Under the pieces are notes generated by a model that saw only the letters and a list, made by a program, of their open reading frames with translations, was not told the DNA's origin and did no database searches. DNA of 64,000 bases from contig NZ_CP045309.1 in the NCBI RefSeq assembly GCF_009671205.1, positions 2,852,001 to 2,916,000 of the forward strand, given 5' to 3'. The DNA is from Micromonospora terminaliae. Lineage in GTDB: Bacteria; Actinomycetota; Actinomycetes; Mycobacteriales; Micromonosporaceae. Shown here one piece after another: positions 1 through 64,000 of the stretch (its first letter is position 1; each line of letters begins with the position of its first letter). Position numbers and translations under genes: made by a program.

Positions 1-2
1 TG

Positions 3-290
3 CTCCCGGTCCTGCCCCGGGAGCAGTGGCTGCCGAGCCTCGCGGCGGCCTGGGCGGCCGTGGCGGCCGTCGTCGCCACGTACGCCCCGGCCCGGCCCGC
101 GCCGGCCGCGGAAATCGTCCGGCGCCGGCCCGAGCCGACGCGCGAGGATGCGCTCCAGCGGGCCGCCGAGCACGGCGACGAGCACGTCCTGAAGTTCGCC
201 GACACGGCCGTCGAGTCCTACGACCGCACCGGCGACCCCGGCCTGCTCGCCGCGACCCTGCACGCCGGCGAGCTGATCGGTCGCCCCTGA
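3..290 (+). CDS. C-terminal end of a questin-oxidase-like protein (partial)
   Basis: Only the last 95 codons are inside the window. The frame is open from the left edge and ends at a TGA at 288-290. The visible part is an Ala-rich helix followed by a charged helix containing the stretch DEHVLKFADTAVE and a short tail ending GELIGRP. That ending resembles the C-terminus of actinobacterial questin-oxidase-like (DUF4243) proteins, which often finish with a helix of the type HVLKxxE. This is a weak resemblance, since the catalytic part lies outside the window. The gene points the same way as the GNAT gene 182 bases downstream, which appears to have its own promoter. Confidence 0.45.
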   Translation, partial: LPVLPREQWLPSLAAAWAAVAAVVATYAPARPAPAAEIVRRRPEPTREDALQRAAEHGDEHVLKFADTAVESYDRTGDPGLLAATLHAGELIGRP

Positions 291-472
291 CGGCAGCCCT
301 GCGCCACGGTGGCGTCGGGCCGGACCCCTCGTCAGGGACGGCCCGCGCCGCGCAGGCTGTCGAGGGCCTGGCCGAGGGCCGCCTCAAGGTGGTCCGTCCG
401 CCCGGTGTTCAGCAGAACCGCACGACCGAAATCCGGTACGACCGCACAGCGCCGCCGGGCTACCGTGCGCGC

Positions 473-1372
473 ATGAACGGCGCCCCCACCCTGCACTTCC
501 ACACCGACCCGGGTGAGTTTCTGGCCGCGGCCGGCGACCACCTCGCGGCGAATCCCGTGATCGGCACGGTCGTGGCCACCGTCGCGCAGCGGCAGGTGGC
601 CCGGCAGGCCGCCGGGGACGCGCCACCGGAGGACGACTGGTGGCTCGTGGTGCGGGACGCCTCCGGCGCGGTCGTCGGGGCCGGGATGCGCGCCGCGCCC
701 TTCGCCCCGCGCCCGCCGTTCCTGTTGCCGATGCCGGACGAGGCGGCCGTGGCGCTGGCCCGGGTGTGGCACGAGCGCGGGGAGGAGGTGCGCGCCGTCA
801 ACGGCGCGCTGCCCGCGGTGCGGCGGTGCGCCGCCGAGGTGGCCCGGCTCGGCGGCGGCCGGGTCGAGGTCGCCCAGCACACCCGGCTGCACGAGCTCGG
901 CGACCTGGTGCCGCCGGCGCGGGTGCCCGGCGCGCTGGTGGCCGCCACGGACGACGACGTGGACCTGACCGCCGAGTGGTTCGACGCGTTCATGGCCGAC
1001 GCCGACGAGCAGGCGGGCCGCCCGCGCGGGGTCAGCGCGCACGAGACCCCCGACCGCGCCGAGCTGCTGCGCCGGATCCGGGACGGTCGGGTGTGGTTCT
1101 GGGCCGACGAGACCGGCCGGCGGGTGCACCTCACGGCCGCCAACCCGCCGGCGTTCGGCGTGGCCCGCATCGGCCCGGTCTACACCCCGCCGGAGCAGCG
1201 CGGGCGGGGCTGGGCCGGCAACGCGGTCGCGGAGGTCTCCCGGCTGCTGCGGGCCGAGGGCGCCCGGGTCTGCCTCTTCACCGACCAGGCCAACCCGACC
1301 TCGAACCGGATCTACGCCAACCTCGGCTACCGGGCGGTGGTCGACATGGCCAACCTGGTCGTCGTCCCCTGA
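473..1372 (+). CDS. GNAT family N-acetyltransferase
   Basis: Predicted 299-residue cytoplasmic acetyltransferase using acetyl-CoA; the acceptor is unknown. The C-terminal half carries the GNAT signature: PVYTPPEQRGRGWAGN near residue 242 fits the acetyl-CoA-binding R/Q-x-x-G-x-G/A loop, and the NPTSNRIYANLGY segment near the end is the usual last helix and strand. The N-terminal half is the less conserved arm seen in two-part GNAT proteins. ATG at 473 was chosen because a TACCGT -10-like box ends six bases before it, which fits a leaderless transcript; longer upstream frames have no ribosome-binding site. It converges on the sigma-factor gene downstream. Confidence 0.85.
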   Translation: MNGAPTLHFHTDPGEFLAAAGDHLAANPVIGTVVATVAQRQVARQAAGDAPPEDDWWLVVRDASGAVVGAGMRAAPFAPRPPFLLPMPDEAAVALARVWHERGEEVRAVNGALPAVRRCAAEVARLGGGRVEVAQHTRLHELGDLVPPARVPGALVAATDDDVDLTAEWFDAFMADADEQAGRPRGVSAHETPDRAELLRRIRDGRVWFWADETGRRVHLTAANPPAFGVARIGPVYTPPEQRGRGWAGNAVAEVSRLLRAEGARVCLFTDQANPTSNRIYANLGYRAVVDMANLVVVP

Positions 1373-1413
1373 CGCCGGTGGCCGGCCCGCGGCCGGGGGT
1401 GGCCGCCGGCGTC
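1371..1413. terminator. Bidirectional hairpin between convergent genes
   Basis: Arms of 13 bases at 1371-1383 and 1401-1413 pair with a single G-T wobble. The hairpin sits between the stops of the GNAT gene and the SigJ-like gene, so it can serve both. There is no T-tract, which is common for actinobacterial terminators. Confidence 0.6.
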
Positions 1414-1417
1414 GGGA

Positions 1418-2296
1418 TCAGTGGTCGAGGTCGAGCGCCGCCAGCCGCTCCGGGTCGGCGATCACGTCGATGGCGGCGATCCGCCCGTCGGTCACGGTGA
1501 ACGCCATGACCGACAGCGGCCGGCCGGCCGCGCTGACCAGGACCCCGGCCGCGCCGTTGACGAGCACCGGCCGGGCGAACGGGGAGAACCGGCCGAACGT
1601 GGTGGCCTGCGCGGCCACCACCCGCGCCCCGGTGAGCACCGTGGAGTGCCGCGCCCGGGCGGTCCCGCCGTCGGAGCGGAGCACCACGTCGGGGTGCAGC
1701 ACGGCCACCAGCCGGTCGAAGTCGCCCTCTCGGGCGGCGGCCAGGAACGCGCTGACCACCTCCCGCTGACGGGCGAGGTCCGGGTCGGGCGCGGGCGCCT
1801 GCCCGCGTACCCGGCGACGGGCCCGGCTGGCGAGCTGCCGGGCGGCGGCCGGTGACCGGTCGACCAGCGCGCCGATCTCCTCGAAGGGCACACCGAACAT
1901 GTCGTGCAGCACGAAGGCGAGCCGCTCGGTCGGGGCCAGCGTGTCCAGGACCACGAGCAGCGCCAGCCCGACCGAGTCGGCCAGCACGGCGGCGGACGCC
2001 GGATCGGCGTCCACCTCCGCGACGTCCACGACCGGATCGGGCAGGCGTACGTCGAGGGGGTCCTCGCGGCGGGTGGCGCGGGCCCGCAGGGTGTTCAGGC
2101 ACACCCGGGCGACGACCGTGGTCAGCCACGCGGCCAGGTTGTCCACCCCGGCGGCGTCGGTGCGGGCGAGCCGCAGCCAGGCCTCCTGCACGGCGTCTTC
2201 GGCCTCGCTCAGCGAGCCGAGCATCCGGTAGGCCACCGCCCGCAGCCGCGGCCGCTCCTGCTCGAACCGTTCGGCCAGCACGGCGTCCTCGCCCAT
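1418..2296 (-). CDS. SigJ-like RNA polymerase sigma factor with SnoaL-type C-terminal domain
   Basis: A 292-residue ECF sigma factor. Region 2 is around residues 18-45 (VAYRMLGSLSEAEDAVQEAW, typical of the ECF41/SigJ group). Region 4 with its HTH is around residues 125-170 (LAPTERLAFVLHDMFGVPFEE). A C-terminal SnoaL/NTF2-like domain fills roughly 180-290; in this family it acts as a built-in regulator in place of a separate anti-sigma factor. ATG at 2296 was chosen because the protein then starts directly before region 2. It is divergent from an NmrA-like oxidoreductase 157 bases away. Known ECF41 sigma factors often sit beside a small oxidoreductase or carboxymuconolactone-type gene that they control, so the neighbour is a likely target. 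Confidence 0.9.
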   Translation of the reverse strand: MGEDAVLAERFEQERPRLRAVAYRMLGSLSEAEDAVQEAWLRLARTDAAGVDNLAAWLTTVVARVCLNTLRARATRREDPLDVRLPDPVVDVAEVDADPASAAVLADSVGLALLVVLDTLAPTERLAFVLHDMFGVPFEEIGALVDRSPAAARQLASRARRRVRGQAPAPDPDLARQREVVSAFLAAAREGDFDRLVAVLHPDVVLRSDGGTARARHSTVLTGARVVAAQATTFGRFSPFARPVLVNGAAGVLVSAAGRPLSVMAFTVTDGRIAAIDVIADPERLAALDLDH

Positions 2297-2453
2297 GTCC
2301 GCGTCCCTTCGTCCGTGTCCCGGTCGACCGACCCGAGCCACGTCACCGGTGTGACCGAAGGTGACGCGCGTCACTCCGGTCACACGCCCGGCCCGCTCCG
2401 GGTCGAGCCGGTGAAGCCCGAACCGTAGCGGATCTTCGAACCCGGAGGACGAC

Positions 2454-3242
2454 ATGAACGCACCCATCCTGGTCACCGGTGGCACCGGCACCCTCGGCCG
2501 GCTGGTCGTGCCGCTGCTGCGCGAGGCCGGCCACCCGGTGCGCGTGCTGAGCCGCCGCGGCGGCCGGCCCGGCGACGGCGTCACGCACGTCACCGCCGAC
2601 CTGCGCACCGGTGCGGGCATCGACCCGGCGGTACGCGGCGTCGGCACCGTGCTGCACCTGGCCAGCGGCCCCAAGGGCGATGACGTGGCCACCCGCCACC
2701 TGGTCGACGCCGCCCGTCGTGCCGGGGTGGGCCACCTCGTGTACATCTCGGTGGTCGGGGCGGACCGGGTGCCGCTGGCGTGGCTGCGGTCCAAGCTGGA
2801 CGCCGAGCGGACCGTCGCCGGCTCCGGCGTGCCGTGGACGACGCTGCGCGCCGCCCAGTTACACGACCTGGCGCTGACCATGGTGGCGAAGATGACGAAG
2901 CTCCCCGTGGTCCCGGTCCCCGGCGGCCTGCGGTTGCAGCCGGTCGACGCCCGTGAGGTGGCGGCCCGGATGGCCGAACTGACGCTGGGCCCGCCGGCCG
3001 GCCTGGTGCCCGAACTGGCCGGCCCCCGGGTGTACGGCCTCGACGAGCTGGTCACCGGCTACCTGGCGGCCGCCGGTCAGCGCGGGCGGCCGCGGCTGCC
3101 CGTCCGGCTGCCGGGCAGAGCCGGCCGGGCGTACCGCAACGGGGACAACCTCGCCCGCCCCGGGGCCACCCTCGGCGTACGCACCTGGGAGGCGTTCCTG
3201 GCGGAGCGGCTGCCGCAGCCCGCGTCCGGCGCACGCGTCTGA
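2454..3242 (+). CDS. NmrA-like NAD(P)-binding SDR family protein
   Basis: 262 residues. The N-terminus ILVTGGTGTLGRLVV carries the glycine-rich nucleotide-binding loop GGTGTLG at residues 8-14 of a Rossmann fold. There is no clear YxxxK catalytic pair, which places it in the atypical SDR/NmrA group that may reduce substrates or only sense NAD(P). The start is preceded by GGAGGACGAC. The gene diverges from the SigJ-like sigma factor, and the region 2297-2453 must hold both promoters. Control by that sigma factor is an inference from gene order. Confidence 0.85.
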   Translation: MNAPILVTGGTGTLGRLVVPLLREAGHPVRVLSRRGGRPGDGVTHVTADLRTGAGIDPAVRGVGTVLHLASGPKGDDVATRHLVDAARRAGVGHLVYISVVGADRVPLAWLRSKLDAERTVAGSGVPWTTLRAAQLHDLALTMVAKMTKLPVVPVPGGLRLQPVDAREVAARMAELTLGPPAGLVPELAGPRVYGLDELVTGYLAAAGQRGRPRLPVRLPGRAGRAYRNGDNLARPGATLGVRTWEAFLAERLPQPASGARV

Positions 3243-3254
3243 CCGGTTGGCCGA

Positions 3255-3290
3255 ACGCGCCGATCGGGACCGGGATCCCGATCGGCGCGT
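3255..3290. terminator. Perfect 15-bp inverted repeat, bidirectional terminator
   Basis: Arms at 3255-3269 and 3276-3290 are perfectly complementary with a six-base loop. It lies 12 bases after the NmrA-like stop and 14 bases before the stop of the convergent hydrolase gene. Confidence 0.75.
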
Positions 3291-3304
3291 CGCCGGGGTG
3301 GCGG

Positions 3305-4036
3305 TCAGCCCAGGTGCCGGGCGAAGAACCGCAGCGTGCTGTCCAGCTCGAACGCCGGGATCTCCCCGTGCCCGCCGGGGTTGGCGTGCAGGGTCTTCTC
3401 GGTGGAGGCGAAGGCGTCGAACAGCGCCAGGCCCTGCGCCCGCGGCACCCGCTCGTCGTCCCACTGCAGCAGGAACTCCACCGGCACGGTGATCCGCGCG
3501 GCGGCCTCCGCCGAGGCCGACGCCCCGCCCAGGCCGAGCACCGCGGCACGGACCCGGGGCTCGGCGGCGACGAACGGAACGCCCAGGCCGCACCCCAGGG
3601 ACACACCCCAGTAGCCCACCGGGCCGGCGCCCACGTGGTCGAGGGCCTGGACGGCGTCCAGGACCGCCCGCCATTCGGGGACCGTCCGGCGTGCCACCAG
3701 CGCCTGGAACCCGGCGATCAGCGGGGCCAGGTCCGCGCCGGCCTCCACGCGGGCCTGGTTGGCGGTCGCGATCCGGTCGTATTCCTCGACCTTCGGCCGG
3801 TCGCCGTGGGCCGGCACGTCGACCGCGACCACCGCGAAGCCTCCGTCCGCCACGAAGCGGCGGGCGCGGGCCAGGATGCCCGGGGCCTTCTTGTGCTGGC
3901 CGCCGCCGTGGCCCATGAGGATGAGGGGGCGAGTGCCGGTGGCACCGTCCGGAGTCCACAGCACACCGGGAATCTCGCCGAGGGTGAAGAGCTGTTCGGA
4001 GACGCCGTCGGACGACGTCTGAGAGGTGAAGCGCAT
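3305..4036 (-). CDS. Alpha/beta hydrolase, dienelactone-hydrolase-like
   Basis: 243 residues, no signal peptide. The oxyanion region LILMGHGGGQHKK, the nucleophile elbow GVSLGCG (near residue 145), an acidic residue in LLQWDDERVP and the histidine in GGHGEIP near residue 222 give a complete Ser-Asp-His set. Substrate cannot be read from sequence. ATG at 4036 was preferred because GAAAGG lies about 11 bases upstream; an in-frame GTG at 4072 has no properly spaced site. The 278 bases upstream (4037-4314) hold no gene that I can support. Confidence 0.85.
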   Translation of the reverse strand: MRFTSQTSSDGVSEQLFTLGEIPGVLWTPDGATGTRPLILMGHGGGQHKKAPGILARARRFVADGGFAVVAVDVPAHGDRPKVEEYDRIATANQARVEAGADLAPLIAGFQALVARRTVPEWRAVLDAVQALDHVGAGPVGYWGVSLGCGLGVPFVAAEPRVRAAVLGLGGASASAEAAARITVPVEFLLQWDDERVPRAQGLALFDAFASTEKTLHANPGGHGEIPAFELDSTLRFFARHLG

Positions 4037-4314
4037 GGAGTTGCGAGCCTTTCGGAATGCCTTCGCGGGCACTCCCTAGGCCATGCGAGGGAGGGAGCCC
4101 CGACCTGTCACAGCGTTGATCGGTCTCACCTCCTCAGTTCGCCGCACCGCACAGCGACGCCGAAGCTATCACGACGGGCTGCCCACCCGCCCGAGCTGCT
4201 CACCGCGGGCCACCCGCTGCCCGGCACGGACCAGCCACCCCGGCGACCGCGACAACGACGCGAACGATACGGCGGCCCGGCACCCGGCGATGCGTCATCC
4301 CCGCTGCCGGCCGT

Positions 4315-5217
4315 TCACCAGCCGACGGTGGTGAGGCTGATGGGGGTGAGCTGGCGGACCTGGGGCTCGATCCACTGTGCCGCCGTGACCAGCTTGACCA
4401 GCCGGTCGATGGTCTCCGGCGGCCCGGCCACGAAGCTGCGCCGGTCGGCCGGGCAGCCGTAGCGGTCGTCGAAGCAGCCGCCGTCGAGGGCCCGGACGGC
4501 CATGCCGGCCTCGGCGGCGAGCAGCATCCCGGCCGGCAGGTCGACGGCCTCGGGGCGGTAGCCGACGATGCCGTCGATGTCGCCGCGGGCCAGCATCACC
4601 CAGGACAGCAGCGGCGCCCACAGTTGCAGCACCCGCCGCGCGGTCGTGTCGAGCACCACCTTCAGCGCCCGGGCGGTGCTGTCGTCGCGGGCCACCCCGT
4701 GCCCCTGGGTCCAGGCCAGCACCGGCGCGGTCGGCACCGGCCGGCGGGGCGCGTGCAGCGGGCGGCCCGACGGCCCGGACCCGTGCACGAAGGCGCCCTG
4801 CCCGCGCACGGCGGACCAGGTGCGGCCGGCGACCGGGTCGTGCACGACGCCGAGCACCGGGGAGCCGCGGTCGCAGAGGGCGATGCCCACCACGTACGCG
4901 GACAGCCCGATCGCGACGTTGTTGGTGCCGTCTAGCGGGTCGACCAGCCAGGCCCAGGTGTTGTCGGCGGCGTACTCGCCGCCCTCCTCGGCGATCACCC
5001 CGTGCTCCGGCCAGCGGGACCGGATCCGGTCGACGATGAGCCGCTCGGCGGCGAGGTCCAGGTCGGTGACCAGGTCGCCGGAGTCGTTCTTGGCCCGGGC
5101 GTGCAGCTTCCCCCGGGTGCCCCGGCGCAGCAGCCGCCCCGCCGCCTGGGCCGCCTCCACGGCGAAGCGGTGCGCGTCGCGCAGGTCGGGCCCGCCTCTG
5201 TTCGGCTCCACGTCCAC
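4315..5217 (-). CDS. Inositol monophosphatase family protein
   Basis: 300 residues. Motifs of the Mg-dependent Li-sensitive phosphatase superfamily are complete: EEGGE around residue 78, DPLDGTNN around residue 93, and the C-terminal motif EAVDLPAGMLLAAEAG around residue 223. The family covers inositol-1-phosphate, histidinol phosphate, fructose-1,6-bisphosphate and 3'-phosphoadenosine phosphatases, and the motifs alone do not decide between them. The GTG start at 5217 follows GGAGGAG. Only 15 bases separate it from the cupin-like gene upstream, so it is the last gene of a three-gene operon with two proteins of unknown function. This makes a nucleotide or inositol phosphate substrate connected to those proteins plausible. 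Confidence 0.85.
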   Translation of the reverse strand: MDVEPNRGGPDLRDAHRFAVEAAQAAGRLLRRGTRGKLHARAKNDSGDLVTDLDLAAERLIVDRIRSRWPEHGVIAEEGGEYAADNTWAWLVDPLDGTNNVAIGLSAYVVGIALCDRGSPVLGVVHDPVAGRTWSAVRGQGAFVHGSGPSGRPLHAPRRPVPTAPVLAWTQGHGVARDDSTARALKVVLDTTARRVLQLWAPLLSWVMLARGDIDGIVGYRPEAVDLPAGMLLAAEAGMAVRALDGGCFDDRYGCPADRRSFVAGPPETIDRLVKLVTAAQWIEPQVRQLTPISLTTVGW

Positions 5218-5232
5218 GGCTCCTCCAGCCAG

Positions 5233-5886
5233 TCAGCCCCGTGCCACCAGTTCCGCGATCTCCCGCGCCATCCGTGCGGTCTCCGCCGCGCCGCAGCGGT
5301 CCCGGCGTATCCGGTGGCTGCGCCCGTCCACCGCGCCGAGGCTCAGGTCGCAGACGCCGGGCGTGGTCCGGCCGAGAGCCACCGTCACGGCGGGCTCACC
5401 GGCGTCGACCTCCGAGGTGTGGAAACCGCCGGCGCGCAGCGCGTACGAGTCGCCGGCCGAGTGGGTCTCCACGGTGGCGGTCACCGCGGTGACGAGCCGG
5501 TCGGTGGCCGCCATCTCGTCGACGTCGCCCCGGCTGTGCACCTCGTAGATCCGCCAGGACGGGTCGGCGGTGGCGTCGGTCACCTCGATCAGCTCGTTGC
5601 GCACCGTGCCGTGCAGCACGTGGCTGAGCAGGTCCCAGCTGTGCGAGTGCATGGTCGAGGTGGTCGGCCGCACCGGCGGCGGGTCGGCGGGCCAGGCGTG
5701 CACGCAGATGCCGTCGGCGCCGGTGCGCTCCACCGGCAGGCAGGTGAAGCCGAGCGGGTGCCGGACGGCCAGCAGCGGCCGCCGCCCCTCGGCGACGTCG
5801 TCGAGGACGTCGAGCACCCAGCCGCGCAGCAGCTCCGGCCGGGCGCCCCGGTCGATCTCCCGTTCGAGGTCGGCGTAGGTCATCAT
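5233..5886 (-). CDS. Cupin-like protein of unknown function
   Basis: 217 residues. The motif MHSHSWDLLSHVLHGTVRNEL (near residue 79) and the later AGGFHTSEVDAG (near 153) look like the two histidine-bearing strands of a cupin fold that would hold one metal ion. No family name is certain. The gene starts with two consecutive ATG codons; the first overlaps the TGA of the upstream membrane-protein gene (ATGATGA, 5883-5886), so translation is probably coupled. Function may be a metal-dependent dioxygenase, isomerase or simple ligand sensor. The inositol-phosphatase-type gene follows after 15 bases. Confidence 0.75.
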   Translation of the reverse strand: MMTYADLEREIDRGARPELLRGWVLDVLDDVAEGRRPLLAVRHPLGFTCLPVERTGADGICVHAWPADPPPVRPTTSTMHSHSWDLLSHVLHGTVRNELIEVTDATADPSWRIYEVHSRGDVDEMAATDRLVTAVTATVETHSAGDSYALRAGGFHTSEVDAGEPAVTVALGRTTPGVCDLSLGAVDGRSHRIRRDRCGAAETARMAREIAELVARG

Positions 5887-6884
5887 GCGTACGGGTTCCT
5901 CGCCTGGATGGCCCGGCTCACGATGTCGGCGACCTCGCGGTCGCCGAAGGACCGGGGCAGTGGCAGCCCGAGCGCGGCGAACAGCTTGCGGACCTGCTCG
6001 ACGGAGGGCTCGTCGTCCAGCTTCACCGTGGCGGCCGCCTCGATGGGCACCCGCCGGCTCTGCTTGCGGCTGTAGTCCAGCTCGATGTTGAACCGGTTGT
6101 AGTAGAGCTCCCTGCGGTCGATCCGCAGGGCCGGTGTCTGCGGGTTCTCCTGCGTGATGATGACGCAGGACGAGGAGAGGTCGTAGCGGAAGGTGGTCAT
6201 CTGCGCGGAGAGCCGGACCTCGACGGTGAGCAGCCCGGAGCGCTGCAGGTGCCAGCAGGCGGCCAGCACGGTCGCGTACGACTCCTTGCGGGTGCGGTCG
6301 ACGGTCCACCGCTCTCCCGGCGCGTCCGGGTCGAGGCTGCGCCGGAACCGCGCGTAGCGCTCGCAGACGTCCTCGTCGGTCGGGTCGATGATCTCGATGG
6401 CGAAGCTCAGGGTGGCGTTGCGCCGGCGGGCATGCTCCAGGCACTGCGGCAGGGTGACCGCCCGGGTGAACGTGCCCGTTCCGCCCTTGAACGCCCATGA
6501 GTCGGTGTGCTGGCGGGCGTCGGCGAGAGCCCGGCCGACCTCGCTGCCGTGCAGCACCCGCACCATGGACACGCTGTCGATCGCCTCGCGGGCCCGGTTG
6601 AGCGCCCCGTCCGGCCCGGTGATCTCGTGCAGCTGCGGAACCAGTTCGGTGAGCCGGTCACGGGTGGCGCGCATGACCTCGCGCACCTCCTGCTGAGCGG
6701 TCTCGCGGCGCAGCCGGTCGCGCAGCACGGCCTGGGCGAGCACGGCGAGGACCAGCAGGATGGCGCTGTTGACCACGTCCTGGCTGACCGTATTGGTCAG
6801 GCCGAGGACGGCCACCGTGACGGCCAGCACCAGGCCGATGAACGCGTCGAGATTGTTGACGACCCAGGTGAACAGGCGCGCCAT
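5883..6884 (-). CDS. Two-TM membrane protein with conserved cytosolic domain, function unknown
   Basis: 333 residues. Two hydrophobic helices near residues 12-29 and 36-54 are followed by a charged, probably coiled helix to about residue 90 and a soluble C-terminal domain. That domain has distinctive segments such as WAFKGGTGTFTRAVTLP (about 131-147), SFAIEIIDPTDEDVCERYARFR (about 163-184), DLSSSCVIITQENP and RELYYNRFNIELDYSRKQSR. I recognise no catalytic motif, including no HKD of phospholipase D. It is the first gene of an operon with the cupin-like and inositol-phosphatase genes and overlaps the former by four bases. A role as a membrane-anchored sensor or scaffold is my inference. Confidence 0.75.
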   Translation of the reverse strand: MARLFTWVVNNLDAFIGLVLAVTVAVLGLTNTVSQDVVNSAILLVLAVLAQAVLRDRLRRETAQQEVREVMRATRDRLTELVPQLHEITGPDGALNRAREAIDSVSMVRVLHGSEVGRALADARQHTDSWAFKGGTGTFTRAVTLPQCLEHARRRNATLSFAIEIIDPTDEDVCERYARFRRSLDPDAPGERWTVDRTRKESYATVLAACWHLQRSGLLTVEVRLSAQMTTFRYDLSSSCVIITQENPQTPALRIDRRELYYNRFNIELDYSRKQSRRVPIEAAATVKLDDEPSVEQVRKLFAALGLPLPRSFGDREVADIVSRAIQARNPYA

Positions 6885-6939
6885 GACATCCCCCGGTCGA
6901 CGACGGAACCCTCATGATAGCCCTTTGTCAATCTCGCCA

Positions 6940-7731
6940 TCACGCGCTGTTCGGGTGGACCGTACCCCTCGGTGACGGCGGCTGCGCCGTCCGGCGGGCG
7001 GCGCAGATCAGCGACCCGCCGAGCCCCGGCGCGAGGCGGGCCAGCAGCCGGGAGGTGACCCACCGTCCACCGGGGAGCCGCCAGCCGACCTCGTTGGACC
7101 GGATCGCCAGCGGCGCGAACCCGGCCCGGCGCAGCACCTGCCGCAGCAGCGAGGCGGTGAACGGCCGGATGTGCAGCCAGAGGTAGGGATGCAGCGGGTC
7201 CACCTGCCGGGGCGCCCGGCCGGCGAGGAACGCCAGCCGGTCCTGCGCGGGCGCCAGGTTCGGGGTGGTCAGCACGAGCAGGCCGCCCGGGGCGAGCACC
7301 CGGTGGCACTCGTGCAGCAGCGCGAGCGGGTCGTAGACGTGCTCGATCAGCTCGCCGGTGAGCAGGCCGGCGAAGCTGCCGGCGCGGAACGGCAGCCCGC
7401 GGGTGGCGTCCAGGCAGACCGCCAGGGCCGCGCCGTCGGCGGCCCGGCGGGCCGCGCCCAGCGCGGTCTCGGCCATGTCGGCCACCACGAGCGGGCCGGG
7501 CAGCGCCGCCGGGTCCAGCATGCTGCGCGGGCCGCAGCCCAGCTCCAGAACGGGACGCCCGCCGGGCACGCCGTCGACCATGAGCCGGGCCGCGACCGCG
7601 CGGCGGATCCGGTGGTACGGGTCGTCGACGTACCCGTTGACCTGCGCGCCGTCGTGGTAGCTGCGCCGGTTGGCGCGGCGGCCGTGCGCCTGCGCGCTGC
7701 GCGAGGAGGCCCCGGTCGGCGGCTCGGCCAT
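6940..7731 (-). CDS. Class I SAM-dependent methyltransferase
   Basis: 263 residues. Motif I PVLELGCGPRSML sits near residue 62, followed by the Asp of VVADMAETAL (motif II), DATRGLPFRAGSF and ELIEHVYDPLALLHECHRVLAPGGLLVLTTPN, the last being the usual post-motif region of Methyltransf_11 enzymes. The N-terminus RANRRSYHDGAQVNGY is Arg-rich. The acceptor is unknown. ATG at 7731 is preceded by GGAGGG. The gene runs in the same direction as the uncharacterised operon but is upstream of it by 55 bases, so cotranscription is possible. Confidence 0.88.
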   Translation of the reverse strand: MAEPPTGASSRSAQAHGRRANRRSYHDGAQVNGYVDDPYHRIRRAVAARLMVDGVPGGRPVLELGCGPRSMLDPAALPGPLVVADMAETALGAARRAADGAALAVCLDATRGLPFRAGSFAGLLTGELIEHVYDPLALLHECHRVLAPGGLLVLTTPNLAPAQDRLAFLAGRAPRQVDPLHPYLWLHIRPFTASLLRQVLRRAGFAPLAIRSNEVGWRLPGGRWVTSRLLARLAPGLGGSLICAARRTAQPPSPRGTVHPNSA

Positions 7732-7829
7732 CGCACCCTCCACTGCGGTCGTCGCCCCCGTCGGCGGCGCCCGCCCTCCAGCCTCGCACCGCTCCCGGCC
7801 GGGGGCACGGAAATCCCCCCGGGTACGCG

Positions 7830-7861
7830 GACGCGGCGGCCGGAAGTCCGGCCGCCGCGTC
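7830..7861 (-). terminator. Hairpin after the beta-propeller gene
   Basis: 15-base perfect arms (7830-7844 and 7847-7861) immediately downstream of the stop codon of the minus-strand propeller gene. No T-tract. Confidence 0.65.
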
Positions 7862-7873
7862 GCGGGTGTCGGG

Positions 7874-8833
7874 TCAGATGGCCCGGGCCCAGTCCACCCG
7901 CATGCTGTCGTCGTACTCGTCGCCCGGGATCCACCACTGATCGCCGAAGCCGCTGGTCGAGACGATGATGTTGCCGCCGTCCGGCTCTTCGTTGGTCGGG
8001 GGCACCGACAGCGCGGCGCAGTAGCGGCCGTCCGGTGAGAACACCGGCGACAGGTACAGCCGCGGCTCGTCGGTGAGCTGCTTGAGGCCGGTGCCGCCGA
8101 TCCGCACCGACGCGAGCGAGTCCTCACCGAGGGGCAGGTCGACGTCCCGGAACCAGCGGTTGGTGCAGAACACCACCCGCTCCGAGTTGGGCATGAAGAC
8201 CGGCCAGCCGAACCGCTCACCCTCCTCGGGCTGGTAGACCCGCCGCACCCGCCCGGTAGCCAGTTCCAGCATGCGCAACTGGTGGCCCTCGGAGCGGCTG
8301 ACCCACTGCATGACGATCATGGAGCCGTCCCGGGACCAGTTCGGCCGGGACATGGTGTGGCCCTGGACGAGGACCCGCCGCGCTCCGGTGGCCACGTTCA
8401 CCGCGACCAGACTCTCGCGGTCGATCACCAGCGCGACCTCCGTGCCGTCCGGCGACCAGGTCGGCCACTGGTACGTGACGCCGAACGGGTCGCTGATCAG
8501 CTTCCGGACCTCGCCGGTCACCCGGTCGAACAGCGACAGGCTCGACCCGGTCTCGCCCTCGTAGCGCAGGTCGTTCACGGCCACGTACCGGCCGTCGGGC
8601 GAGGCGACGGCGTCGTAGGCGTGGGTGAGCAGCACCTGCGGCGTGGTGTGGCCCCGGTTGATCTGGAGCAGCCCCGCGCTGCCGGTCACCAGGAACGGCC
8701 CGTTGACCACCTCGGTGGTCTCCGCCGCGGCGGCGGGCGCCGCGGCGGTCAGGCCGCCGGCCAGCCCGGTCGCCGTGGCCGCCCCGGCCAGCGCGGCGGC
8801 ACGCAGCAGGGCACGGCGATTCAACTCGGTCAT
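7874..8833 (-). CDS. Tat-exported TolB/WD40-like beta-propeller protein
   Basis: 319 residues. The N-terminus MTELNRRALLRAAALAG is a twin-Arg signal followed by an Ala-rich cleavage region near residue 38. The mature part repeats SPDGRYVAV, SPDGTEVAL, SRDGSMIVM and SPDGRYCAA, the Asp-Gly-bearing turn of TolB/PD40 blades, so about five or six blades. It is probably a secreted or periplasm-like scaffold rather than an enzyme; no active site is seen. ATG at 8833 follows a GGGGGTG site. It is divergent from the HD-domain gene. Confidence 0.85.
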   Translation of the reverse strand: MTELNRRALLRAAALAGAATATGLAGGLTAAAPAAAAETTEVVNGPFLVTGSAGLLQINRGHTTPQVLLTHAYDAVASPDGRYVAVNDLRYEGETGSSLSLFDRVTGEVRKLISDPFGVTYQWPTWSPDGTEVALVIDRESLVAVNVATGARRVLVQGHTMSRPNWSRDGSMIVMQWVSRSEGHQLRMLELATGRVRRVYQPEEGERFGWPVFMPNSERVVFCTNRWFRDVDLPLGEDSLASVRIGGTGLKQLTDEPRLYLSPVFSPDGRYCAALSVPPTNEEPDGGNIIVSTSGFGDQWWIPGDEYDDSMRVDWARAI

Positions 8834-8970
8834 GAAACACCCCCGTGATAGACGTCGCTCCACCCTCCTGAAGGGATGGTCGGCCGGGCATCGGTCGAGC
8901 GGACGGACCACCGTCGGCCACACGGCCAGCCCGTAGGGTGACCGGCCCGGCGGCCGGTACCCTCGCCCCG

Positions 8971-9564
8971 GTGACCTCCGACGCGTTGCGCCGCGCCCTC
9001 ACCGACCCCGGCGACCCGCCGCTGCCGCCCCTGCCCGGGGTGGCCGTCGAGCTGCTCGACGCCCTGCAGGCGCCGCCCCGGCTCGCCGCGCACCTGCGGC
9101 TCGTGCACGACGTCGCCCGGCAGCTCACCGCCGCGTTCGCCGGATGCTTCCCGCTGGTGCCGTTCGACCGGCAGGCGGTGCTGTTCGGGGCGGCGATCCA
9201 CGACCTCGGCAAGGTGGAGCACCCCGAGGAGCTGTCCGGGCCCGGCTCGGCGCACGAGGAGGCGGGCTACCAGCTGCTGCTGCGCTTCGGCGTGCCCGAG
9301 GAGCGGGCCCGCTTCGCCGTCACGCACGCCGCCTGGCACGCGCCCGGGGTGCAGCTGGAGGACCTGCTGGTGAGCCTCGCCGACAAGGTGTGGAAGGGCA
9401 AGCGCGTCACGGACCTGGAGGAGCTGGTGGTCGACCGGCTCGCCGACATCACCGGGCAGCCGCGCTGGCAGGCCTTCCTCGACCTCGACGACGTGCTCGC
9501 GGCGCTGGCCGCCGACGCGGACCGCCGGCTCGCCTTCCAGGCCGAGCACCCGGTGCACGGCTGA
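8971..9564 (+). CDS. HD-domain phosphohydrolase
   Basis: 197 residues. The HD signature is AAIHDLGKVEHPEEL (His-Asp near residue 75) with an upstream His in LRLVHDVARQL and a downstream Asp in LLVSLADKVWKGK, the spacing of metal-dependent HD phosphohydrolases. Known members act on nucleotides or phosphate esters; the substrate here is unknown. GTG at 8971 was chosen because TACCCT lies a few bases before it, the pattern of a leaderless actinobacterial start; an in-frame GTG at 8938 is an alternative. The stop is 9 bases from the convergent regulator gene. Confidence 0.85.
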   Translation: MTSDALRRALTDPGDPPLPPLPGVAVELLDALQAPPRLAAHLRLVHDVARQLTAAFAGCFPLVPFDRQAVLFGAAIHDLGKVEHPEELSGPGSAHEEAGYQLLLRFGVPEERARFAVTHAAWHAPGVQLEDLLVSLADKVWKGKRVTDLEELVVDRLADITGQPRWQAFLDLDDVLAALAADADRRLAFQAEHPVHG

Positions 9565-9573
9565 CCCCCGGCC

Positions 9574-10569
9574 TCAGCCGTCGCCCGGCTCGGGCGACCC
9601 GGCTCCGGCCAGCAGCGCCTCCGCCGAGCTGGTCCGGGCGTACAGCAGGAACCGCCCGGCCCGGTGGGTGCCGACCAGGCCGGCGTCGCGCAGCGCCGTC
9701 AGGTGGTGGGAGACCGTGCCGGCGCTGAGGCCGCACCGCCGGGCCAGCTCGGTGGTGGCGGCCGGCACGGCCAGCTCGTGCAGCAGGGTGGCCCGGGTAC
9801 GCCCCAGCACCCGGGCGAGCGCCGCGCTGGCCGGGGCGGCGCTGCGCTCCCAGAGGGTTCCGACCGCGCGGGCCGGATAGCGCAGGAGAGGCTGCGAGGT
9901 TCGCTCGGACAGGTTGGACCAGACCCGCGCGCCACCGAAGACCGACGGAACCAGCAGCAGGCCCCGCCCGCCCAGGTCGGCCGTCCCGGCGCGGGTCAGG
10001 TGGTCGACGTGCAACGTCCCGTCGTCCCAGGTGACGTACGGGTCGATCCGGTTGAGCAGGCCCCGCACGCCGTCGGTCGCCATCCGCCCGGCCCCGACGA
10101 GCACCTCGCGTTCCAGCAGGGTCCGCATCCGGGGCCAGTACGGGGCGATCGCCACCTCGACGTAGTCGGCGATCACCTGCGTGAGGCGGGCCAGCCCGGC
10201 CGGCGGGTCGGCGTACAGGTCGGCGAGCCGGGGCGGACGCGGCCCGGGCAGCTCGTCCAGCCCGGCCCGGACCACCTCCGGCGGGGTGGCGGCGAGCACG
10301 GCCAGTTCCCAGTCGATGGTGGGCAGGGCGGACGGCGGGGGTGGGCAGACGAAGCCCGGAATCACCACGGTCGGCATCGGCACGAGATCGGCGAGGAGCC
10401 GCCAGTCCACCACGGACAGCCGGGGCCGAACCTGCCGGTGCCAGAGCTGGTGGGCGGGGAACCAGTCGGGGCTCCGGAGCACCCGCACGCTGGCGACCGC
10501 CTCCCACAGCGGCGAGATCGCGAACCGGATCCCGGCCAGGTCCCGTACCCCCACCGCGACGCTCAGCAC
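9574..10569 (-). CDS. ArsR-type regulator with N-terminal DUF5937-like domain
   Basis: 331 residues. The first 230 residues form the domain typical of DUF5937 regulators (start VRVLSVAVGVRDLAGIRFAISPLWEAV). The winged HTH is C-terminal (LAVPAATTELARRCGLSAGTVSHHLTALRDAGLV, about residues 267-300), reversed from ordinary ArsR proteins. GTG at 10569 was selected because GGGAGG lies five bases ahead. It diverges from an MFS exporter 73 bases away, so it probably represses that exporter and itself; the ligand is unknown. Two Cys residues usually used for metal sensing in ArsR are absent from the HTH, so a small-molecule ligand is more likely than a metal. Confidence 0.85.
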   Translation of the reverse strand: MLSVAVGVRDLAGIRFAISPLWEAVASVRVLRSPDWFPAHQLWHRQVRPRLSVVDWRLLADLVPMPTVVIPGFVCPPPPSALPTIDWELAVLAATPPEVVRAGLDELPGPRPPRLADLYADPPAGLARLTQVIADYVEVAIAPYWPRMRTLLEREVLVGAGRMATDGVRGLLNRIDPYVTWDDGTLHVDHLTRAGTADLGGRGLLLVPSVFGGARVWSNLSERTSQPLLRYPARAVGTLWERSAAPASAALARVLGRTRATLLHELAVPAATTELARRCGLSAGTVSHHLTALRDAGLVGTHRAGRFLLYARTSSAEALLAGAGSPEPGDG

Positions 10570-10642
10570 CCGCACCTCCCGACGGATTCGACCTGGCTCA
10601 AACTTATCGACCACGGCGGCTCCCCCGACCAGGGTCCCTGTC

Positions 10643-11902
10643 ATGACCGCCACCGTCCCGGCACCCACCCGCTGGCCCCGCCCCTTCCGCTACGTCTACG
10701 CGGCCAACCTGACCGACAGCCTGGGCTTCCAGGTGGGCTACCTGGCCGTGCCGGTGCTGGCCGTGTCCGTGCTCGCCGCCACGCCCGGCCAGGTCGGCCT
10801 GCTCGCGGCGCTCAGCACCGCCGCCTTCCTGCTGGTCGGGCTGCCCGCCGGGGTCTGGGTGGACCGGTCGCCCCGCCGGACCGTGATGGTCGCCGCCGAC
10901 CTGGCCCGCGCCGCCCTGTACGCCTCGATCCCGCTGGCCTGGTGGGCGGACGTGCTGACCCTCGGCCAGCTCTACGCGGTCGTGCTGCTCACCGGCGTCG
11001 GCACGGTCTTCGGTGACGTGGCCGCGCAGAGCTTCCTGCCGGAACTGGTCGGCCGGGACCGCCTGGTGGCGGCGAACTCGCTGCTCATGACGACCAACGC
11101 CACCATCCAGATCGGCGGCCGGGGATTCGGCGGCCTGCTCGTGCAGTGGCTCGGCGCCCCGCTCGCCCTGGCCCTGAACGCGGTCACCCACCTGCTCTCG
11201 GCGCTCGCCCTCACCCGGGTACGCCCCACCGCCACCGCCGGGACCGGACGGAACCGGCCGGCGGACGGCTTCGGCCGGCAGCTCGCCGAGGGCGTCCGGC
11301 ACGTGCTGGGCAACCCGCTGCTGCGACCACTGGCCGTGTCGCTGGCCGGCATCAACCTCACCGTGAACCTGATGACCACCATGCTGCCGGTGGTGTTCCT
11401 GCGCGACCTCGGCCTCGGCGCCGGCGCGCTCGGGCTATTCCTCGGCGCCGGCGGGGTCGGGGCGCTGCTCGGCGCGGTGACCGCACGCCCGCTGGCCGCC
11501 CGGATTGGACACGGCCGGGCGCTCTGGCTGCCCGGGCTGCTGGTGGCGCCCGCCGGCGCGCTGGTCGCGCTGGTCGACACCGGAGCGTGGCTGTGGCTCG
11601 CGGGCCTCGGCTGGCTGGCGCTGGCCTGGCGGACCGGGATCGGCAACGTGATCGGCGTGAGCCTGCGGCAGCGGGCCACCCCGGACGCGCTGCTCGGCCG
11701 GATGAACGCCACCTTCCGGTTCCTGCTCACCGGAGCGATCGCGGTCGGCGCCGGGCTGGCCGGCCTGCTCGGCGAGTACGCCGGCCCGCGTACCCCGCTC
11801 TGGGTCGGCGCGATCGGCGCCGCCCTCACCTGGCTGCCGCTGTACCGCTCCCCGGTGCGCACGCTGCCCGACCCGGACCGGCTGCCCCCGACCGCCGGCT
11901 GA
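10643..11902 (+). CDS. MFS transporter, MFS_3/enterobactin-exporter-like
   Basis: 419 residues with about 12 hydrophobic helices. The loop between helices 2 and 3 reads GVWVDRSPRR, the MFS motif A (D-R-x-x-R). Long proline-free Ala/Leu/Val segments and a central cytosolic loop (TATAGTGRNRPADGFGRQLAEG) split the protein into two six-helix halves. Probable drug or metabolite exporter. It is divergent from the ArsR-type gene, the usual arrangement of exporter and repressor. The 117 bases after the stop hold no gene. Confidence 0.88.
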   Translation: MTATVPAPTRWPRPFRYVYAANLTDSLGFQVGYLAVPVLAVSVLAATPGQVGLLAALSTAAFLLVGLPAGVWVDRSPRRTVMVAADLARAALYASIPLAWWADVLTLGQLYAVVLLTGVGTVFGDVAAQSFLPELVGRDRLVAANSLLMTTNATIQIGGRGFGGLLVQWLGAPLALALNAVTHLLSALALTRVRPTATAGTGRNRPADGFGRQLAEGVRHVLGNPLLRPLAVSLAGINLTVNLMTTMLPVVFLRDLGLGAGALGLFLGAGGVGALLGAVTARPLAARIGHGRALWLPGLLVAPAGALVALVDTGAWLWLAGLGWLALAWRTGIGNVIGVSLRQRATPDALLGRMNATFRFLLTGAIAVGAGLAGLLGEYAGPRTPLWVGAIGAALTWLPLYRSPVRTLPDPDRLPPTAG

Positions 11903-12019
11903 CATCCGTACCGCTGTTACCTGGCGGTTACGCGGCTGCGAAGCCGCTGTGGCACGGCCAGCCGACCGTCGGGGCAGGGACGCCGGACGGGGTCCCCGCA
12001 CACCGCCAGGGAGGCCACC

Positions 12020-12574
12020 ATGAGACTGAGGAGAACACTGCTGGCGCTGGTCGTCGTGCTCGGCGGGCTGGTCGCCGGCACGAGCGGCGCGACCGCGGCG
12101 GCGCCGTACTGCGGGATCACCTGGGGCAGCACGGCCAGGACGGCCGGCAGCCTCAGCAGCGGTCCGCTGATCGAGGTCCGCACCGGGCGGCACGACTGCT
12201 ACGACCGGGTGGTCTTCGAGTTCGCCGGCCCGGCCGACGGCTACTCCGTCGCCTACGGCGAGACGTACACCGAGGGGCAGGGGCTTGCGCTCAGCCCGTA
12301 CACCGCCGGTGGCGCGCTGCTGTCGGTGTCGCTGCGGGCGCCCGCGTACGACGACCAGCACGTCGGCACGCTGCCCTACCGCGCCGGTGAGCACGCCGCG
12401 ACGGTACTGGGCTACCGCACGCTGCGGGACGTCGTCTTCGGCGGCAGCTTCGAGGGCTACACGACGTTCGCCGTGGGTGTCCGCGCCCGGCTGCCGTTCC
12501 GGGTCTTCGTGCTCAGCGGCCCCGGCACGCACAGCCGCATCGTGATCGACGTGGCCCACCAGTGGCAGGCGTGA
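12020..12574 (+). CDS. Secreted AMIN-like domain protein
   Basis: 184 residues. A classical signal peptide (MRLRRTLLALVVVLGGLVAG) ends near the Ala-rich site at residue 28. The mature protein matches the actinobacterial AMIN-like family: CGITWGS, then LIEVRTGRHDCYDRVVFEF, and the last strands FRVFVLSGPGTHSRIVIDVAH. Such domains are thought to bind cell-wall polymers; no enzyme motif is seen. It has a good upstream site (GGGAGGCCACC). It stands just before the two-component genes but with its own ribosome-binding site and 92 bases of spacing. Confidence 0.8.
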   Translation: MRLRRTLLALVVVLGGLVAGTSGATAAAPYCGITWGSTARTAGSLSSGPLIEVRTGRHDCYDRVVFEFAGPADGYSVAYGETYTEGQGLALSPYTAGGALLSVSLRAPAYDDQHVGTLPYRAGEHAATVLGYRTLRDVVFGGSFEGYTTFAVGVRARLPFRVFVLSGPGTHSRIVIDVAHQWQA

Positions 12575-12666
12575 CCTTCCCCCAGGTGAGAGGGGCCGAC
12601 CGGCCCCTCATCACCGTCCGTTGCGGCCACGCCTCGCGGCGTCGCACCGGACTACCCTGGGTGGTC

Positions 12667-13347
12667 ATGGAGGGCCGCGTGCTGGTCGTCGAGGACGACG
12701 CCTCCATCCGGGAGGTGACGGCCCTCGGCCTGCGCCGGGCCGGGTTCCGGGTGGCCACCGCCGCCGACGGCCCGGCCGCCCTCGCCGCGTGGCGGGCCGG
12801 CCCGGTCGACCTCATCGTGCTCGACGTGATGCTTCCCCGCCTCGACGGATTCGAGGTGTGCCGGGAGATCCGGCGCACCAGTCAGGTGCCGATTCTCATG
12901 CTCACCGCCCGCACCGACACCATCGACGTGGTGGTCGGCCTGGAGTGCGGGGCCGACGACTACCTCCGCAAGCCGTTCGACCTGCCGGAGCTGGTCGCCC
13001 GGGTCCGCGCCGTGCTCCGCCGGACCGTCGCGCCGGCCCCCGAGACCACCGTGACGGCCGGGCCGCTGGAGATCGACCCGGCCCGCTTCGTGGCCCGCCG
13101 GGACGGCCGCGAGCTGACCCTGACGGCCACCGAGTTCCGGCTGCTGCTGGAGCTGGCCCGGCGACCCGGCCAGGTGTTCACCCGCGAGCTGCTGCTCGAC
13201 CGGGTCTGGGGACACAGCTATCTCGGCGACTCCCGGCTGGTCGACGTGGCCGTGCAGCGCCTGCGCGCCAAGGTCGAGGACGACCCCGGGGCGCCGACCC
13301 TGATCCGGACGGTCCGCGGGGCCGGCTACAAGCTGTCGACGGGGTGA
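12667..13347 (+). CDS. OmpR/PhoB-family response regulator
   Basis: 226 residues. The receiver domain has the acidic pair EDD (residues 9-11), phospho-acceptor Asp in LIVLDVMLPRLDG (about residue 53), switch Thr in LMLTART and the Lys of LRKPFD (about residue 104). The C-terminal winged helix carries LTATEFRLLLELARRPGQVFTRELLLDRVWG and ends GAGYKL. It begins a three-gene set with a histidine kinase 7 bases downstream and an overlapping GerMN lipoprotein gene. Confidence 0.92.
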   Translation: MEGRVLVVEDDASIREVTALGLRRAGFRVATAADGPAALAAWRAGPVDLIVLDVMLPRLDGFEVCREIRRTSQVPILMLTARTDTIDVVVGLECGADDYLRKPFDLPELVARVRAVLRRTVAPAPETTVTAGPLEIDPARFVARRDGRELTLTATEFRLLLELARRPGQVFTRELLLDRVWGHSYLGDSRLVDVAVQRLRAKVEDDPGAPTLIRTVRGAGYKLSTG

Positions 13348-13354
13348 GCGGGCC

Positions 13355-14743
13355 ATGGCGGCCGGCAGGGTCGTGCCCGGGCGGTTGCGGCGCCGGCTCG
13401 TCGTCGCGTTCGTCCTCGTGGCCGGCATGTCCGCGGGGGCGCTGGCCGCCGGCTCCTACCTCATGCTGCGCCAGGCCCGGTTCGACGGCTCGCTGCAACG
13501 CGCCGACGCCGACGCCCGCTACCAGCTCGTGGTCGCCGCGCAGTTCCTGCCGCTGACCGACACCCGCCGGGCCGACCTGCTGGCCAGCTTCGAGGAGTCC
13601 GGCCGCCACGTGGTGCTGGTCGCCGGGGAGACCGAGGCGTCCAACCCCCGGTACGCCCCCACCCCCGACCCCGACCTGCGGGCTGCCGTCGCCGCCGGGC
13701 AGCTCGGCTTCCAGCGCACCGCCGGCCGGCCCCACCTGCTCGTCGTCGGCGGCCGGATCCCCGGCTCCACGGCCGAGCTGTACGTGGTGACCGTCGAGGA
13801 CGACCTCGTCGACGCCCTCGACCAGCTCCGCACCGCCTCGATCGTCGGCTGGGCGGTGGTCGTGCTGCTCGCCGCCGGCGTGGGCAACGCCCTCGCCCGC
13901 CGCACCCTGGAACCCGTCGGCCGGGCCAGCCGGGCCGCGCGGGCCGTCGCCGAGGGGCTGCTGCACACCCGGCTGCCGGTGCGCGGCCGGGACGAGTTCA
14001 GCGCCTGGGCCACCTCCTTCAACGAGATGGCCGAGGCGCTGGAGAACCAGATCGAGGCGCTGTCCCGGGCGCAGGCGCGGGAGCGCCGGTTCACCGCCGA
14101 CGTGGCGCACGAGCTGCGTACCCCGGTCACCGCCCTGGTGGCGGCGGCCTCGCTGCTGGCCGACCAGCTCGACGCCCTCCCGGCCGACGCCCGCCGCGCC
14201 GCCGAACTGCTCGTGGCCGATGTGGTCCGGCTGCGCCGGCTGGTCGAGGAACTCATGGAGATCTCCCGCCTGGACGCCGGCCGGGAGGTGCTCGCCACCC
14301 GCCCGGTGGACGTCGGCGCGCTGCTGCGCCGGATCGTCGCCGGCCACCCCGACTCGCGGGCCCGCGTGGACGGCGACGCGCCGCCCGTGGTGACCGACCC
14401 GCGCCGGCTCGAACGGATCCTCAGCAACCTGGTGGCCAACGGGATCGAACACGGCGGCGGCGACCTGCGCGCCGAGATCCGGCACACCGGCGCCGAACTC
14501 GTCGTCTCGGTCGCCGACCGCGGGCCGGGCATTCCCGCCGAGCACCTGGCCCACATCTTCGACCGGTTCTACAAGGCCGATCCGGCCCGCACCGGGCCCG
14601 GCAGCGGGCTCGGCCTGGCCATCGCCCGGGAGAACGCCCGGCTGCTCGGCGGCCGGCTCGACGTGGCTAGCGAGGTCGGCCACGGCACCCGCTTCCGCCT
14701 CACCCTCCCGCTCGACACCGGGGACACCTCATGCGACGCCTGA
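13355..14743 (+). CDS. Membrane sensor histidine kinase
   Basis: 462 residues. Two TM helices (about 15-38 and 161-185) bracket an extracytoplasmic sensor. A HAMP region follows (NALARRTLEPVGRASRAARAV), then the HisKA H-box FTADVAHELRTPVTAL (His near 252), N-box RILSNLVANGIEHG, G1 VADRGPGIP, F-box IFDRFYKAD and G2 GSGLGLAIA. All parts needed for autophosphorylation are intact. The stop overlaps the next gene by 13 bases. The triad of regulator, kinase and GerMN lipoprotein resembles the mtrA-mtrB-lpqB arrangement, although these proteins are smaller and are probably a paralogous system. Confidence 0.92.
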   Translation: MAAGRVVPGRLRRRLVVAFVLVAGMSAGALAAGSYLMLRQARFDGSLQRADADARYQLVVAAQFLPLTDTRRADLLASFEESGRHVVLVAGETEASNPRYAPTPDPDLRAAVAAGQLGFQRTAGRPHLLVVGGRIPGSTAELYVVTVEDDLVDALDQLRTASIVGWAVVVLLAAGVGNALARRTLEPVGRASRAARAVAEGLLHTRLPVRGRDEFSAWATSFNEMAEALENQIEALSRAQARERRFTADVAHELRTPVTALVAAASLLADQLDALPADARRAAELLVADVVRLRRLVEELMEISRLDAGREVLATRPVDVGALLRRIVAGHPDSRARVDGDAPPVVTDPRRLERILSNLVANGIEHGGGDLRAEIRHTGAELVVSVADRGPGIPAEHLAHIFDRFYKADPARTGPGSGLGLAIARENARLLGGRLDVASEVGHGTRFRLTLPLDTGDTSCDA

Positions 14744-15624
14744 TCCCACCGCTCGCCGCGCTGCTGCTGCTCACCGCCGGCTGCGCCCCGCCCCGCACCG
14801 GCACCCTCGGGCCCGCCCCGGCCGGCCCGTCGCCGACCACCACCGCCGCCGCGCCGGACGGCACGCCCCCGCCGATCCCGCCCGCGACGGGCGTCCCCGG
14901 CACACCCGCCACGACGGGTACGGCGACCACCCCCGCCGCGACCGGAGCGGACGGGACGCTGACCGTGCAGCTCTGGTTCGCCCGGGGCGGCAGACTCGTG
15001 CCCACCCGGCGTACGCTGCCGGCCACCGTGGCCACCTCCCGGCTGGCGCTCACCGAACTGGCCGCCGGCCCGTCCCCGGCCGAGAGCGCCACCGGCCTCA
15101 CCACCCTGGTGCCCCCCGGCACGCAGGTGACCCGAATCGCCGGCGGGGTGGCGACCCTGGTCCCGCCGGCCGGGTTCGACGCCGACGGGGCGACGGACGC
15201 CCGGCTGCGCCGCGCCCAGGTGGTCTGGACGCTCACCCAGTTCCCCACCGTCCGGCGGGTGGCCTTCGCGCCGACCGACGCGGCGACCGGGCGGGACGAC
15301 TACGCCGACCTGCTGCCCCCCATCGTGGTGACCGCCCCGGCGATCGGCGACCGGGTCGCCAGCCCGGTGACCGTCAGCGGCACCGCCGACGTGTTCGAGG
15401 CGACGGTGAGCGTCCGGGTGCTGGACGCGGCGGGCCGCGAGATCGGCACCGGGTTCACGACGGCCTCCTGCGGCTCCGGCTGCCGCGGCGCCTACCGGCT
15501 GGACGTCCGCTACCGGCGCGCGGCGGCCGGGCGGGGCACGGTCGAGGTGTACGAGGTGTCGGCGCGCGACGGCTCCCGGGTCAACGTGGTGCGCGTACCG
15601 GTCGAGCTGACCGCCGCCCGGTGA
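14731..15624 (+). CDS. GerMN and Gmad2-type lipoprotein, LpqB-like
   Basis: 297 residues. The signal ends in the lipobox LTAGC (Cys 18), followed by a Pro/Thr-rich linker to about residue 70. A GerMN domain (LTVQLWFARGGRLVPTRRTLP through FPTVRRVAFA) covers about 72-180. A C-terminal Ig-like Gmad2 domain (IVVTAPAIGDRVASPVTVSGTADVFEA) covers about 193-295. GerMN is also found in LpqB, the lipoprotein that modulates the MtrB kinase, so a similar accessory role for the upstream kinase is likely. Translation is probably coupled, since its start lies inside the kinase gene. Confidence 0.85.
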   Translation: MRRLIPPLAALLLLTAGCAPPRTGTLGPAPAGPSPTTTAAAPDGTPPPIPPATGVPGTPATTGTATTPAATGADGTLTVQLWFARGGRLVPTRRTLPATVATSRLALTELAAGPSPAESATGLTTLVPPGTQVTRIAGGVATLVPPAGFDADGATDARLRRAQVVWTLTQFPTVRRVAFAPTDAATGRDDYADLLPPIVVTAPAIGDRVASPVTVSGTADVFEATVSVRVLDAAGREIGTGFTTASCGSGCRGAYRLDVRYRRAAAGRGTVEVYEVSARDGSRVNVVRVPVELTAAR

Positions 15625-15663
15625 CGCGACCCCACAGCGGACGGCACAGTCGGTCGGAACCGA

Positions 15664-15692
15664 TTGACTTTCGATAGGTTCCGCGCGATAGT
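15664..15692 (+). promoter_or_regulatory. Sigma-70-type promoter for the DUF2975 operon
   Basis: TTGACT at 15664-15669 and GATAGT at 15687-15692 with a 17-base spacer. The ATG of the DUF2975 gene begins seven bases after the -10 box, so the mRNA is probably leaderless. Confidence 0.65.
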
Positions 15693-15698
15693 CGATGC

Positions 15699-16178
15699 AT
15701 GTTCACAGCTCAACGGGCGGTGGCTCCGCTCAAAGCCTTCCTCGTGCTGCTGTTCGGGATCCTGGTCCTGTTCCAGGTCATGTCGCTGCCCGGGCAGTTC
15801 GCGCACATGGCCAGGGAGAACCCGGACATGGCCTACCTGAGGTGGCCGGCGACCGCCGTGACGGTGTTCTGGGTGCTCTGCATCCAGGTGGTGATCGCGT
15901 GCACCTGGAAGCTGCTCACCCTGGTCAAGAACGACCGCATCTTCAGCGAGGCGTCCCTGGCCTGGGTGGATGCGATCGTGTGGGCCATCGCCGCCGCGTG
16001 GGCGGTACTCGTGGGCGTCTTCCTCTACGTCGGCTTCAACGCGGACGACCCGGGCCTGCCGCTCCTGCTGTTCCTGCTGGTGACCGGGGTGACCGTGCTG
16101 GGGCTGCTCATGGTCGTGATGCGGGAGCTGCTGCGGCAGGCCACCACGCTCCGGACCGACATGGAAGCGGTGATCTGA
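15699..16178 (+). CDS. DUF2975 four-helix membrane protein
   Basis: 159 residues with four predicted TM helices (about 10-30, 50-72, 86-108, 116-140). The cytosolic segment LLTLVKNDRIFSEASLAWVD between helices 2 and 3 is the family signature. In many actinobacteria and firmicutes DUF2975 genes are followed by a small Cro/CI-like regulator of the YozG type, which is also the case here (1-base overlap of stop and start, TGATG). Biochemical role unknown. Confidence 0.88.
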   Translation: MFTAQRAVAPLKAFLVLLFGILVLFQVMSLPGQFAHMARENPDMAYLRWPATAVTVFWVLCIQVVIACTWKLLTLVKNDRIFSEASLAWVDAIVWAIAAAWAVLVGVFLYVGFNADDPGLPLLLFLLVTGVTVLGLLMVVMRELLRQATTLRTDMEAVI

Positions 16179-16399
16179 TGCCCATCGTCGTCCGCATCGA
16201 CGTCGAGCTGGCCCGACGCAAGATGAGCGTCGGCGAGTTCGCCGAGCGGGTCGGCCTCACCCCGGCCAACGTCGCGGTGCTGAAGAACGGCCGGGCCAAG
16301 GCCGTCCGCTTCAGCACCCTCGAAGCCATGTGCCGGGTGCTGGACTGCCAGCCCGGCGACCTGCTCGAATGGGTCGAGGATGAGGGAGAAGGCCGATGA
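16178..16399 (+). CDS. Cro/CI-family HTH regulator, YozG-like
   Basis: 73 residues, essentially one HTH_3/HTH_26 domain: LARRKMSVGEFAERVGLTPANVAVLKNGRAKAVRFSTLEAMCRVLDCQPGDLLEW. It starts within the stop of the DUF2975 gene and ends overlapping the next small gene (ATGA), so all three are translated together. Likely regulates its own operon; no ligand-binding domain is present, so the membrane partner may supply the signal. Confidence 0.9.
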   Translation: MPIVVRIDVELARRKMSVGEFAERVGLTPANVAVLKNGRAKAVRFSTLEAMCRVLDCQPGDLLEWVEDEGEGR

Positions 16400-16560
16400 G
16401 GTACGTGCTCGCCGTCGTAGCTCTCCTGGCCGTCGCGCTCGGCGTCGCCGGCCTCGTCTACGGGGAGGCCGACGACTCGCCCGGCCTCCAGCTCCTGGCC
16501 GGCCTGCTCGTCATCGGCGCCGTGGCGATCGGCGTCCGCATCGCCCGGCGCAGCCGGTAG
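16396..16560 (+). CDS. Small membrane protein, third gene of the DUF2975 operon
   Basis: 54 residues. Two hydrophobic segments (residues about 3-21 and 31-47) are joined by the acidic loop YGEADDSPG, and the C-terminus is basic (RIARRSR). Its ATG overlaps the stop of the HTH gene (ATGA at 16396-16399). Two-TM proteins of this size commonly close DUF2975/YozG operons; the function is not known. Confidence 0.8.
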   Translation: MRYVLAVVALLAVALGVAGLVYGEADDSPGLQLLAGLLVIGAVAIGVRIARRSR

Positions 16561-16566
16561 GTGTCG

Positions 16567-16639
16567 CTGCGAGCTGAGGATTCGAACCTCAATTCCCCGA
16601 TCCAGAGTCGGATGTGCTGCCTGGTTGCACCAGCTCGCA
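16567..16639 (-). tRNA. tRNA-Gln (anticodon CTG)
   Basis: 73 bases. Acceptor TGCGAGC/GCTCGCA, D stem GTGC/GCAC, anticodon stem TCCGA/TCGGG with loop CTCTGGA (U33 present), T stem TGAGG/CCTCA with loop TTCGAAT, discriminator G; CCA not encoded. The first pair U1-A72 is typical of Gln tRNAs. It lies downstream of rtcB on the same strand, separated from it by a terminator-like hairpin. Confidence 0.92.
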
Positions 16640-16644
16640 TGGGC

Positions 16645-16678
16645 GACCGGCGCCCCTCCCCCTCCGGGGGCGCCGGTC
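16645..16678 (-). terminator. Hairpin after rtcB
   Basis: 12-base perfect arms at 16645-16656 and 16667-16678 lie four bases after the rtcB stop. They may end the rtcB transcript before tRNA-Gln or act as an RNase-processed spacer. Confidence 0.65.
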
Positions 16679-16681
16679 GGT

Positions 16682-17878
16682 TCAACCCTTCACACAGACG
16701 ACCTGCTTGAGGTGGGCGACCACCTCGACCAGGTCCTCCTGCTGAGCCATCACCTGGGTGATGTCCTTGTACGCGCCGGGAATCTCGTCGACCACCCCGG
16801 CGTCCTTGCGGCACTCCACGCCCGCCGTCTGCGCCGCCAGGTCGGCGGTGCTGTACGTCCGCTTCGCCTGCCCCCGCGACATCCGCCGCCCGGCCCCGTG
16901 CGACGCCGAGCAGTACGCGTCGAGGTTGCCCTTGCCGCGCACGACGTACGACCCGGTGCCCATCGACCCCGGGATGATGCCCAGGTCGCCCCGGCCGGCC
17001 CGGATGGCGCCCTTGCGGGTCACCAGCACCTCGACCCCGTCGTAGCTCTCCTCCGCCACGTAGTTGTGGTGGCAGGAGATCGGCTCGTCGTAGCCGACCT
17101 GCGGGAACTCGTCCCGCACCACCCCGCAGAGCAGGGCGAGCATGACGGCCCGGTTGCGGCGCGCGTACTCCTGCGCCCACCACAGGTCCCGGCGGTAGGC
17201 GTCCATCTCCGGGGTGCCGGCGAGGAACACCGCGAGGTCCCGGTCGGGCAGGTCCACGTTGTGCGGCAGCCCGCGGGCCACCGCCATGTGCCGCTCGGCG
17301 AGTTCCTTGCCGATGTTGCGGGAGCCCGAGTGCAGCATCAGCCAGACCCGGCCGTCGTCCGGGCCGCCCTGCTCCAGGCAGACCTCGATGAAGTGGTTCC
17401 CGCCGCCGAGGGTGCCCAGCTGGCGCTGGGCCCGGGTCTCCAGCTGCGCCACCTTCCGGTCGAGGGTGCCGAAGCGCCAGAAGTCGTCCCAGCCGCCCTG
17501 CTCCAGCCCACGGATCCGGCGCGGGTCGACCGCGTCGGCGCGCATGGCGAAGCCGACCGGGATGGCCGCCTCGATGGCGCTCCGCAGCGGGCCGAGGTCG
17601 TCGGGCAGGTCGGCCGCGGTGAGCGAGGTGCGCACCGCGGACATGCCGCAGCCGATGTCGACGCCGACCGCGGCCGGCGAGACGGCCTGCCGCATGGCGA
17701 TGACCGAGCCCACCGTGGCGCCCTTGCCGAAGTGCACGTCCGGCATGACGGCGACGCCGTGCACCCAGGGCAGCGTGCCGATGTTGCGCAGCTGCCGGGC
17801 CGCCTGCGCCTCGATCGTGTAGGGGTCGGTCCAGACCCGGACCGGCGCCCGGGTACCGGCCAGCGGGGTGAAACCCAT
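16682..17878 (-). CDS. rtcB: RtcB-family RNA ligase
   Basis: 398 residues. RtcB joins 2',3'-cyclic-phosphate or 3'-phosphate ends to 5'-OH ends using GTP and Mn, and in bacteria repairs RNAs cut by ribonucleases. All signature segments are present: GVDIGCGM (metal Cys, near residue 78), LGGGNHFIEV (about 165), MLHSGSRNIG (about 190), SCHHNYVAEE (about 270), IPGSMGTGSYVVRGKG and ASHGAGRRMSRGQAK, the last containing the His that is guanylylated in the family. No archease or rtcA is nearby. The gene sits inside a run of tRNA genes on the same strand, which suggests tRNAs are its substrate. Confidence 0.95.
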   Translation of the reverse strand: MGFTPLAGTRAPVRVWTDPYTIEAQAARQLRNIGTLPWVHGVAVMPDVHFGKGATVGSVIAMRQAVSPAAVGVDIGCGMSAVRTSLTAADLPDDLGPLRSAIEAAIPVGFAMRADAVDPRRIRGLEQGGWDDFWRFGTLDRKVAQLETRAQRQLGTLGGGNHFIEVCLEQGGPDDGRVWLMLHSGSRNIGKELAERHMAVARGLPHNVDLPDRDLAVFLAGTPEMDAYRRDLWWAQEYARRNRAVMLALLCGVVRDEFPQVGYDEPISCHHNYVAEESYDGVEVLVTRKGAIRAGRGDLGIIPGSMGTGSYVVRGKGNLDAYCSASHGAGRRMSRGQAKRTYSTADLAAQTAGVECRKDAGVVDEIPGAYKDITQVMAQQEDLVEVVAHLKQVVCVKG

Positions 17879-17908
17879 CGTCGTCTCCTCGTTCAGGGGT
17901 GTTGTCCG

Positions 17909-17982
17909 AGCGGTTGGCCGGATTCGAACCGGCGATCTTCACCATGGCGAGGTGACGCGCTGCCTGACTGCGCTACAACCGC
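17909..17982 (-). tRNA. tRNA-Gly-like (anticodon GCC), with C33
   Basis: 74 bases. Acceptor GCGGTTG/CAACCGC, D stem GCGC/GCGC, anticodon stem TCACC/GGTGA, T stem GCCGG/CCGGC, discriminator T. The seven-base anticodon loop reads TCGCCAT, which puts C instead of the near-universal U at position 33 before anticodon GCC. The stems are otherwise perfect, so it is not obviously decayed. It is 30 bases upstream of rtcB. Confidence 0.85.
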
Positions 17983-18009
17983 GTGGTGGTCCCGGGGCGG
18001 GACCAGGCG

Positions 18010-18082
18010 TAGGCCGTACGGGACTCGAACCCGTAGCCTCCCGGGTGAGAACCGGGTGAGCTGCCAATTGCTCCAACGGCCC
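18010..18082 (-). tRNA. tRNA-Glu (anticodon CTC)
   Basis: 73 bases. Acceptor GGGCCGT/ACGGCCT with an initial G-U pair, D stem GAGC/GCTC, anticodon stem CCCGG/CCGGG with loop TTCTCAC, T stem ACGGG/CCCGT. All consensus positions are normal. 27 bases separate it from tRNA-Gly. Confidence 0.92.
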
Positions 18083-18110
18083 GCGGGACGGCGGCTGCCG
18101 TCCGCGTGTG

Positions 18111-18183
18111 TCCGGGACCGCGGAATCGAACCGCGTGTCTCTCGCGCCCAAGGCGAGCGGGTCAGCCAGCTCCCTCGTCCCGG
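18111..18183 (-). tRNA. tRNA-Pro (anticodon TGG), unusual D-arm
   Basis: 73 bases. Acceptor CCGGGAC/GTCCCGG, anticodon stem CTCGC/GCGAG with loop CTTGGGC, T stem CGCGG/CCGCG. Position 8 is G instead of the conserved U, and the D stem has only three good pairs (GGG/CCC) with an A-A mismatch below. The rest is consensus. A strong hairpin immediately precedes it. Confidence 0.85.
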
Positions 18184-18186
18184 TTG

Positions 18187-18214
18187 CCCGGCCGGCGCGC
18201 GAGCGCCGGCCGGG
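18187..18214 (-). terminator. Hairpin between tRNA-Trp and tRNA-Pro
   Basis: 11-base perfect arms (18187-18197 and 18204-18214), six-base loop, ending three bases before the tRNA-Pro 5' end. No T-tract, so it may be a terminator after tRNA-Trp or a processing element in the precursor. Confidence 0.45.
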
Positions 18215-18287
18215 GTCGTGCTCATGCCGTCCACTGTGGAGTTGAGAAGAAGCGACGTCGCCGGCCAGCGGTCGGGACAGGGTGAGG

Positions 18288-18359
18288 CAGGGGCGACAGG
18301 ACTCGAACCTGCAACCGTCGGGTTTGGAATCCGGTGCTCTTCCGTTGAGCTACGCCCCT
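18288..18359 (-). tRNA. tRNA-Trp-like (anticodon CCA), weak anticodon stem
   Basis: 72 bases. Acceptor AGGGGCG/CGCCCCT, D stem GCTC/GAGC, T stem GCAGG/CCTGT, loop TTCCAAA with anticodon CCA. The anticodon stem CCGGA/CCCGA has mismatches at both ends (27-43 C-A and 31-39 A-C), leaving three pairs. It is the first tRNA of the array, so it may be an accessory copy rather than the only tRNA-Trp in the genome. Confidence 0.85.
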
Positions 18360-18375
18360 CGGACCCGGTGACGAG

Positions 18376-18412
18376 AAAAGCCGCCCGGTCCCTGGTCTCG
18401 GGGCGGGCGGCT
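18376..18412 (-). terminator. T-tailed terminator or attenuator upstream of tRNA-Trp
   Basis: On the minus strand a 9-bp stem (18404-18412 with 18379-18387) is followed by TTTTC, the best intrinsic terminator of the region. It lies between the small ORF ending at 18435 and the tRNA-Trp 5' end at 18359, so any transcript from the upstream promoter must pass it to reach the tRNAs. Confidence 0.7.
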
Positions 18413-18434
18413 GCGCGTGTGTGTCGCGCCGGCG

Positions 18435-18557
18435 CTAGTCGCGCCACCACCCCGGTTGCCACTGCTGCCGTCGGCAGCGACCCTGGCCCGCTTCGCGCGG
18501 CAGGGCACCGCCGCGCGGCGCGGGCCGCTCGGCTCGGGTGCGGTTCTGCTGCGACAC
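18435..18557 (-). CDS. Small basic ORF ahead of the tRNA array, possible leader peptide
   Basis: 40 residues, starting MSQQNRTRAERPAPRG and ending QQWQPGWWRD; about a quarter of the residues are Arg. The GTG start at 18557 has an AGGAG site seven bases upstream. The last codons include CAG-CAG-TGG-CAA-CCG-GGG-TGG-TGG, i.e. Gln, Trp, Pro and Gly, four of the five amino acids served by the tRNAs downstream. The stop lies 22 bases before a terminator stem. It may be a true small protein or an attenuation leader; no homology is recognised. Confidence 0.55.
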   Translation of the reverse strand: MSQQNRTRAERPAPRGGALPREAGQGRCRRQQWQPGWWRD

Positions 18558-18600
18558 GGTGTGCTCCTGGGTGGTGGCTCGGGTTGACCTTGGCCCGTTC

Positions 18601-18630
18601 ACGGTACGGGCGGGTCCGGGAGCCCCGCAA
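18601..18630 (-). promoter_or_regulatory. Promoter for the small ORF and tRNA array
   Basis: Read on the minus strand: TTGCGG (18630-18625), 18-base spacer, TACCGT (18606-18601). Predicted start of transcription is near 18594, about 35 bases ahead of the GTG of the small ORF. Confidence 0.45.
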
Positions 18631-18710
18631 CGTATTTCGCGGGGACGGTTCGGCCGGCGCCGAACGGTGGCGCCGATAGCCTCGCGGCGGGCGGACGAAA
18701 GGAGCACGGG

Positions 18711-19322
18711 ATGGACTGGCGGCGCCGGGTGGCCGAGCGGTTCCGGGAGGTCAACGGGGAGCACCCCATGACGGCGGCGGACGACGCGTACGTCAGCGGG
18801 CAGTTCGTGACGCTCGACGCGCTCTGCGCGGCGGCCGGGCGGGACCCGGACGGCGTACGCCGGTTGATGCTGGACCGGCGGCTGCCGTTGCCGGGCTATC
18901 TGCGCTCGGACGGCGCGGAGATGGTCCCGGCGGACCTGTTCGCGCTGGCGGAGCGGGCCGGCGGGGTGGACGCGCTGCCCGGGTGGTTCGTCTCCCACTG
19001 GGCCGACCCGGCGCGCGGCGCGGAGGAGTGGGACGCCTACCTGAGCGGCCGGTACGTCTGCCTGCGCTCGGTGACGCCCGAGTCGATCCGGCGCAAGGAC
19101 GATCTGACCGCCGCGATCGGTGCGGCGCCGGCCGAGCCGGACGCCGGGTCGGCGACCTGGCTCGACCGGCTGCACGCGCTGGTCGACGAGTTGGACGCGC
19201 TGGAGCCGGCGTTCACCGGCTACGACCGGCTCCGGTTCGGCGGGCCGACCTCCCGTGACACCTGCGTGGACGGGGTGCGTGCCCGGTATCCACGACCGGT
19301 CAGCGCGCCGACCGTCCGGTGA
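18711..19322 (+). CDS. DUF6058 family protein
   Basis: 203 residues, soluble. The sequence follows the DUF6058 pattern: DDAYVSGQFVTLDALCAAAGR, LPGYLRSDGAEMVPADLFAL, SGRYVCLRSVTPESIRRK and, near the end, YDRLRFGGPTSRDTCVDGVRARY. The first part may be a degenerate HTH. Function unknown; the family name mentions natural products only by association. A strong GAAAGGAG site lies six bases before the ATG. Its 3' end overlaps the convergent GTPase gene by 23 bases. Confidence 0.78.
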   Translation: MDWRRRVAERFREVNGEHPMTAADDAYVSGQFVTLDALCAAAGRDPDGVRRLMLDRRLPLPGYLRSDGAEMVPADLFALAERAGGVDALPGWFVSHWADPARGAEEWDAYLSGRYVCLRSVTPESIRRKDDLTAAIGAAPAEPDAGSATWLDRLHALVDELDALEPAFTGYDRLRFGGPTSRDTCVDGVRARYPRPVSAPTVR

Positions 19323-21306
19323 CCCGGCGGGCGACGGCCAGCAGGTACTCCCGGCGGTGCAGCGGGTCGTGGTCCCAGCGGGGCCGGCTCGGGGCCGGTC
19401 CGCGTACCGGGCGGTAGTGGTCGAACTCGGCCTCCAGGACGCCCTCGCCACGGGTCAGCCCCGGCAGCCGCTGGTCCAGCGCGTGCACCCGCCCGGCGGG
19501 GACCTCCCCCTCGATGACGTAGGCGGCGCCACGCAGGGTGCTGCCGCGGGGTGTCGCGCCGAGCCCGGCGAGCGCGGGCAGCACCGTGCCGAACAGATCC
19601 GCGGGGAGGTCGAGCCGGAACCGGTGCACCGGCTCGTGCACCCGGGTGCCCGCGCGGGTGAGGGCGGTCATCAGCACCAGCGGGGTGAGGTTCCGGAAGT
19701 CGCCGGCCGTGCTGGACATGCTCTTGTCGAACACGCCGTGGGCGTGGCTCTGCCGGGCCCAGTAGCCGCCGTGGGTGAGGGTGACCACGCAGTCGATGAC
19801 GGCCCAGCCGTGCAGCCCCTGCCGCAGGGTCTCCCGGACCGTCTCCTCGATCGCCTTGAGGAAGGCCGGCGGCATCGAGCCGAGTTCGATGCCGAGCCGG
19901 AACTCGACGCCGCCACCCACCGGCCCGGGCTCGACGCGCAGGCCGACGGTGCCGAGGAACGGGTTGGGCTCCCGGCCGATCCACTCGACGGCCGCGCCGG
20001 CGCTGGTGACCCGCTCCACGCAGACGGTGGTGGTCTCCCGGAAGGTGACCGGAACGCCGTAGTCGTCGGCGAGGGTGGCCTCGATGACCTCCTTCTGCAC
20101 CTCGCCGTAGAGGGACACGGCGAGTTCCTGGCGCCGGTCGTCCTGGCGCAGGTTGATCAGCGGGTCCTGCTCGGCGAGCTGGGTGAGCGCCGCGTGCAGG
20201 GCCGGGCGGTCGGCCGGGCGTACCGGCTCGACGACGGTCTCCAGCGTGGGCGGGGCGAAGTGGCGCCGGGCGGCCGGGCGCTCGGGCGGCGCGCCGAGCA
20301 CGTCGCCGACGCGGACGCCGGCCAGGCCGTGCAGCCGGACGATCCGGCCGGCACCCGCCGCGTCGGCGGGCGTCGCGTCGCCGCCGTCGAAGACACCGAG
20401 GGCGGTGACCCGGGCCTCCTGGCCGTCGCCGTGCCGGATCCGGTCGCGGACCCGCACGGTGCCGGCGAAGATCCGGGCGTACGCCACCTTCTCCCCGGCC
20501 GGGCCGCGCTCGACCTTGAAGACGGCGCCGGAGAGCGGGGCGTGGACGTCCCCGGCGGTGGCGGGGAGCAGCCCGGTGACCGCGTCGATCAGGTCGGCCA
20601 CCCCGGCCCCGGTGATGGCGGAGCCGGCGAGCACCGGGTGCACCCGGGCGCGCACGGCCTGCGCGGCGAGCGCCGTCCGGAGCCGGTGCGGGGTGACCGC
20701 CCGTTCGTCGGCCACGTACGCGGCCAGCAGCGCGTCGTCGTGCGCGGAGAGCAGGTCGACGAGGCGGGCGTGGTGGCCGGGGTCGCCGGGCGGGTGCGGG
20801 ACCCACGTCGCGCCCGGGGTGCCGGCGGCGTCGACCCGGCCGAGGGCGACGACGTCGGGGGTGAGCCGGTCGGCGAGCTGGCGCAGCACCCGCTCCGGAT
20901 CGGCGCCGGCCCGGTCGACCTTGTTCACGAAGAACAGGGTGGGGATGCCGAGGCGGCGCAGGGTGCGGGCCAGCACCCGGGTCTGGGCCTGGACGCCCTC
21001 GACGGCGGACACCACGAGCACCGCCCCGTCGAGCACGCCGAGCACGCGTTCCACCTCGGCGATGAAGTCGGGGTGGCCGGGCGTGTCGATGAGGTTGACG
21101 GTGGTCCCGGCCACGGCGAAGGAGACGACGGCGGACCGGATGGTGATGCCCCGCTGCCGCTCCAGCGCCAGCGTGTCGGTGCGGGTGTTGCCGGCGTCGA
21201 CGCTGCCGGGCTCGTCGATGACCCCGGCGCTGTGCAGCAGCCGTTCGGTCAGGCTCGTCTTACCGGCGTCGACATGGGCGAGGATGCCGAGATTGAGGGT
21301 TTTCAC
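19300..21306 (-). CDS. Tet(M)/OtrA-type ribosomal protection GTPase
   Basis: 668 residues, an EF-G-like GTPase of the tetracycline ribosomal protection group that removes drug from the 30S A site. G1 AHVDAGKTS (10-18), switch I with RGITI, G3 DTPGH (about 73), G4 NKVD (about 128) are intact. Domain 4 and the C-terminal region (SHAHGVFDKSMSSTAGDFRN, RFRLDLPADLFGTVLPALAG) match the RPP type rather than EF-G. Chromosomal copies in actinomycetes are common and can be self-protection or housekeeping relatives, so actual resistance is not proven. GTG start; a short ORF with a strong ribosome-binding site overlaps its beginning. Confidence 0.9.
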   Translation of the reverse strand: MKTLNLGILAHVDAGKTSLTERLLHSAGVIDEPGSVDAGNTRTDTLALERQRGITIRSAVVSFAVAGTTVNLIDTPGHPDFIAEVERVLGVLDGAVLVVSAVEGVQAQTRVLARTLRRLGIPTLFFVNKVDRAGADPERVLRQLADRLTPDVVALGRVDAAGTPGATWVPHPPGDPGHHARLVDLLSAHDDALLAAYVADERAVTPHRLRTALAAQAVRARVHPVLAGSAITGAGVADLIDAVTGLLPATAGDVHAPLSGAVFKVERGPAGEKVAYARIFAGTVRVRDRIRHGDGQEARVTALGVFDGGDATPADAAGAGRIVRLHGLAGVRVGDVLGAPPERPAARRHFAPPTLETVVEPVRPADRPALHAALTQLAEQDPLINLRQDDRRQELAVSLYGEVQKEVIEATLADDYGVPVTFRETTTVCVERVTSAGAAVEWIGREPNPFLGTVGLRVEPGPVGGGVEFRLGIELGSMPPAFLKAIEETVRETLRQGLHGWAVIDCVVTLTHGGYWARQSHAHGVFDKSMSSTAGDFRNLTPLVLMTALTRAGTRVHEPVHRFRLDLPADLFGTVLPALAGLGATPRGSTLRGAAYVIEGEVPAGRVHALDQRLPGLTRGEGVLEAEFDHYRPVRGPAPSRPRWDHDPLHRREYLLAVARRVTGRSAR

Positions 21307-21370
21307 GCAGCGTCATGTCCTTGAGGTCGGCGGTGATTCGCTTCTGCGGGGACATGCACGCGGCTCGCAT
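21260..21370 (-). CDS. Candidate leader peptide of the ribosomal protection gene
   Basis: 36 codons in a different frame, beginning MRAACMSPQKRITADL and ending CRRR. The ATG at 21370 follows AAGGAGGAG, the strongest ribosome-binding site in this area, whereas the GTG of the GTPase gene (21306) has only a weak AAGGA. The ORF runs 47 bases into the resistance gene. Drug-inducible resistance genes often have such leaders, but no stalling motif is recognised here. Confidence 0.4.
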   Translation of the reverse strand: MRAACMSPQKRITADLKDMTLRENPQSRHPRPCRRR

Positions 21371-21455
21371 CTCGAGCTCCTCCTTCCAGGTGCGTCGTGG
21401 TCGATTGCAGCAACCGGCACGGGGCGCCGGCAACCGATTAACTGCGGGTGGGCTG

Positions 21456-21845
21456 TCAGGCGTGCGCCACCGGGTGGCGCTTCATCTCCTCCATGAAGGG
21501 GTAGCGCGCGGTCAGCTCGGCGAGCGTGCACCCGGCCCGCCAGGCGGCGGCCACCTGGGCGACCTGGAGCAGGTCGGTGGCGTCGCCGCGGGCCTGGACG
21601 TCACCGTCGACCCGCAGGTCGATCATGAAGTAGCGGGCCTGGGCGCCCAGGCTCACGCAGACGACGCCCCGGTCGGAGGTCGCCTCGGCGCAGGTGAACC
21701 GGCTGCGCCCCTGCTCGGGGGCGGTCACCCGGCCGATGTCGAGCTGGTGCCGGGCCGCCGTCTGCACCAGGGCGGGAGCCAGGCCGCCCGGCTCGACCAG
21801 GTCCGGGTAGAGGCGCACACCCAGTGCCGTCGAAACGTCGCTCAT
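21456..21845 (-). CDS. Hypothetical protein, possibly DUF6193-like
   Basis: 129 residues, soluble. Features seen: DLVEPGGLAPALVQTAARHQLDIGRV at the start, a central cysteine-bearing strand pair (RFTCAEATSDRGVVCVSLG), and an acidic/Trp tail AAWRAGCTLAELTARYPFMEEMKRHP. The last segment resembles the end of DUF6193 proteins, which is only a suggestion. ATG at 21845 is preceded by GGAAGTGGGAG. It runs in the same direction as the ribosomal protection gene but 149 bases upstream. Confidence 0.7.
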   Translation of the reverse strand: MSDVSTALGVRLYPDLVEPGGLAPALVQTAARHQLDIGRVTAPEQGRSRFTCAEATSDRGVVCVSLGAQARYFMIDLRVDGDVQARGDATDLLQVAQVAAAWRAGCTLAELTARYPFMEEMKRHPVAHA

Positions 21846-22009
21846 GACTGACTCCCACTTCCTTGTGACAGAGACCAGCTGCACGCAGGTTACGGGTGTG
21901 TTTCCGGCGCGCCTGGTCATCCTGTCCCCCCTGGACGCCCCACGGCAATAGGAACGGTCGATTCGACCACCATCGGGCCCGCGTCCAGGGCCGGGTACGC
22001 TCCCGCTCC

Positions 22010-22786
22010 ATGGCCCGGATCCGCTGTGACTTCTTCTCCACGGCCCTCGGCATGGGCACCTCGATGACCGTGCTGCTGCCCGACGGCGCGGCCGGGATCG
22101 GCATGGCCGGCGCGGCCACGGCCGGCGATCCGCCGGTGCTCTACCTGCTGCACGGCCTGACCGACGACGACACCGTGTGGACCCGGCGCACCTCGATCGA
22201 GCGGTACGTCGCACCGCTGGGGCTGGCCGTGGTGATGCCGCAGGTGCAGCGGAGCTTCTACTGCGACGAGGCGCACGGCAACCGGTACTGGACCTTCCTC
22301 AGCGAGGAACTGCCCGAGGTGAGCCGGTCGTTCTTCCGCCTCTCCGACCGGCGCGAGGACACCTTCGTGGCCGGCCTGTCCATGGGCGGGTACGGGGCCA
22401 TGAAGTGGGCGTTGCGCCACCCGGACCGGTTCGCGGCGGCGGCCAGCCTGTCCGGCGCCCTGAACGTGGCCCACCGGCGCCACCACCCGACGAGCCCCAT
22501 GGACCCCGCCGTCTGGCACACCGTCTGGGGCGACCGGGACGTGGCCGGCCCGGACGACGACACCGTGGCGCTGCTGGAGCGGGCCGGCGACGACCTGCCC
22601 GCCCTGTACGTCGCCTGCGGCACCAAGGACTTCCTGTACGACGACAACACCCGCTTCGTCGACACGGCCCACCGTCGCGGGGTGCCGGTCACCGTGGACT
22701 TCTCCCCCGGCGACCACGACTGGGCGTACTGGGACGCGAAGATCCAGGACGTGCTGGCCTGGCTACCGCTGCAACGAAACGGCTGA
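22010..22786 (+). CDS. Esterase of the S-formylglutathione hydrolase/antigen-85-like family
   Basis: 258 residues, no signal peptide. The alpha/beta-hydrolase core has PPVLYLLHGLTDDDTVW (oxyanion loop), the nucleophile FVAGLSMGGYGAMKWALRHP (Ser near 124), Asp in VACGTKDFLYDDN and His in SPGDHDWAYWD. This matches the esterase-D group (PF00756), which includes S-formylglutathione hydrolases and cellulose-binding-type esterases. A TACGCT box lies seven bases before the ATG, so the mRNA is probably leaderless. Confidence 0.87.
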   Translation: MARIRCDFFSTALGMGTSMTVLLPDGAAGIGMAGAATAGDPPVLYLLHGLTDDDTVWTRRTSIERYVAPLGLAVVMPQVQRSFYCDEAHGNRYWTFLSEELPEVSRSFFRLSDRREDTFVAGLSMGGYGAMKWALRHPDRFAAAASLSGALNVAHRRHHPTSPMDPAVWHTVWGDRDVAGPDDDTVALLERAGDDLPALYVACGTKDFLYDDNTRFVDTAHRRGVPVTVDFSPGDHDWAYWDAKIQDVLAWLPLQRNG

Positions 22787-22811
22787 CCCGGGAGGCGCCG
22801 CGCCTCCCGGG
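22787..22811. terminator. Bidirectional hairpin between convergent genes
   Basis: 11-base perfect arms with a three-base loop directly after the esterase stop and 11 bases before the end of the DinB-like gene. Confidence 0.7.
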
Positions 22812-22822
22812 CGGGCGGCGGG

Positions 22823-23329
22823 TCAGACGCCGACGGTGCCGTCGACGGCCTCGCGGAGGAAGTCGGCGTGGCCGTTGTGGCGGGCGTACTCGTGCATCAT
22901 GTGCAGCATCACCAGGCGCAGCGAGACGTCCTCGCCCCAGCGGGCCTGGTGGCCGGTGACGTCGAGCGACTCGGCCTCACGCTCGATGCGGCGGGCGTGC
23001 TCGACCTCCCGCTGCCACGCCTCGAACGCCTCCGACCGGCTGGACGCGCTCGCGTCGTACGCCTCCTGGAAGTCCCCCGTCGCCGACCAGATCAGCGGGA
23101 TGTCCTCGGCGTTGATGACCCGGCGGAACCAGGTGCGCTCGACCTCGGCCATGTGCCGCACGAGGCCGAGCAGGGACAGCGTGGACGGCGGCGACGACTG
23201 CCGCCGCAGCTCCTCGTCGGTCAGCCCCTCGCACTTCATCGCCAGGGTGGCGCGGTGGAAGTCGAGGAAGGCACGCAGCGTCTCCCGCTCCCCGGCCAGC
23301 AGCGGCGGGCCGATCCGTTCGGTCTCCAC
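22823..23329 (-). CDS. DinB-family protein (DUF664)
   Basis: 168 residues of the four-helix DinB/YfiT fold. Metal-binding histidines are expected in LLGLVRHMAEVERTWF and in LHMMHEYARHNGHADFLREAVDG, both present. Members include mycothiol- or bacillithiol-dependent transferases, but the substrate is unknown. GTG at 23329 was selected because GGAGG lies seven bases upstream. Confidence 0.88.
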   Translation of the reverse strand: METERIGPPLLAGERETLRAFLDFHRATLAMKCEGLTDEELRRQSSPPSTLSLLGLVRHMAEVERTWFRRVINAEDIPLIWSATGDFQEAYDASASSRSEAFEAWQREVEHARRIEREAESLDVTGHQARWGEDVSLRLVMLHMMHEYARHNGHADFLREAVDGTVGV

Positions 23330-23429
23330 GAGTGTCCCTCCTCGCAGGCCGGCCGGCCTGCTCGTGGTTGCTTGGCAGTGCTCCCGGGGGAGCCTAGTCT
23401 CAGCGCACCGATCCGCCTCCGAAGGGATC

Positions 23430-24470
23430 ATGATGCACCCCCACATCCGACGTTCCGCGCTGGTCGCCTCGGCGGTCACCGCGGCGCTGGTGGCCGGCGG
23501 CGCCACCGCCCAGGCCACCGGCGACACCTACGACCACACCGCGAGCGCCACCGTCTTCGCGCCGAACCCCGTCCAGCAGCTCGGCGACCAGTCGCTGACC
23601 GACCAGAAGGACGCGGACTACCCGGCGCTCGCCGGGGCGTACCGGTCGGTGCGGCTGACCAACCTGGACGGATCCGGCACCCTCACCGGGAAGTACGTGG
23701 TCGTCAAGAGCAAGACCGGCACCCCGGCCCGTGCCGTCGACGGCGCGTACCCGGCCTGGCACCGCGACGCCGACCAGTTCGAGCAGGTGATGGGCTACCA
23801 CTGGGTCAACACGGCCCAGGCGTACCTCCAGTCGCTCGGCTTCGGCTCCACGCTGCGGCCGGTCAACCAGCGGCAGATCGAGCTGCGGATCGACCAGTAC
23901 GGTGGCGACAACTCGTTCTTCCGCGAGGACAAGGCCAACATCACCCTCGGCAAGGGCGGCGTCGACGACGGCGAGGACGCCGAGGTGATCGTCCACGAGT
24001 ACGGCCACTCGGTGCAGGACGGTCAGGTGCCCGGCTTCGGCACCACCCTGGAGTCCGGCGCGATCGGCGAGGCGTTCGGCGACTACCTGGCGGTCGCGGT
24101 GACCAGCTGGGCCACCGGTGTGCCGACGAGGACGCCGGAGGCCTGCGTGGCCGACTGGGACTCGGTCTCCTACACCCGCACCGCCCCGCACTGCCTGCGC
24201 CGCCTCGACGGCACCAAGGTCTACCCCGCCGACCTGGTGGGCGAGGTGCACGCGGACGGCGAGATCTGGTCCCGCGCGCTGTGGGACATCCGCACCGCGC
24301 TCGGCGACCGCCGGGCCACCACGCTGATCGTGGAGGCGCAGTTCGCCTTCACCACGGACGTCACCTTCCGGGATGCGGCGCTGGCCACCGTGGCCGCCGC
24401 GCAGCGTCTCTACGGCGCCCAGGCCGCGAGCGCGACCCGGGCCGCCTTCGTCGCGCGCGGCATCCTCTGA
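23430..24470 (+). CDS. Secreted M36 (fungalysin-like) zinc metalloprotease
   Basis: 346 residues. The signal peptide (IRRSALVASAVTAALVAGGATA) ends near residue 29. The zinc site is VIVHEYGHSVQD (HExxH near 189-193) with the third ligand in GAIGEAFGDYLAV about 25 residues later. This is the compact form of the fungalysin family, lacking the long FTP propeptide, and is presumably secreted. Two ATGs are tandem (23430 and 23433); GAAGGG lies 6 bases ahead of the second. It converges on the VanX-like gene. Confidence 0.85.
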   Translation: MMHPHIRRSALVASAVTAALVAGGATAQATGDTYDHTASATVFAPNPVQQLGDQSLTDQKDADYPALAGAYRSVRLTNLDGSGTLTGKYVVVKSKTGTPARAVDGAYPAWHRDADQFEQVMGYHWVNTAQAYLQSLGFGSTLRPVNQRQIELRIDQYGGDNSFFREDKANITLGKGGVDDGEDAEVIVHEYGHSVQDGQVPGFGTTLESGAIGEAFGDYLAVAVTSWATGVPTRTPEACVADWDSVSYTRTAPHCLRRLDGTKVYPADLVGEVHADGEIWSRALWDIRTALGDRRATTLIVEAQFAFTTDVTFRDAALATVAAAQRLYGAQAASATRAAFVARGIL

Positions 24471-24477
24471 CCGCCGC

Positions 24478-24511
24478 GGTGGGCGCCGCCCCCGCCGGGG
24501 CGGCGCTCACC
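24478..24511. terminator. Bidirectional hairpin between convergent genes
   Basis: 15-base arms (24478-24492 and 24497-24511) with one mismatch, lying between the protease stop and the end of the VanX-like gene, whose stop codon is part of the second arm. Confidence 0.6.
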
Positions 24512-25343
24512 GCAGCGACGACCGGGCCACCGGGAAGTCGAAGTACGTGTCCGGGTACGGCTCGTCGACGTACCGGTAGTGCCACCACTCGCGGGGGTAG
24601 TTCTCGAAGCCCTGCGCGGTCATGAGCCGCTTCAGCAACTGCCGGTTGTCCCGGGCCGCCCCGGTGATCCGCGCGTCCGTGGTGTGCGCGCGGGGGTCGA
24701 AGCAGTCGAAGCCGGTGCCCATGTCGACGGAGTTGTCCGGGAAGCGCCGGCCGGCCGGGGCGGTGCAGGCGGTCAGCGGCTGGCCCGGCACGTACGCCGG
24801 CTGGTCGGGGGTGGGCACCGGGACCAGGGTCAGGTCCAGGGTGCTGCCCCGGCTGTGCGCGGTCGGCGCGCCGATGTAGCCGTCGGCGAACAGCCGGCTC
24901 TTCGGCTCGTCCGGGTAGAACTCGCCCTTCATCTGCTGCTCGCCGGGGAGCTTGGCCCAGGCGACGAACTCGTCCACCGCCCGCTGGGGGCGGTAGCAGT
25001 CGTACACCTTGAGGCTGCGGCCCTGCGCCAGGGCGGCGGCCTGCACCCGGTGCAGCGCCTCCGCCGCCCGGCGGGTGAGCAGGCAGAGCGGCTCGGCATA
25101 GCCGGTGATCGGCCGGCCGACGAAGTTGTGCGCGGTGGCGTACCGGATGTCGGTGCGGATGCCGGGGTCGACGGCGGCCAGGTCGACGACGTCGGCCGGG
25201 GCGCGGGGGCCGCCCGGAGTGGCCGACGGCGCGGGCGGCGGGGTGGCGGACGGCGCGGGGCGCGGGGCGGGCCGCTGGCAGCCGGCGGCGAGCGCCGTGG
25301 CCAGCACGGCCAGGGCCGTGGCCACCCGTGTCCCGGTCCCCAC
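24507..25343 (-). CDS. VanX-like D-Ala-D-Ala dipeptidase lipoprotein (M15D)
   Basis: 278 residues. The lipobox ALAAGC (Cys 22) is followed by a Pro/Ala-rich spacer. Catalytic parts are recognisable: the zinc motif AHSRGSTLDLTL (about 163-174), the substrate Arg in KVYDCYRPQRAVDEF, and EWWHYRY near residue 253, which holds the general base Glu and the third His. The enzyme would act on extracellular D-Ala-D-Ala dipeptide or on wall fragments; a lipid-anchored VanX homologue is likely a wall-recycling enzyme. Alone, without vanH or vanA, it gives no evidence for glycopeptide resistance. Confidence 0.87.
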   Translation of the reverse strand: MGTGTRVATALAVLATALAAGCQRPAPRPAPSATPPPAPSATPGGPRAPADVVDLAAVDPGIRTDIRYATAHNFVGRPITGYAEPLCLLTRRAAEALHRVQAAALAQGRSLKVYDCYRPQRAVDEFVAWAKLPGEQQMKGEFYPDEPKSRLFADGYIGAPTAHSRGSTLDLTLVPVPTPDQPAYVPGQPLTACTAPAGRRFPDNSVDMGTGFDCFDPRAHTTDARITGAARDNRQLLKRLMTAQGFENYPREWWHYRYVDEPYPDTYFDFPVARSSLR

Positions 25344-25391
25344 CCTGCCGTGTCTACCAGCATCGCTCCGGCCCGGGGCGGCATCGGCGGT

Positions 25392-26357
25392 TCAGGCGGC
25401 GAGCGCCGTGCGGAGGAAGTCGAGCGCCGCCACGTCGTCGTCGATGCCGCCCGCCTCGTGGCCGTTGTACCGCCACACCGCGAGTTCCTTCGCCCCGCGG
25501 TAGTCGTGGTAGGCGCCGTAGACGGTGGATGGCGGGACGATCTCGTCCATCAGCGCCACGGAGAAGCGGGCCGGCACGGTCGCCCGGCGGGCGAACGCGA
25601 CCCCGTCGACGTAGCCGAGGGTGCGCAGCACCTGCTCCTCCCGGTCCCGGTGCACCGCCAGGTAGTCCCGGATCTCGCGGTAGGGCGCGGCGTCGGTGAC
25701 GGTCACGGCGCGGGGGATGTCGCAGAGGAACGGCACGTACGCCACCGCCGCCCGCAGGTCGGGCACGAGGGCGGCGGCGGCCAGCGCGGCCCCGCCGCCC
25801 TGGCTGTGCCCCAGCACTGCCACCCGGGCCGGGTCGACGGCCGGCAGGAGGCGTGCCGCGTCGACGGCCCGGACCGCGTCGGTGAGGAAGCGGCGGTAGT
25901 AGTACCGGCGGGGGTCCTCGACGCCCCGGGTGGTCATCCCGGGGGCCTGCGGGCCGGCCCCGGCGATGTCCGGGGTGTCGCCCCGGCTCCAGCCCGACCC
26001 CTGGCCGCGGGTGTCCATCTGCAGGTGGGCGAACCCGGCGGCGGCCCAGAGCAGGTTCTCCAGCGGGTGGCCGCGCCCGCCGCCGTAGCCGACGTACTGC
26101 ACGATCGCCGGGAGCGGCCCCGGCGCGTCCCGGGGCACCCGCAGCCACGCCTTGATCGGCTGGCCGGCGAAGCCGGGGAAGGTCACGTCGAAGACGTCCA
26201 GCCCGGCCAGCGGGGTGGCCACCGGGGTCACCCCGAGCGGGTCGCCGCAGGACCGGGCCTCGGTGAGGGTGTCGGCCCAGAACGCGTCGAAGTCCGGGGG
26301 CTCGCGCAGGTCGCTGCGGTGGGCGCGCAGTTGCGCCTCGGGCAGGTCGGTGAACAC
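25392..26357 (-). CDS. Acetyl-xylan-esterase family deacetylase (AXE1)
   Basis: 321 residues, no signal peptide, matching the cephalosporin-C deacetylase/acetyl xylan esterase family. The nucleophile is VAVLGHSQGGGAA (Ser 185), with Asp in ALMDEIVPPSTVYGAYH (about 270) and His in WRYNGHEAGG (about 300). Structural signatures YVGYGGGRGHP and DTRGQGSGWSRGDTPD are also present. GTG start with GGGGGAG six bases ahead. It diverges from a LacI-family regulator; a palindrome in between is probably that regulator's site, which fits sugar-controlled expression. Confidence 0.9.
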   Translation of the reverse strand: MFTDLPEAQLRAHRSDLREPPDFDAFWADTLTEARSCGDPLGVTPVATPLAGLDVFDVTFPGFAGQPIKAWLRVPRDAPGPLPAIVQYVGYGGGRGHPLENLLWAAAGFAHLQMDTRGQGSGWSRGDTPDIAGAGPQAPGMTTRGVEDPRRYYYRRFLTDAVRAVDAARLLPAVDPARVAVLGHSQGGGAALAAAALVPDLRAAVAYVPFLCDIPRAVTVTDAAPYREIRDYLAVHRDREEQVLRTLGYVDGVAFARRATVPARFSVALMDEIVPPSTVYGAYHDYRGAKELAVWRYNGHEAGGIDDDVAALDFLRTALAA

Positions 26358-26430
26358 GCCTCACTCCCCCGTCACGGCGTGTCTGCTCATCGTCGGACCT
26401 TTCGGGGTGGGACGGCACGTACCGACAATC

Positions 26431-26460
26431 TTCCGGAACTGGCCTGCAAGTTCCCGGAAC
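26431..26460. promoter_or_regulatory. Palindromic operator between esterase and LacI gene
   Basis: The sequence holds GGAACT (26435-26440) and AGTTCC (26449-26454) as arms around an 8-base core, flanked by TTCCGGAA and GTTCCCGGAAC. Symmetry of this size in a divergent intergenic region is what a LacI-type dimer would bind. Confidence 0.5.
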
Positions 26461-26575
26461 GGTAGGGCCGCCCCGTGCTGTCGTCAACCCCCGCCCGTAC
26501 GGCAGGATGGCCGGGGGGACGGGCCCGCCGTCCAGGGTTCGCGGCCGGCACTTCCGGCCGGTGGAGGAGACACGG

Positions 26576-27601
26576 GTGAACACGGACGACGCGCCCAGGG
26601 TGACCATCACCGCGATCGCGCGGGAGGCCGGCGTCTCCGTGCCCACCGTCTCCCGGGTGCTCAACGGGCGCTCCGACGTCGCGCCAGGCACCCGCGAACG
26701 GGTCGAGGAACTGCTGCGCCACCACGGCTACCGGCGCCGGGGCAGCCGCACGGTACGCCGGGCGGAACTGGTCGACCTGGTCTTCAACGACCTGGACAGC
26801 CCGTGGGCCGTGGAGATCATCCGGGGCGTGGAGGACGTCGGTCACGCCGCCGGGGTGGGCACGGTGGTCTCGGCGATCCACAGCGAGTCGACCTCGACCC
26901 GGAAGTGGTTGCAGAACCTGCGGTCCCGCGCCTCGGACGGGGTCATCGTGGTGACCTCGCACCTGACCCCGCCCGTGCACGCCCAGCTGCGCCGGCTCAA
27001 CGTGCCGGTGGTGGTGGTCGACCCCGCCACCGGGGTGCCGGGCACCGACGTGCCGGCGATCGGAGCGACCAACTGGGCCGGCGGCCTGGCCGCCACCGAG
27101 CACCTGCTGGAGCTGGGCCACCGCCGGATCGGCTTCGTGGCCGGCCCGACCCACCTGCTGTGCAGCCGCGCCCGGCTGGACGGCTACCGGGCCGCGCTGG
27201 AGGCGGCCGGTGTGCCGCTGGACGACCGGCTCGTGCAGCCCGGCGACTTCTACCACGCCTCCGGTTTCACCGCCGGCAGCCGGCTGCTCGACCTCGACGA
27301 CCCGCCGACCGCGATCTTCGCGGCCAGCGACCAGATGGCCTTCGGGGTCTACGAGGCGGTCCGCCGCCGGGGCCTGCGGGTCGCCGACGACGTGAGCGTC
27401 GTCGGCTTCGACGACCTGCCGGAGGCCCGGTGGGCCTCCCCGCCGCTGACCACGGTGCGCCAGCCGCTCGTGGAGATGGGCCGGCTCGCCGCCCGCACGG
27501 TGCTGCGCCTGGCCCAGGGCGAGGAGACCGAGTCGCTCCGCGTCGAGCTGGCCACCGAACTGGTGGTACGGGACAGCAGCGCGCGCCCTGCCGCCGGCTA
27601 G
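26576..27601 (+). CDS. LacI-family transcriptional regulator
   Basis: 341 residues. The N-terminal HTH is VTITAIAREAGVSVPTVSRVLNGRSDVAPGTRERV (about residues 10-42), followed by the hinge and a periplasmic-binding-protein-like sugar domain (LVDLVFNDLDSPWAVEIIRG through ASDQMAFGVYEAVRRRGLRV and FDDLPEARWASPPLTTVRQ). GTG at 26576 is preceded by GGAGGAGA. It probably represses the divergent esterase gene; the inducer sugar cannot be told. The stop overlaps the convergent carboxypeptidase stop by 4 bases. Confidence 0.92.
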   Translation: MNTDDAPRVTITAIAREAGVSVPTVSRVLNGRSDVAPGTRERVEELLRHHGYRRRGSRTVRRAELVDLVFNDLDSPWAVEIIRGVEDVGHAAGVGTVVSAIHSESTSTRKWLQNLRSRASDGVIVVTSHLTPPVHAQLRRLNVPVVVVDPATGVPGTDVPAIGATNWAGGLAATEHLLELGHRRIGFVAGPTHLLCSRARLDGYRAALEAAGVPLDDRLVQPGDFYHASGFTAGSRLLDLDDPPTAIFAASDQMAFGVYEAVRRRGLRVADDVSVVGFDDLPEARWASPPLTTVRQPLVEMGRLAARTVLRLAQGEETESLRVELATELVVRDSSARPAAG

Positions 27602-28911
27602 CCGGAGCCCGCTCCGTCGTCGACCGGTTCGTCGGCACCGCCGGTCGCACCGGGCAGAGTCGCGGCGAGGGCGGCGGCGTGCCGGCGGCGCCGGGCCAGC
27701 AGCACCCCTCCCCCGGCCAGCAGCACCACCCCGACCGCGACGGACGGGCCGGCGCCCGGCCAGGCGCCGGTCCCCGAGGTGCCGGCGCCGCCGAGCCCCG
27801 CGCCCCCGGCGAGGGCCGACGCGGCCGCCGCCGGCGACGCGGTCGCCCGGTCCAGCTCGCCGGGGCCGACCAGCCGGCCGACCGCCGCGTCCCGCGGCAG
27901 GCCGAAGCCCCAGTCGAGCAGGGCGGCCCCCTGCTGCCAGCCACGCTGCCGGGGGATCTCCGCACCCAGCAGCGTCACCACGAGCCGCCGGCCGCCGCGC
28001 TCGGCCGCGCCCACGTACGTGTGCCGGGCCAGGTCGGTGAAGCCGGTCTTCCCGCCGATCGCGCCCGGGTAGTGGTCGAGCAGCATGTTGTCGTTCTGAA
28101 TCTGGAAGGCCTTCTCCCGCAGCGCCGGCTGGGCCGGGACCTGCGCGGTCCGGGTGGCGGTGTAGCGGCGGAACGCCGGGTCGGCGAAGCAGGCCCGGGC
28201 GATCAGCGCCAGGTCGTACGCGCTGGTGAACTGCCCCGGACCGTCCAGGCCGGACGGCGTGACGGCGTGCGTCTGCAACGCGCCGAGCCGCCGGGCCTCC
28301 TCGTTCATCGCGCGGACGCCGCCGGCCTTCCCGTCCGGGCCGCCGCCCAGCCGGGCCAGCGCGTTGGCCGCCTCGTTGCCGGACTTCAGCAGCAGCCCCA
28401 GCCAGATCGTCTCGACGCGGTACCGGCCGCCCGCGGCCAGCCCCACGGCCGAGCTGCCCGGCTCGATGTCCAGGTCCTCGTCGGTGACCGTCACCTCGCG
28501 GTCCGGGTCCAGCCTCGGCAGCATGGTGGCGGCCAGCAGCAGCTTCTGCACGCTGGCCGGTACGCCGTACTCGTGCGGTCCGCAGCCGCCGAGCACCGCG
28601 CCGGTGTCGAGGTCGGCGACCACCCAGGAGGTCGCCGTCACCGCCGGCGGCGCGGGCGCGGCCGGCGGCAGGACCAGGCCGGTGGTGGCCAGGGCGGCGC
28701 CGCCGACGGCCCGCGCGGCCGGGCCGGCGGCGGGCGGCGGCTGCGGGGGCCGGGTCGCCGCCGGCGGCACGTTCGGGCAGGGCGGCGCCCCCGCCGGCAG
28801 CCCGCGGACGGACGCCCCAGTCCGGGTGCCCGCCGTCGCGGGCGTGGGCAGCATCGACGCCGGCACGAGCAGGGCGGCGGCCAGCGCGGCGAACGGTCCC
28901 CAGGTCCTCAT
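27598..28911 (-). CDS. D-alanyl-D-alanine carboxypeptidase (PBP5-type), first paralogue
   Basis: 437 residues. Signal peptide, then a Pro-rich linker to about residue 90. The low-molecular-weight PBP core has ASVQK (Ser 120, Lys 123), SGNEA, GKTGFTDLARHTY and the substrate segment VTPSGLDGPGQFTSAYDLALIARACFAD. A C-terminal TM helix (GPSVAVGVVLLAGGGVLL, near 395-412) and basic tail RRRRH anchor it. It cleaves the terminal D-Ala of pentapeptide stems. A close paralogue lies at 31750-33012 on the same strand. Confidence 0.92.
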   Translation of the reverse strand: MRTWGPFAALAAALLVPASMLPTPATAGTRTGASVRGLPAGAPPCPNVPPAATRPPQPPPAAGPAARAVGGAALATTGLVLPPAAPAPPAVTATSWVVADLDTGAVLGGCGPHEYGVPASVQKLLLAATMLPRLDPDREVTVTDEDLDIEPGSSAVGLAAGGRYRVETIWLGLLLKSGNEAANALARLGGGPDGKAGGVRAMNEEARRLGALQTHAVTPSGLDGPGQFTSAYDLALIARACFADPAFRRYTATRTAQVPAQPALREKAFQIQNDNMLLDHYPGAIGGKTGFTDLARHTYVGAAERGGRRLVVTLLGAEIPRQRGWQQGAALLDWGFGLPRDAAVGRLVGPGELDRATASPAAAASALAGGAGLGGAGTSGTGAWPGAGPSVAVGVVLLAGGGVLLARRRRHAAALAATLPGATGGADEPVDDGAGSG

Positions 28912-28982
28912 GGCCGGAGGCTAGCCGCGCCGACCCGAACGGGTCGCCGCCTCGGCAATTCGCGTCACGCGGACAGCGGCGC

Positions 28983-29231
28983 GGGGTAGGCTTCCCGACC
29001 CGGCCGGAGGCGGTCGCCGACCTGCTGGCCGGGCGGCCGGGCCGTCCGACCGCCACCGGCACGGGGCTCGGCCTGGCCAGCCTGCGGGCGGTGGTCGGTG
29101 CGCTCGGCGGCCGGCTCATCATCGGCACCGCACCGGACGGGGGCGCACGGGTCGGGCTGCGGGTGCCCGAACCTGGCCCGGCACGCGGCGAACCGGTCCG
29201 TCCGGAGTCCGCCGGGCAGGCGGTCGCCTGA
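28983..29231 (+). pseudogene. Remnant of a histidine kinase C-terminus
   Basis: The open frame reads TGTGLGLASLRAVVGALGGRL, then IGTAPDGGARVGLRVPEPG, and ends at TGA 29229-29231. This is the G2 box and last strand of a HATPase_c domain, as found at the end of histidine kinases, but nothing upstream encodes a kinase: the region before is a start-less stretch next to the divergent carboxypeptidase promoter. It is therefore a truncated relic or the surviving end of a deletion. No ribosome-binding site is seen. Confidence 0.6.
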
Positions 29232-29235
29232 CCCG

Positions 29236-31668
29236 TCACACGGCCCCACGGCGGACGAGCAGGCGCAACGCCGCGTACCCGGGCAGCACCGGCAGCCAGA
29301 ACGTGGCGAGCCGGTAGACCAGCACCCCGGCGACGGCGGTGTTCACCGCAATGCCGTAGAGCAGCAGGCCGGAGACCAGGGCCGCCTCGGTGGCGCCCAA
29401 CCCGCCGGGGGTCGGCGCGGCCGTCGACACCCCCTCCCCCACCACGCACACCAGCACCACGGGCGCGACCAGCGCCGGGTCGGCCGGCAGGCCGACGGCG
29501 AGCAGCGCCAGGTACAGCGCGGCCCCGTAGGCGAGCGTGAGCGCCACGCTGACGCTCAGCAGCGGCAGGATCCGGCCACCGCGGACCAGCGCGCGCAGGG
29601 CGTCCCGGGCCTGCCGCCGGGCCGCGCGCAGCCAGGCCCGCCACCGGGGTACGGCGAGGGCCACGGCGACGACCAGCAGCACCCCGAGCACGACCAGCCG
29701 CACCGTCAGGCCCCGCCCGGTGACCGCGTTCACGAGGTGTCGACGGGTGCCCCGGGCGAACGGCAGCAGGACCGGAAGCAGGAGCAGCACCCCGAGCACC
29801 CCGGCGGCCCGGTCCACGGCGACCGTGGTGGCCGCCGCCGGCACGGGCAGGCCCTGCTGGCGCAGGTAGCGGATGCTCAGCGCGGCGCCGCCGAGCGCGC
29901 CCGGCGCGAGCCGGTTGACGAACGAGGCGGCCACCTGGACCGCAACCGTCCGGCGGAGCGGCACCCGCCCGGCGGCGGCGAGCCGCAGCGCCATCGCGCT
30001 CAGCAGGTAGGTGGCGGCCGAGGCGAACAGCGTCCCGGCCACCGCGAGGGGATCGGCGTGGACCACCGCGTGCAGGGCGGCGCGTACCTGGCCGAGCTGC
30101 GGCAGCAGAAAGTGCACCAACAGGCCGAGCATGACGAGCAGGAACACGTCCCGGCGGGTGATCCGGACGACCCGGGCGAGGCGGTCGGGCCGGCCGGGGC
30201 AGCGGCGGGCGATCTCGTCGTGCAGGTCGTCGAGCACGCCGGGCCGGCGGTCGGCGAGCGCCCGGCCGGCGCGGGACAGCAGCGCGGGCTGGAGCCACGG
30301 CAGGCTGTCCGCCACCGCGCCGGCGCCGAGCTGCCCGACGGCGGCCGCCACCGCCGGTCGTACGCCCGCCAGCGTCGCCAGCGTGACCAGGAGTTCCACC
30401 AGGTCGCGTGCCTGCTGGTCGGCCGTGGCCTCGTCGGTGCCGAAGCCGAGGTCGACCAGCCACGCGGTGGAGTCCGCGGCCAGCACGTTGGCCGCCCGCA
30501 GGTCGCGGTGGGCCAGGCCGGCCCGGTGCAGGCGGGCCACCTGCCGGCAGACGTCGTCGAGCAGGTCCGGGCCGAGTTCGGCCGGGTCCAGCGCGTCCAG
30601 CGGCCGGCCCGGCACGAACTCCTGCACCAGCAGCGCGTCCCCGGCCGGGTCGGTGGCGGTGGTGACCAGGCGCGGCGTCCGCACCCCGGCCCGCTCGGCG
30701 CGCAGCAGGAGGTACGCCTCGTGCTCGTTCTTCTGCTTGGCGGTCACGTACGGCGGTTCGTCGGCGATCCCGCGGTAGCGCACCCGGCGGTAGAGCTTGT
30801 AGAGCCAGTCGGCGTCGCGCTGCCTGCCTCCGGTCACCTTCACGAAGAGGCACGTGCCGTCGTCGGTGGTGACCCGGAACGGCCGGGAGCCCCGGGCGTC
30901 GCCCCGGACCGGGGTCAACTCGACCGCCTCGATGCCACGGCCGAGGAGCACCTGCCGCAGGCGCCCCGCCGTGCCGCCCGGCCCCACGTCACCGACGATG
31001 ATCCGGGTGAGGCTCGCCGTGAACCAGCCGATCAGGAACCCGCCCAGCACGTCGACCGGCAGGTGGGCGCCCACGTAGACCCGGGCCGCCCCGACGGCGG
31101 CCACCGCGAGCCAGGCGAGCGGGCGGACCCGCCGGGGCAGCACCGGGTCGAGGACCGCCACGAGCGCGGTCGCCACCGCCACGTGCCCGGACGGGTAGCC
31201 GTACCGCCCGGTGACGGCCTCGTGGAGCCGGATGTCGGCCAGGACGGCGGCCGGCCGGGCCCGGGCCACCAGGAGCTTGGCCAGCACGGCTCCCCAGTAG
31301 GCCAGGTTGCCGGCGAGCAGCAGGTCCCGGGCCAGCCGCCACTGCCGGGCCGCCGCCGCGACCGCCGCCGCGACCAGGACCGCCGGGTAGGCGCCGAGCT
31401 GCATGACCGACACCAGCACCGCGCCGGCCGGGCCGGGAACGTTGTTCACCAGCGTGAACAGGTCCCGCTCCCAGCGGCCCGGCGGCCGGTGCCGTGCCCA
31501 GGCGCTGACCAGCGCGAACAGTCCTCCGGACAGGAGCAGGCCGAGGACCGGCGCGGGTGACGGACGATGGGTCCGGTGCATCGCCGGCGTCAGCGGACGG
31601 CGGGCGGGCGACCGGCGGTCGAGCGCGCGACCGGGCCCGTCGTCCTGACGGCTGCCCCGGTGTCGCAC
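29236..31668 (-). CDS. PAP2 phosphatase, kinase-like and LPG-synthase-TM (flippase-like) fusion
   Basis: 810 residues in three parts. (1) PAP2 phosphatase, about 60-230, with KLLVARARP, YPSGHVA and ARVYVGAHLPVD as the three catalytic motifs. (2) A protein-kinase-like fold, about 260-470, with Lys in CLFVKVTGG, HRDLRAANVL and VDLGFGTD, resembling bacterial lipopolysaccharide-kinase or ABC1/RIO types. (3) A UPF0104/LPG-synthase-type TM domain of about eight helices, about 500-810, with SFVNRLAPGALGGAALSIRYL and TPGGLGATEAAL. The combination suggests a lipid-linked substrate moved and dephosphorylated at the membrane, but no specific reaction is known to me. GTG at 31668 is probably leaderless (TATGGT box); ATG at 31581 is an alternative. 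Confidence 0.85.
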   Translation of the reverse strand: MRHRGSRQDDGPGRALDRRSPARRPLTPAMHRTHRPSPAPVLGLLLSGGLFALVSAWARHRPPGRWERDLFTLVNNVPGPAGAVLVSVMQLGAYPAVLVAAAVAAAARQWRLARDLLLAGNLAYWGAVLAKLLVARARPAAVLADIRLHEAVTGRYGYPSGHVAVATALVAVLDPVLPRRVRPLAWLAVAAVGAARVYVGAHLPVDVLGGFLIGWFTASLTRIIVGDVGPGGTAGRLRQVLLGRGIEAVELTPVRGDARGSRPFRVTTDDGTCLFVKVTGGRQRDADWLYKLYRRVRYRGIADEPPYVTAKQKNEHEAYLLLRAERAGVRTPRLVTTATDPAGDALLVQEFVPGRPLDALDPAELGPDLLDDVCRQVARLHRAGLAHRDLRAANVLAADSTAWLVDLGFGTDEATADQQARDLVELLVTLATLAGVRPAVAAAVGQLGAGAVADSLPWLQPALLSRAGRALADRRPGVLDDLHDEIARRCPGRPDRLARVVRITRRDVFLLVMLGLLVHFLLPQLGQVRAALHAVVHADPLAVAGTLFASAATYLLSAMALRLAAAGRVPLRRTVAVQVAASFVNRLAPGALGGAALSIRYLRQQGLPVPAAATTVAVDRAAGVLGVLLLLPVLLPFARGTRRHLVNAVTGRGLTVRLVVLGVLLVVAVALAVPRWRAWLRAARRQARDALRALVRGGRILPLLSVSVALTLAYGAALYLALLAVGLPADPALVAPVVLVCVVGEGVSTAAPTPGGLGATEAALVSGLLLYGIAVNTAVAGVLVYRLATFWLPVLPGYAALRLLVRRGAV

Positions 31669-31749
31669 ATGTGACGACCATATGGTCGGCCGCGGCCGGA
31701 ACGGGCGGCATCGCCGCGATCCGCCCCGTCGGGCGGACCCGGTCGCGGG

Positions 31750-33012
31750 TCAGGCGCGGCGGCGACCGGCCCTCCGGGACCGGCTCCGCCGGGCGGCAAC
31801 CGCCGCCACCAGGCCGCCCACGGTGAGGGCGAGCAGGCCGGCCGTGGGCAGGATGACCTGCCAGTCGCCATCGGCCATCCGGCGCAGGGCGGTCCCGGCC
31901 GGCCCCCGCCAGGCCGGCGGCGGGGTCGGGTGGGCCGCGGCCGGGGACCCGCTGGGCGCGCCCGGCTCGGCGTCCGGCTCGCCGGGCTGGACCAGCCGGC
32001 CGACCGAGGCGTCCCGGGGCAGCGAGAAGCCCCAGTCGAGCAGCTGGGCGCCCTGCTGCCAGCCGCGCACCGGGCGGGCCTCGGCGCCGAGCAGGGTGAC
32101 CACGAGCCGGCGGCCCCCGCGCTGGGCCGCGCCCACGAAGCTGTGCCGGGCCAGCTCGGTGAAGCCGGTCTTGCCGCCGAGGGCACCCGGGTAGCGGTGG
32201 ATCAACTGGTTCTCGTTCTGGATCTGGAAGCCGCCCTTCTTCAGGGCGGGCTGGGCGGGGATCTGGGTCCGCTCGGTGAGCGCGTAGCGACGGAACCGCT
32301 CGTCGGCGAAGCAGGCGCGGGCGATCAGTGCCAGGTCGTACGCGCTGGTGAACTGCCCGGGACCGTCCAGCCCGGACGGCGTCACGGCGTGCGTCTGACG
32401 GGCGCCCAGCCGGCGCGCCTCGGCGTTCATCTGGTCGACGCCGGCGCGGGCACTGCCGGCGCCGAGCCGGGCCAGCATGTTCGCCGCGTCGTTGCCCGAC
32501 TGCAGCAGCAGCCCCAGCCAGAGCGTCTCCACCGCGTAGCGACCGCCGACGAGCAGGCCGACGGCCGAGCTGCCCCGCTCGATGTCCAGGTCGGCCCGGG
32601 TCGCGACGGCCACCTGCTTCGGGTCGAGCCGGTTCAGCATGGTGGCGGCCAGCAGCAGCTTCTGGGTGCTCGCCGGGATGCCGTACTCGTGGGGACCGCA
32701 GGCGCCGAGCACGGCGCCCGTGTCGAGGTCGGCGACCAGCCAGGTGGTGGCCGTGACGGCCGGGGGCGCCGGGCTGCCGGGCGGCGTCACGAGGCCCGGC
32801 GTCGCCAGCCCGTCCCCGCCGACGGCCTGGTCCTCGGGCACGGACGGGGGCGGGGTGGGGCGCGGCGGCCGGGTCACCTTCGGGGCCGGCAGCCGCGGGC
32901 AGGGCACCGCGGCCGGGGCGGCGGCCACCGGCGGGGCGGCGTGCGCCGGGGTGGGCGCCCCGGCGACGAGCAGGGCGACGACGGTGGTGGCGGCCAGGAC
33001 CCGTGCGCTCAT
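31750..33012 (-). CDS. D-alanyl-D-alanine carboxypeptidase (PBP5-type), second paralogue
   Basis: 420 residues. Signal MSARVLAATTVVALLVAGAP, Pro-rich linker, ASTQK (Ser 115, Lys 118), SGNDA, GKTGFTELARHSF and C-terminal TM helix (WQVILPTAGLLALTVGG) with tail RRSRSRRAGRRR. The core is very similar to the paralogue at 27598-28911, down to TPSGLDGPGQFTSAYDLAL, so the two probably arose by duplication. The leaderless start ATG (33012) follows TAGGGT. The two genes bracket the PAP2-kinase-flippase fusion gene on the same strand. Confidence 0.92.
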   Translation of the reverse strand: MSARVLAATTVVALLVAGAPTPAHAAPPVAAAPAAVPCPRLPAPKVTRPPRPTPPPSVPEDQAVGGDGLATPGLVTPPGSPAPPAVTATTWLVADLDTGAVLGACGPHEYGIPASTQKLLLAATMLNRLDPKQVAVATRADLDIERGSSAVGLLVGGRYAVETLWLGLLLQSGNDAANMLARLGAGSARAGVDQMNAEARRLGARQTHAVTPSGLDGPGQFTSAYDLALIARACFADERFRRYALTERTQIPAQPALKKGGFQIQNENQLIHRYPGALGGKTGFTELARHSFVGAAQRGGRRLVVTLLGAEARPVRGWQQGAQLLDWGFSLPRDASVGRLVQPGEPDAEPGAPSGSPAAAHPTPPPAWRGPAGTALRRMADGDWQVILPTAGLLALTVGGLVAAVAARRSRSRRAGRRRA

Positions 33013-33035
33013 GAGGAGGCACCCTACCGAGCGGC

Positions 33036-33455
33036 TCAACGGACGCGGCGCAGCCACCGGCGCTGCCACGGGGTTTCCACGGCTCGGCGGTGGTAACCCG
33101 CGCGGACCCAGGCCACCGCGGCCCCGGGAGCGAGCCCGTCCAGGACGGCCAGCGCGGCGAGGGCGGTGCCGGTCCGTCCGACGCCGCCGTGGCAGGCCAC
33201 CTCGACCCGCTCCCCCGCGTACGCGCGGCGCCACGCCTTCCGCAGCGCGTCCAGCGCGTCGGCCCGGTCGAGCGGCAGCCAGAAGTCGGGCCAGCGGATC
33301 CGGCGGTACGGCCAGGCCGGCTCGGGTCCGGGCGCCAGCAGCAGGGCGAAGTCGGCGGGCGTGGCCGGCGCGGCGATCCGCCGCCCGCGTACGGCGGCGC
33401 CGCCGGGCAGCACCAGCAGGCCGGTCGGGTCCGTCCACGGCGGCGTCGGTTCCAT
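33036..33455 (-). CDS. Dual-specificity-type protein phosphatase
   Basis: 139 residues. The catalytic loop is VACHGGVGRTGTALAALAVL (Cys-x5-Arg), preceded by a WPDFWLPLDRADALDAL segment which contributes the general acid Asp of small PTP/DSP enzymes. There is no targeting domain. ATG at 33455 was chosen from homology to the fold start; no clear ribosome-binding site, so translation may be weak or leaderless. It stands next to cell-wall genes, so a phosphoprotein linked to that process is a possible substrate. Confidence 0.75.
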   Translation of the reverse strand: MEPTPPWTDPTGLLVLPGGAAVRGRRIAAPATPADFALLLAPGPEPAWPYRRIRWPDFWLPLDRADALDALRKAWRRAYAGERVEVACHGGVGRTGTALAALAVLDGLAPGAAVAWVRAGYHRRAVETPWQRRWLRRVR

Positions 33456-33489
33456 CCGCACATTGTGCGGCGTGCGAGGAGTGGCAGGC

Positions 33490-33530
33490 GTGACGGTGCC
33501 CGCCGGACGTGGTCCGGCGGGCACCGTCAC
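33490..33530 (-). terminator. 18-bp perfect hairpin after the LPXTG protein gene
   Basis: Arms 33490-33507 and 33513-33530 pair perfectly, with a five-base loop. It is 33 bases after the stop of the surface-protein gene. Confidence 0.75.
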
Positions 33531-33563
33531 GAGCGGTCCGGGCGCTGCCCGGGAGGCGCAGGA

Positions 33564-34184
33564 TCAGCGGGAACCGATCCCGAAGCGACCGCGCCGACGC
33601 CAGGCCAGGGAGAGCAGCACGAGCACCGCACCCGCACCCGCCAGGCCGCCGCCGAGCTTCACCGGCGTGCCGAGGCTGTCACCGGTCACCGGCAGGTTGC
33701 CGCCGCCCGGCCGGCCCGGCCGGTCCGGCCGCCGCTGGTAGACGACGCCCGTGGCGCGGTCCTCCTCCCCGCCCTGGCGGGCGATGAAGGTGTACCGCCC
33801 GGTCCGGGTGGGCTTGTAGGTGACGGTGAACGTGCCGTCGGCCGCGGCCGTCACGGTGAACTCGGTCGGCGCCGGCTGCGGCTGCTGGTAGGCCACCGCG
33901 CTCATCGCGACGGTGCTGCCGTCGCTGCGGCGGACCGTCCCCTGGGCGGGTGCCGCGTTGGGGTTGCCGCTGATCGTCACGTCGATCTCGACGGCCCCGG
34001 GCGCGAAGCCCGTGCCCCTGAGGGTGAAGGTCTCGCCGAGCGGGATGGCCGGTGGCGTGACGGTCAGCGACGCGTCACCCGGTGGGTACACGGGTGGCTG
34101 CGGCTGTGCCGCGCCGGCCGCGGTCGGCACGGCCGCCACGGCCAGGCCGACCGTGAGCGCCATGAAGATGCGGGATAGCCGCAT
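33564..34184 (-). CDS. Sortase-type (LPVTG) cell-wall-anchored surface protein
   Basis: 206 residues. Signal peptide (MRLSRIFMALTVGLAVAAVPTAAGA), a mature Ig-like domain (SLTVTPPAIPLGETFTLRG through GTFTVTYKPTRTGRYTFIARQ) and a Pro/Gly-rich linker that ends in the sorting signal NLPVTGDSLGTP, a TM helix and basic tail. This is the layout of a class of sortase substrate linked to peptidoglycan. No sortase gene is in the window. ATG at 34184 follows GGAGG nine bases upstream. It shares its strand with the DUF4012 gene 13 bases upstream. Confidence 0.85.
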   Translation of the reverse strand: MRLSRIFMALTVGLAVAAVPTAAGAAQPQPPVYPPGDASLTVTPPAIPLGETFTLRGTGFAPGAVEIDVTISGNPNAAPAQGTVRRSDGSTVAMSAVAYQQPQPAPTEFTVTAAADGTFTVTYKPTRTGRYTFIARQGGEEDRATGVVYQRRPDRPGRPGGGNLPVTGDSLGTPVKLGGGLAGAGAVLVLLSLAWRRRGRFGIGSR

Positions 34185-34197
34185 GATGGATTCCCTC

Positions 34198-35982
34198 CTA
34201 CTGATCACAGCTTGGTGCGGAAACAACGTGGGTGGTCCATGGGGTGACGGTGGGTGTGAGCACCAGCTCGGCCGTGCCGGCGCTCGTCTTGCCGGTGAGC
34301 AGGGTGACGTCGAGGGTCCGGGTACGCCCCGGCTTGGCCTCGACGTTCGCCACGGTCACCTGGCGGCTACCGGCGGTCCCGCTGCCCATCGCGGTGTCCC
34401 GCCCGTCCAGGCGGCCGCCGAGCACCGCCCCTCCGGTCGGCGTGTACACCGACACGAGGGTGCGGGCGGTGTACGGATCGCCGGAGAGCGCGAGGCCGGT
34501 GACCGACTTGGCCAGGCCCGACTTCGGGGCGGTGGAGTGGACCGTGACCCGTAGCCGCAGCTCCCGGCGCCCGTCCGGCTGGCAGTCGCCGACCGTCACG
34601 GTTGCCGAGAACCTCAGGTAGTAGCCGAGCTTCGCGCCGCTGCCGTCGTTGAGGAACACGCCGACGGTCGGCACGGTGTCCTTCTCGGGGAGCTTCCCGG
34701 CCAATCGGCTGTCGCCGAGGACGCTCTGCTCCGCGGGATGGGCACTCCAGAACAATATCCGACGTTCTGCAATAGAACGGTTGAAAACGGTCAAAAGCGC
34801 CCGAGGATTCACCGCCTTGGTGAAGAGCGCGTCGAACACCGCGGACGCGGCCTTCGCGAAGTACGCGTCCTGCTCCGCGTTGTCGAGCGTCCGGTAGGTG
34901 TCGCTGAGCAGGGTCCGGACCACCGTGCTGCCGGCGAGGCCCGGCCGGCCCGGCACGCTGACCGGCCCGATCACGCCGAGCAGGTACGACAGCACCAGCG
35001 GATCCACCGCGAGCACACCGTCCACCGTGGTGCCCGTGCGCCGGCGGACCATCTCCCGGTAGAGCGCCGCCGCGGTCGGGAAGTCCGGACTGAGGTTGAC
35101 GTCCGCCGGGTACGTCCCGGGCAGGTCCTTCCACAGGCCCCGCATCTCCTGGCTCACCGGCAACGGCGGGGTGAACGACCGCAGGCTGCTCGCGCTGGCC
35201 TGGTCGGACATCCGGATCCGGCCGCCCTCGGCGCGCAGCACCGCGTGCGCGCCGAACATGCCACCGGTGGCGCGCAGCTCGGCCGGGTTCTGTGAGACGA
35301 GCAGGTAGCTGCGGGGACCGTCGGCGCCGAGGAGCGCCGGCAGCAGCCGGGCGCCCTGGTCGGCGGCCGAGGTGAGCTCGCCCAGCCGGTCCAGTTCGGA
35401 CCGCAACCCGGAGACCGCGTCCCGGACCTGCCCCACGAGGTCGTCGGTGTCGACCGCGCGCAGTCGCTCCCCGGTCCGCCGCACCGCCCCGTCGGCCGCG
35501 GAGACCTCGGCCGAGACGGCACGCAGCCGGCCCAGGTCGAGCTTCCCCTCCTTCGGCACCAGCGAGGCGAGGTCGACCCGGAGCAGCGTGGGGAAGGCGA
35601 GCCGGGCCAGGTCGTCCACGGCCACCGCGATCTGGCGTACCGCGGCCAGGTCGTCGCCCGCGTACGGGGTGCGCTGGCCGAGCCACCAGCCCGGGTCGCC
35701 GGTGGCGCCGCGGGCCGCGGCGGCCTGTTCCTGGAGCGCCGCGAGGGTGCGTTGGGCCCGGGCCACGTCGCCGCCGACCACCTGGGTGCTCAGCTCCTTG
35801 GCCAGCCCGGCAGCGTTGAGCAGGTGCGCCCGGGCCTGCCAGCCGCGGAACCCGACCCAGCCGCCGGCGGCCAGCAGCACCGAGACGACGACCAGCCCGA
35901 CGAGCAGGAACCGGCGTACGCGGACCCGGCTGCGGCGCCGGGAGCGCCGCCGCCGGTGGGGCGACCCACCGCTTTCCGTCAC
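34198..35982 (-). CDS. DUF4012 membrane protein
   Basis: 594 residues. An Arg-rich N-terminus, one TM helix (about residues 23-47), a helical stalk, then DUF4012 with the diagnostic SYLLVSQNPAELRATGGMFGAHAVL near residue 240 and DVNLSPDFPTAAALYREMVRRR near 300. Family members are associated with exopolysaccharide and peptidoglycan-layer assembly in actinobacteria, without a proven reaction. GTG at 35982 follows CGGGAGAG. It opens a cluster that runs on with a glycosyltransferase and a tyrosine autokinase. Confidence 0.88.
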   Translation of the reverse strand: MTESGGSPHRRRRSRRRSRVRVRRFLLVGLVVVSVLLAAGGWVGFRGWQARAHLLNAAGLAKELSTQVVGGDVARAQRTLAALQEQAAAARGATGDPGWWLGQRTPYAGDDLAAVRQIAVAVDDLARLAFPTLLRVDLASLVPKEGKLDLGRLRAVSAEVSAADGAVRRTGERLRAVDTDDLVGQVRDAVSGLRSELDRLGELTSAADQGARLLPALLGADGPRSYLLVSQNPAELRATGGMFGAHAVLRAEGGRIRMSDQASASSLRSFTPPLPVSQEMRGLWKDLPGTYPADVNLSPDFPTAAALYREMVRRRTGTTVDGVLAVDPLVLSYLLGVIGPVSVPGRPGLAGSTVVRTLLSDTYRTLDNAEQDAYFAKAASAVFDALFTKAVNPRALLTVFNRSIAERRILFWSAHPAEQSVLGDSRLAGKLPEKDTVPTVGVFLNDGSGAKLGYYLRFSATVTVGDCQPDGRRELRLRVTVHSTAPKSGLAKSVTGLALSGDPYTARTLVSVYTPTGGAVLGGRLDGRDTAMGSGTAGSRQVTVANVEAKPGRTRTLDVTLLTGKTSAGTAELVLTPTVTPWTTHVVSAPSCDQ

Positions 35983-36111
35983 ACCACTCTCCCGTGGCTC
36001 AAAAACCGGACACCAATGACGATTGATCGCTTTGTAGCACAAATTTCCATCGGTTCGCGGCGATATCAGGCACTTTGCTACCGCGTGGCGGTTTCGCGAG
36101 AGCCGCTCCGG

Positions 36112-37341
36112 TCAGCGGCGGGCACTCCCGGCCCGCGCCGCGACCTCGTGCAGCAACCCCTCGATCCGGTCGACACCGGCCCGCAGCGACATCTCCCGCA
36201 GGTAGGCGTCCCGGCCCCGGCGACCCATGTCGGCCCGGGCCGGGGGCGGGATCGCGGAGGCGAGCCAGAACCGGTCGGCCAGCGCGGCCCAGTCCTCCGG
36301 CGGGCAGGACAGCCCGGCCCGCGCCCGTTCCACCAGCGCGACCGTGTCCCCGCCGGCGGACGCCACCACCGGCGCCGCGCAGGAGAGCGCCGCCTGGAGC
36401 TTGCCCGGCACCATGCCCCGCAGCTCGGGCAGGTCACGCAGCATGACGAGCTGGTAGTCGGCCGCCGCGTACAGCTCCGGCATGTCCAACGGGGACCGCC
36501 GGTCGACGAACCGCACGTTGTCCGCCCGGAGCTCGGCGGCGAGCCCCCGCACCCGCCGCTCCTCGGCTCCCGAGCCGACCAGGACGAGGTCCAGCCGGTC
36601 GTCCAGCGCGGCCGCCGCGCGCACCGCGGTCTCCAGCCCCTGGCGTACGCCGATCGTGCCCGCGTGCATCACCACGCAGCGGCCGTCCCGGCGGATCAGC
36701 GTCCGGGCCGCCCGGCTGGGCTCGGTCGGGCGGAAGATCCGCTCGTCGGTCCAGTTCAGCACCACCCGCACCCGTTCCGGGTCGGCGCCCCCGGCCACGA
36801 CCAGGTCCCGCATGGAGGGCGCGGTGACCGCGACGGCGCCCGCCTCCTGGTAGATCCGGCGCAGGGTGGCGTCCAGCCGGCCCGACCACCGGCGCGTCTC
36901 GCCGGTCCGGGACGGCTCCTCCTCCGGCCAGACGTCCTGCACGTGCAGCACGCTCGGCACCCGGCCGAGCAGCCGCAGCAGGCCGGCCGCCGCGAAGGTG
37001 ACCGCGGGGAGCTGGAAGACGTAGAGGGCGTCGACGTCACCGAGGTAGCGCCGGCCGGTCAGCGCCACGCTGCCCGCGAAGGACAGCCAGCTCGCCATCC
37101 GCGACCGCGCCGAGCCGTCGCCGGCCGGGTACCGGGGCACCCGGCGGACGGTCAGCCGCTCGCTGCGCGTCTGGTGCCGCCAGCGCTGCCGCCAGCCCGG
37201 GTAGACGTGCCCGCCGGGATAGTCGGGGAAGCCGGTGAGGACGCGCACCTCGTGGCCGCGGGCGGCCAGCTCCTCGGCCAGGCTGCCCGGGATGAACGCG
37301 GGCTCGGGCGGGAAGTGGTACGACAGGAGGCCGATCTTCAT
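36112..37341 (-). CDS. Group 1 glycosyltransferase, WbuB-like
   Basis: 409 residues with the GT4/GT-B fold. It begins MKIGLLSYHFPPEP and AEELAARGHEVRVLTG, and has the donor-binding part VMHAGTIGVRQGLETAVRAAAAL, LVGSGAEERRVRGLA and VPGKLQAALSCAAPVVAS, followed by GDTVALVERARAGLSCPPED. The segments match WbuB/WcaI-type transferases used for O-antigen and exopolysaccharide. The acceptor is unknown. ATG start at 37341; it runs divergently from the LMW phosphatase gene. Confidence 0.88.
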   Translation of the reverse strand: MKIGLLSYHFPPEPAFIPGSLAEELAARGHEVRVLTGFPDYPGGHVYPGWRQRWRHQTRSERLTVRRVPRYPAGDGSARSRMASWLSFAGSVALTGRRYLGDVDALYVFQLPAVTFAAAGLLRLLGRVPSVLHVQDVWPEEEPSRTGETRRWSGRLDATLRRIYQEAGAVAVTAPSMRDLVVAGGADPERVRVVLNWTDERIFRPTEPSRAARTLIRRDGRCVVMHAGTIGVRQGLETAVRAAAALDDRLDLVLVGSGAEERRVRGLAAELRADNVRFVDRRSPLDMPELYAAADYQLVMLRDLPELRGMVPGKLQAALSCAAPVVASAGGDTVALVERARAGLSCPPEDWAALADRFWLASAIPPPARADMGRRGRDAYLREMSLRAGVDRIEGLLHEVAARAGSARR

Positions 37342-37485
37342 GCCCGTGCCCCCGGCGGGGCTTCCCGGCGCGCGGGTACCGGCACCCCGTAGGATGCCGA
37401 CATCCCCTCTGCGTCCGGCCGCGACCGCCGGAACACCGCCGTCGCGGCACCCCCTCCCGCGACCGTGCCGACGAGAGGGGTGCAG

Positions 37486-38073
37486 ATGGTCGACGGGGTG
37501 CTCTTCGTCTGCCACGCCAACATGTGCCGGTCCCCGATGGCGGAGTTCATCGCCCGCCGGCTGCTGCGCGACCTGCCGGTCGCGGTGACCAGCGCGGGCA
37601 CCGACGCTCTCGACGGGGCCGCCATGCACCCGTACGCGGTCGAGGTCGCCGCCGGGACCGGCGTGGACCCGGCGGCGTTCCGCACCCGCCGGCTCCGCCC
37701 CGAGCACCTGACCCGGGCCGCCCTGGTGCTGACCGCGACCCGGCGGCAGCGCTCGGTCTGCACGGCGATGGCCCCGGCCGCGCTGCCCCGGACGTTCACG
37801 CTCCGCCAGTTCGCCCGGCTGGCCGCCGCCGCCACGGCCGAGGCGGCGGAGGCGACCGAGCCGATCGAGGCGGCCCCCACGGCAGCGGATTCCCCGTTGC
37901 GGGCCGCCGTGGTGGCGGCCGTCCGCGCCCGGGGGCGGCTGCAACCCGCCACCCGGGATGCGGACGACCTGCGCGACCCGATCGGCGGCTCGCCCGCCGA
38001 CTTCCGGCGTTGCGCCGAGGAGATCGAGCGGTCGATCCGGCCGGTGCTCGCGCTCATCGGGACAGCCGGGTGA
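37486..38073 (+). CDS. Low-molecular-weight protein tyrosine phosphatase
   Basis: 195 residues. The P-loop is FVCHANMCRSPMAE (Cys 9, Arg 15), and the general acid Asp lies in RDADDLRDPIGGSPADF (about 170). It resembles the LMW-PTPs (Wzb/PtpA type) that dephosphorylate a tyrosine autokinase. GAGAGGGG is placed five bases before the ATG. Its 3' end overlaps the autokinase gene by 20 bases in convergent orientation. The pairing suggests it reverses phosphorylation of that kinase. Confidence 0.9.
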   Translation: MVDGVLFVCHANMCRSPMAEFIARRLLRDLPVAVTSAGTDALDGAAMHPYAVEVAAGTGVDPAAFRTRRLRPEHLTRAALVLTATRRQRSVCTAMAPAALPRTFTLRQFARLAAAATAEAAEATEPIEAAPTAADSPLRAAVVAAVRARGRLQPATRDADDLRDPIGGSPADFRRCAEEIERSIRPVLALIGTAG

Positions 38074-39508
38074 GTTCCTGGGTGTGGTCGCCCACGGGCA
38101 CCTTCTCCCCGCGCCGGGCCACCCCGGCCCGGTCGGTGGGCACGGACGGCCCGGCGGCCGGCACGGCCACCTTGTACGCCTCGTACTGGTAGGCGTCGGC
38201 CTTGGCCACCTTGGCCATGTTCAGCACGCAGCCGAGCAGGCGCACCGATACCGAGTGCAGGGCGTGGGCCGCGGCGGCCACCTGGCTGCGCGAGGTCCGC
38301 CCCTGCTGGGTGACCAGCAGCGCGCCGTCGGCCTGCACGGCGACCACCACACCGTCGGTGACCGCGAGCAGCGGCGCGGTGTCGATGACCACGATGTCGG
38401 CCGACTCGCGCAGCGCCACCAGCAGGTCCGCCATGGCCTTCGAGCCGAGCAGCTCGCTGGGGTTGGGCGGGGTGGCGCCGCTGGGCAGCACCAGCAGCGA
38501 CTTGTCGCCCCACCGCTGCACCACGTCGCCGACCTGGACGTCGCCCACCAGCACGTCGGTGAGCCCCACTCCGCCGTCCAGGCCGAGGTAGTCGGCGACC
38601 TTCGGACGGCGCAGGTCGGCGTCGATGAGCAGCACCCGCCAGCCGGCCTCGGCCAGGGCGATGGCCGTGTTGCAGGCCATCGTGGTCTTCCCCTCGCCCT
38701 GGAGCGCGCTCGTGACCGCGATGACCCGGGCGGGCTCGTGCACGTCGACGAAGCGCAGGTTGGTCCGGAGCTTGCGGACCGCCTCGGCGCGCGGCGAGTT
38801 GGCCGCCTCGCCGACGATCAGCGGGGCCGACTTCGCCCCGGACTCGAACGGGATCTCGCCCAGCAGCGGGCTGCCGGTCACCCGCTGGAGCGCGGCCGCG
38901 TCGCGCATCCGGACGTCGGCCAGCCCGCGCAGCACGGCCAGCCCCGCACCGAGCAGCAGTCCCAGCAGGCCGCCGATGACCAGGTTCCGCACCGGCTGGG
39001 GCGAGACCGGGCTGGCGGTCACCCGGGGACCGCTGACCACCTCGAGCTTGATGGGCGGCGCCTTGCCGTCCACCGGGGTCTCCACCTTCTGCACCAGCTC
39101 GACGAACTTCGCCGACAGCGTCTCGGTGGTCTTCAGCGCCCGCGTCTGGTCGGTGTCGGTGACGGTCGCCTTCAGCAGCACGGTGCCGGCCTCGGTCGAG
39201 GTGGTGATCCGGCGCTGGACCTGGTCGGCGGTGAGCCCGAGCGGGGCCTCGGCGACGACGCTCTGCGCCAGCCGGTCGCTCGTGAGCAGGTCACCGTAGG
39301 ACTTCACCCGCTGCTGGAGGAAGAGGCTGCCCTGGTAGGCGTCGGTGACGCCCTGGCTCGGCGTGGTGACGAAGAAGGTCACCGAGGCCTCGTACCGGGG
39401 CGCTGTCCGGACCGTCACCAGCGCCGCGGCGCCGACGGCGATCATCACCGTGACCAGCACGATCCACCAGTGGCGCCGGACCAGGCGCAGGTAGCCGAGA
39501 ACGTCCAT
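38054..39508 (-). CDS. Polysaccharide co-polymerase with tyrosine autokinase domain
   Basis: 484 residues. N-terminal Wzz-type segment with two TM helices (about 16-35 and 177-197) and an external coil; C-terminal BY-kinase with Walker A ALQGEGKTTMA, Walker A' LLIDADLRRPK and Walker B IVVIDTAPLL. A short cluster of tyrosines DAYQYEAYKV near the C-terminus is the phosphorylation tail. Such proteins set chain length of exported polysaccharide. GTG-ATG start preceded by GAGGGGGAG. It converges on the LMW-PTP gene; the glycosyltransferase and DUF4012 genes lie beyond that. Confidence 0.9.
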   Translation of the reverse strand: MDVLGYLRLVRRHWWIVLVTVMIAVGAAALVTVRTAPRYEASVTFFVTTPSQGVTDAYQGSLFLQQRVKSYGDLLTSDRLAQSVVAEAPLGLTADQVQRRITTSTEAGTVLLKATVTDTDQTRALKTTETLSAKFVELVQKVETPVDGKAPPIKLEVVSGPRVTASPVSPQPVRNLVIGGLLGLLLGAGLAVLRGLADVRMRDAAALQRVTGSPLLGEIPFESGAKSAPLIVGEAANSPRAEAVRKLRTNLRFVDVHEPARVIAVTSALQGEGKTTMACNTAIALAEAGWRVLLIDADLRRPKVADYLGLDGGVGLTDVLVGDVQVGDVVQRWGDKSLLVLPSGATPPNPSELLGSKAMADLLVALRESADIVVIDTAPLLAVTDGVVVAVQADGALLVTQQGRTSRSQVAAAAHALHSVSVRLLGCVLNMAKVAKADAYQYEAYKVAVPAAGPSVPTDRAGVARRGEKVPVGDHTQELTRLSR

Positions 39509-39820
39509 CACGCTCCCCCTCGCGACATGCCGGTCTGCCGATGAAACTGCACGAAAGCCCCCTAAGAACCCCAGTACGCGTGCCAGGATCAAATCGCCTA
39601 TACATCACGGTAAGCGACTCTACGAATGTAAACGATCAGAACCGCACAGACGGTCTAAATACGTCCATGCCAGACCGGTATCCGGGCGGTCCACCCTGTT
39701 AACGCCGGATCCGGCCGTGTGGTGCGGGCGGGCGGCCGGCCGGATAGGGTCGGAACCGGTGTGCCGGGAAGTCTGGTCGGCGACGACTCCGCCGACCCCT
39801 GCTCCCGGAACGGACACCGC
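39509..39820. other. 312-base intergenic region, AT-richer than average
   Basis: Holds the start regions of the tyrosine-kinase gene (minus) and the NhaA gene (plus). No gene or RNA gene is seen. AT-rich patches such as AATGTAAACGATC and TATACATCACGGTAAGC stand out from the surrounding GC-rich coding DNA. Confidence 0.6.
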
Positions 39821-41122
39821 ATGACCGACCGCCGCCCGCCGTTCCCCCGCCTGCTGTCCCGCCGGTCCTGGCCGGAGGCCCGGTTCCTGGCCGACGTGCT
39901 GCGCGCCGAGACCGTCGGTGGCGGGCTGCTCCTGCTCGGCGCGCTGATCGCCCTGCTCTGGGCCAACTCGCCGTGGCGGGCCGCGTACGCCGACCTGGGC
40001 GACCTGGTGCCGTGGCCGGGCGGCGCCGCGCTGCACCTGGACCTGAGCCTCGCCGCCTGGGCCGCCGACGGCCTGCTGGCGATCTTCTTCTTCGTGGCCG
40101 GCCTGGAGCTCAAGCGGGAGTTCACCGCCGGCGACCTGCGGGACCCGCGCCGGGCGGCACTGCCGGTGGTGGCCGCGCTGGGCGGCATGGTGATGCCGGC
40201 GCTGGTCTACGTCACGGTGACGCTCAGCGCCGGCGGGGCGGGGCTGCGCGGCTGGGCGATCCCCACCGCCACCGACATCGCCTTCGCGCTCGCCGTGCTG
40301 GCCGTGGTCAGCTCACACCTGCCGCAGGGGCTGCGGGCCTTCCTGCTCACGCTCGCCGTGGTCGACGACCTCTTCGCGATCGTCATCATCGCGGTCTTCT
40401 ACACGAGCGACCTGCAACCGCTGCCGCTGCTCGCCGCGGCGCTGCCGATCGCCGCGTTCGCCCTTCTCGTCCGGCGCCGGCACACCTGGTGGTGGGTGCT
40501 GCTCCCGCTCGCGGCGACCGCCTGGGCGCTGGTGCACGCCTCCGGCGTGCACGCCACGGTGGCCGGGGTGCTGCTCGGCTTCACGGTGCCGGTACGCCCG
40601 GCCGGCGGTCCGGGGCCGGGGCTCGCCGAGCGGCTGGAGCACCGGTGGCGGCCCGTCTCGGCGGGCCTCGCGGTGCCCGTCTTCGCGTTCTTCGCCGCCG
40701 GGGTGTCCCTGGTCGACGTCGACCTGGGCGCCGTCCTCAGCGACCCCGTGGTGCTCGGCGTGGCCGCCGGGCTGGTGCTCGGCAAGGCGGTCGGGGTGTT
40801 CGGCTCGACGTTCCTGCTGGCCCGGTTCACCCGGGCCGAGCTGGACGAGGAGATCACCTGGGCGGACCTGGCGGGGTTGTCCCTGCTGGCCGGCATCGGG
40901 TTCACCGTGTCGCTGCTCATCGGCGAGCTGGCGTTCGGCCCGGGCAGCCCGGAGGACGAGCGGGTGAAGGCGGCCGTGCTGCTCGGCTCGCTGGTCTCCG
41001 CCGGGCTGGCCTCGACGGTGCTGATCCGGCGCAACCGGGTCTACCGGCGGATCAGCGAGCGGGAGAGCCGGGACGCCGACGGCGACGGCATCCCGGACGT
41101 CTACCAGGAGCGGCGCTCCTAG
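39821..41122 (+). CDS. nhaA: Na+/H+ antiporter NhaA
   Basis: 433 residues. The N-terminal part has [17 protein letters not shown] and the conserved [19 protein letters not shown]; the paired Asp residues of [15 protein letters not shown] and [16 protein letters not shown] (about 168 and 195) bind the cation. About 12 TM helices; ends with a hydrophilic tail [15 protein letters not shown]. It would expel Na+ in exchange for protons. The start at 39821 is preceded by a weak GGAACGG site. A hairpin follows. Confidence 0.9.
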
Positions 41123-41144
41123 CCGGCGCGGCTCCCGCGCCGGC
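41122..41144 (+). terminator. Hairpin after nhaA
   Basis: 10-base perfect arms (41122-41131 and 41135-41144) right behind the nhaA stop. Confidence 0.65.
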
Positions 41145-41172
41145 CGCCACCCGGCGGCCGGCGCCCGGCGGT

Positions 41173-41379
41173 TCAGCGGCGGCGGTCGGCCGTGCGCTCC
41201 TCGCCGCGCTCCTCGGTCTCCTCCTCCAGCGCGTCGGCGACCGGCTCGGTGAGGTCGTCGCCCGGAACCGCGATCTCCTCGGCCCGGTCCTGCTCGTCGG
41301 GGCGCCCGCCGGCCGGCGGCTCCGGAGCCGTGGTCTCACCGGCGAAGCCGTACTCGTTGGGCTCGTCGTGCCTGCTCAT
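41173..41379 (-). CDS. Small acidic hypothetical protein
   Basis: 68 residues, highly charged and proline-bearing: begins MSRHDEPNEYGFAGET and ends GEERTADRRR, with no hydrophobic core and probably disordered. ATG at 41379 has GGGAGG eight bases upstream, better than the in-frame GTG at 41421. No function is recognised. Confidence 0.6.
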   Translation of the reverse strand: MSRHDEPNEYGFAGETTAPEPPAGGRPDEQDRAEEIAVPGDDLTEPVADALEEETEERGEERTADRRR

Positions 41380-41499
41380 GCGCGGGACCTCCCGGTCGTC
41401 CGGTTTCCTCTCGTGGCTCACGCTAGGCGGTGGTCGGCACCCGCCGTGGCGTCGCCCGGATGTTCATACCCCGCGGACGCGGTCCTCGATCATCCGCGG

Positions 41500-41533
41500 C
41501 CGGTTCCGCCGCCGGCACGTACGGCGGAACCGG
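41500..41533 (-). terminator. Hairpin after the Mn exporter gene
   Basis: 12-base perfect arms (41500-41511 and 41522-41533), located 10 bases beyond the stop of the TMEM165/GDT1 gene. Confidence 0.65.
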
Positions 41534-41542
41534 CGGGCGGCC

Positions 41543-42130
41543 TCAGGTCAGCTCGGCGATCGCCTCGAAGACGAGCCAGAGACCGGAGATGGCGAAGAGC
41601 ACGGCGGCGCCGTACCGGATGGCCTTCTCCGGCAGGTGCCGGCCGAGCAGGCGGCCCACCAGGATGGCCAGAGCGTCGGCGGCGACCATGCCGAGGGTCG
41701 AGCCGAGCCAGGTGCCGAACCAGCCGTACTTGGTGGCCAGGGTGATGGTGGCGAGCATGGTCTTGTCGCCCAGCTCGGCCAGGAAGAACGCCACGCCGAC
41801 CGCCACGATGGCGTTGCGGCTGCTCTTCTCCGCCTTGCGCTTCTCCTCCTCGGTCAGCTTGTCGCCGCGCAGCGTCCACGCGCCGAAGCCGAGGAACGCC
41901 AGGCCGGCGATGAGGGAGATCCACCCGGTGGGCAGCGCCGCGTGGAGGCCGTAGCCGATGGCGACCGAGGCCAGGTGCACGACCGCGGTGGCGACGGTGA
42001 TGCCGATGAGCACCGGCAGCGGGCGGAAGCGGGTGGCGAACGTCAGGGCCATGAGCTGGGACTTGTCGCCCAGCTCGGCGACGAAGATGACGCCGAAGCT
42101 GACCACCAGCGCGACGAGGAAACCGTCCAT
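41543..42130 (-). CDS. TMEM165/GDT1 (UPF0016) cation exporter, probably Mn2+
   Basis: 195 residues with two copies of the family motif E-x-G-D-K-S/T: VAELGDKSQLMA (about residue 19) and LAELGDKTMLAT (about 118). Six TM helices and a central charged loop (RGDKLTEEEKRKAEKSSRN). Members move Mn2+ or Ca2+. Mn is favoured here because a yybP-ykoY manganese riboswitch lies directly upstream. ATG at 42130 has GGAAGG five bases ahead. Confidence 0.9.
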   Translation of the reverse strand: MDGFLVALVVSFGVIFVAELGDKSQLMALTFATRFRPLPVLIGITVATAVVHLASVAIGYGLHAALPTGWISLIAGLAFLGFGAWTLRGDKLTEEEKRKAEKSSRNAIVAVGVAFFLAELGDKTMLATITLATKYGWFGTWLGSTLGMVAADALAILVGRLLGRHLPEKAIRYGAAVLFAISGLWLVFEAIAELT

Positions 42131-42198
42131 GTGAACCTTCCCGATCAAGCCGGGAGGAGGTACGGGGACGCCCTCGACCCGGCTGCGACAGCCTGAGT

Positions 42199-42293
42199 CG
42201 AAGGTCTCGCCCGCCCCGCATGACCGGGGCCGCGTGGCCGGATGCGGAACGCATCAGTATGTCGACCACGACATTGGGGGCTACTCCCCTTCG
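42199..42293 (-). promoter_or_regulatory. yybP-ykoY manganese riboswitch
   Basis: On the minus strand the RNA begins CGAAGGGGAGTAGCC and ends GGGCGAGACCTTCG; CGAAGG pairs with CCTTCG as stem P1, and GGGGAGUAGC and GGCGAGACC are the conserved yybP-ykoY sequences that form the Mn site. Between them is an extended hairpin arm. It is followed by a GGCTG-TCG-CAGCC hairpin and a short CCCG/CGGG stem next to the ribosome-binding site, possible expression platform. The class turns expression on with Mn2+. Confidence 0.9.
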
Positions 42294-42357
42294 CGCCGCC
42301 CAGCCTATCCGATCACCACGGCGCGGGCCGCCGGGGGTGAACCGGGTCACCGGCGCG

Positions 42358-43323
42358 TCAGTCGGCGCGGGCCAGGCTGACCCCGAACAGCCCGTCCGGG
42401 TCGGTCCAGAACGCCTGCCGGACGAACCCGGCGGCGGCCAGCTCCCGGGCGATCCCGTCGGGCCGGAACTTGGCCGAGATCTCGGTGCGCAGGTCCTCGC
42501 CGGCGGCGAACCGGACGTCCAGGTCGAGCACGCGCACCCGGACCGGGCGCTCGGCCCGCAGCCGCATCTCGATCCACTCGTGCTCCGGGTCCCACACCGC
42601 CACGTGCCGGAACGCCGCCGGGTCGAAGTCCGCCCCCAGCTCGCGGTTGATGACCCGGAGCACGTTGCGGTTGAACTCGGCGGTCACCCCGGCCGCGTCG
42701 TCGTAGGCGGGGACGAGCACCGCGGGGTCCTTCACGAGGTCGGTGCCGACCAGCAGCCAGTCGCCGGCCTCCAGCGCCGCGCGCATCGAGGTGAGGAACT
42801 CGGCCCGCTCCACCGGCAGCAGGTTGCCGATGGTCCCGCCGAGGAACAGCACCAGCCGGCGGCCGCCGGTGGGCAGCCGGTCGAGGTGGCGGGTGAAGTC
42901 ACCCACGATGCCGCGCACCCGCAGCCCCGGGTACGCGGCGGCGATCTGCTCGGTGGACCCGCGCAGCGCGCTGACCGAGACGTCCAGCGGCACGAAGCTG
43001 CCGAGGTCGCCGTGGCGGGTGAAGGCGTCCAGCAGCAGGCGGGTCTTCTCCGACGACCCCGAGCCCAGCTCGATGAGGGTCTTGGCGCCGGTCAGCGCGG
43101 CGATCTCGTCGGCGTGCGCGGCCAGCACCGCCCGCTCGGCCCGGGTCGGGTAGTACTCCGGCAGCCGGGTGATCTCCTCGAACAGCTCGCTGCCCCGCGC
43201 GTCGTAGAACCACTTCGGTGGCAGCCACTTGGGCGTCGCGGCCAGACCGACCCGGACGTCCTCCCGCAGGCCGCGGTCGAGGTCCTGCTCCTCCAGGTGG
43301 ATCTCCAGTGGCTCAGCGCTCAT
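42358..43323 (-). CDS. egtD: L-histidine N-alpha-methyltransferase EgtD
   Basis: 321 residues. SAM-dependent trimethylation of histidine to hercynine, the first step to ergothioneine. Recognised by WLPPKWFYDARGSELFEEITRLPEYYPTRAE (about 32-62), LIELGSGSSEKTRLLLDAF (SAM loop), FLGGTIGNL and GDFTRHL, all hallmark EgtD segments. It is the last gene of the same-strand block egtA-egtB-egtC-egtD; 41 bases separate it from egtC. Confidence 0.95.
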   Translation of the reverse strand: MSAEPLEIHLEEQDLDRGLREDVRVGLAATPKWLPPKWFYDARGSELFEEITRLPEYYPTRAERAVLAAHADEIAALTGAKTLIELGSGSSEKTRLLLDAFTRHGDLGSFVPLDVSVSALRGSTEQIAAAYPGLRVRGIVGDFTRHLDRLPTGGRRLVLFLGGTIGNLLPVERAEFLTSMRAALEAGDWLLVGTDLVKDPAVLVPAYDDAAGVTAEFNRNVLRVINRELGADFDPAAFRHVAVWDPEHEWIEMRLRAERPVRVRVLDLDVRFAAGEDLRTEISAKFRPDGIARELAAAGFVRQAFWTDPDGLFGVSLARAD

Positions 43324-43364
43324 CAGCAGTCCTTCCTGTTCCTACCGGTGTGGGAAAAGGGGTG

Positions 43365-44111
43365 TCAGGCGAGGGTCAGCTCCCGGGTGTCCAGTCCGCC
43401 GGCGGTGGCCACCACCAGCCGGCCGTCCGGCACCGGCCGCCAGCCGGGGTCGTCGTCGAAGGGCTCCGACGCCAGCAGCACCGAATCCGGGGTACGGCGT
43501 ACCGACAGCGCGTGCCCGGCCACGCTGGCCACGACCGTGGCGCCGTCGGTGAGCAGCAGGTTCAGCCGCGACCCCGGGGCGGCGGCGGAGACCGCCGCGA
43601 CGGTCTCGGCGAGGGCGTCGCCGGGCGCGGCCCCGGCCCGCAGCCGGTGCCGGACCAGCGCCCAGAGCAGCGCCGAGTCGGTCGGCACCTCCAGGGTGAC
43701 CAGATCGCGGACCGGCAGCCCCGCGGCGAGCGGCACCAGGCTGTCCGGCCAGCCGCGGACCACCCCGTTGTGGCTGAACAGCCAGCGCCCCTCGGCGAAC
43801 GGCGCGGCGGCCGTCTCGTGCAGCGGCATGCCGACCGTGGCGGAGCGGACGGCGGCCAGCACGGCCCCCGCGAGCGTCACACCGGCCAGCTCCGGCAGGG
43901 TGGTGTCGCTCCACATCGGCTGCGCCCGCCGGTAGCGGACCGGGTCGCCGTCGCCCGGGTACCAGCCGACTCCGAAGCCGTCGGCGTTGATCGTGCCGCC
44001 GCCCCGCATGTCGCGCGGCGCCCAGGACTGTCGCAGCAGCCCGTACGGCGGGTCGAAGAGCAGGCTGCGCAGGCTGACCGGCGGACCGAGGTACGCCAGG
44101 TGGCGGCACAT
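43365..44111 (-). CDS. egtC: Gamma-glutamyl-hercynylcysteine sulfoxide hydrolase EgtC
   Basis: 248 residues. An Ntn-type glutamine amidotransferase fold beginning MCRHLAYLGPP, so after loss of Met the Cys 2 is the nucleophile that removes the Glu from the sulfoxide intermediate. WAPRDMRGGGTINADGFGVGWY and LFSHNGVVRGW are typical of EgtC. ATG at 44111 was taken because it makes Cys the second residue. Confidence 0.93.
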   Translation of the reverse strand: MCRHLAYLGPPVSLRSLLFDPPYGLLRQSWAPRDMRGGGTINADGFGVGWYPGDGDPVRYRRAQPMWSDTTLPELAGVTLAGAVLAAVRSATVGMPLHETAAAPFAEGRWLFSHNGVVRGWPDSLVPLAAGLPVRDLVTLEVPTDSALLWALVRHRLRAGAAPGDALAETVAAVSAAAPGSRLNLLLTDGATVVASVAGHALSVRRTPDSVLLASEPFDDDPGWRPVPDGRLVVATAGGLDTRELTLA

Positions 44112-44126
44112 CAGGTCGCACCGCCC

Positions 44127-44165
44127 GTCACGCCGCCGCGCCGCTTCGCGGCGTGGTGGCGTGAC
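44127..44165 (-). repeat. Long hairpin in the egtB-egtC gap
   Basis: 18-base arms (44127-44144 and 44148-44165) pair fully if two G-U wobbles are allowed, with loop TTC. It sits in the 96-base gap between egtB and egtC. A nearby GAGCGAGCGCAGCGAGC-type element overlaps the end of egtB (44188-44210). Confidence 0.55.
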
Positions 44166-44207
44166 GCGCCTGCCCACTGAGCCGAATGGTTCGCTCGCTG
44201 CGCTCGC

Positions 44208-45545
44208 TCACGCCCGCGCCTCCTCGTCCGGGGCGTCGCGGGCGCAGCGGAAACCGCTGAAGATCTGCCGCCGGATCGGGTAGTCCCAGTTGCGGAAGGT
44301 GCCCCGGCAGGCCGACCGGTCGGTGCCGAAGGAGCCGCCACGCAGCACCCGGTAGTCGTCGCCGAAGAAGACCTCCGAGTATTCCCGGTACGGGAACGCC
44401 ACGAAGCCCGGGTGCCCCCGGAACGTGGACGAGGTCCACTCCCAGACGTCACCGATGAGCTGGTGGACGCCGAGCGGCGAGGCGCCGTCCGGGTAGGCGC
44501 CCACCGGCGCCGGCCACAGGTGCCGCTGCCCCAGGTTGGCGTGCCCGCTCGCCGGGTCCGCGTCGCCCCACGGGTAGCGGCGGGACCGGCCGGTCGCCGG
44601 ATCCCAGCGGGCGGCCTTCTCCCACTCCGCCTCGGTGGGCAGCCGCTTGCCGGCCCACGCCGCGTACGCCTCCGCCTCGTGGAAGCAGACGTGCACCACC
44701 GGCTCGTCGTCGCGCACCGGGGACCAGCGGCCGAACCGGCGGTACGCCCACCCGTCCCCGTCGCGCCGCCAGTGCATGGGGGCGCTGAGCCCGGCCTCGA
44801 CCCGGTGCCGCCAGCCGGCCCCGCTCCACCAGCGCGGCTCGTCGTAGCCGCCGTCGGCGATGAAGGCGCGGTACTGCCCGTTGGTGACCGGCGCTGCGTC
44901 GATGACGTACGCGGGCAGGTCGACGGTGTGCGCGGGGCGCTCATTGTCCAGCGCCCACGGGTCGGTCGAGGTGCCCATGGTGAACGGACCGGCCGGCACC
45001 AGCACCTCGCCGCCGACCCGGACCCGCGGCTCGGGCGGGGGCGGCGCGTCCAGCACCGGACCGCCGGCGCGCAACTGGTGGGTGGCCAGCATGGTCTCGT
45101 CGTGCTGCTGCTCGTGCTGGACGATCATGCCGAAGGCGAACCCGTCCTCGACCAGCTTCCGTTCGGTGAACCGGATCCCGTCCAGCAGGTCGTACACCTT
45201 GTCCCGGACGGTACGCACGTACGCCCGCGCCTCGGCCGGCGGCAGCAGCGGCAGGGCCGGCCGGTCCCGGCGGGGCTGCTTGAACGCGTCGTACAGGTCG
45301 TCGATGTCGCGGCGCACCGGCTCGCGCCCGCCGACGTCGCGGACCAGCCAGAGCTCCTCCTGGTTGCCGACGTGCGCCAGGTCCCACACCAGCGGGGACA
45401 TGAGCGTGGAGTGCTGCCGCACCAGGTCGTCGTCGTCCACCGCGTCGGTGAGCAACGCGGTACGGGCCCGGGTGCGCTCCAGTTCGGCCGCGATCCGGCT
45501 GCGCAACTGCTCGCCCTCCGTGGCCGGCCGCTCGGTCGTCGTCAC
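44208..45545 (-). CDS. egtB: Hercynine oxygenase (ergothioneine synthase) EgtB
   Basis: 445 residues. The N-terminal DinB-like domain has the non-heme iron ligands in WDLAHVGNQEELW and IVQHEQQHDETM; the C-terminal half is the formylglycine-generating-enzyme-type domain (VPAGPFTMGTSTDPW through WEWTSSTFRG and RGGSFGTD). It joins hercynine with gamma-glutamylcysteine using O2. GTG at 45545 overlaps the egtA stop by four bases (GTGA), so the two are translated together. Confidence 0.93.
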   Translation of the reverse strand: MTTTERPATEGEQLRSRIAAELERTRARTALLTDAVDDDDLVRQHSTLMSPLVWDLAHVGNQEELWLVRDVGGREPVRRDIDDLYDAFKQPRRDRPALPLLPPAEARAYVRTVRDKVYDLLDGIRFTERKLVEDGFAFGMIVQHEQQHDETMLATHQLRAGGPVLDAPPPPEPRVRVGGEVLVPAGPFTMGTSTDPWALDNERPAHTVDLPAYVIDAAPVTNGQYRAFIADGGYDEPRWWSGAGWRHRVEAGLSAPMHWRRDGDGWAYRRFGRWSPVRDDEPVVHVCFHEAEAYAAWAGKRLPTEAEWEKAARWDPATGRSRRYPWGDADPASGHANLGQRHLWPAPVGAYPDGASPLGVHQLIGDVWEWTSSTFRGHPGFVAFPYREYSEVFFGDDYRVLRGGSFGTDRSACRGTFRNWDYPIRRQIFSGFRCARDAPDEEARA

Positions 45546-46777
45546 CGGTGTCCCCTCTCCGCGGCGGCGCGGCGCCGCCGGATCGCTCGGTCGGTCTCGT
45601 CGTGGATCCCGGCCGGCAGGTCCAGCCGGGGCAGGGCCGCCAGGGCCAGGTCGAACAGGGCCGCCGCGGCGCTGGCCAGGGGTCGCTCGGCCAGCCCGCG
45701 CCGCGCCGCGGTTGACCACCGGTCGGCGACCGGGGCGGCCACGGCCAGCGCGTCCCGGGTGGTGGCCGGGTCGGCGAAGAGCGCGGCCAGCACCGCCAGC
45801 GGCACCGTCCAGTCCCGGCCCGGCTGGGCGTCCAGGTAGCGCAGCTCCAGGTAGCCGCGCGGGCGGACCGGCGGGAAGAGCGTGCTGAGGTGGTATTCCA
45901 GGTCGTCGGTGGTCGGCGGGCGCGGCAGCGCCCCGGCCAGCCAGTCGGCGAAGGTGACGCCCTCGGGGGGCGTCCAGTCCGGACCGTCACCGCGGACGCA
46001 GAGCAGCGGCGCGGCGAGCGCGTACCCCGCCCAGGCCGCGACCGGGTCGTGGTCGGCCCGCCCCGGGGACCAGACCGGGCGTACGCGTGCCGGGTCGATG
46101 GCCAGCCAGGCGGCCATCCGGGTGGAGGCCCAGCCGGTGGGGCGGCCGGCGTGCCGGTCGGCGGTGGCGAAGGCGGCCAGCAGCGGCGGCCCGACGGCGT
46201 GCGCGGCGGCCCACCGCTCGGCCAGCCGGTCCGGCTCGCCCGTGTCCAGGCAGACCTGGAGCCCGGCGGTGCTGTACATCATGGCCCGCCCGGCCGGCCC
46301 GTGCCGGTCGAAGACGTCGCGCATGGCCCGGTAGCGCGGGGTTTCCACGACGGGGCGCGGGGGGCGCCAGGGGTCCATGCCGGTGCGGCCCAGGACGAGG
46401 CCTTCGGCGTCCAGGAGGGCCCGCAGTTCGGCGAGATCGGCCTCGGTGGCCAGGATGAGCGCGGCGACCGACGGTCGCGGCGCCGCGGAGATCTCCACCT
46501 GCCCGCCCGGCTCCACGGTCACGGTGCCACCGCGCCGGAGCCCGGCGGCCGGGCTGGTGGGGTCGAGGGTGACGGGGCTGTGCCGCCCCAGCGCCCGGCG
46601 CAGTCGCTCGCGGCCGACCGGGCGGGCCGGGTCCGCGGCGTCGTGCACCGTCCATTCCAGCTCCACGCCGGTCAGGGCGGGTGGTCCGGTCTTGAAGCAG
46701 ATCCGGGCGATGTGCCCGCGGGCGGCCGCCTCGTCTCCCAGGACGGTGGCCCGGTCCAGGTCCGGCGACATCACCAC
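45542..46777 (-). CDS. egtA: Glutamate-cysteine ligase EgtA
   Basis: 411 residues, GCS2-type ligase. Family elements are GVELEWTVHDAADPARP (about 49), GGTVTVEPGGQVEISAAP (about 100), MMYSTAGLQVCLDTGEPD and the C-terminal YLELRYLDAQPGRDWT. It makes the gamma-glutamylcysteine used by EgtB. GTG at 46777 has AGGAG seven bases upstream; in-frame GTG 46774 and ATG 46771 follow immediately. It starts the egtA-B-C-D operon, and no egtE is seen in the window. Confidence 0.9.
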   Translation of the reverse strand: MVMSPDLDRATVLGDEAAARGHIARICFKTGPPALTGVELEWTVHDAADPARPVGRERLRRALGRHSPVTLDPTSPAAGLRRGGTVTVEPGGQVEISAAPRPSVAALILATEADLAELRALLDAEGLVLGRTGMDPWRPPRPVVETPRYRAMRDVFDRHGPAGRAMMYSTAGLQVCLDTGEPDRLAERWAAAHAVGPPLLAAFATADRHAGRPTGWASTRMAAWLAIDPARVRPVWSPGRADHDPVAAWAGYALAAPLLCVRGDGPDWTPPEGVTFADWLAGALPRPPTTDDLEYHLSTLFPPVRPRGYLELRYLDAQPGRDWTVPLAVLAALFADPATTRDALAVAAPVADRWSTAARRGLAERPLASAAAALFDLALAALPRLDLPAGIHDETDRAIRRRRAAAERGHR

Positions 46778-46929
46778 GAGACGGCTCCTCTCCCCGGGGC
46801 GGGCGACCACGCTGCCGGCCGGTGCCCTGCCGTGGCGGCCGGGCGTCGGCGGGTCCCACCATCTTCTGTCTAGCAGACGGGATCCGCGCGCCCGGGGAGA
46901 TGAATTTTTGTCCGGAATCCGGTTGCGGC

Positions 46930-46944
46930 GCGGGCGCCGCCCGC
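46930..46944 (-). terminator. Small hairpin after the probable anti-sigma gene
   Basis: 6-base perfect arms, three-base loop, touching the stop codon of the gene at 46945. Short, so it is only a weak terminator candidate. Confidence 0.4.
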
Positions 46945-47793
46945 TCAGCGACCGGGGGCCGTGCTCGGCTTTCCGGAGCGCGGGGGTGACCCGGCGGGCG
47001 TCCCCTTCCGCGCCGCGGCCGACGTCGCTTCCGGCTCCGACTTCGGCTTGGGCGACGACTTCGGCTGCGGCGACGACTTCGGCTCGGGCGACGACTTCGG
47101 CTCGGGCGACGACTTCGGCTCCGGTGACGACTTCGGCTCCGGCGACTTCTCCGGCACCAACGCCAGGCAGTAGTCCTCCACCCGGTCGGGGCCGCCCGCG
47201 GCGGCCACCAGGTCGGCGAAGCCCGGGCTCTCCAGCGCGGCGGCCCGCTGCGACCCGGACTTGGCCAGGTAGGCGTTGCACTGCCCGGCGAGCTTCCCGG
47301 CGCTCGCCGGCTTGCCGGAACCCCCGGACGCGCCGGGTGTCGGCGCGGTGGACGGCACCCCGCCGGGGGTACCGCCGCTCGGGGTCGTCGTGCCCGGGTC
47401 GCCGGCGCCCGTGCTGGGGCCAGCGGTGCCGGGGCCGGGCGTGGTGGGGGCCGGCGGCGGCGCCGGTTCCGGGCCCGGATCGAGGCTCACCGCGGCGAAC
47501 GCGACGCCGGCCGTGGCGGTGGCGGCGAGCCCGGCCAGCACCGCGCCGACCCGGAAGCGGTGGCGCGGCCGCGGTGCGGCGGCCGGGGCCCGGTCCGCTC
47601 GCGCGGCCCGGAACGCGGCGAGCGCTCCCTCCTCGCCGGCCAGCTCCGCCGCGGTGGCGGGGGCGGCGGCCGCGGCGAGCAGGTGCGCCAGCGGATCGGC
47701 GGCCGCGTGCGGCGGTGACCCGGCGCGGGCCGCGTCGAGGAGGCGCTCCGACTCGGCCCGGTCGGCGGGCCTGTCGGACCGGCCTGAACTCAT
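46945..47793 (-). CDS. Membrane protein with (SSPEPK)n repeats, probable anti-sigma partner
   Basis: 282 residues. A Pro/Ala-rich N-terminal helix region (PHAAADPLAHLLAAAAAPA, AGEEGALAAFRAARA), one TM helix (FRVGAVLAGLAATATAGVAFAAV, about 81-103), a Thr/Pro/Gly-rich linker, a small Cys-bearing helical domain (KLAGQCNAYLAKSG through EDYCLALVPEK) and a tail of six near-identical EPKSSP units. It lies 16 bases after the sigma-factor gene on the same strand, the normal place of an anti-sigma factor, although it lacks a ZAS zinc motif. Confidence 0.72.
   Translation of the reverse strand: MSSGRSDRPADRAESERLLDAARAGSPPHAAADPLAHLLAAAAAPATAAELAGEEGALAAFRAARADRAPAAAPRPRHRFRVGAVLAGLAATATAGVAFAAVSLDPGPEPAPPPAPTTPGPGTAGPSTGAGDPGTTTPSGGTPGGVPSTAPTPGASGGSGKPASAGKLAGQCNAYLAKSGSQRAAALESPGFADLVAAAGGPDRVEDYCLALVPEKSPEPKSSPEPKSSPEPKSSPEPKSSPQPKSSPKPKSEPEATSAAARKGTPAGSPPRSGKPSTAPGR
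47039..47150. repeat. Tandem 18-bp repeats coding for EPKSSP
   Basis: Six degenerate units of 18 bases (plus-strand core GGCTCGGGCGACGACTTC) lie inside the membrane-protein gene. The unit length is a multiple of three, so slippage changes the number of repeats without a frameshift. Confidence 0.75.
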
Positions 47794-47809
47794 TCCGTTT
47801 CCCTCCACG

Positions 47810-48442
47810 TCAGCCGTCCGCCGGCTCGGCCTTGGGCGCCTGCCGTCCCCGCTGCGCACGGGGGCGGGGCGGCGTCGCTCCCCCGGCCCGGTCCGCCGGT
47901 TGCTCGGCGTCGGCGCGCTCCAGCAGCGCGGCCAGGCGCCGCAGCCCCCGGTGCGCCGCGGTACGCACCGCGCCCGCCCGCCGGCCGAGCACCCGCCCGG
48001 CGGTCTCCGCGTCGAGCCCGATCACGGCGCGCAGCAGCACCGCCTCCGCCTCACGGGGCGGCAGGCTGGCGATCAGCGCCAGCGCACTTTCCGTGCCGAT
48101 GGTCTCGCCGGCCCGCTCGGCGGTGTCCGCGTCCCCGGCCAGTTCGCTCAGCGCCTGCACGGGCACCGGCAGGGCGGGCCGCCTCCGCTGCCGGCGCAGA
48201 TGGTCCATGGCGCGGTTGCGGGCGATGGTGACCGTCCAGGCGCGGAACTCGCCGCCGGTGAAGGTGGGCAGGTCGCGGGAGATCTGGAGCCACGTCTCCG
48301 AGGCCACGTCCTCGGCGTCGGCGCCGACCAGGGCGGTGAGGTAGCGCAGCAGGCCGGGCTGGAGGCTGCGGTAGAGGAAGCGGAAGGCCTCCTCGTCGCC
48401 CGCCTGCGCGGCGGCGACCGCCTCGCTCAGCTCACCGGTCAT
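47810..48442 (-). CDS. ECF-type RNA polymerase sigma factor
   Basis: 210 residues. Region 2 LYRSLQPGLLRYLTALVGADAEDVASETWLQI and RAWTVTIARNRAMDHLRR; region 4 IASLPPREAEAVLLRAVIGLDAETAGRVLGRRAGAVRTAAHRGLRRL. The C-terminal tail is Ala/Pro/Arg-rich. No zinc-binding anti-sigma domain, but a TM protein gene follows 16 bases downstream. A hairpin (48571-48590) stands in the 5' region. Confidence 0.87.
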   Translation of the reverse strand: MTGELSEAVAAAQAGDEEAFRFLYRSLQPGLLRYLTALVGADAEDVASETWLQISRDLPTFTGGEFRAWTVTIARNRAMDHLRRQRRRPALPVPVQALSELAGDADTAERAGETIGTESALALIASLPPREAEAVLLRAVIGLDAETAGRVLGRRAGAVRTAAHRGLRRLAALLERADAEQPADRAGGATPPRPRAQRGRQAPKAEPADG

Positions 48443-48998
48443 GGATCCGCCGTTCCCGCCGTGCCGTTGCCTGGTACCGGCGCCCGCCGGTGCCGGTATG
48501 CCCGACGCCCGCCCGGTCGGACGACCGGACCTCCACCCGCACCATCAGTCCCCCGCTGCCCTGATCGGCACCCGCACCGTCGGGTGCGGGCGCGCGTATG
48601 GAACCGCCGTGAGAGGACGGCCGTCGGCGGACATACGGTACCGGCGTCACGGGGCGGACGGGAGCCGGGCCAAGGCTAGGAGCGGGCACCGGGTCCGACA
48701 AGGTGCCGCCCACCGTGGAAAGAGTGAGAATTGTCTAGGGCCAGCGGCGGCGCGTCGACGTAACAATTCCCACCGTTATTTCGCTACGGGCCGGTTAACC
48801 GGGACGAAACACCAGGCCAAAGCCGGACACATGAACCTCCGGGCACATTTTCCTGCCCGATCGTACGCGATTCGTCACGGTAAGCCGCTCGGCGAGCGGG
48901 CCGCTGACCGTTCGACCCGGGCGCGCCGGGCCGCCCGCCGGTCGTGACGGGAGAGAACGCGGGAAATACTCCGGGGCCGCTCTGGGTACGGTATTGAG
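48443..48998. other. 556-base region without a supported gene
   Basis: Between divergent sigma-factor and Ser/Thr-kinase genes. Seen: an 8-bp GTCG-loop hairpin at 48571-48590, a 12-base perfect palindrome CCGGTTAACCGG at 48791-48802, and several AT-rich patches. Open frames here show no recognisable protein. Confidence 0.6.
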
Positions 48999-50408
48999 GT
49001 GTTGACTTCCGACGTCGTACTCAGCGGTCGGTACCGCCTTGATGACCGTGTCGCCACCGGCGGCATGGGCGACGTCTGGCGTGCCACGGACCTGGTGCTC
49101 GGCCGCCCGGTCGCCGTGAAGGTCCTGCTGCCCGCCCTGGTCTCCGATCCCGACTTCATCGCCCGCTTCCGCGCCGAGGCGCGGATCATGGCCTCCCTGC
49201 GCCACGCGGGCGTGGTCCAGGTCTTCGACTGCGGCGAGGACGAGCTGCCCGACGGCAGCCGGGCCGACTACCTCGTGATGGAGTTCGTGGCCGGCGAGCC
49301 GCTCTCCCGCCGCATCGAGGCGTCCGGGCAGCTCGACGTCGGCGAGACGATGTCGATCGTGGCGCAGGTGGCCCAGGCCCTGCACGGGGCGCACACCCGG
49401 GGCATCGTCCACCGGGACGTGAAGCCCAGCAACCTGCTCGTGCAGGACGACGGCACCGTGGTGCTGGTCGACTTCGGGGTGGCCCGCTCGACCAACGTGA
49501 CGAGCATCACCAGCACGAACGCGGTGCCCGGCACCGCCCTCTACATGGCCCCCGAGCAGGCCGCCGGCCGGCCGGTCTCCGGCGCCACCGACATCTACGC
49601 GCTCGGCGCCGTGGCCTACTGCTGCCTCACCGGCAGCCCGCCGTTCACCGGTGACAACCCGCTCCAGGTGGCCGTCCGGCACCTCGACGACGAGCCGCCG
49701 GAGCTCCCGGTGGAGATCCCGCAGCCGGTCCGGGACCTGGTGGCCCGCGCCCTGGCGAAGGACCCGGCGGACCGTTACCCCACCGCGGCCGCCATGGCCG
49801 AGGCCGCGCGCGCGGCCGCGTCCGAGTCGCCCACCGCCATGGTGCCGGTGACGCTGCGCACCGCGACCGGGTCGGGCCGCACCCGGGACGACCTGACCGC
49901 CACCGCGCCTGGGGCCCTCGTGGCACCGGCCCGCCGGGCGGGTCGCCGCGGCACGCTGGTCGGCGCCGCGGCCGCGGTGCTGGTGGCACTCACCGCGCTG
50001 GGCGCCGCCCTGGGCGCGGCCAAGAACGCCGACGCGCCGGCCACCCACATCGACACGACCGCGCCGGCCGTTGCCCCGAGCAACTCGGTCGCGGACGCCG
50101 CGGTCACCGAGGGGCCGCCGACGGACGCGGGCGACGACGGGTACCACCCGGTGCGCCCCACCGGCCGGCCGTCGACGTCGGCCTCGGCGACGCCGAGCCC
50201 CTCCGCGAGCGGATCGGCCCAGCCGAGCCCGTCCGACGTCCCGTCGACCCTGCCGACCGCGCCGAGCACGGCCCCGACCACCAGCTCCCCGCCGGTGGAG
50301 ACCACCGCGCCGACCGAGACCACCACGACCACGACCGACCCCGCCGGTGGCGGTGACGGCGGAGGCGGCGGCGAGGGCGGCGCGGTCGAGCCGGCGTCGA
50401 ACCGCTGA
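48999..50408 (+). CDS. PknB-type Ser/Thr protein kinase with extracytoplasmic Thr-rich tail
   Basis: 469 residues. Kinase domain about 10-270: RVATGGMGDVWRA, VAVKVL, GIVHRDVKPSNLL, VLVDFGVA and TALYMAPEQ are all present, so it is active in principle. A TM helix (RRGTLVGAAAAVLVALTALGAAL, about 308-330) leads to a Pro/Thr/Ser-rich exterior of about 130 residues with no PASTA domain. Probably leaderless GTG start following TACGGT. It stands near the ABC exporter genes, without proven connection. Confidence 0.92.
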   Translation: MLTSDVVLSGRYRLDDRVATGGMGDVWRATDLVLGRPVAVKVLLPALVSDPDFIARFRAEARIMASLRHAGVVQVFDCGEDELPDGSRADYLVMEFVAGEPLSRRIEASGQLDVGETMSIVAQVAQALHGAHTRGIVHRDVKPSNLLVQDDGTVVLVDFGVARSTNVTSITSTNAVPGTALYMAPEQAAGRPVSGATDIYALGAVAYCCLTGSPPFTGDNPLQVAVRHLDDEPPELPVEIPQPVRDLVARALAKDPADRYPTAAAMAEAARAAASESPTAMVPVTLRTATGSGRTRDDLTATAPGALVAPARRAGRRGTLVGAAAAVLVALTALGAALGAAKNADAPATHIDTTAPAVAPSNSVADAAVTEGPPTDAGDDGYHPVRPTGRPSTSASATPSPSASGSAQPSPSDVPSTLPTAPSTAPTTSSPPVETTAPTETTTTTTDPAGGGDGGGGGEGGAVEPASNR

Positions 50409-50483
50409 CGTACGGGACCGGAGCCGGTCGTCCGTTGACCTGCGGCATCCGGAGCCGGGCAGGACGCTGAGCCGCGGCAGCCG

Positions 50484-50521
50484 GTCGAGCCGGCCCGCGG
50501 CTGTCGCGGGACCGGCTCGAC
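50484..50521. terminator. Bidirectional hairpin between kinase and permease genes
   Basis: 16-base arms with a single bulged A, five-base loop. It lies between the convergent Ser/Thr-kinase and permease genes. Confidence 0.65.
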
Positions 50522-50541
50522 GCGTCAGGAGGCGCAGGGGA

Positions 50542-53031
50542 TCACTCCGCGCCCAGGGCCGCCACCACGGGCCGCGACAGGGCCCGCCGGGCCGGCAGGA
50601 CCGAGGCGGCCAGCGCGGCGACCACCGCCACCGCGACGATCAGGCCGAGCCGCCCCCACGGCAGCACGAGGGTGAAGTCCCCGCCGATGCGGCCCAGCAC
50701 GGCCATCCCGCCGGCGGCCACGCCGGTGCCCAGCGCGATGCCGAGCAGCGTGCCGACCAGCGCGGTCAGCACCGCCTCGACGGCCAGTACGGCGCGCATC
50801 CCGCCGCGGGTGAGACCGACGGCGCGCAGCACCGCGTTCTCCCGGGTCCGCTCCACCACCGAGAGGGTGAGCGTGTTGGCCACGCCGACCAGCGCGATGA
50901 CCACGGCGAGGCCGAGCAGCGCGGTGACGAAGCCGAGCACCAGGTCGACGGTGCCGGTGAGCATCTTCTTGTAGGCCGCCTGGTCCAGCAGGTTGACCGT
51001 CGGGTACCGGGTGAGGACCGACTCGACGGCGACCCGGGCGGCGTCGGTGGAGACCCCGTCGGCGGGGTCCACCTCGGCGAGGTAGCCGCGCTCGGCCGGG
51101 AAGAGGCGGCTGAAGTCGGCGTCGGCGACGTCCACCACGTGACCGGCGGGCACCGGGCTGCCGGCCAGGGCGGGGTTGTCGTCGGCCACCACGGCGGCCA
51201 CCCGGAACGACCGGCCGGCGAGCGGGACGGTGCTGCCCACCGACCAGCCGCGGGCGGCGGCCAGCTCGCGGTGCACCAGCACCGTGCCCGGCCCCAGCGC
51301 GGCCGGGTCACCGGCGTCCACCGCGGACAGCGTCCGCCGGATCAGCGCCGGGTGCGCGGCGCGTACCTCGATGCCGTCCACCACCCGGCTGCGCTGCTCG
51401 TGCACCACGCCCAGCTCCGGCCGGGCGGCCAGCTCACCGGCCAGCGGCGCCGGCAGGTCCCCGCCGATCCCGGTGACCAGGAAGTCCACTCCGATCTGCG
51501 CGTCCACGGCGCGCTCGATCCCGGCCTTCGCACTGCCCGCGCCGACCACGAACGCGGAGACCAGGCCGATGCCGATGACCATGGCGGTGGCGGTGGCCGC
51601 CACCCGGCGCGGGTTGCGCACGGCGTTGGCCACGGCCAGCCCGGCCGGGACGCCGAGCAGCCGGCGGAGAGGCAGGCCGAGCACCCGGACCAGGGCCGGC
51701 ACCAGCACCGGCCCGAACAGCACGATGCCCAGGAAGGCCAGCACCCCGCCCGCGGCGACCAGCGGCACCTGACCGACGATCCCGGCGCCGACCAGGGCGG
51801 CGACACCGGCGGCGAGGACCAGCGCGCCGGCCACGAGCCGGACCCGCCCGGCCCGCCGGGCCGGCTGCACCGCGGCGTCGGTGAGCGCGGCGACCGGCGC
51901 CACCCGGGTGCCCTGCCAGGACGGCACGGCGGCGGCCACCACGGTCAGCAGTGTGCCGAGACCGAGGGACAGCAGCACCGTCCGGGCGGTGACGGTGACC
52001 CCGCCGCCGACCGGCCCGTCCACGGTCGACAGCAGCGCGCCGAGGCCCGCAGCCAGCCCCACCCCGGCCAGCACCCCGACCGCCGAGGCGAGCAGCCCGG
52101 TCAGCGCCGCCTCGCCGAGGGTGGCCCGGTAGACCTGCCCCCGGGTGGCGCCGACCAGCCGCAGCAGCGCGGTCCGCCGGGACCGCTGGGCGAGCACGAT
52201 GGCGAAGGTGTTGGCGATCACGAACCCGGCCACCACCACGGCCACCGCCGCGAACGTGCCCAGGAAAAGCTCGAACTGCCGCCGGTCACGGACCGCGTCG
52301 GCGACCGCCTCGTCGAGGATCGCCGTGCGGTCCCGGACCACGACGTCCGGCCCGACCGCCGCGCGGACCCGGTCCGCGAGCGCCGCCCGGTCCACGCCGG
52401 GCCGCGCGGCCACCATGATGCGGCCGTAGCCGCGCTCGCCGCTGACCGCGAGGGCGTCGGGACCGGCCAGGCCGATGAAGGGGCCGCCGACGTCGCGGGA
52501 GCTGCCGGCCACGTCGACGGTGCCGACCAGGGTGTACGGGCGGGCCGGCCCGCCGTTCCCGCCGACGCGTACCGGGGCGCCGAGGGTGAAGTGCTGGTCG
52601 GCGACGGTCTCCTCGTCGAGCACCAGTTCGCCGGCCCGCTGCGGCAGCCGCCCGGCGACCACGTCGTACGACTGGAGGGCCGGGTCGGTGGGGATCGCGG
52701 CGAGGACGGCGTAACCGAGCACGGGCCGGCCGTCGGCGCCCACCACACCGGCGGTGCCGGTCAGTTCCCCCTCGGCGGCGGCCACCCCGTCGACCGCGCG
52801 TACCCGGTCGACCAGGGACGGGGGCAGCGGGGCCGTACCGGCGTACGCGGCCAGGTCGGTGTGCCGGTCGAAGGCGCCGGCCCGCTCGTACGCCCCGGCG
52901 CGCATGCCGTCGGTGAACATGAGGGTGCCGGCCACGAAGGCGACGCCGAGGACGATGGCCAGCGACGAGAGCAGCAGGCGCAGCCCCTCGGCGCGGACCT
53001 GGCGCAGGGTCAGGCGCAGCATCCCGGTCAC
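50542..53031 (-). CDS. FtsX-type ABC transporter permease
   Basis: 829 residues. Two repeats of MacB/FtsX organisation: an N-terminal TM helix (LLLSSLAIVLGVAFVAGTLMF), a large extracytoplasmic domain, then three TM helices ending each half (FAAVAVVVAGFVIANTFAIVL, GLLASAVGVLAGVGLAAG and VALVGVANTLTLSVVERTRENAVLRAVGLTRGGM). GTG at 53031 overlaps the ATPase stop by four bases (GTGA); ATG at 53022 is an alternative. Together with the ATPase it forms a lipid- or peptide-exporting complex. Confidence 0.9.
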   Translation of the reverse strand: MTGMLRLTLRQVRAEGLRLLLSSLAIVLGVAFVAGTLMFTDGMRAGAYERAGAFDRHTDLAAYAGTAPLPPSLVDRVRAVDGVAAAEGELTGTAGVVGADGRPVLGYAVLAAIPTDPALQSYDVVAGRLPQRAGELVLDEETVADQHFTLGAPVRVGGNGGPARPYTLVGTVDVAGSSRDVGGPFIGLAGPDALAVSGERGYGRIMVAARPGVDRAALADRVRAAVGPDVVVRDRTAILDEAVADAVRDRRQFELFLGTFAAVAVVVAGFVIANTFAIVLAQRSRRTALLRLVGATRGQVYRATLGEAALTGLLASAVGVLAGVGLAAGLGALLSTVDGPVGGGVTVTARTVLLSLGLGTLLTVVAAAVPSWQGTRVAPVAALTDAAVQPARRAGRVRLVAGALVLAAGVAALVGAGIVGQVPLVAAGGVLAFLGIVLFGPVLVPALVRVLGLPLRRLLGVPAGLAVANAVRNPRRVAATATAMVIGIGLVSAFVVGAGSAKAGIERAVDAQIGVDFLVTGIGGDLPAPLAGELAARPELGVVHEQRSRVVDGIEVRAAHPALIRRTLSAVDAGDPAALGPGTVLVHRELAAARGWSVGSTVPLAGRSFRVAAVVADDNPALAGSPVPAGHVVDVADADFSRLFPAERGYLAEVDPADGVSTDAARVAVESVLTRYPTVNLLDQAAYKKMLTGTVDLVLGFVTALLGLAVVIALVGVANTLTLSVVERTRENAVLRAVGLTRGGMRAVLAVEAVLTALVGTLLGIALGTGVAAGGMAVLGRIGGDFTLVLPWGRLGLIVAVAVVAALAASVLPARRALSRPVVAALGAE

Positions 53032-53792
53032 CGCCCCGCGAGCGAAGCGCCGGCCTCGAGGCGGGTCAGCGCGTCGAGGACCTGGCCCGCGGTCGGGGCG
53101 TGCAGCTCGTCGACGAGCCGCCCGTCGGCGAGGAAGACCACCCGGTCGGCGTGGGCGGCGGCCTTCGGGTCGTGGGTCACCATGACCACGGTCTGGCCGA
53201 GCGTGTCCACCGCCTCGCGGAGCAGCCGCAGCACCTCCGCGCCGGAGCGCGAGTCCAGGTTGCCCGTGGGCTCGTCGGCGAAGATCACCCACGGCCGGGT
53301 GACCAGGGCCCGGGCCACGGCGACCCGCTGCTGCTGGCCGCCGGACAGCTCGGCCGGCCGGTGCCGGAGGCGGTCGGTGAGGCCCACCGCGGCGACCACC
53401 CGGCCCAGCCACCCGGGGTCGGGCCGCCGCCCGGCGATCGCCAGCGGCAGCACGATGTTCTCCTCGGCGGTGAGGGTGGGCAGCAGGTTGAACTTCTGGA
53501 AGACGAAGCCGATCCGGTCGCGGCGCAGCCGGGTCAGCCGGCGGTCGTCGAGGCGGGCCAGGTCGGCGTCGCCGATGCGCACGCTGCCGGCCGACGGCCG
53601 GTCCAGGCCGGCCAGGCAGTGCAGCAGGGTGGACTTGCCGGACCCGGACGGGCCCATCACGGCGGTGAACCGGGCGGCGGCCAGGTCGAGGTCGACGCCG
53701 TCGAGGGCGACGACGCGGTTCAGCCCCGAGCCGTACTCCTTGCGCAGCCCACGGGCGGTGACGGCGACGCCGGTGGTGGTGGTTGCGGACAA
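53028..53792 (-). CDS. ABC transporter ATP-binding protein, LolD/MacB-type
   Basis: 254 residues. Walker A GPSGSGKST (about 48), Q-loop FVFQKFNLLP, signature LSGGQQQR (about 150) and Walker B VIFADEPTGNLDSRSG are intact. TTG at 53792 has AGGAG seven bases upstream, so the gene starts with a rare codon. It overlaps the permease gene. Likely controlled by the two-component pair encoded upstream on the same strand. Confidence 0.92.
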   Translation of the reverse strand: MSATTTTGVAVTARGLRKEYGSGLNRVVALDGVDLDLAAARFTAVMGPSGSGKSTLLHCLAGLDRPSAGSVRIGDADLARLDDRRLTRLRRDRIGFVFQKFNLLPTLTAEENIVLPLAIAGRRPDPGWLGRVVAAVGLTDRLRHRPAELSGGQQQRVAVARALVTRPWVIFADEPTGNLDSRSGAEVLRLLREAVDTLGQTVVMVTHDPKAAAHADRVVFLADGRLVDELHAPTAGQVLDALTRLEAGASLAGR

Positions 53793-53915
53793 CGTGGTGC
53801 TCCTGTCGGACTGGATCCTGAAGACCCTTCCGACGCTATGGGCGGCACCCCGCGACTGATCTCCACCTGCGCGCTCGACCTCGGTACGCCGGTGGTCGCC
53901 CCCGACCGGGTGGAT

Positions 53916-53937
53916 CCGTACGACCCAGGTCGTACGG
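53916..53937. promoter_or_regulatory. Perfect 10-2-10 inverted repeat upstream of the ABC operon
   Basis: CCGTACGACC and GGTCGTACGG around CA. It is 4 bases after the stop of the LuxR-type regulator gene and about 120 bases ahead of the ABC ATPase start, so it can be a terminator or a LuxR-type regulator site. The length and symmetry suit a dimer binding site. Confidence 0.5.
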
Positions 53938-53941
53938 CGGG

Positions 53942-54607
53942 TCAGCCGCCCGGGGTGACCAGCCCGCTCTCGTAGGCCAGCACCACGGCCTGGACCCGGT
54001 CGCGGAGCTGGAGCTTGGCCAGGATCCGGCCCACGTGGGTCTTCACGGTCGCCTCGGCGACGTGCACCCGCGCGGCGATCTCGGCGTTGGAGAGCCCCTG
54101 CGCGACCAGCAGCAGCACCTCCCGCTCCCGGTCGGTGAGCTGGGCCAGCCGCGGGTCCTCGGTGGGCGCCGGCCCGAGCTGCCCGGCGAACCGGTCGAGC
54201 AGCCGCCGGGTGATCGACGGCGCCACCACCGAGTCGCCCTCGGCGACCACCCGGATCGCGGCGAGCAGGTCCTCCGGCGGGACGTTCTTGAGCAGGAAGC
54301 CGCTGGCCCCGGCGCGCAGCGCGGCGAACGCGTCGGCCTCGGTGTCGAAGGTGGTGAGCACCAGCACCCGCGGGCGGTTCCCGGCCGGCCGGGCGCAGAT
54401 CCGCCGCGTCGCCTCCACGCCGTCCATGGTCGGCATCCGCACGTCCATCACCACCACGTCGGCTTCGACCCGGTCCAGGACCCGCAGCGCGTCCGCACCG
54501 TCGATCGCCTCGCCCACCACGGCGAGGTCGGGTTGCGAGTCGAGCACCATCCGGAACCCGGCACGCACCAGCGCCTGGTCGTCGACGATCACCACCCGGA
54601 CGGTCAT
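53942..54607 (-). CDS. NarL/FixJ-family response regulator
   Basis: 221 residues. The receiver domain has the acidic residues VIVDDQALVRAG, phospho-acceptor Asp in VVVMDVRMPTMDG (about 54) and Lys in FLLKNVPPEDLL. The C-terminal LuxR-type HTH is LTDREREVLLLVAQGLSNAEIAARVHVAEATVKTHVGRILAKLQLRDRVQ. ATG at 54607 overlaps the histidine-kinase stop (ATGA). It is probably an activator of the adjacent ABC exporter genes. Confidence 0.92.
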   Translation of the reverse strand: MTVRVVIVDDQALVRAGFRMVLDSQPDLAVVGEAIDGADALRVLDRVEADVVVMDVRMPTMDGVEATRRICARPAGNRPRVLVLTTFDTEADAFAALRAGASGFLLKNVPPEDLLAAIRVVAEGDSVVAPSITRRLLDRFAGQLGPAPTEDPRLAQLTDREREVLLLVAQGLSNAEIAARVHVAEATVKTHVGRILAKLQLRDRVQAVVLAYESGLVTPGG

Positions 54608-55848
54608 GCCGCCGCCTTCCCTTCCTCGGTGCCCGACGCCGACGGTAGCGGCAGCCGCGCCTCGACCCGCCAGCCCCCGCCCAGCGCGGGGCCGGCGGTG
54701 AGGCTGCCGTCGTACACCCCGACCCGCTCGCGCATGCCGACCAGGCCGTGCCCGCCGGACGGCGCCGGCCGGACCACCGGACGGCCGCGCCCGTCGTCGA
54801 CCGCCCGGACTGCGACGGCGTCGGCGGACCAGTCGAGGCGCAACTCGACCGCCGCGCCCACGCCGGCGTGCTTGAGCGCGTTGGTGAGGCTCTCCTGCAC
54901 GACGCGGTAGACGGTCAGCTCCAGGCCGGGCGGCAGGGCGATCGGGGTGCCGGTGGTGGTGTCGGTGATCCGCAGCCCGGCCGCGCGGAAGCGGTCCAGC
55001 AGGTCGGGCAGCTCGACCAGGGCCGGCCGCCGGTGCGCCGGTTCGGCGGACAGGCCGCCGCCGGGCTCGGCCGCCGCGGCCGGCGCGTCCGCCGGCTCCG
55101 GCCGGCTCGGCTCCCGGAGTACGCCGACCAGGCGCCGCATCTCCTCGAGGGCCTGCCGGCCGGTGTCCGCCACCACCTTGGCCGCCTCCCGCGCGGTGTC
55201 CGGGTCGCGGTCGATGGTGAACCGCACCCCGTCGGCCTGCACGATCATGACGGCCATGCTGTGCGCCACGACGTCGTGCAGCTCGCGGGCGATCCGCGTC
55301 CGTTCCTCGGCGACCGCCGCCCGGGCCTCGGCCTCCCGCTCGCGTTCCAGGGTGGTGGCGCGTTCCTCCAGGCTGACCACGTAGAGCCGGCGGGTGCGCA
55401 CGTTCAGCCCGACCAGCCATACCGCGCCCGTGACCAGGCCGTAGTAGAGCGCGCCGGCCCACCAGGGCGCCTGCGCGGGCATCTGGGCCGCGGCGAGCAG
55501 CACGCCGATCGCGGCGACGATCCCGGCCAGGACGCCGTCGCGCAGCCGGTCGGCGTACTTGACCACGCTGTAGAGCGCGATGAGCACGCCGATGTCATAG
55601 GCCAGCGGGCCCCAGCCGACGACCACTTGGAGCAGCGCGAGCACGGCCACCCCGGCGGCCACCGCCGACGGATGGGTGCGCCGGAACAGCAGGACCAGCG
55701 CCATCACGATCCCGACGGCCGCACCCGCCACGCCGCCGGGCTGGGCGAAGATCCCCAGGACGGCGACGAGGGCCACCAGCCCGGAGACGGCGGCGTCGAA
55801 CGCGACGCTGCGCAGCGGGCGGCCGAAGATGATGCGGTCCACGGTCAC
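54604..55848 (-). CDS. DesK-like sensor histidine kinase
   Basis: 414 residues. Five or six N-terminal TM helices (from VAFDAAVSGLVALVAVLGIF on), then HisKA_3 with ERTRIARELHDVVAHSMAVMIVQADGV (His near 199) and HATPase_c (QESLTNALKHAGVGAAVELRLDW, GHGLVGMRERVGVYDGSL). It pairs with the LuxR-type regulator by a 4-base overlap. Kinases of this layout sense membrane state or envelope drugs. Confidence 0.92.
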   Translation of the reverse strand: MTVDRIIFGRPLRSVAFDAAVSGLVALVAVLGIFAQPGGVAGAAVGIVMALVLLFRRTHPSAVAAGVAVLALLQVVVGWGPLAYDIGVLIALYSVVKYADRLRDGVLAGIVAAIGVLLAAAQMPAQAPWWAGALYYGLVTGAVWLVGLNVRTRRLYVVSLEERATTLEREREAEARAAVAEERTRIARELHDVVAHSMAVMIVQADGVRFTIDRDPDTAREAAKVVADTGRQALEEMRRLVGVLREPSRPEPADAPAAAAEPGGGLSAEPAHRRPALVELPDLLDRFRAAGLRITDTTTGTPIALPPGLELTVYRVVQESLTNALKHAGVGAAVELRLDWSADAVAVRAVDDGRGRPVVRPAPSGGHGLVGMRERVGVYDGSLTAGPALGGGWRVEARLPLPSASGTEEGKAAA

Positions 55849-55887
55849 CCAGGGTACGGTCTCGCGCGCACGTCGATGCTTGCCGCG

Positions 55888-56124
55888 TCACTCCCTGTCA
55901 GTGACGAAGACACCGAGACCCTGGTGTCCGTAGAGTTCGCCGGTCTCGATGAGGATCGTGATCGCCTGTCGCACGGTGGACTGGCTTCCGACCTCGTAAA
56001 GATCGGCCAGCGCCTTGGTGGACGGCAGCTTGTGGCCCGGCGGCCACTCGCCGGAGGCGATGCGTCCCCTGATGTCGGCGATGATCCGCCGGTAGTGCGG
56101 CTCGAACTTCCGTGGTGCGGGCAT
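55888..56124 (-). CDS. Minimal GntR-family regulator
   Basis: 78 residues, consisting of a GntR winged helix only: YRRIIADIRGRIASGEWPPGHKLPSTKALADLYEVGSQSTVRQAITILIETGELYGHQGLGVFV. There is no effector domain, so signals would act by protein partners or by dosage. Start ATG with GGGAG eight bases upstream. The intergenic region above contains a TACC-N9-GGTA symmetry and promoter boxes that it may bind. Confidence 0.88.
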   Translation of the reverse strand: MPAPRKFEPHYRRIIADIRGRIASGEWPPGHKLPSTKALADLYEVGSQSTVRQAITILIETGELYGHQGLGVFVTDRE

Positions 56125-56132
56125 GCGAAGGA

Positions 56133-56146
56133 CTCCCAGCTAGGCA
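56133..56146. repeat. Direct repeat, copy 1 (CTCCCAGCTAGGCA)
   Basis: 14-base sequence that recurs exactly 100 bases later at 56233-56246. The first copy overlaps the ribosome-binding site of the GntR gene on the minus strand. Confidence 0.7.
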
Positions 56147-56189
56147 TGCCCATCTGATCACGCCGTGCGGGAGGACTTCAAGCGCATCG

Positions 56190-56217
56190 TTGACTTTACC
56201 AGTATTGTCGGTAGAGT
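56190..56217 (+). promoter_or_regulatory. Promoter and candidate GntR operator
   Basis: TTGACT (56190-56195), 16-base spacer, TAGAGT (56212-56217) on the plus strand. The spacer holds TACC-N9-GGTA (56197-56213), a GntR-type symmetry. On the minus strand TAAAGT is placed for a divergent promoter. So it can serve both the GntR gene and the plus-strand gene at 56434. Confidence 0.6.
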
Positions 56218-56232
56218 CGACCGGCGAGGGGG

Positions 56233-56246
56233 CTCCCAGCTAGGCA
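56233..56246. repeat. Direct repeat, copy 2 (CTCCCAGCTAGGCA)
   Basis: Second copy of the 14-base element, 100 bases from the first and close to the divergent promoter. It may mark a duplication of the start region of the GntR gene. Confidence 0.7.
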
Positions 56247-56433
56247 CTGCGGCGTCACCTCTCGGAGCGGCGTCCGGCGGCCCGGCCGTCCCGCTGCTCC
56301 GACCACAGCCCCGGCACCAGATGCCATCGACAGGCCCGGGGCGGGTGCCGGGCTCCGGCCGGCTCGGGCGCGCGGTCGCGCCGGCCGCCCCCGCCCGCCT
56401 CGGCGCCGCCCTCTGCCGCTCCCAGGGAGAGTC

Positions 56434-56730
56434 ATGGACTCCACCGACACCGCAACCGAGCCGCGCTGGATCATCCATCTACCCACCACGCTCACCCGGC
56501 TCGATCAGGCCACCGCGCTGGCCGTCGCGCTGCGCGAATCGCTGCGCCATGTCACCGCCGTCGACTTCGGCGAGACCACGCTCAGCGAGGAGGATCGCCA
56601 GTTCGTGCGTACCCGGGTCTGGTGCGACGCCCGGCTGCCCGGCGACGCCCGCTGCCTCCGCCCGGCCGACCACGACGGCGCCTGCGGCGCGATCACCTGC
56701 GAGGGGAGGGGCGTTCACCGGCGCGGGTGA
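56434..56730 (+). CDS. Small Cys-rich hypothetical protein
   Basis: 98 residues. The N-terminal half is a helical and strand region (DSTDTATEPRWIIHLPTTL, ALAVALRESLRHVTAVDF); the C-terminal part has CDARLPGDARCLRPADHDGACGAITCEG, four Cys and a His that could hold zinc. Ribosome-binding site AGGGAGAG precedes the ATG. It is divergent from the GntR gene and shares the promoter region, so it may be its target. Confidence 0.72.
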   Translation: MDSTDTATEPRWIIHLPTTLTRLDQATALAVALRESLRHVTAVDFGETTLSEEDRQFVRTRVWCDARLPGDARCLRPADHDGACGAITCEGRGVHRRG

Positions 56731-56762
56731 TCAGCGACCGACGCGGGCCGCGGCACCGGCGG

Positions 56763-56809
56763 GATCTTGGACACTTACCGTTCGCACCGAACAGCAAGTG
56801 TCCAAGATC
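56763..56809. repeat. 47-base nested hairpin repeat
   Basis: Perfect 14-base arms (56763-56776, 56796-56809) plus an inner GTTCG-CAC-CGAAC stem (56780-56792), giving a long cruciform. It lies in a gap between the small Cys-rich gene and the DUF305 gene. It has the look of a mobile REP-type palindrome rather than a terminator. Confidence 0.7.
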
Positions 56810-56888
56810 GCCGATACCGGCGACCATGCGCGCGGTCATCCGTTCAGCGGCGCCGGCCGCTCCCGTCGCGCTACCGCGGATCTTGCCG

Positions 56889-57593
56889 TCAGGCGCCGAC
56901 CAGGTCGCGGAGGCGGGCGATCTCGGCGGACTGCTCGACGGCGACGGCGTTCGCGAACTCCTGGAGCGTCTGGTCCGCGCCGACCTTGAGCAGGTCGGTC
57001 GACATGGTCACCGCGCCCTCGTGGTGCGCGGTCATCATCCGCACGAAGAGGCGGTCGAAGTCCGCGCCCCGGGCGGCGGCGAGCTCCCGCATGGCCTCGG
57101 CGGACTGCATCCCCCGCATGGTGCCGTGGTCGTGCCCGGCGACCTCGGCGGGCAGGTCGCGCGCGCCGAGCCAGCCGCGCAGCACCCCGATCTCGGGCCC
57201 CTGGGCGGCGCGGATCCGATCGGCGACGGCGCGTACCCGGGGGTCGGCGGCCCGGTCGGGCGCGAGGGTCGCCATCTCCACCGCCTGCTGGTGGTGCGGG
57301 ATCATCATCCGGACGTACCAGACGTCGAGGCCGTTGTAGCGGGGCGCTGCGGCGTCCCGGACCTCCTGGGCGGCGCGGGTGGCCGCCGGCTCCCCCGGCC
57401 GGCCCGGCACGACGACCGGCGGGGCGTCGGCCGGCGCAGCAGTGCCGGTGGCGCCGGCGGGGCGACCGGCGGGACCGGCCGGAGCGGCCGCCGGGCGGCT
57501 GTCGCCCCGCCCGGCCAGTACCACGCCGACCACGACCGCGAGCGCCACCAACGCTGTGACGGCGAGCTGGACACGTCCCTGCCGGCCGGTCAT
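56889..57593 (-). CDS. DUF305 domain membrane-anchored protein
   Basis: 234 residues. A signal-anchor helix (about 9-27), a Pro/Ala-rich linker, and DUF305 in two repeats: VRMMIPHHQQAVEMA (about 95) and VRMMTAHHEGAVTMS (about 187). The paired His and Met residues suggest copper or other metal binding; the family is often found near copper homeostasis genes. No such genes are near here. Confidence 0.9.
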   Translation of the reverse strand: MTGRQGRVQLAVTALVALAVVVGVVLAGRGDSRPAAAPAGPAGRPAGATGTAAPADAPPVVVPGRPGEPAATRAAQEVRDAAAPRYNGLDVWYVRMMIPHHQQAVEMATLAPDRAADPRVRAVADRIRAAQGPEIGVLRGWLGARDLPAEVAGHDHGTMRGMQSAEAMRELAAARGADFDRLFVRMMTAHHEGAVTMSTDLLKVGADQTLQEFANAVAVEQSAEIARLRDLVGA

Positions 57594-57731
57594 ACGACAC
57601 TCCCTCCGGTCGAGGTGACAGCGATCCTATCCATAGACAAACCCGCTTAGATGTGACCGGGGTCACATTGATGAATGTCATCGACCGGTAAGGTGTGGAA
57701 AATCATCATCCCCTTTCGGAGGGTGCCGCCG

Positions 57732-59186
<1,455 letters not shown>

Positions 59187-59189
59187 CGC

Positions 59190-59224
59190 GCCGGCCGGGT
59201 CCGGGCCCCGACGGGGGGCCGGGC
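59190..59224. terminator. Imperfect hairpin between convergent genes
   Basis: A GCCGGG/CCCGGC-flanked inverted repeat in the 43-base gap between the LVIVD gene and the convergent lipoprotein gene. Confidence 0.5.
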
Positions 59225-59229
59225 CCGGC

Positions 59230-60222
59230 TCAGCTCATCGGCAGCCGGTAGCCGCGCTCGCCGCCGCCCGCGGTGACCAGCCGGACCTCGCCGGTGCGCA
59301 GCCCGTACGTCACGGACCAGCGGGTGTGCGGCTGCCGGACGGCGTCGAGCAGGCGCAGCGCGGCCGGGGCGTCCACCGCGCCGCCGGCCCGGTCCAGCGC
59401 CTCGGCCAGCACCCCGTAGCGGTGGTCGGTGCGCAGGTCGCGGTCGGCCACCCCGACGGCCGGCACGTTGGTCAGCGCCTGCCAGGCGCCCCGGCCCTTC
59501 TCGGCCCGCATCCGGCCGTCCACGAACTCGATCACGGCGGACGCTCCGGTGGCGTCGGCGATGAGGTAGTGCAGCGGCGGCCCGCCGTCGAAGTCCAGGT
59601 TGTAGCGCCCGAACACGGCGATCGCCTCGTCCACGGTTGCGGCGGTGTCCAGCACCAGGCGCAGGACGCGCACCGAGCCGACGGTGGGCCGGCCAGGGAC
59701 CGGCTCCGCGGTCGCGCCGTCGTCGGCGGCCAGTCCGACGGCCAGGCCCCGCTCGTTCATGCCGTCGAAGGGCAGCAGCGGCGCGTTCAGCAGCCGGCGG
59801 TCGCCGGCCGGGTCGGCGGTGACCCCCAGGTAGGAGATGTCCACGAGGGAGATCGAGGCGTGGCCGTCCGGCGGGTCGGTGCGCAGCACCAGCGCGGGGT
59901 TCGCGTCCCAGTCGAAGTTGCGGGCGAACAGCGGCCGGCTCCGGTCGCCGCCCGCGGCGAAGAGGGAGCAGCCGAACGGGGACGCCTGCGGGGTGCCCGC
60001 GATGCCGACGGTCGGGTCGTAGTCGCCGTCGTACGTCATCTCGTACAGCGGCAGGTCGTCCACCCGGCGCAGGCTGGCCAGGGTTCGCTCGACCTGGCCC
60101 GCGTCCTGACGGGAGGCGGACGGCGTGCCGGCACCGGCCGGCGCCGCGGACCGGCGGCCCTCGGCACAGGCGGTGGTCACGAGGAGCAGGGCGAGCCCGG
60201 TGGCGAGCAGGGTCCTCCGCAT
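59230..60222 (-). CDS. Ntn-hydrolase lipoprotein, C45/choloylglycine-type
   Basis: 330 residues. Lipobox VTTAC (Cys 19). The candidate nucleophile is the Cys of SPFGCSLFAAGG near residue 84, followed by LFARNFDWDANP, the usual Asn/Asp region of linear amide C-N hydrolases; PLLPFDGMNERGLAVGLAADD and NFDGGPPLHYLIADATG-like segments continue the fold. It would cleave a linear amide outside the membrane, for example acyl-amino acid or beta-lactam side chain. The substrate is unknown. Confidence 0.75.
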   Translation of the reverse strand: MRRTLLATGLALLLVTTACAEGRRSAAPAGAGTPSASRQDAGQVERTLASLRRVDDLPLYEMTYDGDYDPTVGIAGTPQASPFGCSLFAAGGDRSRPLFARNFDWDANPALVLRTDPPDGHASISLVDISYLGVTADPAGDRRLLNAPLLPFDGMNERGLAVGLAADDGATAEPVPGRPTVGSVRVLRLVLDTAATVDEAIAVFGRYNLDFDGGPPLHYLIADATGASAVIEFVDGRMRAEKGRGAWQALTNVPAVGVADRDLRTDHRYGVLAEALDRAGGAVDAPAALRLLDAVRQPHTRWSVTYGLRTGEVRLVTAGGGERGYRLPMS

Positions 60223-60267
60223 GCCCGCGACGCTAGAAGAGGCGGCGACGGTTGTCCATCTCGGACG

Positions 60268-61203
60268 TCAGCGGTCGGGGATCCGGGCCAGCTGCGCCTC
60301 GATGGCCTCCGCCGTGAGGGCGGGCCGGCCCCCGGCGTGGCCCACCGTCGCGCCGGCCGCCGCGACCGCGTACCGGGCCAGCCGGGGGTACGGGTCCTCG
60401 CGGAGCAGGCCGGCCGTGACGGCGGCGACGAAGGCGTCCCCGGCCCCGGTGCTGTCCACCGTGGGCGTCTCGCTCAACGGCACGAACAGCTGTCCGTCCC
60501 GCCAGACGAAGGCGTTCCCCTCCCCCGCCACCTCGACGGCGATCAGGGCCGGCCCCCGGGCGGCCAGGTCCCGGCCGGCGGCCAGCCCCGCCTCGGCGTC
60601 CTTCGGCGGGTCGCCGCCGAGCAGCAGGCCGGCCTCGCGTGCGTCGGCCCGCAGCACGTCGGCCCGGGACAGCAGTTCCGCCGCGCCGTCCGGGTCGTCC
60701 GGGGCGCCGTCGAGCACCACGAGCCGGCCGGCGTCGCGGGCGTGCCGGGTGGCCGCGAGCGCCGCCGGCAGCGGCTGCTGGAGCTGGACCACCACCGCCC
60801 GGGCGGCCCGCAGCATCCCGGCCGCGCCGGTCACGTCCGCCTCGGTGAGCAGGGTCGCCTCGGGGATGTCCTCCAGGTAGCGCCAGTGCGCCCGGTCGTC
60901 GACCACGTCCACGATGAGCGCGCTCGGCGTGTCCGGCCGGCGCAGCACCGGGGCCACGTCGATGCCGTCGCTGCGGGCCCGGCCCAGCAGCCGGTCGCCG
61001 ACCTCGTCCTCGCCGACCACGCCGAGCAGACCGACCCGCACGCCGAGCTGGGCCAGCCCGACGGCCTGGTTGGCGCCCTTGCCGCCGAGCAGTTCCCGCC
61101 GGCACCGCACCGGAGCCGTGCCGGACGGGCCGGGCACCTCGTCCACCCGCAGCACGAGGTCCCGGGCCACCTGCCCCACCACGATCGCGTCGAGTCCGGT
61201 CAT
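60268..61203 (-). CDS. PfkB-family sugar kinase, ribokinase-like
   Basis: 311 residues. The signatures are LLGGKGANQAVGLAQLGVRVGLLG (about 38) and VDSTGAGDAFVAAVTAG (about 245, catalytic Asp in GAGD). The N-terminal VVGQVARDLVLRVDEVP is typical of ribokinases. It phosphorylates a pentose or nucleoside; the neighbours do not tell which. The DUF1203 gene lies 39 bases upstream on the same strand. Confidence 0.88.
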   Translation of the reverse strand: MTGLDAIVVGQVARDLVLRVDEVPGPSGTAPVRCRRELLGGKGANQAVGLAQLGVRVGLLGVVGEDEVGDRLLGRARSDGIDVAPVLRRPDTPSALIVDVVDDRAHWRYLEDIPEATLLTEADVTGAAGMLRAARAVVVQLQQPLPAALAATRHARDAGRLVVLDGAPDDPDGAAELLSRADVLRADAREAGLLLGGDPPKDAEAGLAAGRDLAARGPALIAVEVAGEGNAFVWRDGQLFVPLSETPTVDSTGAGDAFVAAVTAGLLREDPYPRLARYAVAAAGATVGHAGGRPALTAEAIEAQLARIPDR

Positions 61204-61242
61204 CCCGGGCTGATACCCCGGCCGCCGCCGGTCACGCCCGGC

Positions 61243-61716
61243 TCAGCCGCGGACCACCGCGAACATGTAACAGCCGTACACCACGTTGCGGCTGTGCAGG
61301 CGGTCCACGGCGGGGTCGGCCAGCAGTTCGGCGACCACCGCCTCCGGGTCGGCGCCGTCGTGCCGCCGGCCGCCGACGATCCGGCCCCGCCGGTCGTACG
61401 CCCGCAGCACCTGGGCCCTCCCCCGCCAGTCGGCCGGGTACGCCGTCACGTCCGCCGGGCCGGGGCAGTCGACCGCGTGCGCGAAGATCGGCCCCACCTC
61501 CCGGTACGGGCCGGGCGGCAGCGGCGGGGCGTACCCGAACAGCAGCAGCGCCTCGCCCGGGGTGGCGTCGCGGAGGCAGCAGCGCAGCGGCTCGCCGCCC
61601 TCGGCGCAGCACCGCTCGGGCGGCTGGCCGGAGGCGTCCCGGCCGGTGCGCCGCAGGTCGGCCAGCACCTCGGCGGGCACGGGTTGGATCACGTAGCGGG
61701 TGCGCGTCGTCGTCAT
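61243..61716 (-). CDS. DUF1203 protein
   Basis: 157 residues. Diagnostic segments are CCLRDATPGEALLLFGYAPP, YREVGPIFAHAVDCPG and the C-terminal VDRLHSRNVVYGCYMFAVVRG. Rich in paired Cys (RCCAEGG, RCCLRD), which may carry metal. Function unknown. ATG at 61716 with GGTGGAGG upstream. Confidence 0.88.
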   Translation of the reverse strand: MTTTRTRYVIQPVPAEVLADLRRTGRDASGQPPERCCAEGGEPLRCCLRDATPGEALLLFGYAPPLPPGPYREVGPIFAHAVDCPGPADVTAYPADWRGRAQVLRAYDRRGRIVGGRRHDGADPEAVVAELLADPAVDRLHSRNVVYGCYMFAVVRG

Positions 61717-61812
61717 GCCCTCCACCCTGGCCCGCGGCACGGCCGGTGGCTGGCGGCGATCGGACCTCGCGTGCCGGCCGGACCGCCCGCGGGGGCGGCC
61801 CGGCCGGGCGGT

Positions 61813-62637
61813 TCAGCGGCGGGAGACCGGGATCTGCAGCTCGGTGACGCCCTTCTCGGTCGCGTCCGGGCAGTAGTCCAGGTAGACCTCGCGGGCGTAT
61901 CCCTCGGCCCGCCAGCCGTTGTCCTCGATCCACCGGGCGAGCACCTGCATGCTGACCTCCACGTCGTCCATCGGGCCGTGATGGACCAGCGTGGCGGCGG
62001 CGGGGAGGGCCGGCAGGTCGACCACGGCGACGTCCCCGGCGGCCGCCGGGTCGACGCCGACGGTGACACCGGCGTGCACCACCACCGCCTCGCCGTCGCC
62101 CTCGGGTTCGTACCAGGCGATGGTCGGTCCGGTGGGCCGGACCTCCGCGACCTCCAGACGGCGGAACAGCTCCGGGTAGAGCGGCTGGATCACCGGACCG
62201 ATGTCCGGCGGCTGGTAGCCGGCGGCGACCCCGGTCAGCTCCGCGATCCGCACCGCGGGGATCTCCTTCAGTACGACGTCCTCGGTGGTCATGCGTCCCT
62301 CCGCATCGAGCATCCGGAGCCTCGCCTCGACCGCGGCCAGCCGGGCGGTGTCGGCGGCGACCTGCGCCGCGAGCTGGGCACGGCGCAGCCGCAGCATGCC
62401 GCGCAGCTCGGCGACGTCCAGCCGGTCGTCGAGGATCGCCCGGACCTGGTCCAGCGTGAGGCCCAGGTCCTTCAGGGCGACCACCCGGTTGAGCCGGCCG
62501 AGCTGGTCCGCCCGGTAGTGCCGGTAGCCGGTGCGCGGGTCGACGACGGCCGGGCGGAGCAGCCCGATGCCGTCGTAGTGGCGCAGCATCCGGACCGACG
62601 CCCGGCCGAGTGCGGCGAACTCTCCGATGGTGAACAT
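61813..62637 (-). CDS. MerR-family regulator with GyrI-like effector domain
   Basis: 274 residues. N-terminal MerR HTH: FTIGEFAALGRASVRMLRHYDGIGLLRPAVVDPRTGYRHYRADQL (about 2-46) and dimer helix to about 115. The C-terminal GyrI-like domain (EDVVLKEIPAVRIAELTG through GYAREVYLDYCPDATEKGVTELQIPV) binds small molecules, as in BmrR. It should bind the symmetric promoter just upstream of its own start. Confidence 0.9.
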   Translation of the reverse strand: MFTIGEFAALGRASVRMLRHYDGIGLLRPAVVDPRTGYRHYRADQLGRLNRVVALKDLGLTLDQVRAILDDRLDVAELRGMLRLRRAQLAAQVAADTARLAAVEARLRMLDAEGRMTTEDVVLKEIPAVRIAELTGVAAGYQPPDIGPVIQPLYPELFRRLEVAEVRPTGPTIAWYEPEGDGEAVVVHAGVTVGVDPAAAGDVAVVDLPALPAAATLVHHGPMDDVEVSMQVLARWIEDNGWRAEGYAREVYLDYCPDATEKGVTELQIPVSRR

Positions 62638-62656
62638 GGCCCCCTCACGCTCGTCC

Positions 62657-62677
62657 CTGACACCGTGTCAGAGTCAA
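62657..62677 (-). promoter_or_regulatory. MerR-type operator and -35 box
   Basis: Minus strand: TTGACT (62677-62672) followed by the 15-base palindrome CTGACAC-N-GTGTCAG (62671-62657). A palindrome placed between -35 and -10 is the normal architecture of MerR-regulated promoters, here for the regulator itself. Confidence 0.7.
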
Positions 62678-62686
62678 GCGCCGGGG

Positions 62687-64000
62687 TCACGGGCGGGACG
62701 CGACGCGCCGCACGACGCGCGGGCCGACCAGCCGCCGGACCACCGGCACGGCGTTCCACCTCGCCGCGCCCACCAGGTCCCGAGCGTGCTCCAGCACCGT
62801 GTAGTCCGGGCGGGCCAGCCCGTCGGCGATGGCCCGGTCCAGGTCGTTGCCGCAGCGGGTGAGCACACTGTCGAAGTCCCGCCGGACGGGTTCGAGCAGC
62901 GGGTAGCCGAAGGAGCGGTGCAGCCGGGCGAAGAGCGGCTTGTAGAGCCGGGCCCGCTCGTGCAGCCCGGAGGAGTACGACATCGGGTTCTTCGGCCGCC
63001 GCCGGATGTAGTCCGGCAGCACGTCGGCGAACGCCCGCCGGACGATCCACTTCTCCTGGCCGTCGCGCAGCTTGAGGTCCAACGGCAGCCGCATGGCCAG
63101 CTCGACCACGCTGAGGTCGAGGAAGGGCACCCGGGCCTCCACCCCGTGGCCCATGCTGGCCCGGTCCACCCGCTGCAGCTCGGTGCGGCACAGGTTGCGG
63201 ATTCGGTGGAGGAAGAGGCGGCGGGACCGCTCGGGGCCGACCTGGTGGTACATGGGGTAGCCGCCGAACAGCTCGTCCGAGCCGTCGCCGGTGAGCACCA
63301 CCTTGACGCCCAGCTCGCGCAGCCGCCGGAAGATGGGCACCGAGACCACGGCGTTGATGATGTCGCCGTACTCGGTCAGCTCGGAGATCCGGATCGCCTC
63401 GCGCACGTCGGCCAGCCGGATGTCGCGCGGGCGCAGCTCGATCACCTCGTGCGGCACGCCCAGGTCGGCGGCGAGCCGCCGGGCGTACGCCACGTCGGGG
63501 CTGTCCGGCACGCCGACCGTGACCGCCACGCAGTCCGGGTGCAGCTGGGCGGCGTGCAGCAGGGCCAGCGAGCTGTCGAGGCCGCCGGAGAGCACCACGC
63601 CCACGGTGAGGTCGGTGTCCAGGCGTACCCGCATGCTGTCGGTGAGCGCGACACGGACGAGCAGGGCGGCCTCGTCCGGATCGTCGATCACCGGCAGCCC
63701 GGCGCCGAGGGTGAGCAGGTCGACGTACGGACGCAGCCGGACCGGCCCGCCGGGCTCGGCCCAGCCGTGGTGCCCGGGCGGCACCTCGCTGATCGGCGCG
63801 CCGTGCCCGACCAGCGCCTTCACCTCGGAGGCGACGTGCAGGCAGCCCGGGCCACCGGACCAGTAGAGCGGCTTCACCCCGAGCGGGTCCCGGGCCAGGT
63901 AGGCCCGGCCGGTGGCCCGTTCCACCACGGCGAACGCGTACTCGCCGCGCAGGCGGCGCACCGCCTCCTCGCCCCACTGCCGGAAGGCGGCGAGGACCAC
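62687..64000 (-). CDS. asnB: Asparagine synthetase (glutamine-hydrolysing), partial
   Basis: 437 residues visible; the N-terminal start of the class II glutaminase domain is beyond the right edge. Seen: YAFAVVERATGRAYLARDPLGVKPLY (end of the glutaminase part), then the synthetase ATP-pyrophosphatase loop VGVVLSGGLDSSLALL, GDGSDELFGGYPMYHQ and VEARVPFLDLSVVELAMRLP. The C-terminus REKWIVRRAF-like helix and ARPDYTVLEH tail close the fold. It makes Asn from Asp or modifies a specialised-metabolite precursor; the remaining sequence is needed to tell which. Confidence 0.9.
   Translation of the reverse strand: MVLAAFRQWGEEAVRRLRGEYAFAVVERATGRAYLARDPLGVKPLYWSGGPGCLHVASEVKALVGHGAPISEVPPGHHGWAEPGGPVRLRPYVDLLTLGAGLPVIDDPDEAALLVRVALTDSMRVRLDTDLTVGVVLSGGLDSSLALLHAAQLHPDCVAVTVGVPDSPDVAYARRLAADLGVPHEVIELRPRDIRLADVREAIRISELTEYGDIINAVVSVPIFRRLRELGVKVVLTGDGSDELFGGYPMYHQVGPERSRRLFLHRIRNLCRTELQRVDRASMGHGVEARVPFLDLSVVELAMRLPLDLKLRDGQEKWIVRRAFADVLPDYIRRRPKNPMSYSSGLHERARLYKPLFARLHRSFGYPLLEPVRRDFDSVLTRCGNDLDRAIADGLARPDYTVLEHARDLVGAARWNAVPVVRRLVGPRVVRRVASRP

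What the first reader, a model, noticed from the sequence alone, without database searches (positions are those of the whole stretch)
16567..18359. rtcB embedded in a same-strand array of five tRNA genes
On the minus strand the order is tRNA-Trp, tRNA-Pro, tRNA-Glu, tRNA-Gly, rtcB, tRNA-Gln, with gaps of 27 to 104 bases. RtcB heals RNA with cyclic-phosphate ends, the kind left by anticodon nucleases. A ligase together with a private set of tRNAs suggests a unit for surviving tRNA cleavage, either by repair of the listed isoacceptors or by supply of replacement copies. The array codes only for isoacceptors that end in Trp/Pro/Glu/Gly/Gln specificity, so a defined toxin target set is imaginable. 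No archease, rtcA or toxin gene is seen in the neighbourhood.
Basis: partly seen in the sequence, partly recalled or inferred. Interest (0 to 1): 0.75.

Follow-up and report, generated by a model that had tools for sequence, protein, structure and literature searches.

The report
Stress-switched RNA ligase with spare tRNAs
In a soil actinobacterium an RNA-repair enzyme and a set of extra, unusual tRNA genes sit behind what looks like a built-in switch that opens when protein synthesis is blocked, so the unit may help keep translation going under antibiotic stress.

Summary
In detail: five same-strand tRNA genes flank rtcB. They are extra copies; divergent housekeeping copies of all five isoacceptors lie elsewhere. 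The end of the leader ORF can pair with the 5' arm of the terminator (antiterminator). In the genus, 68 of 90 rtcB loci examined have leader plus terminator, 67 of these 68 the promoter, with tRNAs (36) or without (32). The same promoter architecture stands before whiB7 in 30 of 30 loci. The tRNA content varies from none to ten, and reaches 22 in another genus of the family. Array tRNAs are more conserved than their spacers, mostly keep cognate acceptor-end bases and differ in the anticodon loop. Best reading: a translation-stress-induced unit of RNA ligase plus replacement tRNAs, under WhiB7-type activation and leader-ORF attenuation. A fixed toxin target set is not supported. Induction, WhiB7 dependence, charging and the damage repaired are inferred. 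Ten library searches found no description of this arrangement.

The parts
18601..18639 (-). WhiB7/WblC-type promoter: AT-rich box (CGAAAT), TTGCGG (-35, 18630-18625), 18 nt, TACCGT (-10, 18606-18601)
   Evidence: only match of its kind in the 64-kb window; pattern in 67 of 68 genus leaders and 30 of 30 whiB7 upstream regions. Predicted only.
18435..18557 (-). Leader ORF, GTG start, 40 codons, ends ...QQWQPGWWRD
   Evidence: in-frame leader in 68 of 69 genus loci with the terminator. No synonymous bias.
18375..18412 (-). Intrinsic terminator: stem AGCCGCCCG/CGGGCGGCT, then T run
   Evidence: Fold -24.3 kcal/mol, z -3.1; 91.3% paired over 41 sequences. Not found by the simple scan.
18399..18454 (-). 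Antiterminator: CGGGGUGG (18454-18447, end of leader ORF) with CCGCCCCG (18406-18399), excludes the terminator
   Evidence: Fold, pair counts 90.2%.
18286..18359 (-). tRNA-Trp(CCA), array copy
18110..18183 (-). tRNA-Pro(TGG), array copy, not listed by Rfam at gathering score
18009..18082 (-). tRNA-Glu(CTC), array copy
17908..17982 (-). tRNA-Gly(GCC), array copy, C at loop position 33
16682..17878 (-). rtcB, 398-aa RNA ligase
   Evidence: Pfam RtcB; aligned with solved RtcB structures
16566..16639 (-). tRNA-Gln(CTG), array copy
19300..21306 (-). Neighbour: Otr(A)-like tetracycline ribosomal protection protein; below the curated cut-off of the Otr(A) model
   Evidence: NCBIfam Otr(A) model E=1.1e-219, 731 bits against a cut-off of 900

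Best explanation
It is a translation-stress operon. In unstressed cells the promoter is weak because it needs WhiB7, and a ribosome that translates the 40-codon leader ORF to its stop covers the end of the ORF, so the terminator forms and the tRNAs and rtcB are not transcribed. When ribosomes are blocked, by antibiotics or by loss of charged or intact tRNA, WhiB7 rises and activates the promoter; the uncovered end of the ORF pairs with the 5' arm of the terminator, and RNA polymerase reads through into the tRNA genes and rtcB. The cell gains RtcB, which can seal RNAs with cyclic-phosphate ends, and extra tRNAs whose altered anticodon loops may resist cleavage. Seen in sequence: promoter architecture, leader ORF, terminator and alternative antiterminator, their conservation, the extra nature and conservation of the tRNAs, an intact-looking RtcB active site. 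Inferred: WhiB7 dependence, induction, read-through, charging, cleavage resistance and the nature of the damage.
For: Leader plus terminator in 68 of 90 genus loci; terminator ahead of the first tRNA in 33 of 33 loci with upstream tRNAs. Promoter pattern in 67 of 68 leaders and nowhere else on the + strand of those 68 loci, 410,286 nt; the same pattern once upstream of whiB7 in 30 of 30 loci. Alternative structures both conserved. An independent lineage, L021 (Pseudonocardiaceae), repeats promoter, short ORF, terminator, tRNA-Gln, rtcB with a different 10-bp antiterminator; a 22-tRNA version in another genus of the family. tRNA genes 95-99% identical against 71-85% in spacers, cognate acceptor ends mostly kept. 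Precedents: wblC itself is attenuated through a leader ORF, and WblC controls six tRNAs (PMC7157823, passages and one section); leader ORF, terminator and antiterminator of whiB7 (PMC10727445, passages; PMC11550727, passages); E. [quoted passage not shown]
Against: No expression data. The published WblC box GAAAWY is matched exactly in 1 of 67, and the window's box sits one nucleotide closer to the -35 than in its relative L120. Leader codons show no synonymous bias: 375 synonymous, 1405 nonsynonymous codon changes in 185 pairs. The other two frames are mostly open too: 53 and 57 of 59. 17 of 90 genus loci have neither leader nor terminator by the script. Outside the genus the pattern is patchy: 12 of 30 other Micromonosporaceae loci and 2 of 72 named loci. 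For the terminator, the number of pairs changed on both sides (2) is reached by 281 of 500 shuffles, and a slide by -1 gives more such cells (18 against 11) though only 51.2% pairing. The otrA neighbour lacks the promoter pattern in 12 of 12 loci.
Confidence: 0.68

Rival explanations
1. Dedicated counter to one tRNA-cutting toxin: RtcB repairs, or the copies replace, exactly the listed isoacceptors.
For: Extra copies with changed anticodon loops; RtcB chemistry fits cyclic-phosphate ends (recalled).
Against: The set varies from none to ten in the genus and to 22 elsewhere; the switch exists without tRNAs in 32 of 68 loci. No toxin gene among the eight neighbouring proteins given to Pfam.
Confidence: 0.1
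2. The core is a stress-induced rtcB; the tRNAs are drifting passengers from phages or mobile elements that landed behind the switch and are being lost.
For: 37 of 53 tRNA-less genus loci keep leader or terminator; array tRNA-Trp is 79% identical to mycobacteriophage tRNA-Trp; HNH genes in Kribbella and Rhizocola arrays and a phage-type integrase near the Kribbella array.
Against: tRNA genes more conserved than spacers and rtcB third positions; acceptor-end bases mostly kept; 22-tRNA version.
Confidence: 0.15
3. Amino-acid attenuation in the manner of trp operons: the Gln, Trp, Pro and Gly codons at the end of the leader sense those charged tRNAs, and the array refills them.
For: The window leader ends QQWQPGWW, which matches Trp, Pro, Gly and Gln of the array.
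Against: The motif changes to GWRR, PGWRD, GRRRD and others in relatives, and TGG to CGG changes the amino acid but keeps the RNA pairing; Glu codons are not in the end motif; L021 has a leader without Trp.
Confidence: 0.05
4. The tRNAs are Y-RNA-like scaffolds of an rsr-Y RNA-rtcB system.
For: [quoted passage not shown] a TROVE gene lies beside rtcB in L010.
Against: No TROVE protein in the window's genome; Rfam lists only tRNA in the window and in seven related loci, no Y RNA family; several different anticodons with matching acceptor ends.
Confidence: 0.02

Closest known systems
WhiB7/WblC regulon with leader-ORF attenuation of whiB7/wblC
   Same: AT-rich box 3 nt upstream of a TTG-type -35 with TANNNT; leader ORF, terminator and antiterminator that overlaps ORF and terminator; the WblC regulon includes six tRNAs in S. 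coelicolor (PMC7157823, passages and section 9; PMC10727445, passages)
   Different: Target is rtcB with divergent extra tRNAs; leader sequence differs from that of whiB7 in this genome; box letters differ from GAAAWY
Anabaena trn operon with TrcR
   Same: Extra tRNA set beside housekeeping tRNAs; trn and rtcB both in one translation-stress regulon (PMC10272220, passages)
   Different: There 26 tRNAs on a megaplasmid, rtcB a separate gene, a cyanobacterial RHH repressor; here ligase and tRNAs are one chromosomal unit with WhiB7-type promoter and attenuator
RtcR-controlled rtcBA and rsr-Y RNA-rtcBA RNA repair operons
   Same: RtcB ligase induced by damage to the translation machinery (PMC7790460, passages; PMC12606134, abstract)
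   Different: No RtcA, RtcR, Ro60 or Y RNA seen here among the parts tested; tRNA genes in the operon; different control
tRNA array units of mycobacteria, their phages and plasmids
   Same: Redundant, divergent tRNA arrays in Actinobacteria, HNH genes associated (PMC5966550, passages)
   Different: Those have 20 or more tRNAs and no ligase is mentioned in that paper (0 occurrences of ligase); here five tRNAs with rtcB and a switch
Phage tRNAs that evade anticodon nucleases
   Same: Extra tRNAs with altered anticodon loops (PMC10264068, abstract)
   Different: Here chromosomal, with rtcB and a translation-stress switch; cleavage resistance not tested

Membership tests
WhiB7/WblC regulon | AT-rich box upstream of -35 (TKGMNN) and -10 (TANNNT), spacer 16-19 | tested here: met
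   67 of 68 genus leaders and the window's own; same architecture in 30 of 30 whiB7 upstream regions
WhiB7/WblC regulon | Exact GAAAWY box 3 nt upstream of -35 | tested here: inconclusive
   1 of 67 exact; window has CGAAAT at 3 nt or GAAATA at 2 nt; whiB7 itself in this genus has GTAAAT, TAAATT and the like
WhiB7/WblC regulon | Expression depends on WhiB7 | not testable with these tools
   whiB7 is present in 41 of 41 genus genomes searched; no expression data
Leader-ORF transcription attenuator | Leader ORF, intrinsic terminator and mutually exclusive antiterminator using the ORF end | tested here: met
Leader-ORF transcription attenuator | Sequence sign of translation of the ORF (synonymous bias) | tested here: not met
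   No bias; support is constant start, frame and stop position only
RtcB RNA ligase | RtcB fold with metal and GMP ligands | tested here: met
   Pfam; the Asp/Cys, His and final Lys positions align with 1uc2/4dwq (their roles recalled, alignment read by eye)
RtcR-RtcBA repair operon | RtcA and sigma54 activator RtcR beside rtcB | tested here: not met
   Neither among the eight neighbouring proteins, 12562-21306, given to Pfam; not searched genome-wide
rsr-Y RNA-rtcB operon | TROVE (Ro60) gene and Y RNA | tested here: not met
   No TROVE match in the genome; Rfam finds only tRNA in the window
Stress-induced extra tRNA operon (Anabaena trn kind) | Extra tRNAs in addition to housekeeping copies, in one same-strand unit | tested here: met
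Stress-induced extra tRNA operon (Anabaena trn kind) | Silent normally, induced by translation inhibitors | not testable with these tools
   no expression data

The most novel reading that the evidence does not exclude
Actinobacteria carry a shadow translation kit: a WhiB7- and leader-ORF-switched operon that makes RNA ligase together with a second, cleavage-tolerant tRNA set, ranging from a few isoacceptors to 22 tRNAs, so that translation can restart when the housekeeping tRNAs are damaged or sequestered.
Probability: 0.3. Interest if true: 0.9.

Novelty: new variant of a known kind. Interest (0 to 1): 0.72.

Why it matters
It joins three things that my searches did not find described together: a WhiB7-type antibiotic response, RNA repair by RtcB, and spare tRNAs. 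It offers a testable role for redundant tRNA arrays in bacteria and suggests that RNA damage is part of what translation inhibitors do. The leader switch makes a simple reporter experiment decisive.

Tried and rejected
Otr(A) promoter of the same type: pattern absent in 12 of 12 loci. Codon-position test for leader coding: negative. Stem-mispair counts from ARAGORN: uninformative, since it brackets only valid pairs. The simple promoter and terminator scan missed both elements. Shared descent of Micromonospora, Kribbella and Rhizocola array tRNAs: not supported by identities, which are about as high to housekeeping tRNAs. Of the phage rtcB neighbourhoods I viewed one, Honk; it has no annotated tRNA within 3 kb. 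Archease and rtcA were not searched genome-wide. Neighbours of the second rtcB copy: one family search failed on wrong coordinates and was dropped. On checking, five genus loci had been left out of the tRNA scan; one search scanned them, found no tRNA, and the counts stood.

Full report
Observation. ARAGORN confirms five minus-strand tRNA genes around rtcB. The protein is a full-length RtcB that aligns with solved RtcB structures at the ligand positions (roles recalled, read by eye). The window lies in a 6.74-Mb genome, on a 6.7-Mb contig. The eight best named rtcB loci are all Micromonospora, 88-94% identical, so the window is very probably from that genus.

Copies elsewhere. I fetched the stretches holding the other Rfam tRNA hits of this genome and typed them. 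The list printed has 54 entries, of which the two of L117 repeat the two of L089, so 52 distinct genes. Trp(CCA), Pro(TGG), Glu(CTC), Gly(GCC) and Gln(CTG) all occur outside the array. Identity of array copy and housekeeping copy with the same anticodon runs from 49/82 (Glu) to 61/75 (Trp). The array is a second, divergent set. A second rtcB lies about 255 kb away.

The missed part. Upstream of tRNA-Trp on the same strand lie a promoter-like sequence, a GTG-started 40-codon ORF and a hairpin with T run. I compared 90 loci of the genus: the 30 that one search returned (the window's own among them) and 60 that I chose from its list of 158 genomes with a match, mostly assemblies with few contigs. 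A strict script called the terminator in 69 of 90, a leader in 63 and both in 59. Among the ten terminator loci without a called leader, nine show an in-frame leader on inspection, L178 does not: 68 of 69. In the set of 65 segments (six of them from named loci, some of these the same genomes again) leaders have 36-43 codons apart from two called at 55, and the stop lies 17-28 nt before the terminator. The other two frames are also mostly open across the leader, so openness proves nothing; constant start, frame and stop position are the evidence. Leader codons show no synonymous bias. 17 of 90 loci have neither element by the script.

Switch. On 41 of the 59 distinct segments (alignment A1) the terminator helix is 91.3% paired and two pairs change on both sides, among them G-C to A-U in six sequences; the covariation score exceeds 500 of 500 shuffles, but the number of double-changed pairs does not stand out (281 of 500 reach it). 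The antiterminator with its two inner hairpins is 90.2% paired with six pairs changed on both sides (2 of 500 shuffles reach this). The two cannot coexist because both use the same CCGCCC arm. Changing TGG to CGG in the leader turns Trp into Arg but keeps this pairing, so the RNA rather than the peptide seems conserved there.

Promoter. 67 of 68 leaders are preceded by an AT-rich box, 3 nt, TTG(C), 17-18 nt and TANNNT. The pattern occurs 67 times on the + strand of these 68 loci (410,286 nt), all of them here. It also occurs exactly once in the 700 nt upstream of whiB7 in 30 of 30 loci (the 30 returned of 41 matches), and wblC is known to be autoregulated (PMC7157823, passages). The exact S. 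coelicolor box GAAAWY is rare (1 of 67). In the window the box lies one nucleotide closer to the -35 than in L120.

tRNA content. In the genus 37 of 90 loci have tRNAs beside rtcB (33 upstream, 25 downstream), none on the opposite strand; in 33 of 33 the terminator precedes the first upstream tRNA. Thirty of the loci reach less than 2 kb past rtcB and ARAGORN can miss odd tRNAs, so these are lower bounds. The largest genus array, L138, reads Trp-Pro-Glu-Gly-rtcB-Arg-Gln-Leu-Leu-Arg-Cys. In the 10 loci with all four upstream tRNAs the tRNA genes are 95-99% identical on average, the spacers 71-85% and rtcB third positions 82%. Acceptor ends mostly match the anticodon's amino acid: Trp A1-U72 and G73 15 of 15, Pro C1-G72 and A73 15 of 15, Gly(GCC) U73 24 of 24, Glu(CTC) A73 30 of 31 and G1-U72 27 of 31, Gln G73 18 of 20, Cys U73 8 of 8 (counts over 100 Micromonospora and Salinispora loci, three genomes present twice; that these are identity elements is recalled). 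Exceptions include Arg(CCG) with G73 in 3 of 11 and single Gly(CCC) and Gly(TCC) copies with G73. Loop flanks differ from the housekeeping copies: Gly(GCC) has C33 in at least 19 of 24, and Glu and Pro differ at position 38 in nearly all copies.

Beyond the genus. Among 72 named rtcB loci (L009-L080, with two Salinispora and one Rhizocola), two have the promoter pattern within 1.8 kb upstream; the rest of these loci holds four matches in 695,105 nt. L021 (Pseudonocardiaceae) shows promoter, a 15-codon ORF (read by eye), terminator, tRNA-Gln and rtcB, with a 10-bp antiterminator formed by the ORF's end. L036 (Gordonia) has GAAAAC and TGGACT about 105 nt before rtcB. In 30 loci from other Micromonosporaceae genera, chosen from the 55 non-genus genomes with a match, 12 have the promoter pattern within 3 kb upstream and 4 have tRNAs beside rtcB; the 11 most divergent have no promoter. 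One more locus, L296, has the pattern and no tRNA. L266/L295 carries promoter (GAAATAC), a leader ORF, terminator, Trp, Pro, Gln, rtcB and 19 more tRNAs. Arrays in Kribbella (L038) and Rhizocola (L010) contain HNH endonuclease genes; no promoter of this type was found in the Kribbella loci.

Neighbour. A close Otr(A)-like gene (at least 68% identical) is present in 12 of 41 genus genomes searched and lies within 1.5 kb upstream of rtcB in 8 of the 12 (distances); in 10 of 60 loci it overlaps the 2.5 kb upstream. It lacks the promoter pattern.

Literature. Ten searches of the held open-access library were made. tRNA array with rtcB gave one paper, on Anabaena (passages read). whiB7 with rtcB gave one paper on feather degradation (listing only). 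Leader peptide, attenuation and rtcB gave one on an efflux system (listing only). Micromonospora with rtcB gave none. Nearest precedents: the Anabaena trn operon, whose repressor TrcR also controls rtcB; the WblC regulon with six tRNAs; E. coli Rtc. Most subscription papers and the supplements are not held, so absence is not proof; which six tRNAs WblC controls I could not see.

Verdict. The array is real, looks functional and stands behind one switch. The novelty lies in the combination.

Noticed in passing
L295 (G189:C1:8877000-8892000): 22-tRNA operon around rtcB in another Micromonosporaceae genus, 14 amino acids, with WhiB7-type promoter, leader ORF and terminator.
   Followed up: partly
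Array Leu tRNAs in L001, L010, L038, L138 and others: Leu-anticodon array tRNAs are 74-77 nt, so lack the long variable arm; four of five housekeeping Leu tRNAs are 84-87 nt (the CAA one was read as 77). Charging unclear; stress mistranslation is conceivable.
   Followed up: partly
window 17908-17982: Array tRNA-Gly(GCC) has C instead of the near-universal U at position 33, shared by at least 19 of 24 genus copies.
   Followed up: partly
window 21303-21370: Short ORF (read by eye, 22 codons) overlaps the GTG start of the Otr(A)-like gene, which suggests translational coupling.
   Followed up: no
L010 7280-9112: TROVE (Ro60-like) protein with vWA domain beside rtcB in Rhizocola.
   Followed up: partly
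G000:C1:2119113-2119298 (L089): Degenerate second tRNA-Gly (34.8 bits) next to a tRNA-Val copy; 14 kb around it was fetched as L117 and only typed for tRNAs.
   Followed up: no
G000:C1:2611996-2613285 (L081): A second, longer RtcB with the stronger Pfam score (563.5 bits).
   Followed up: no
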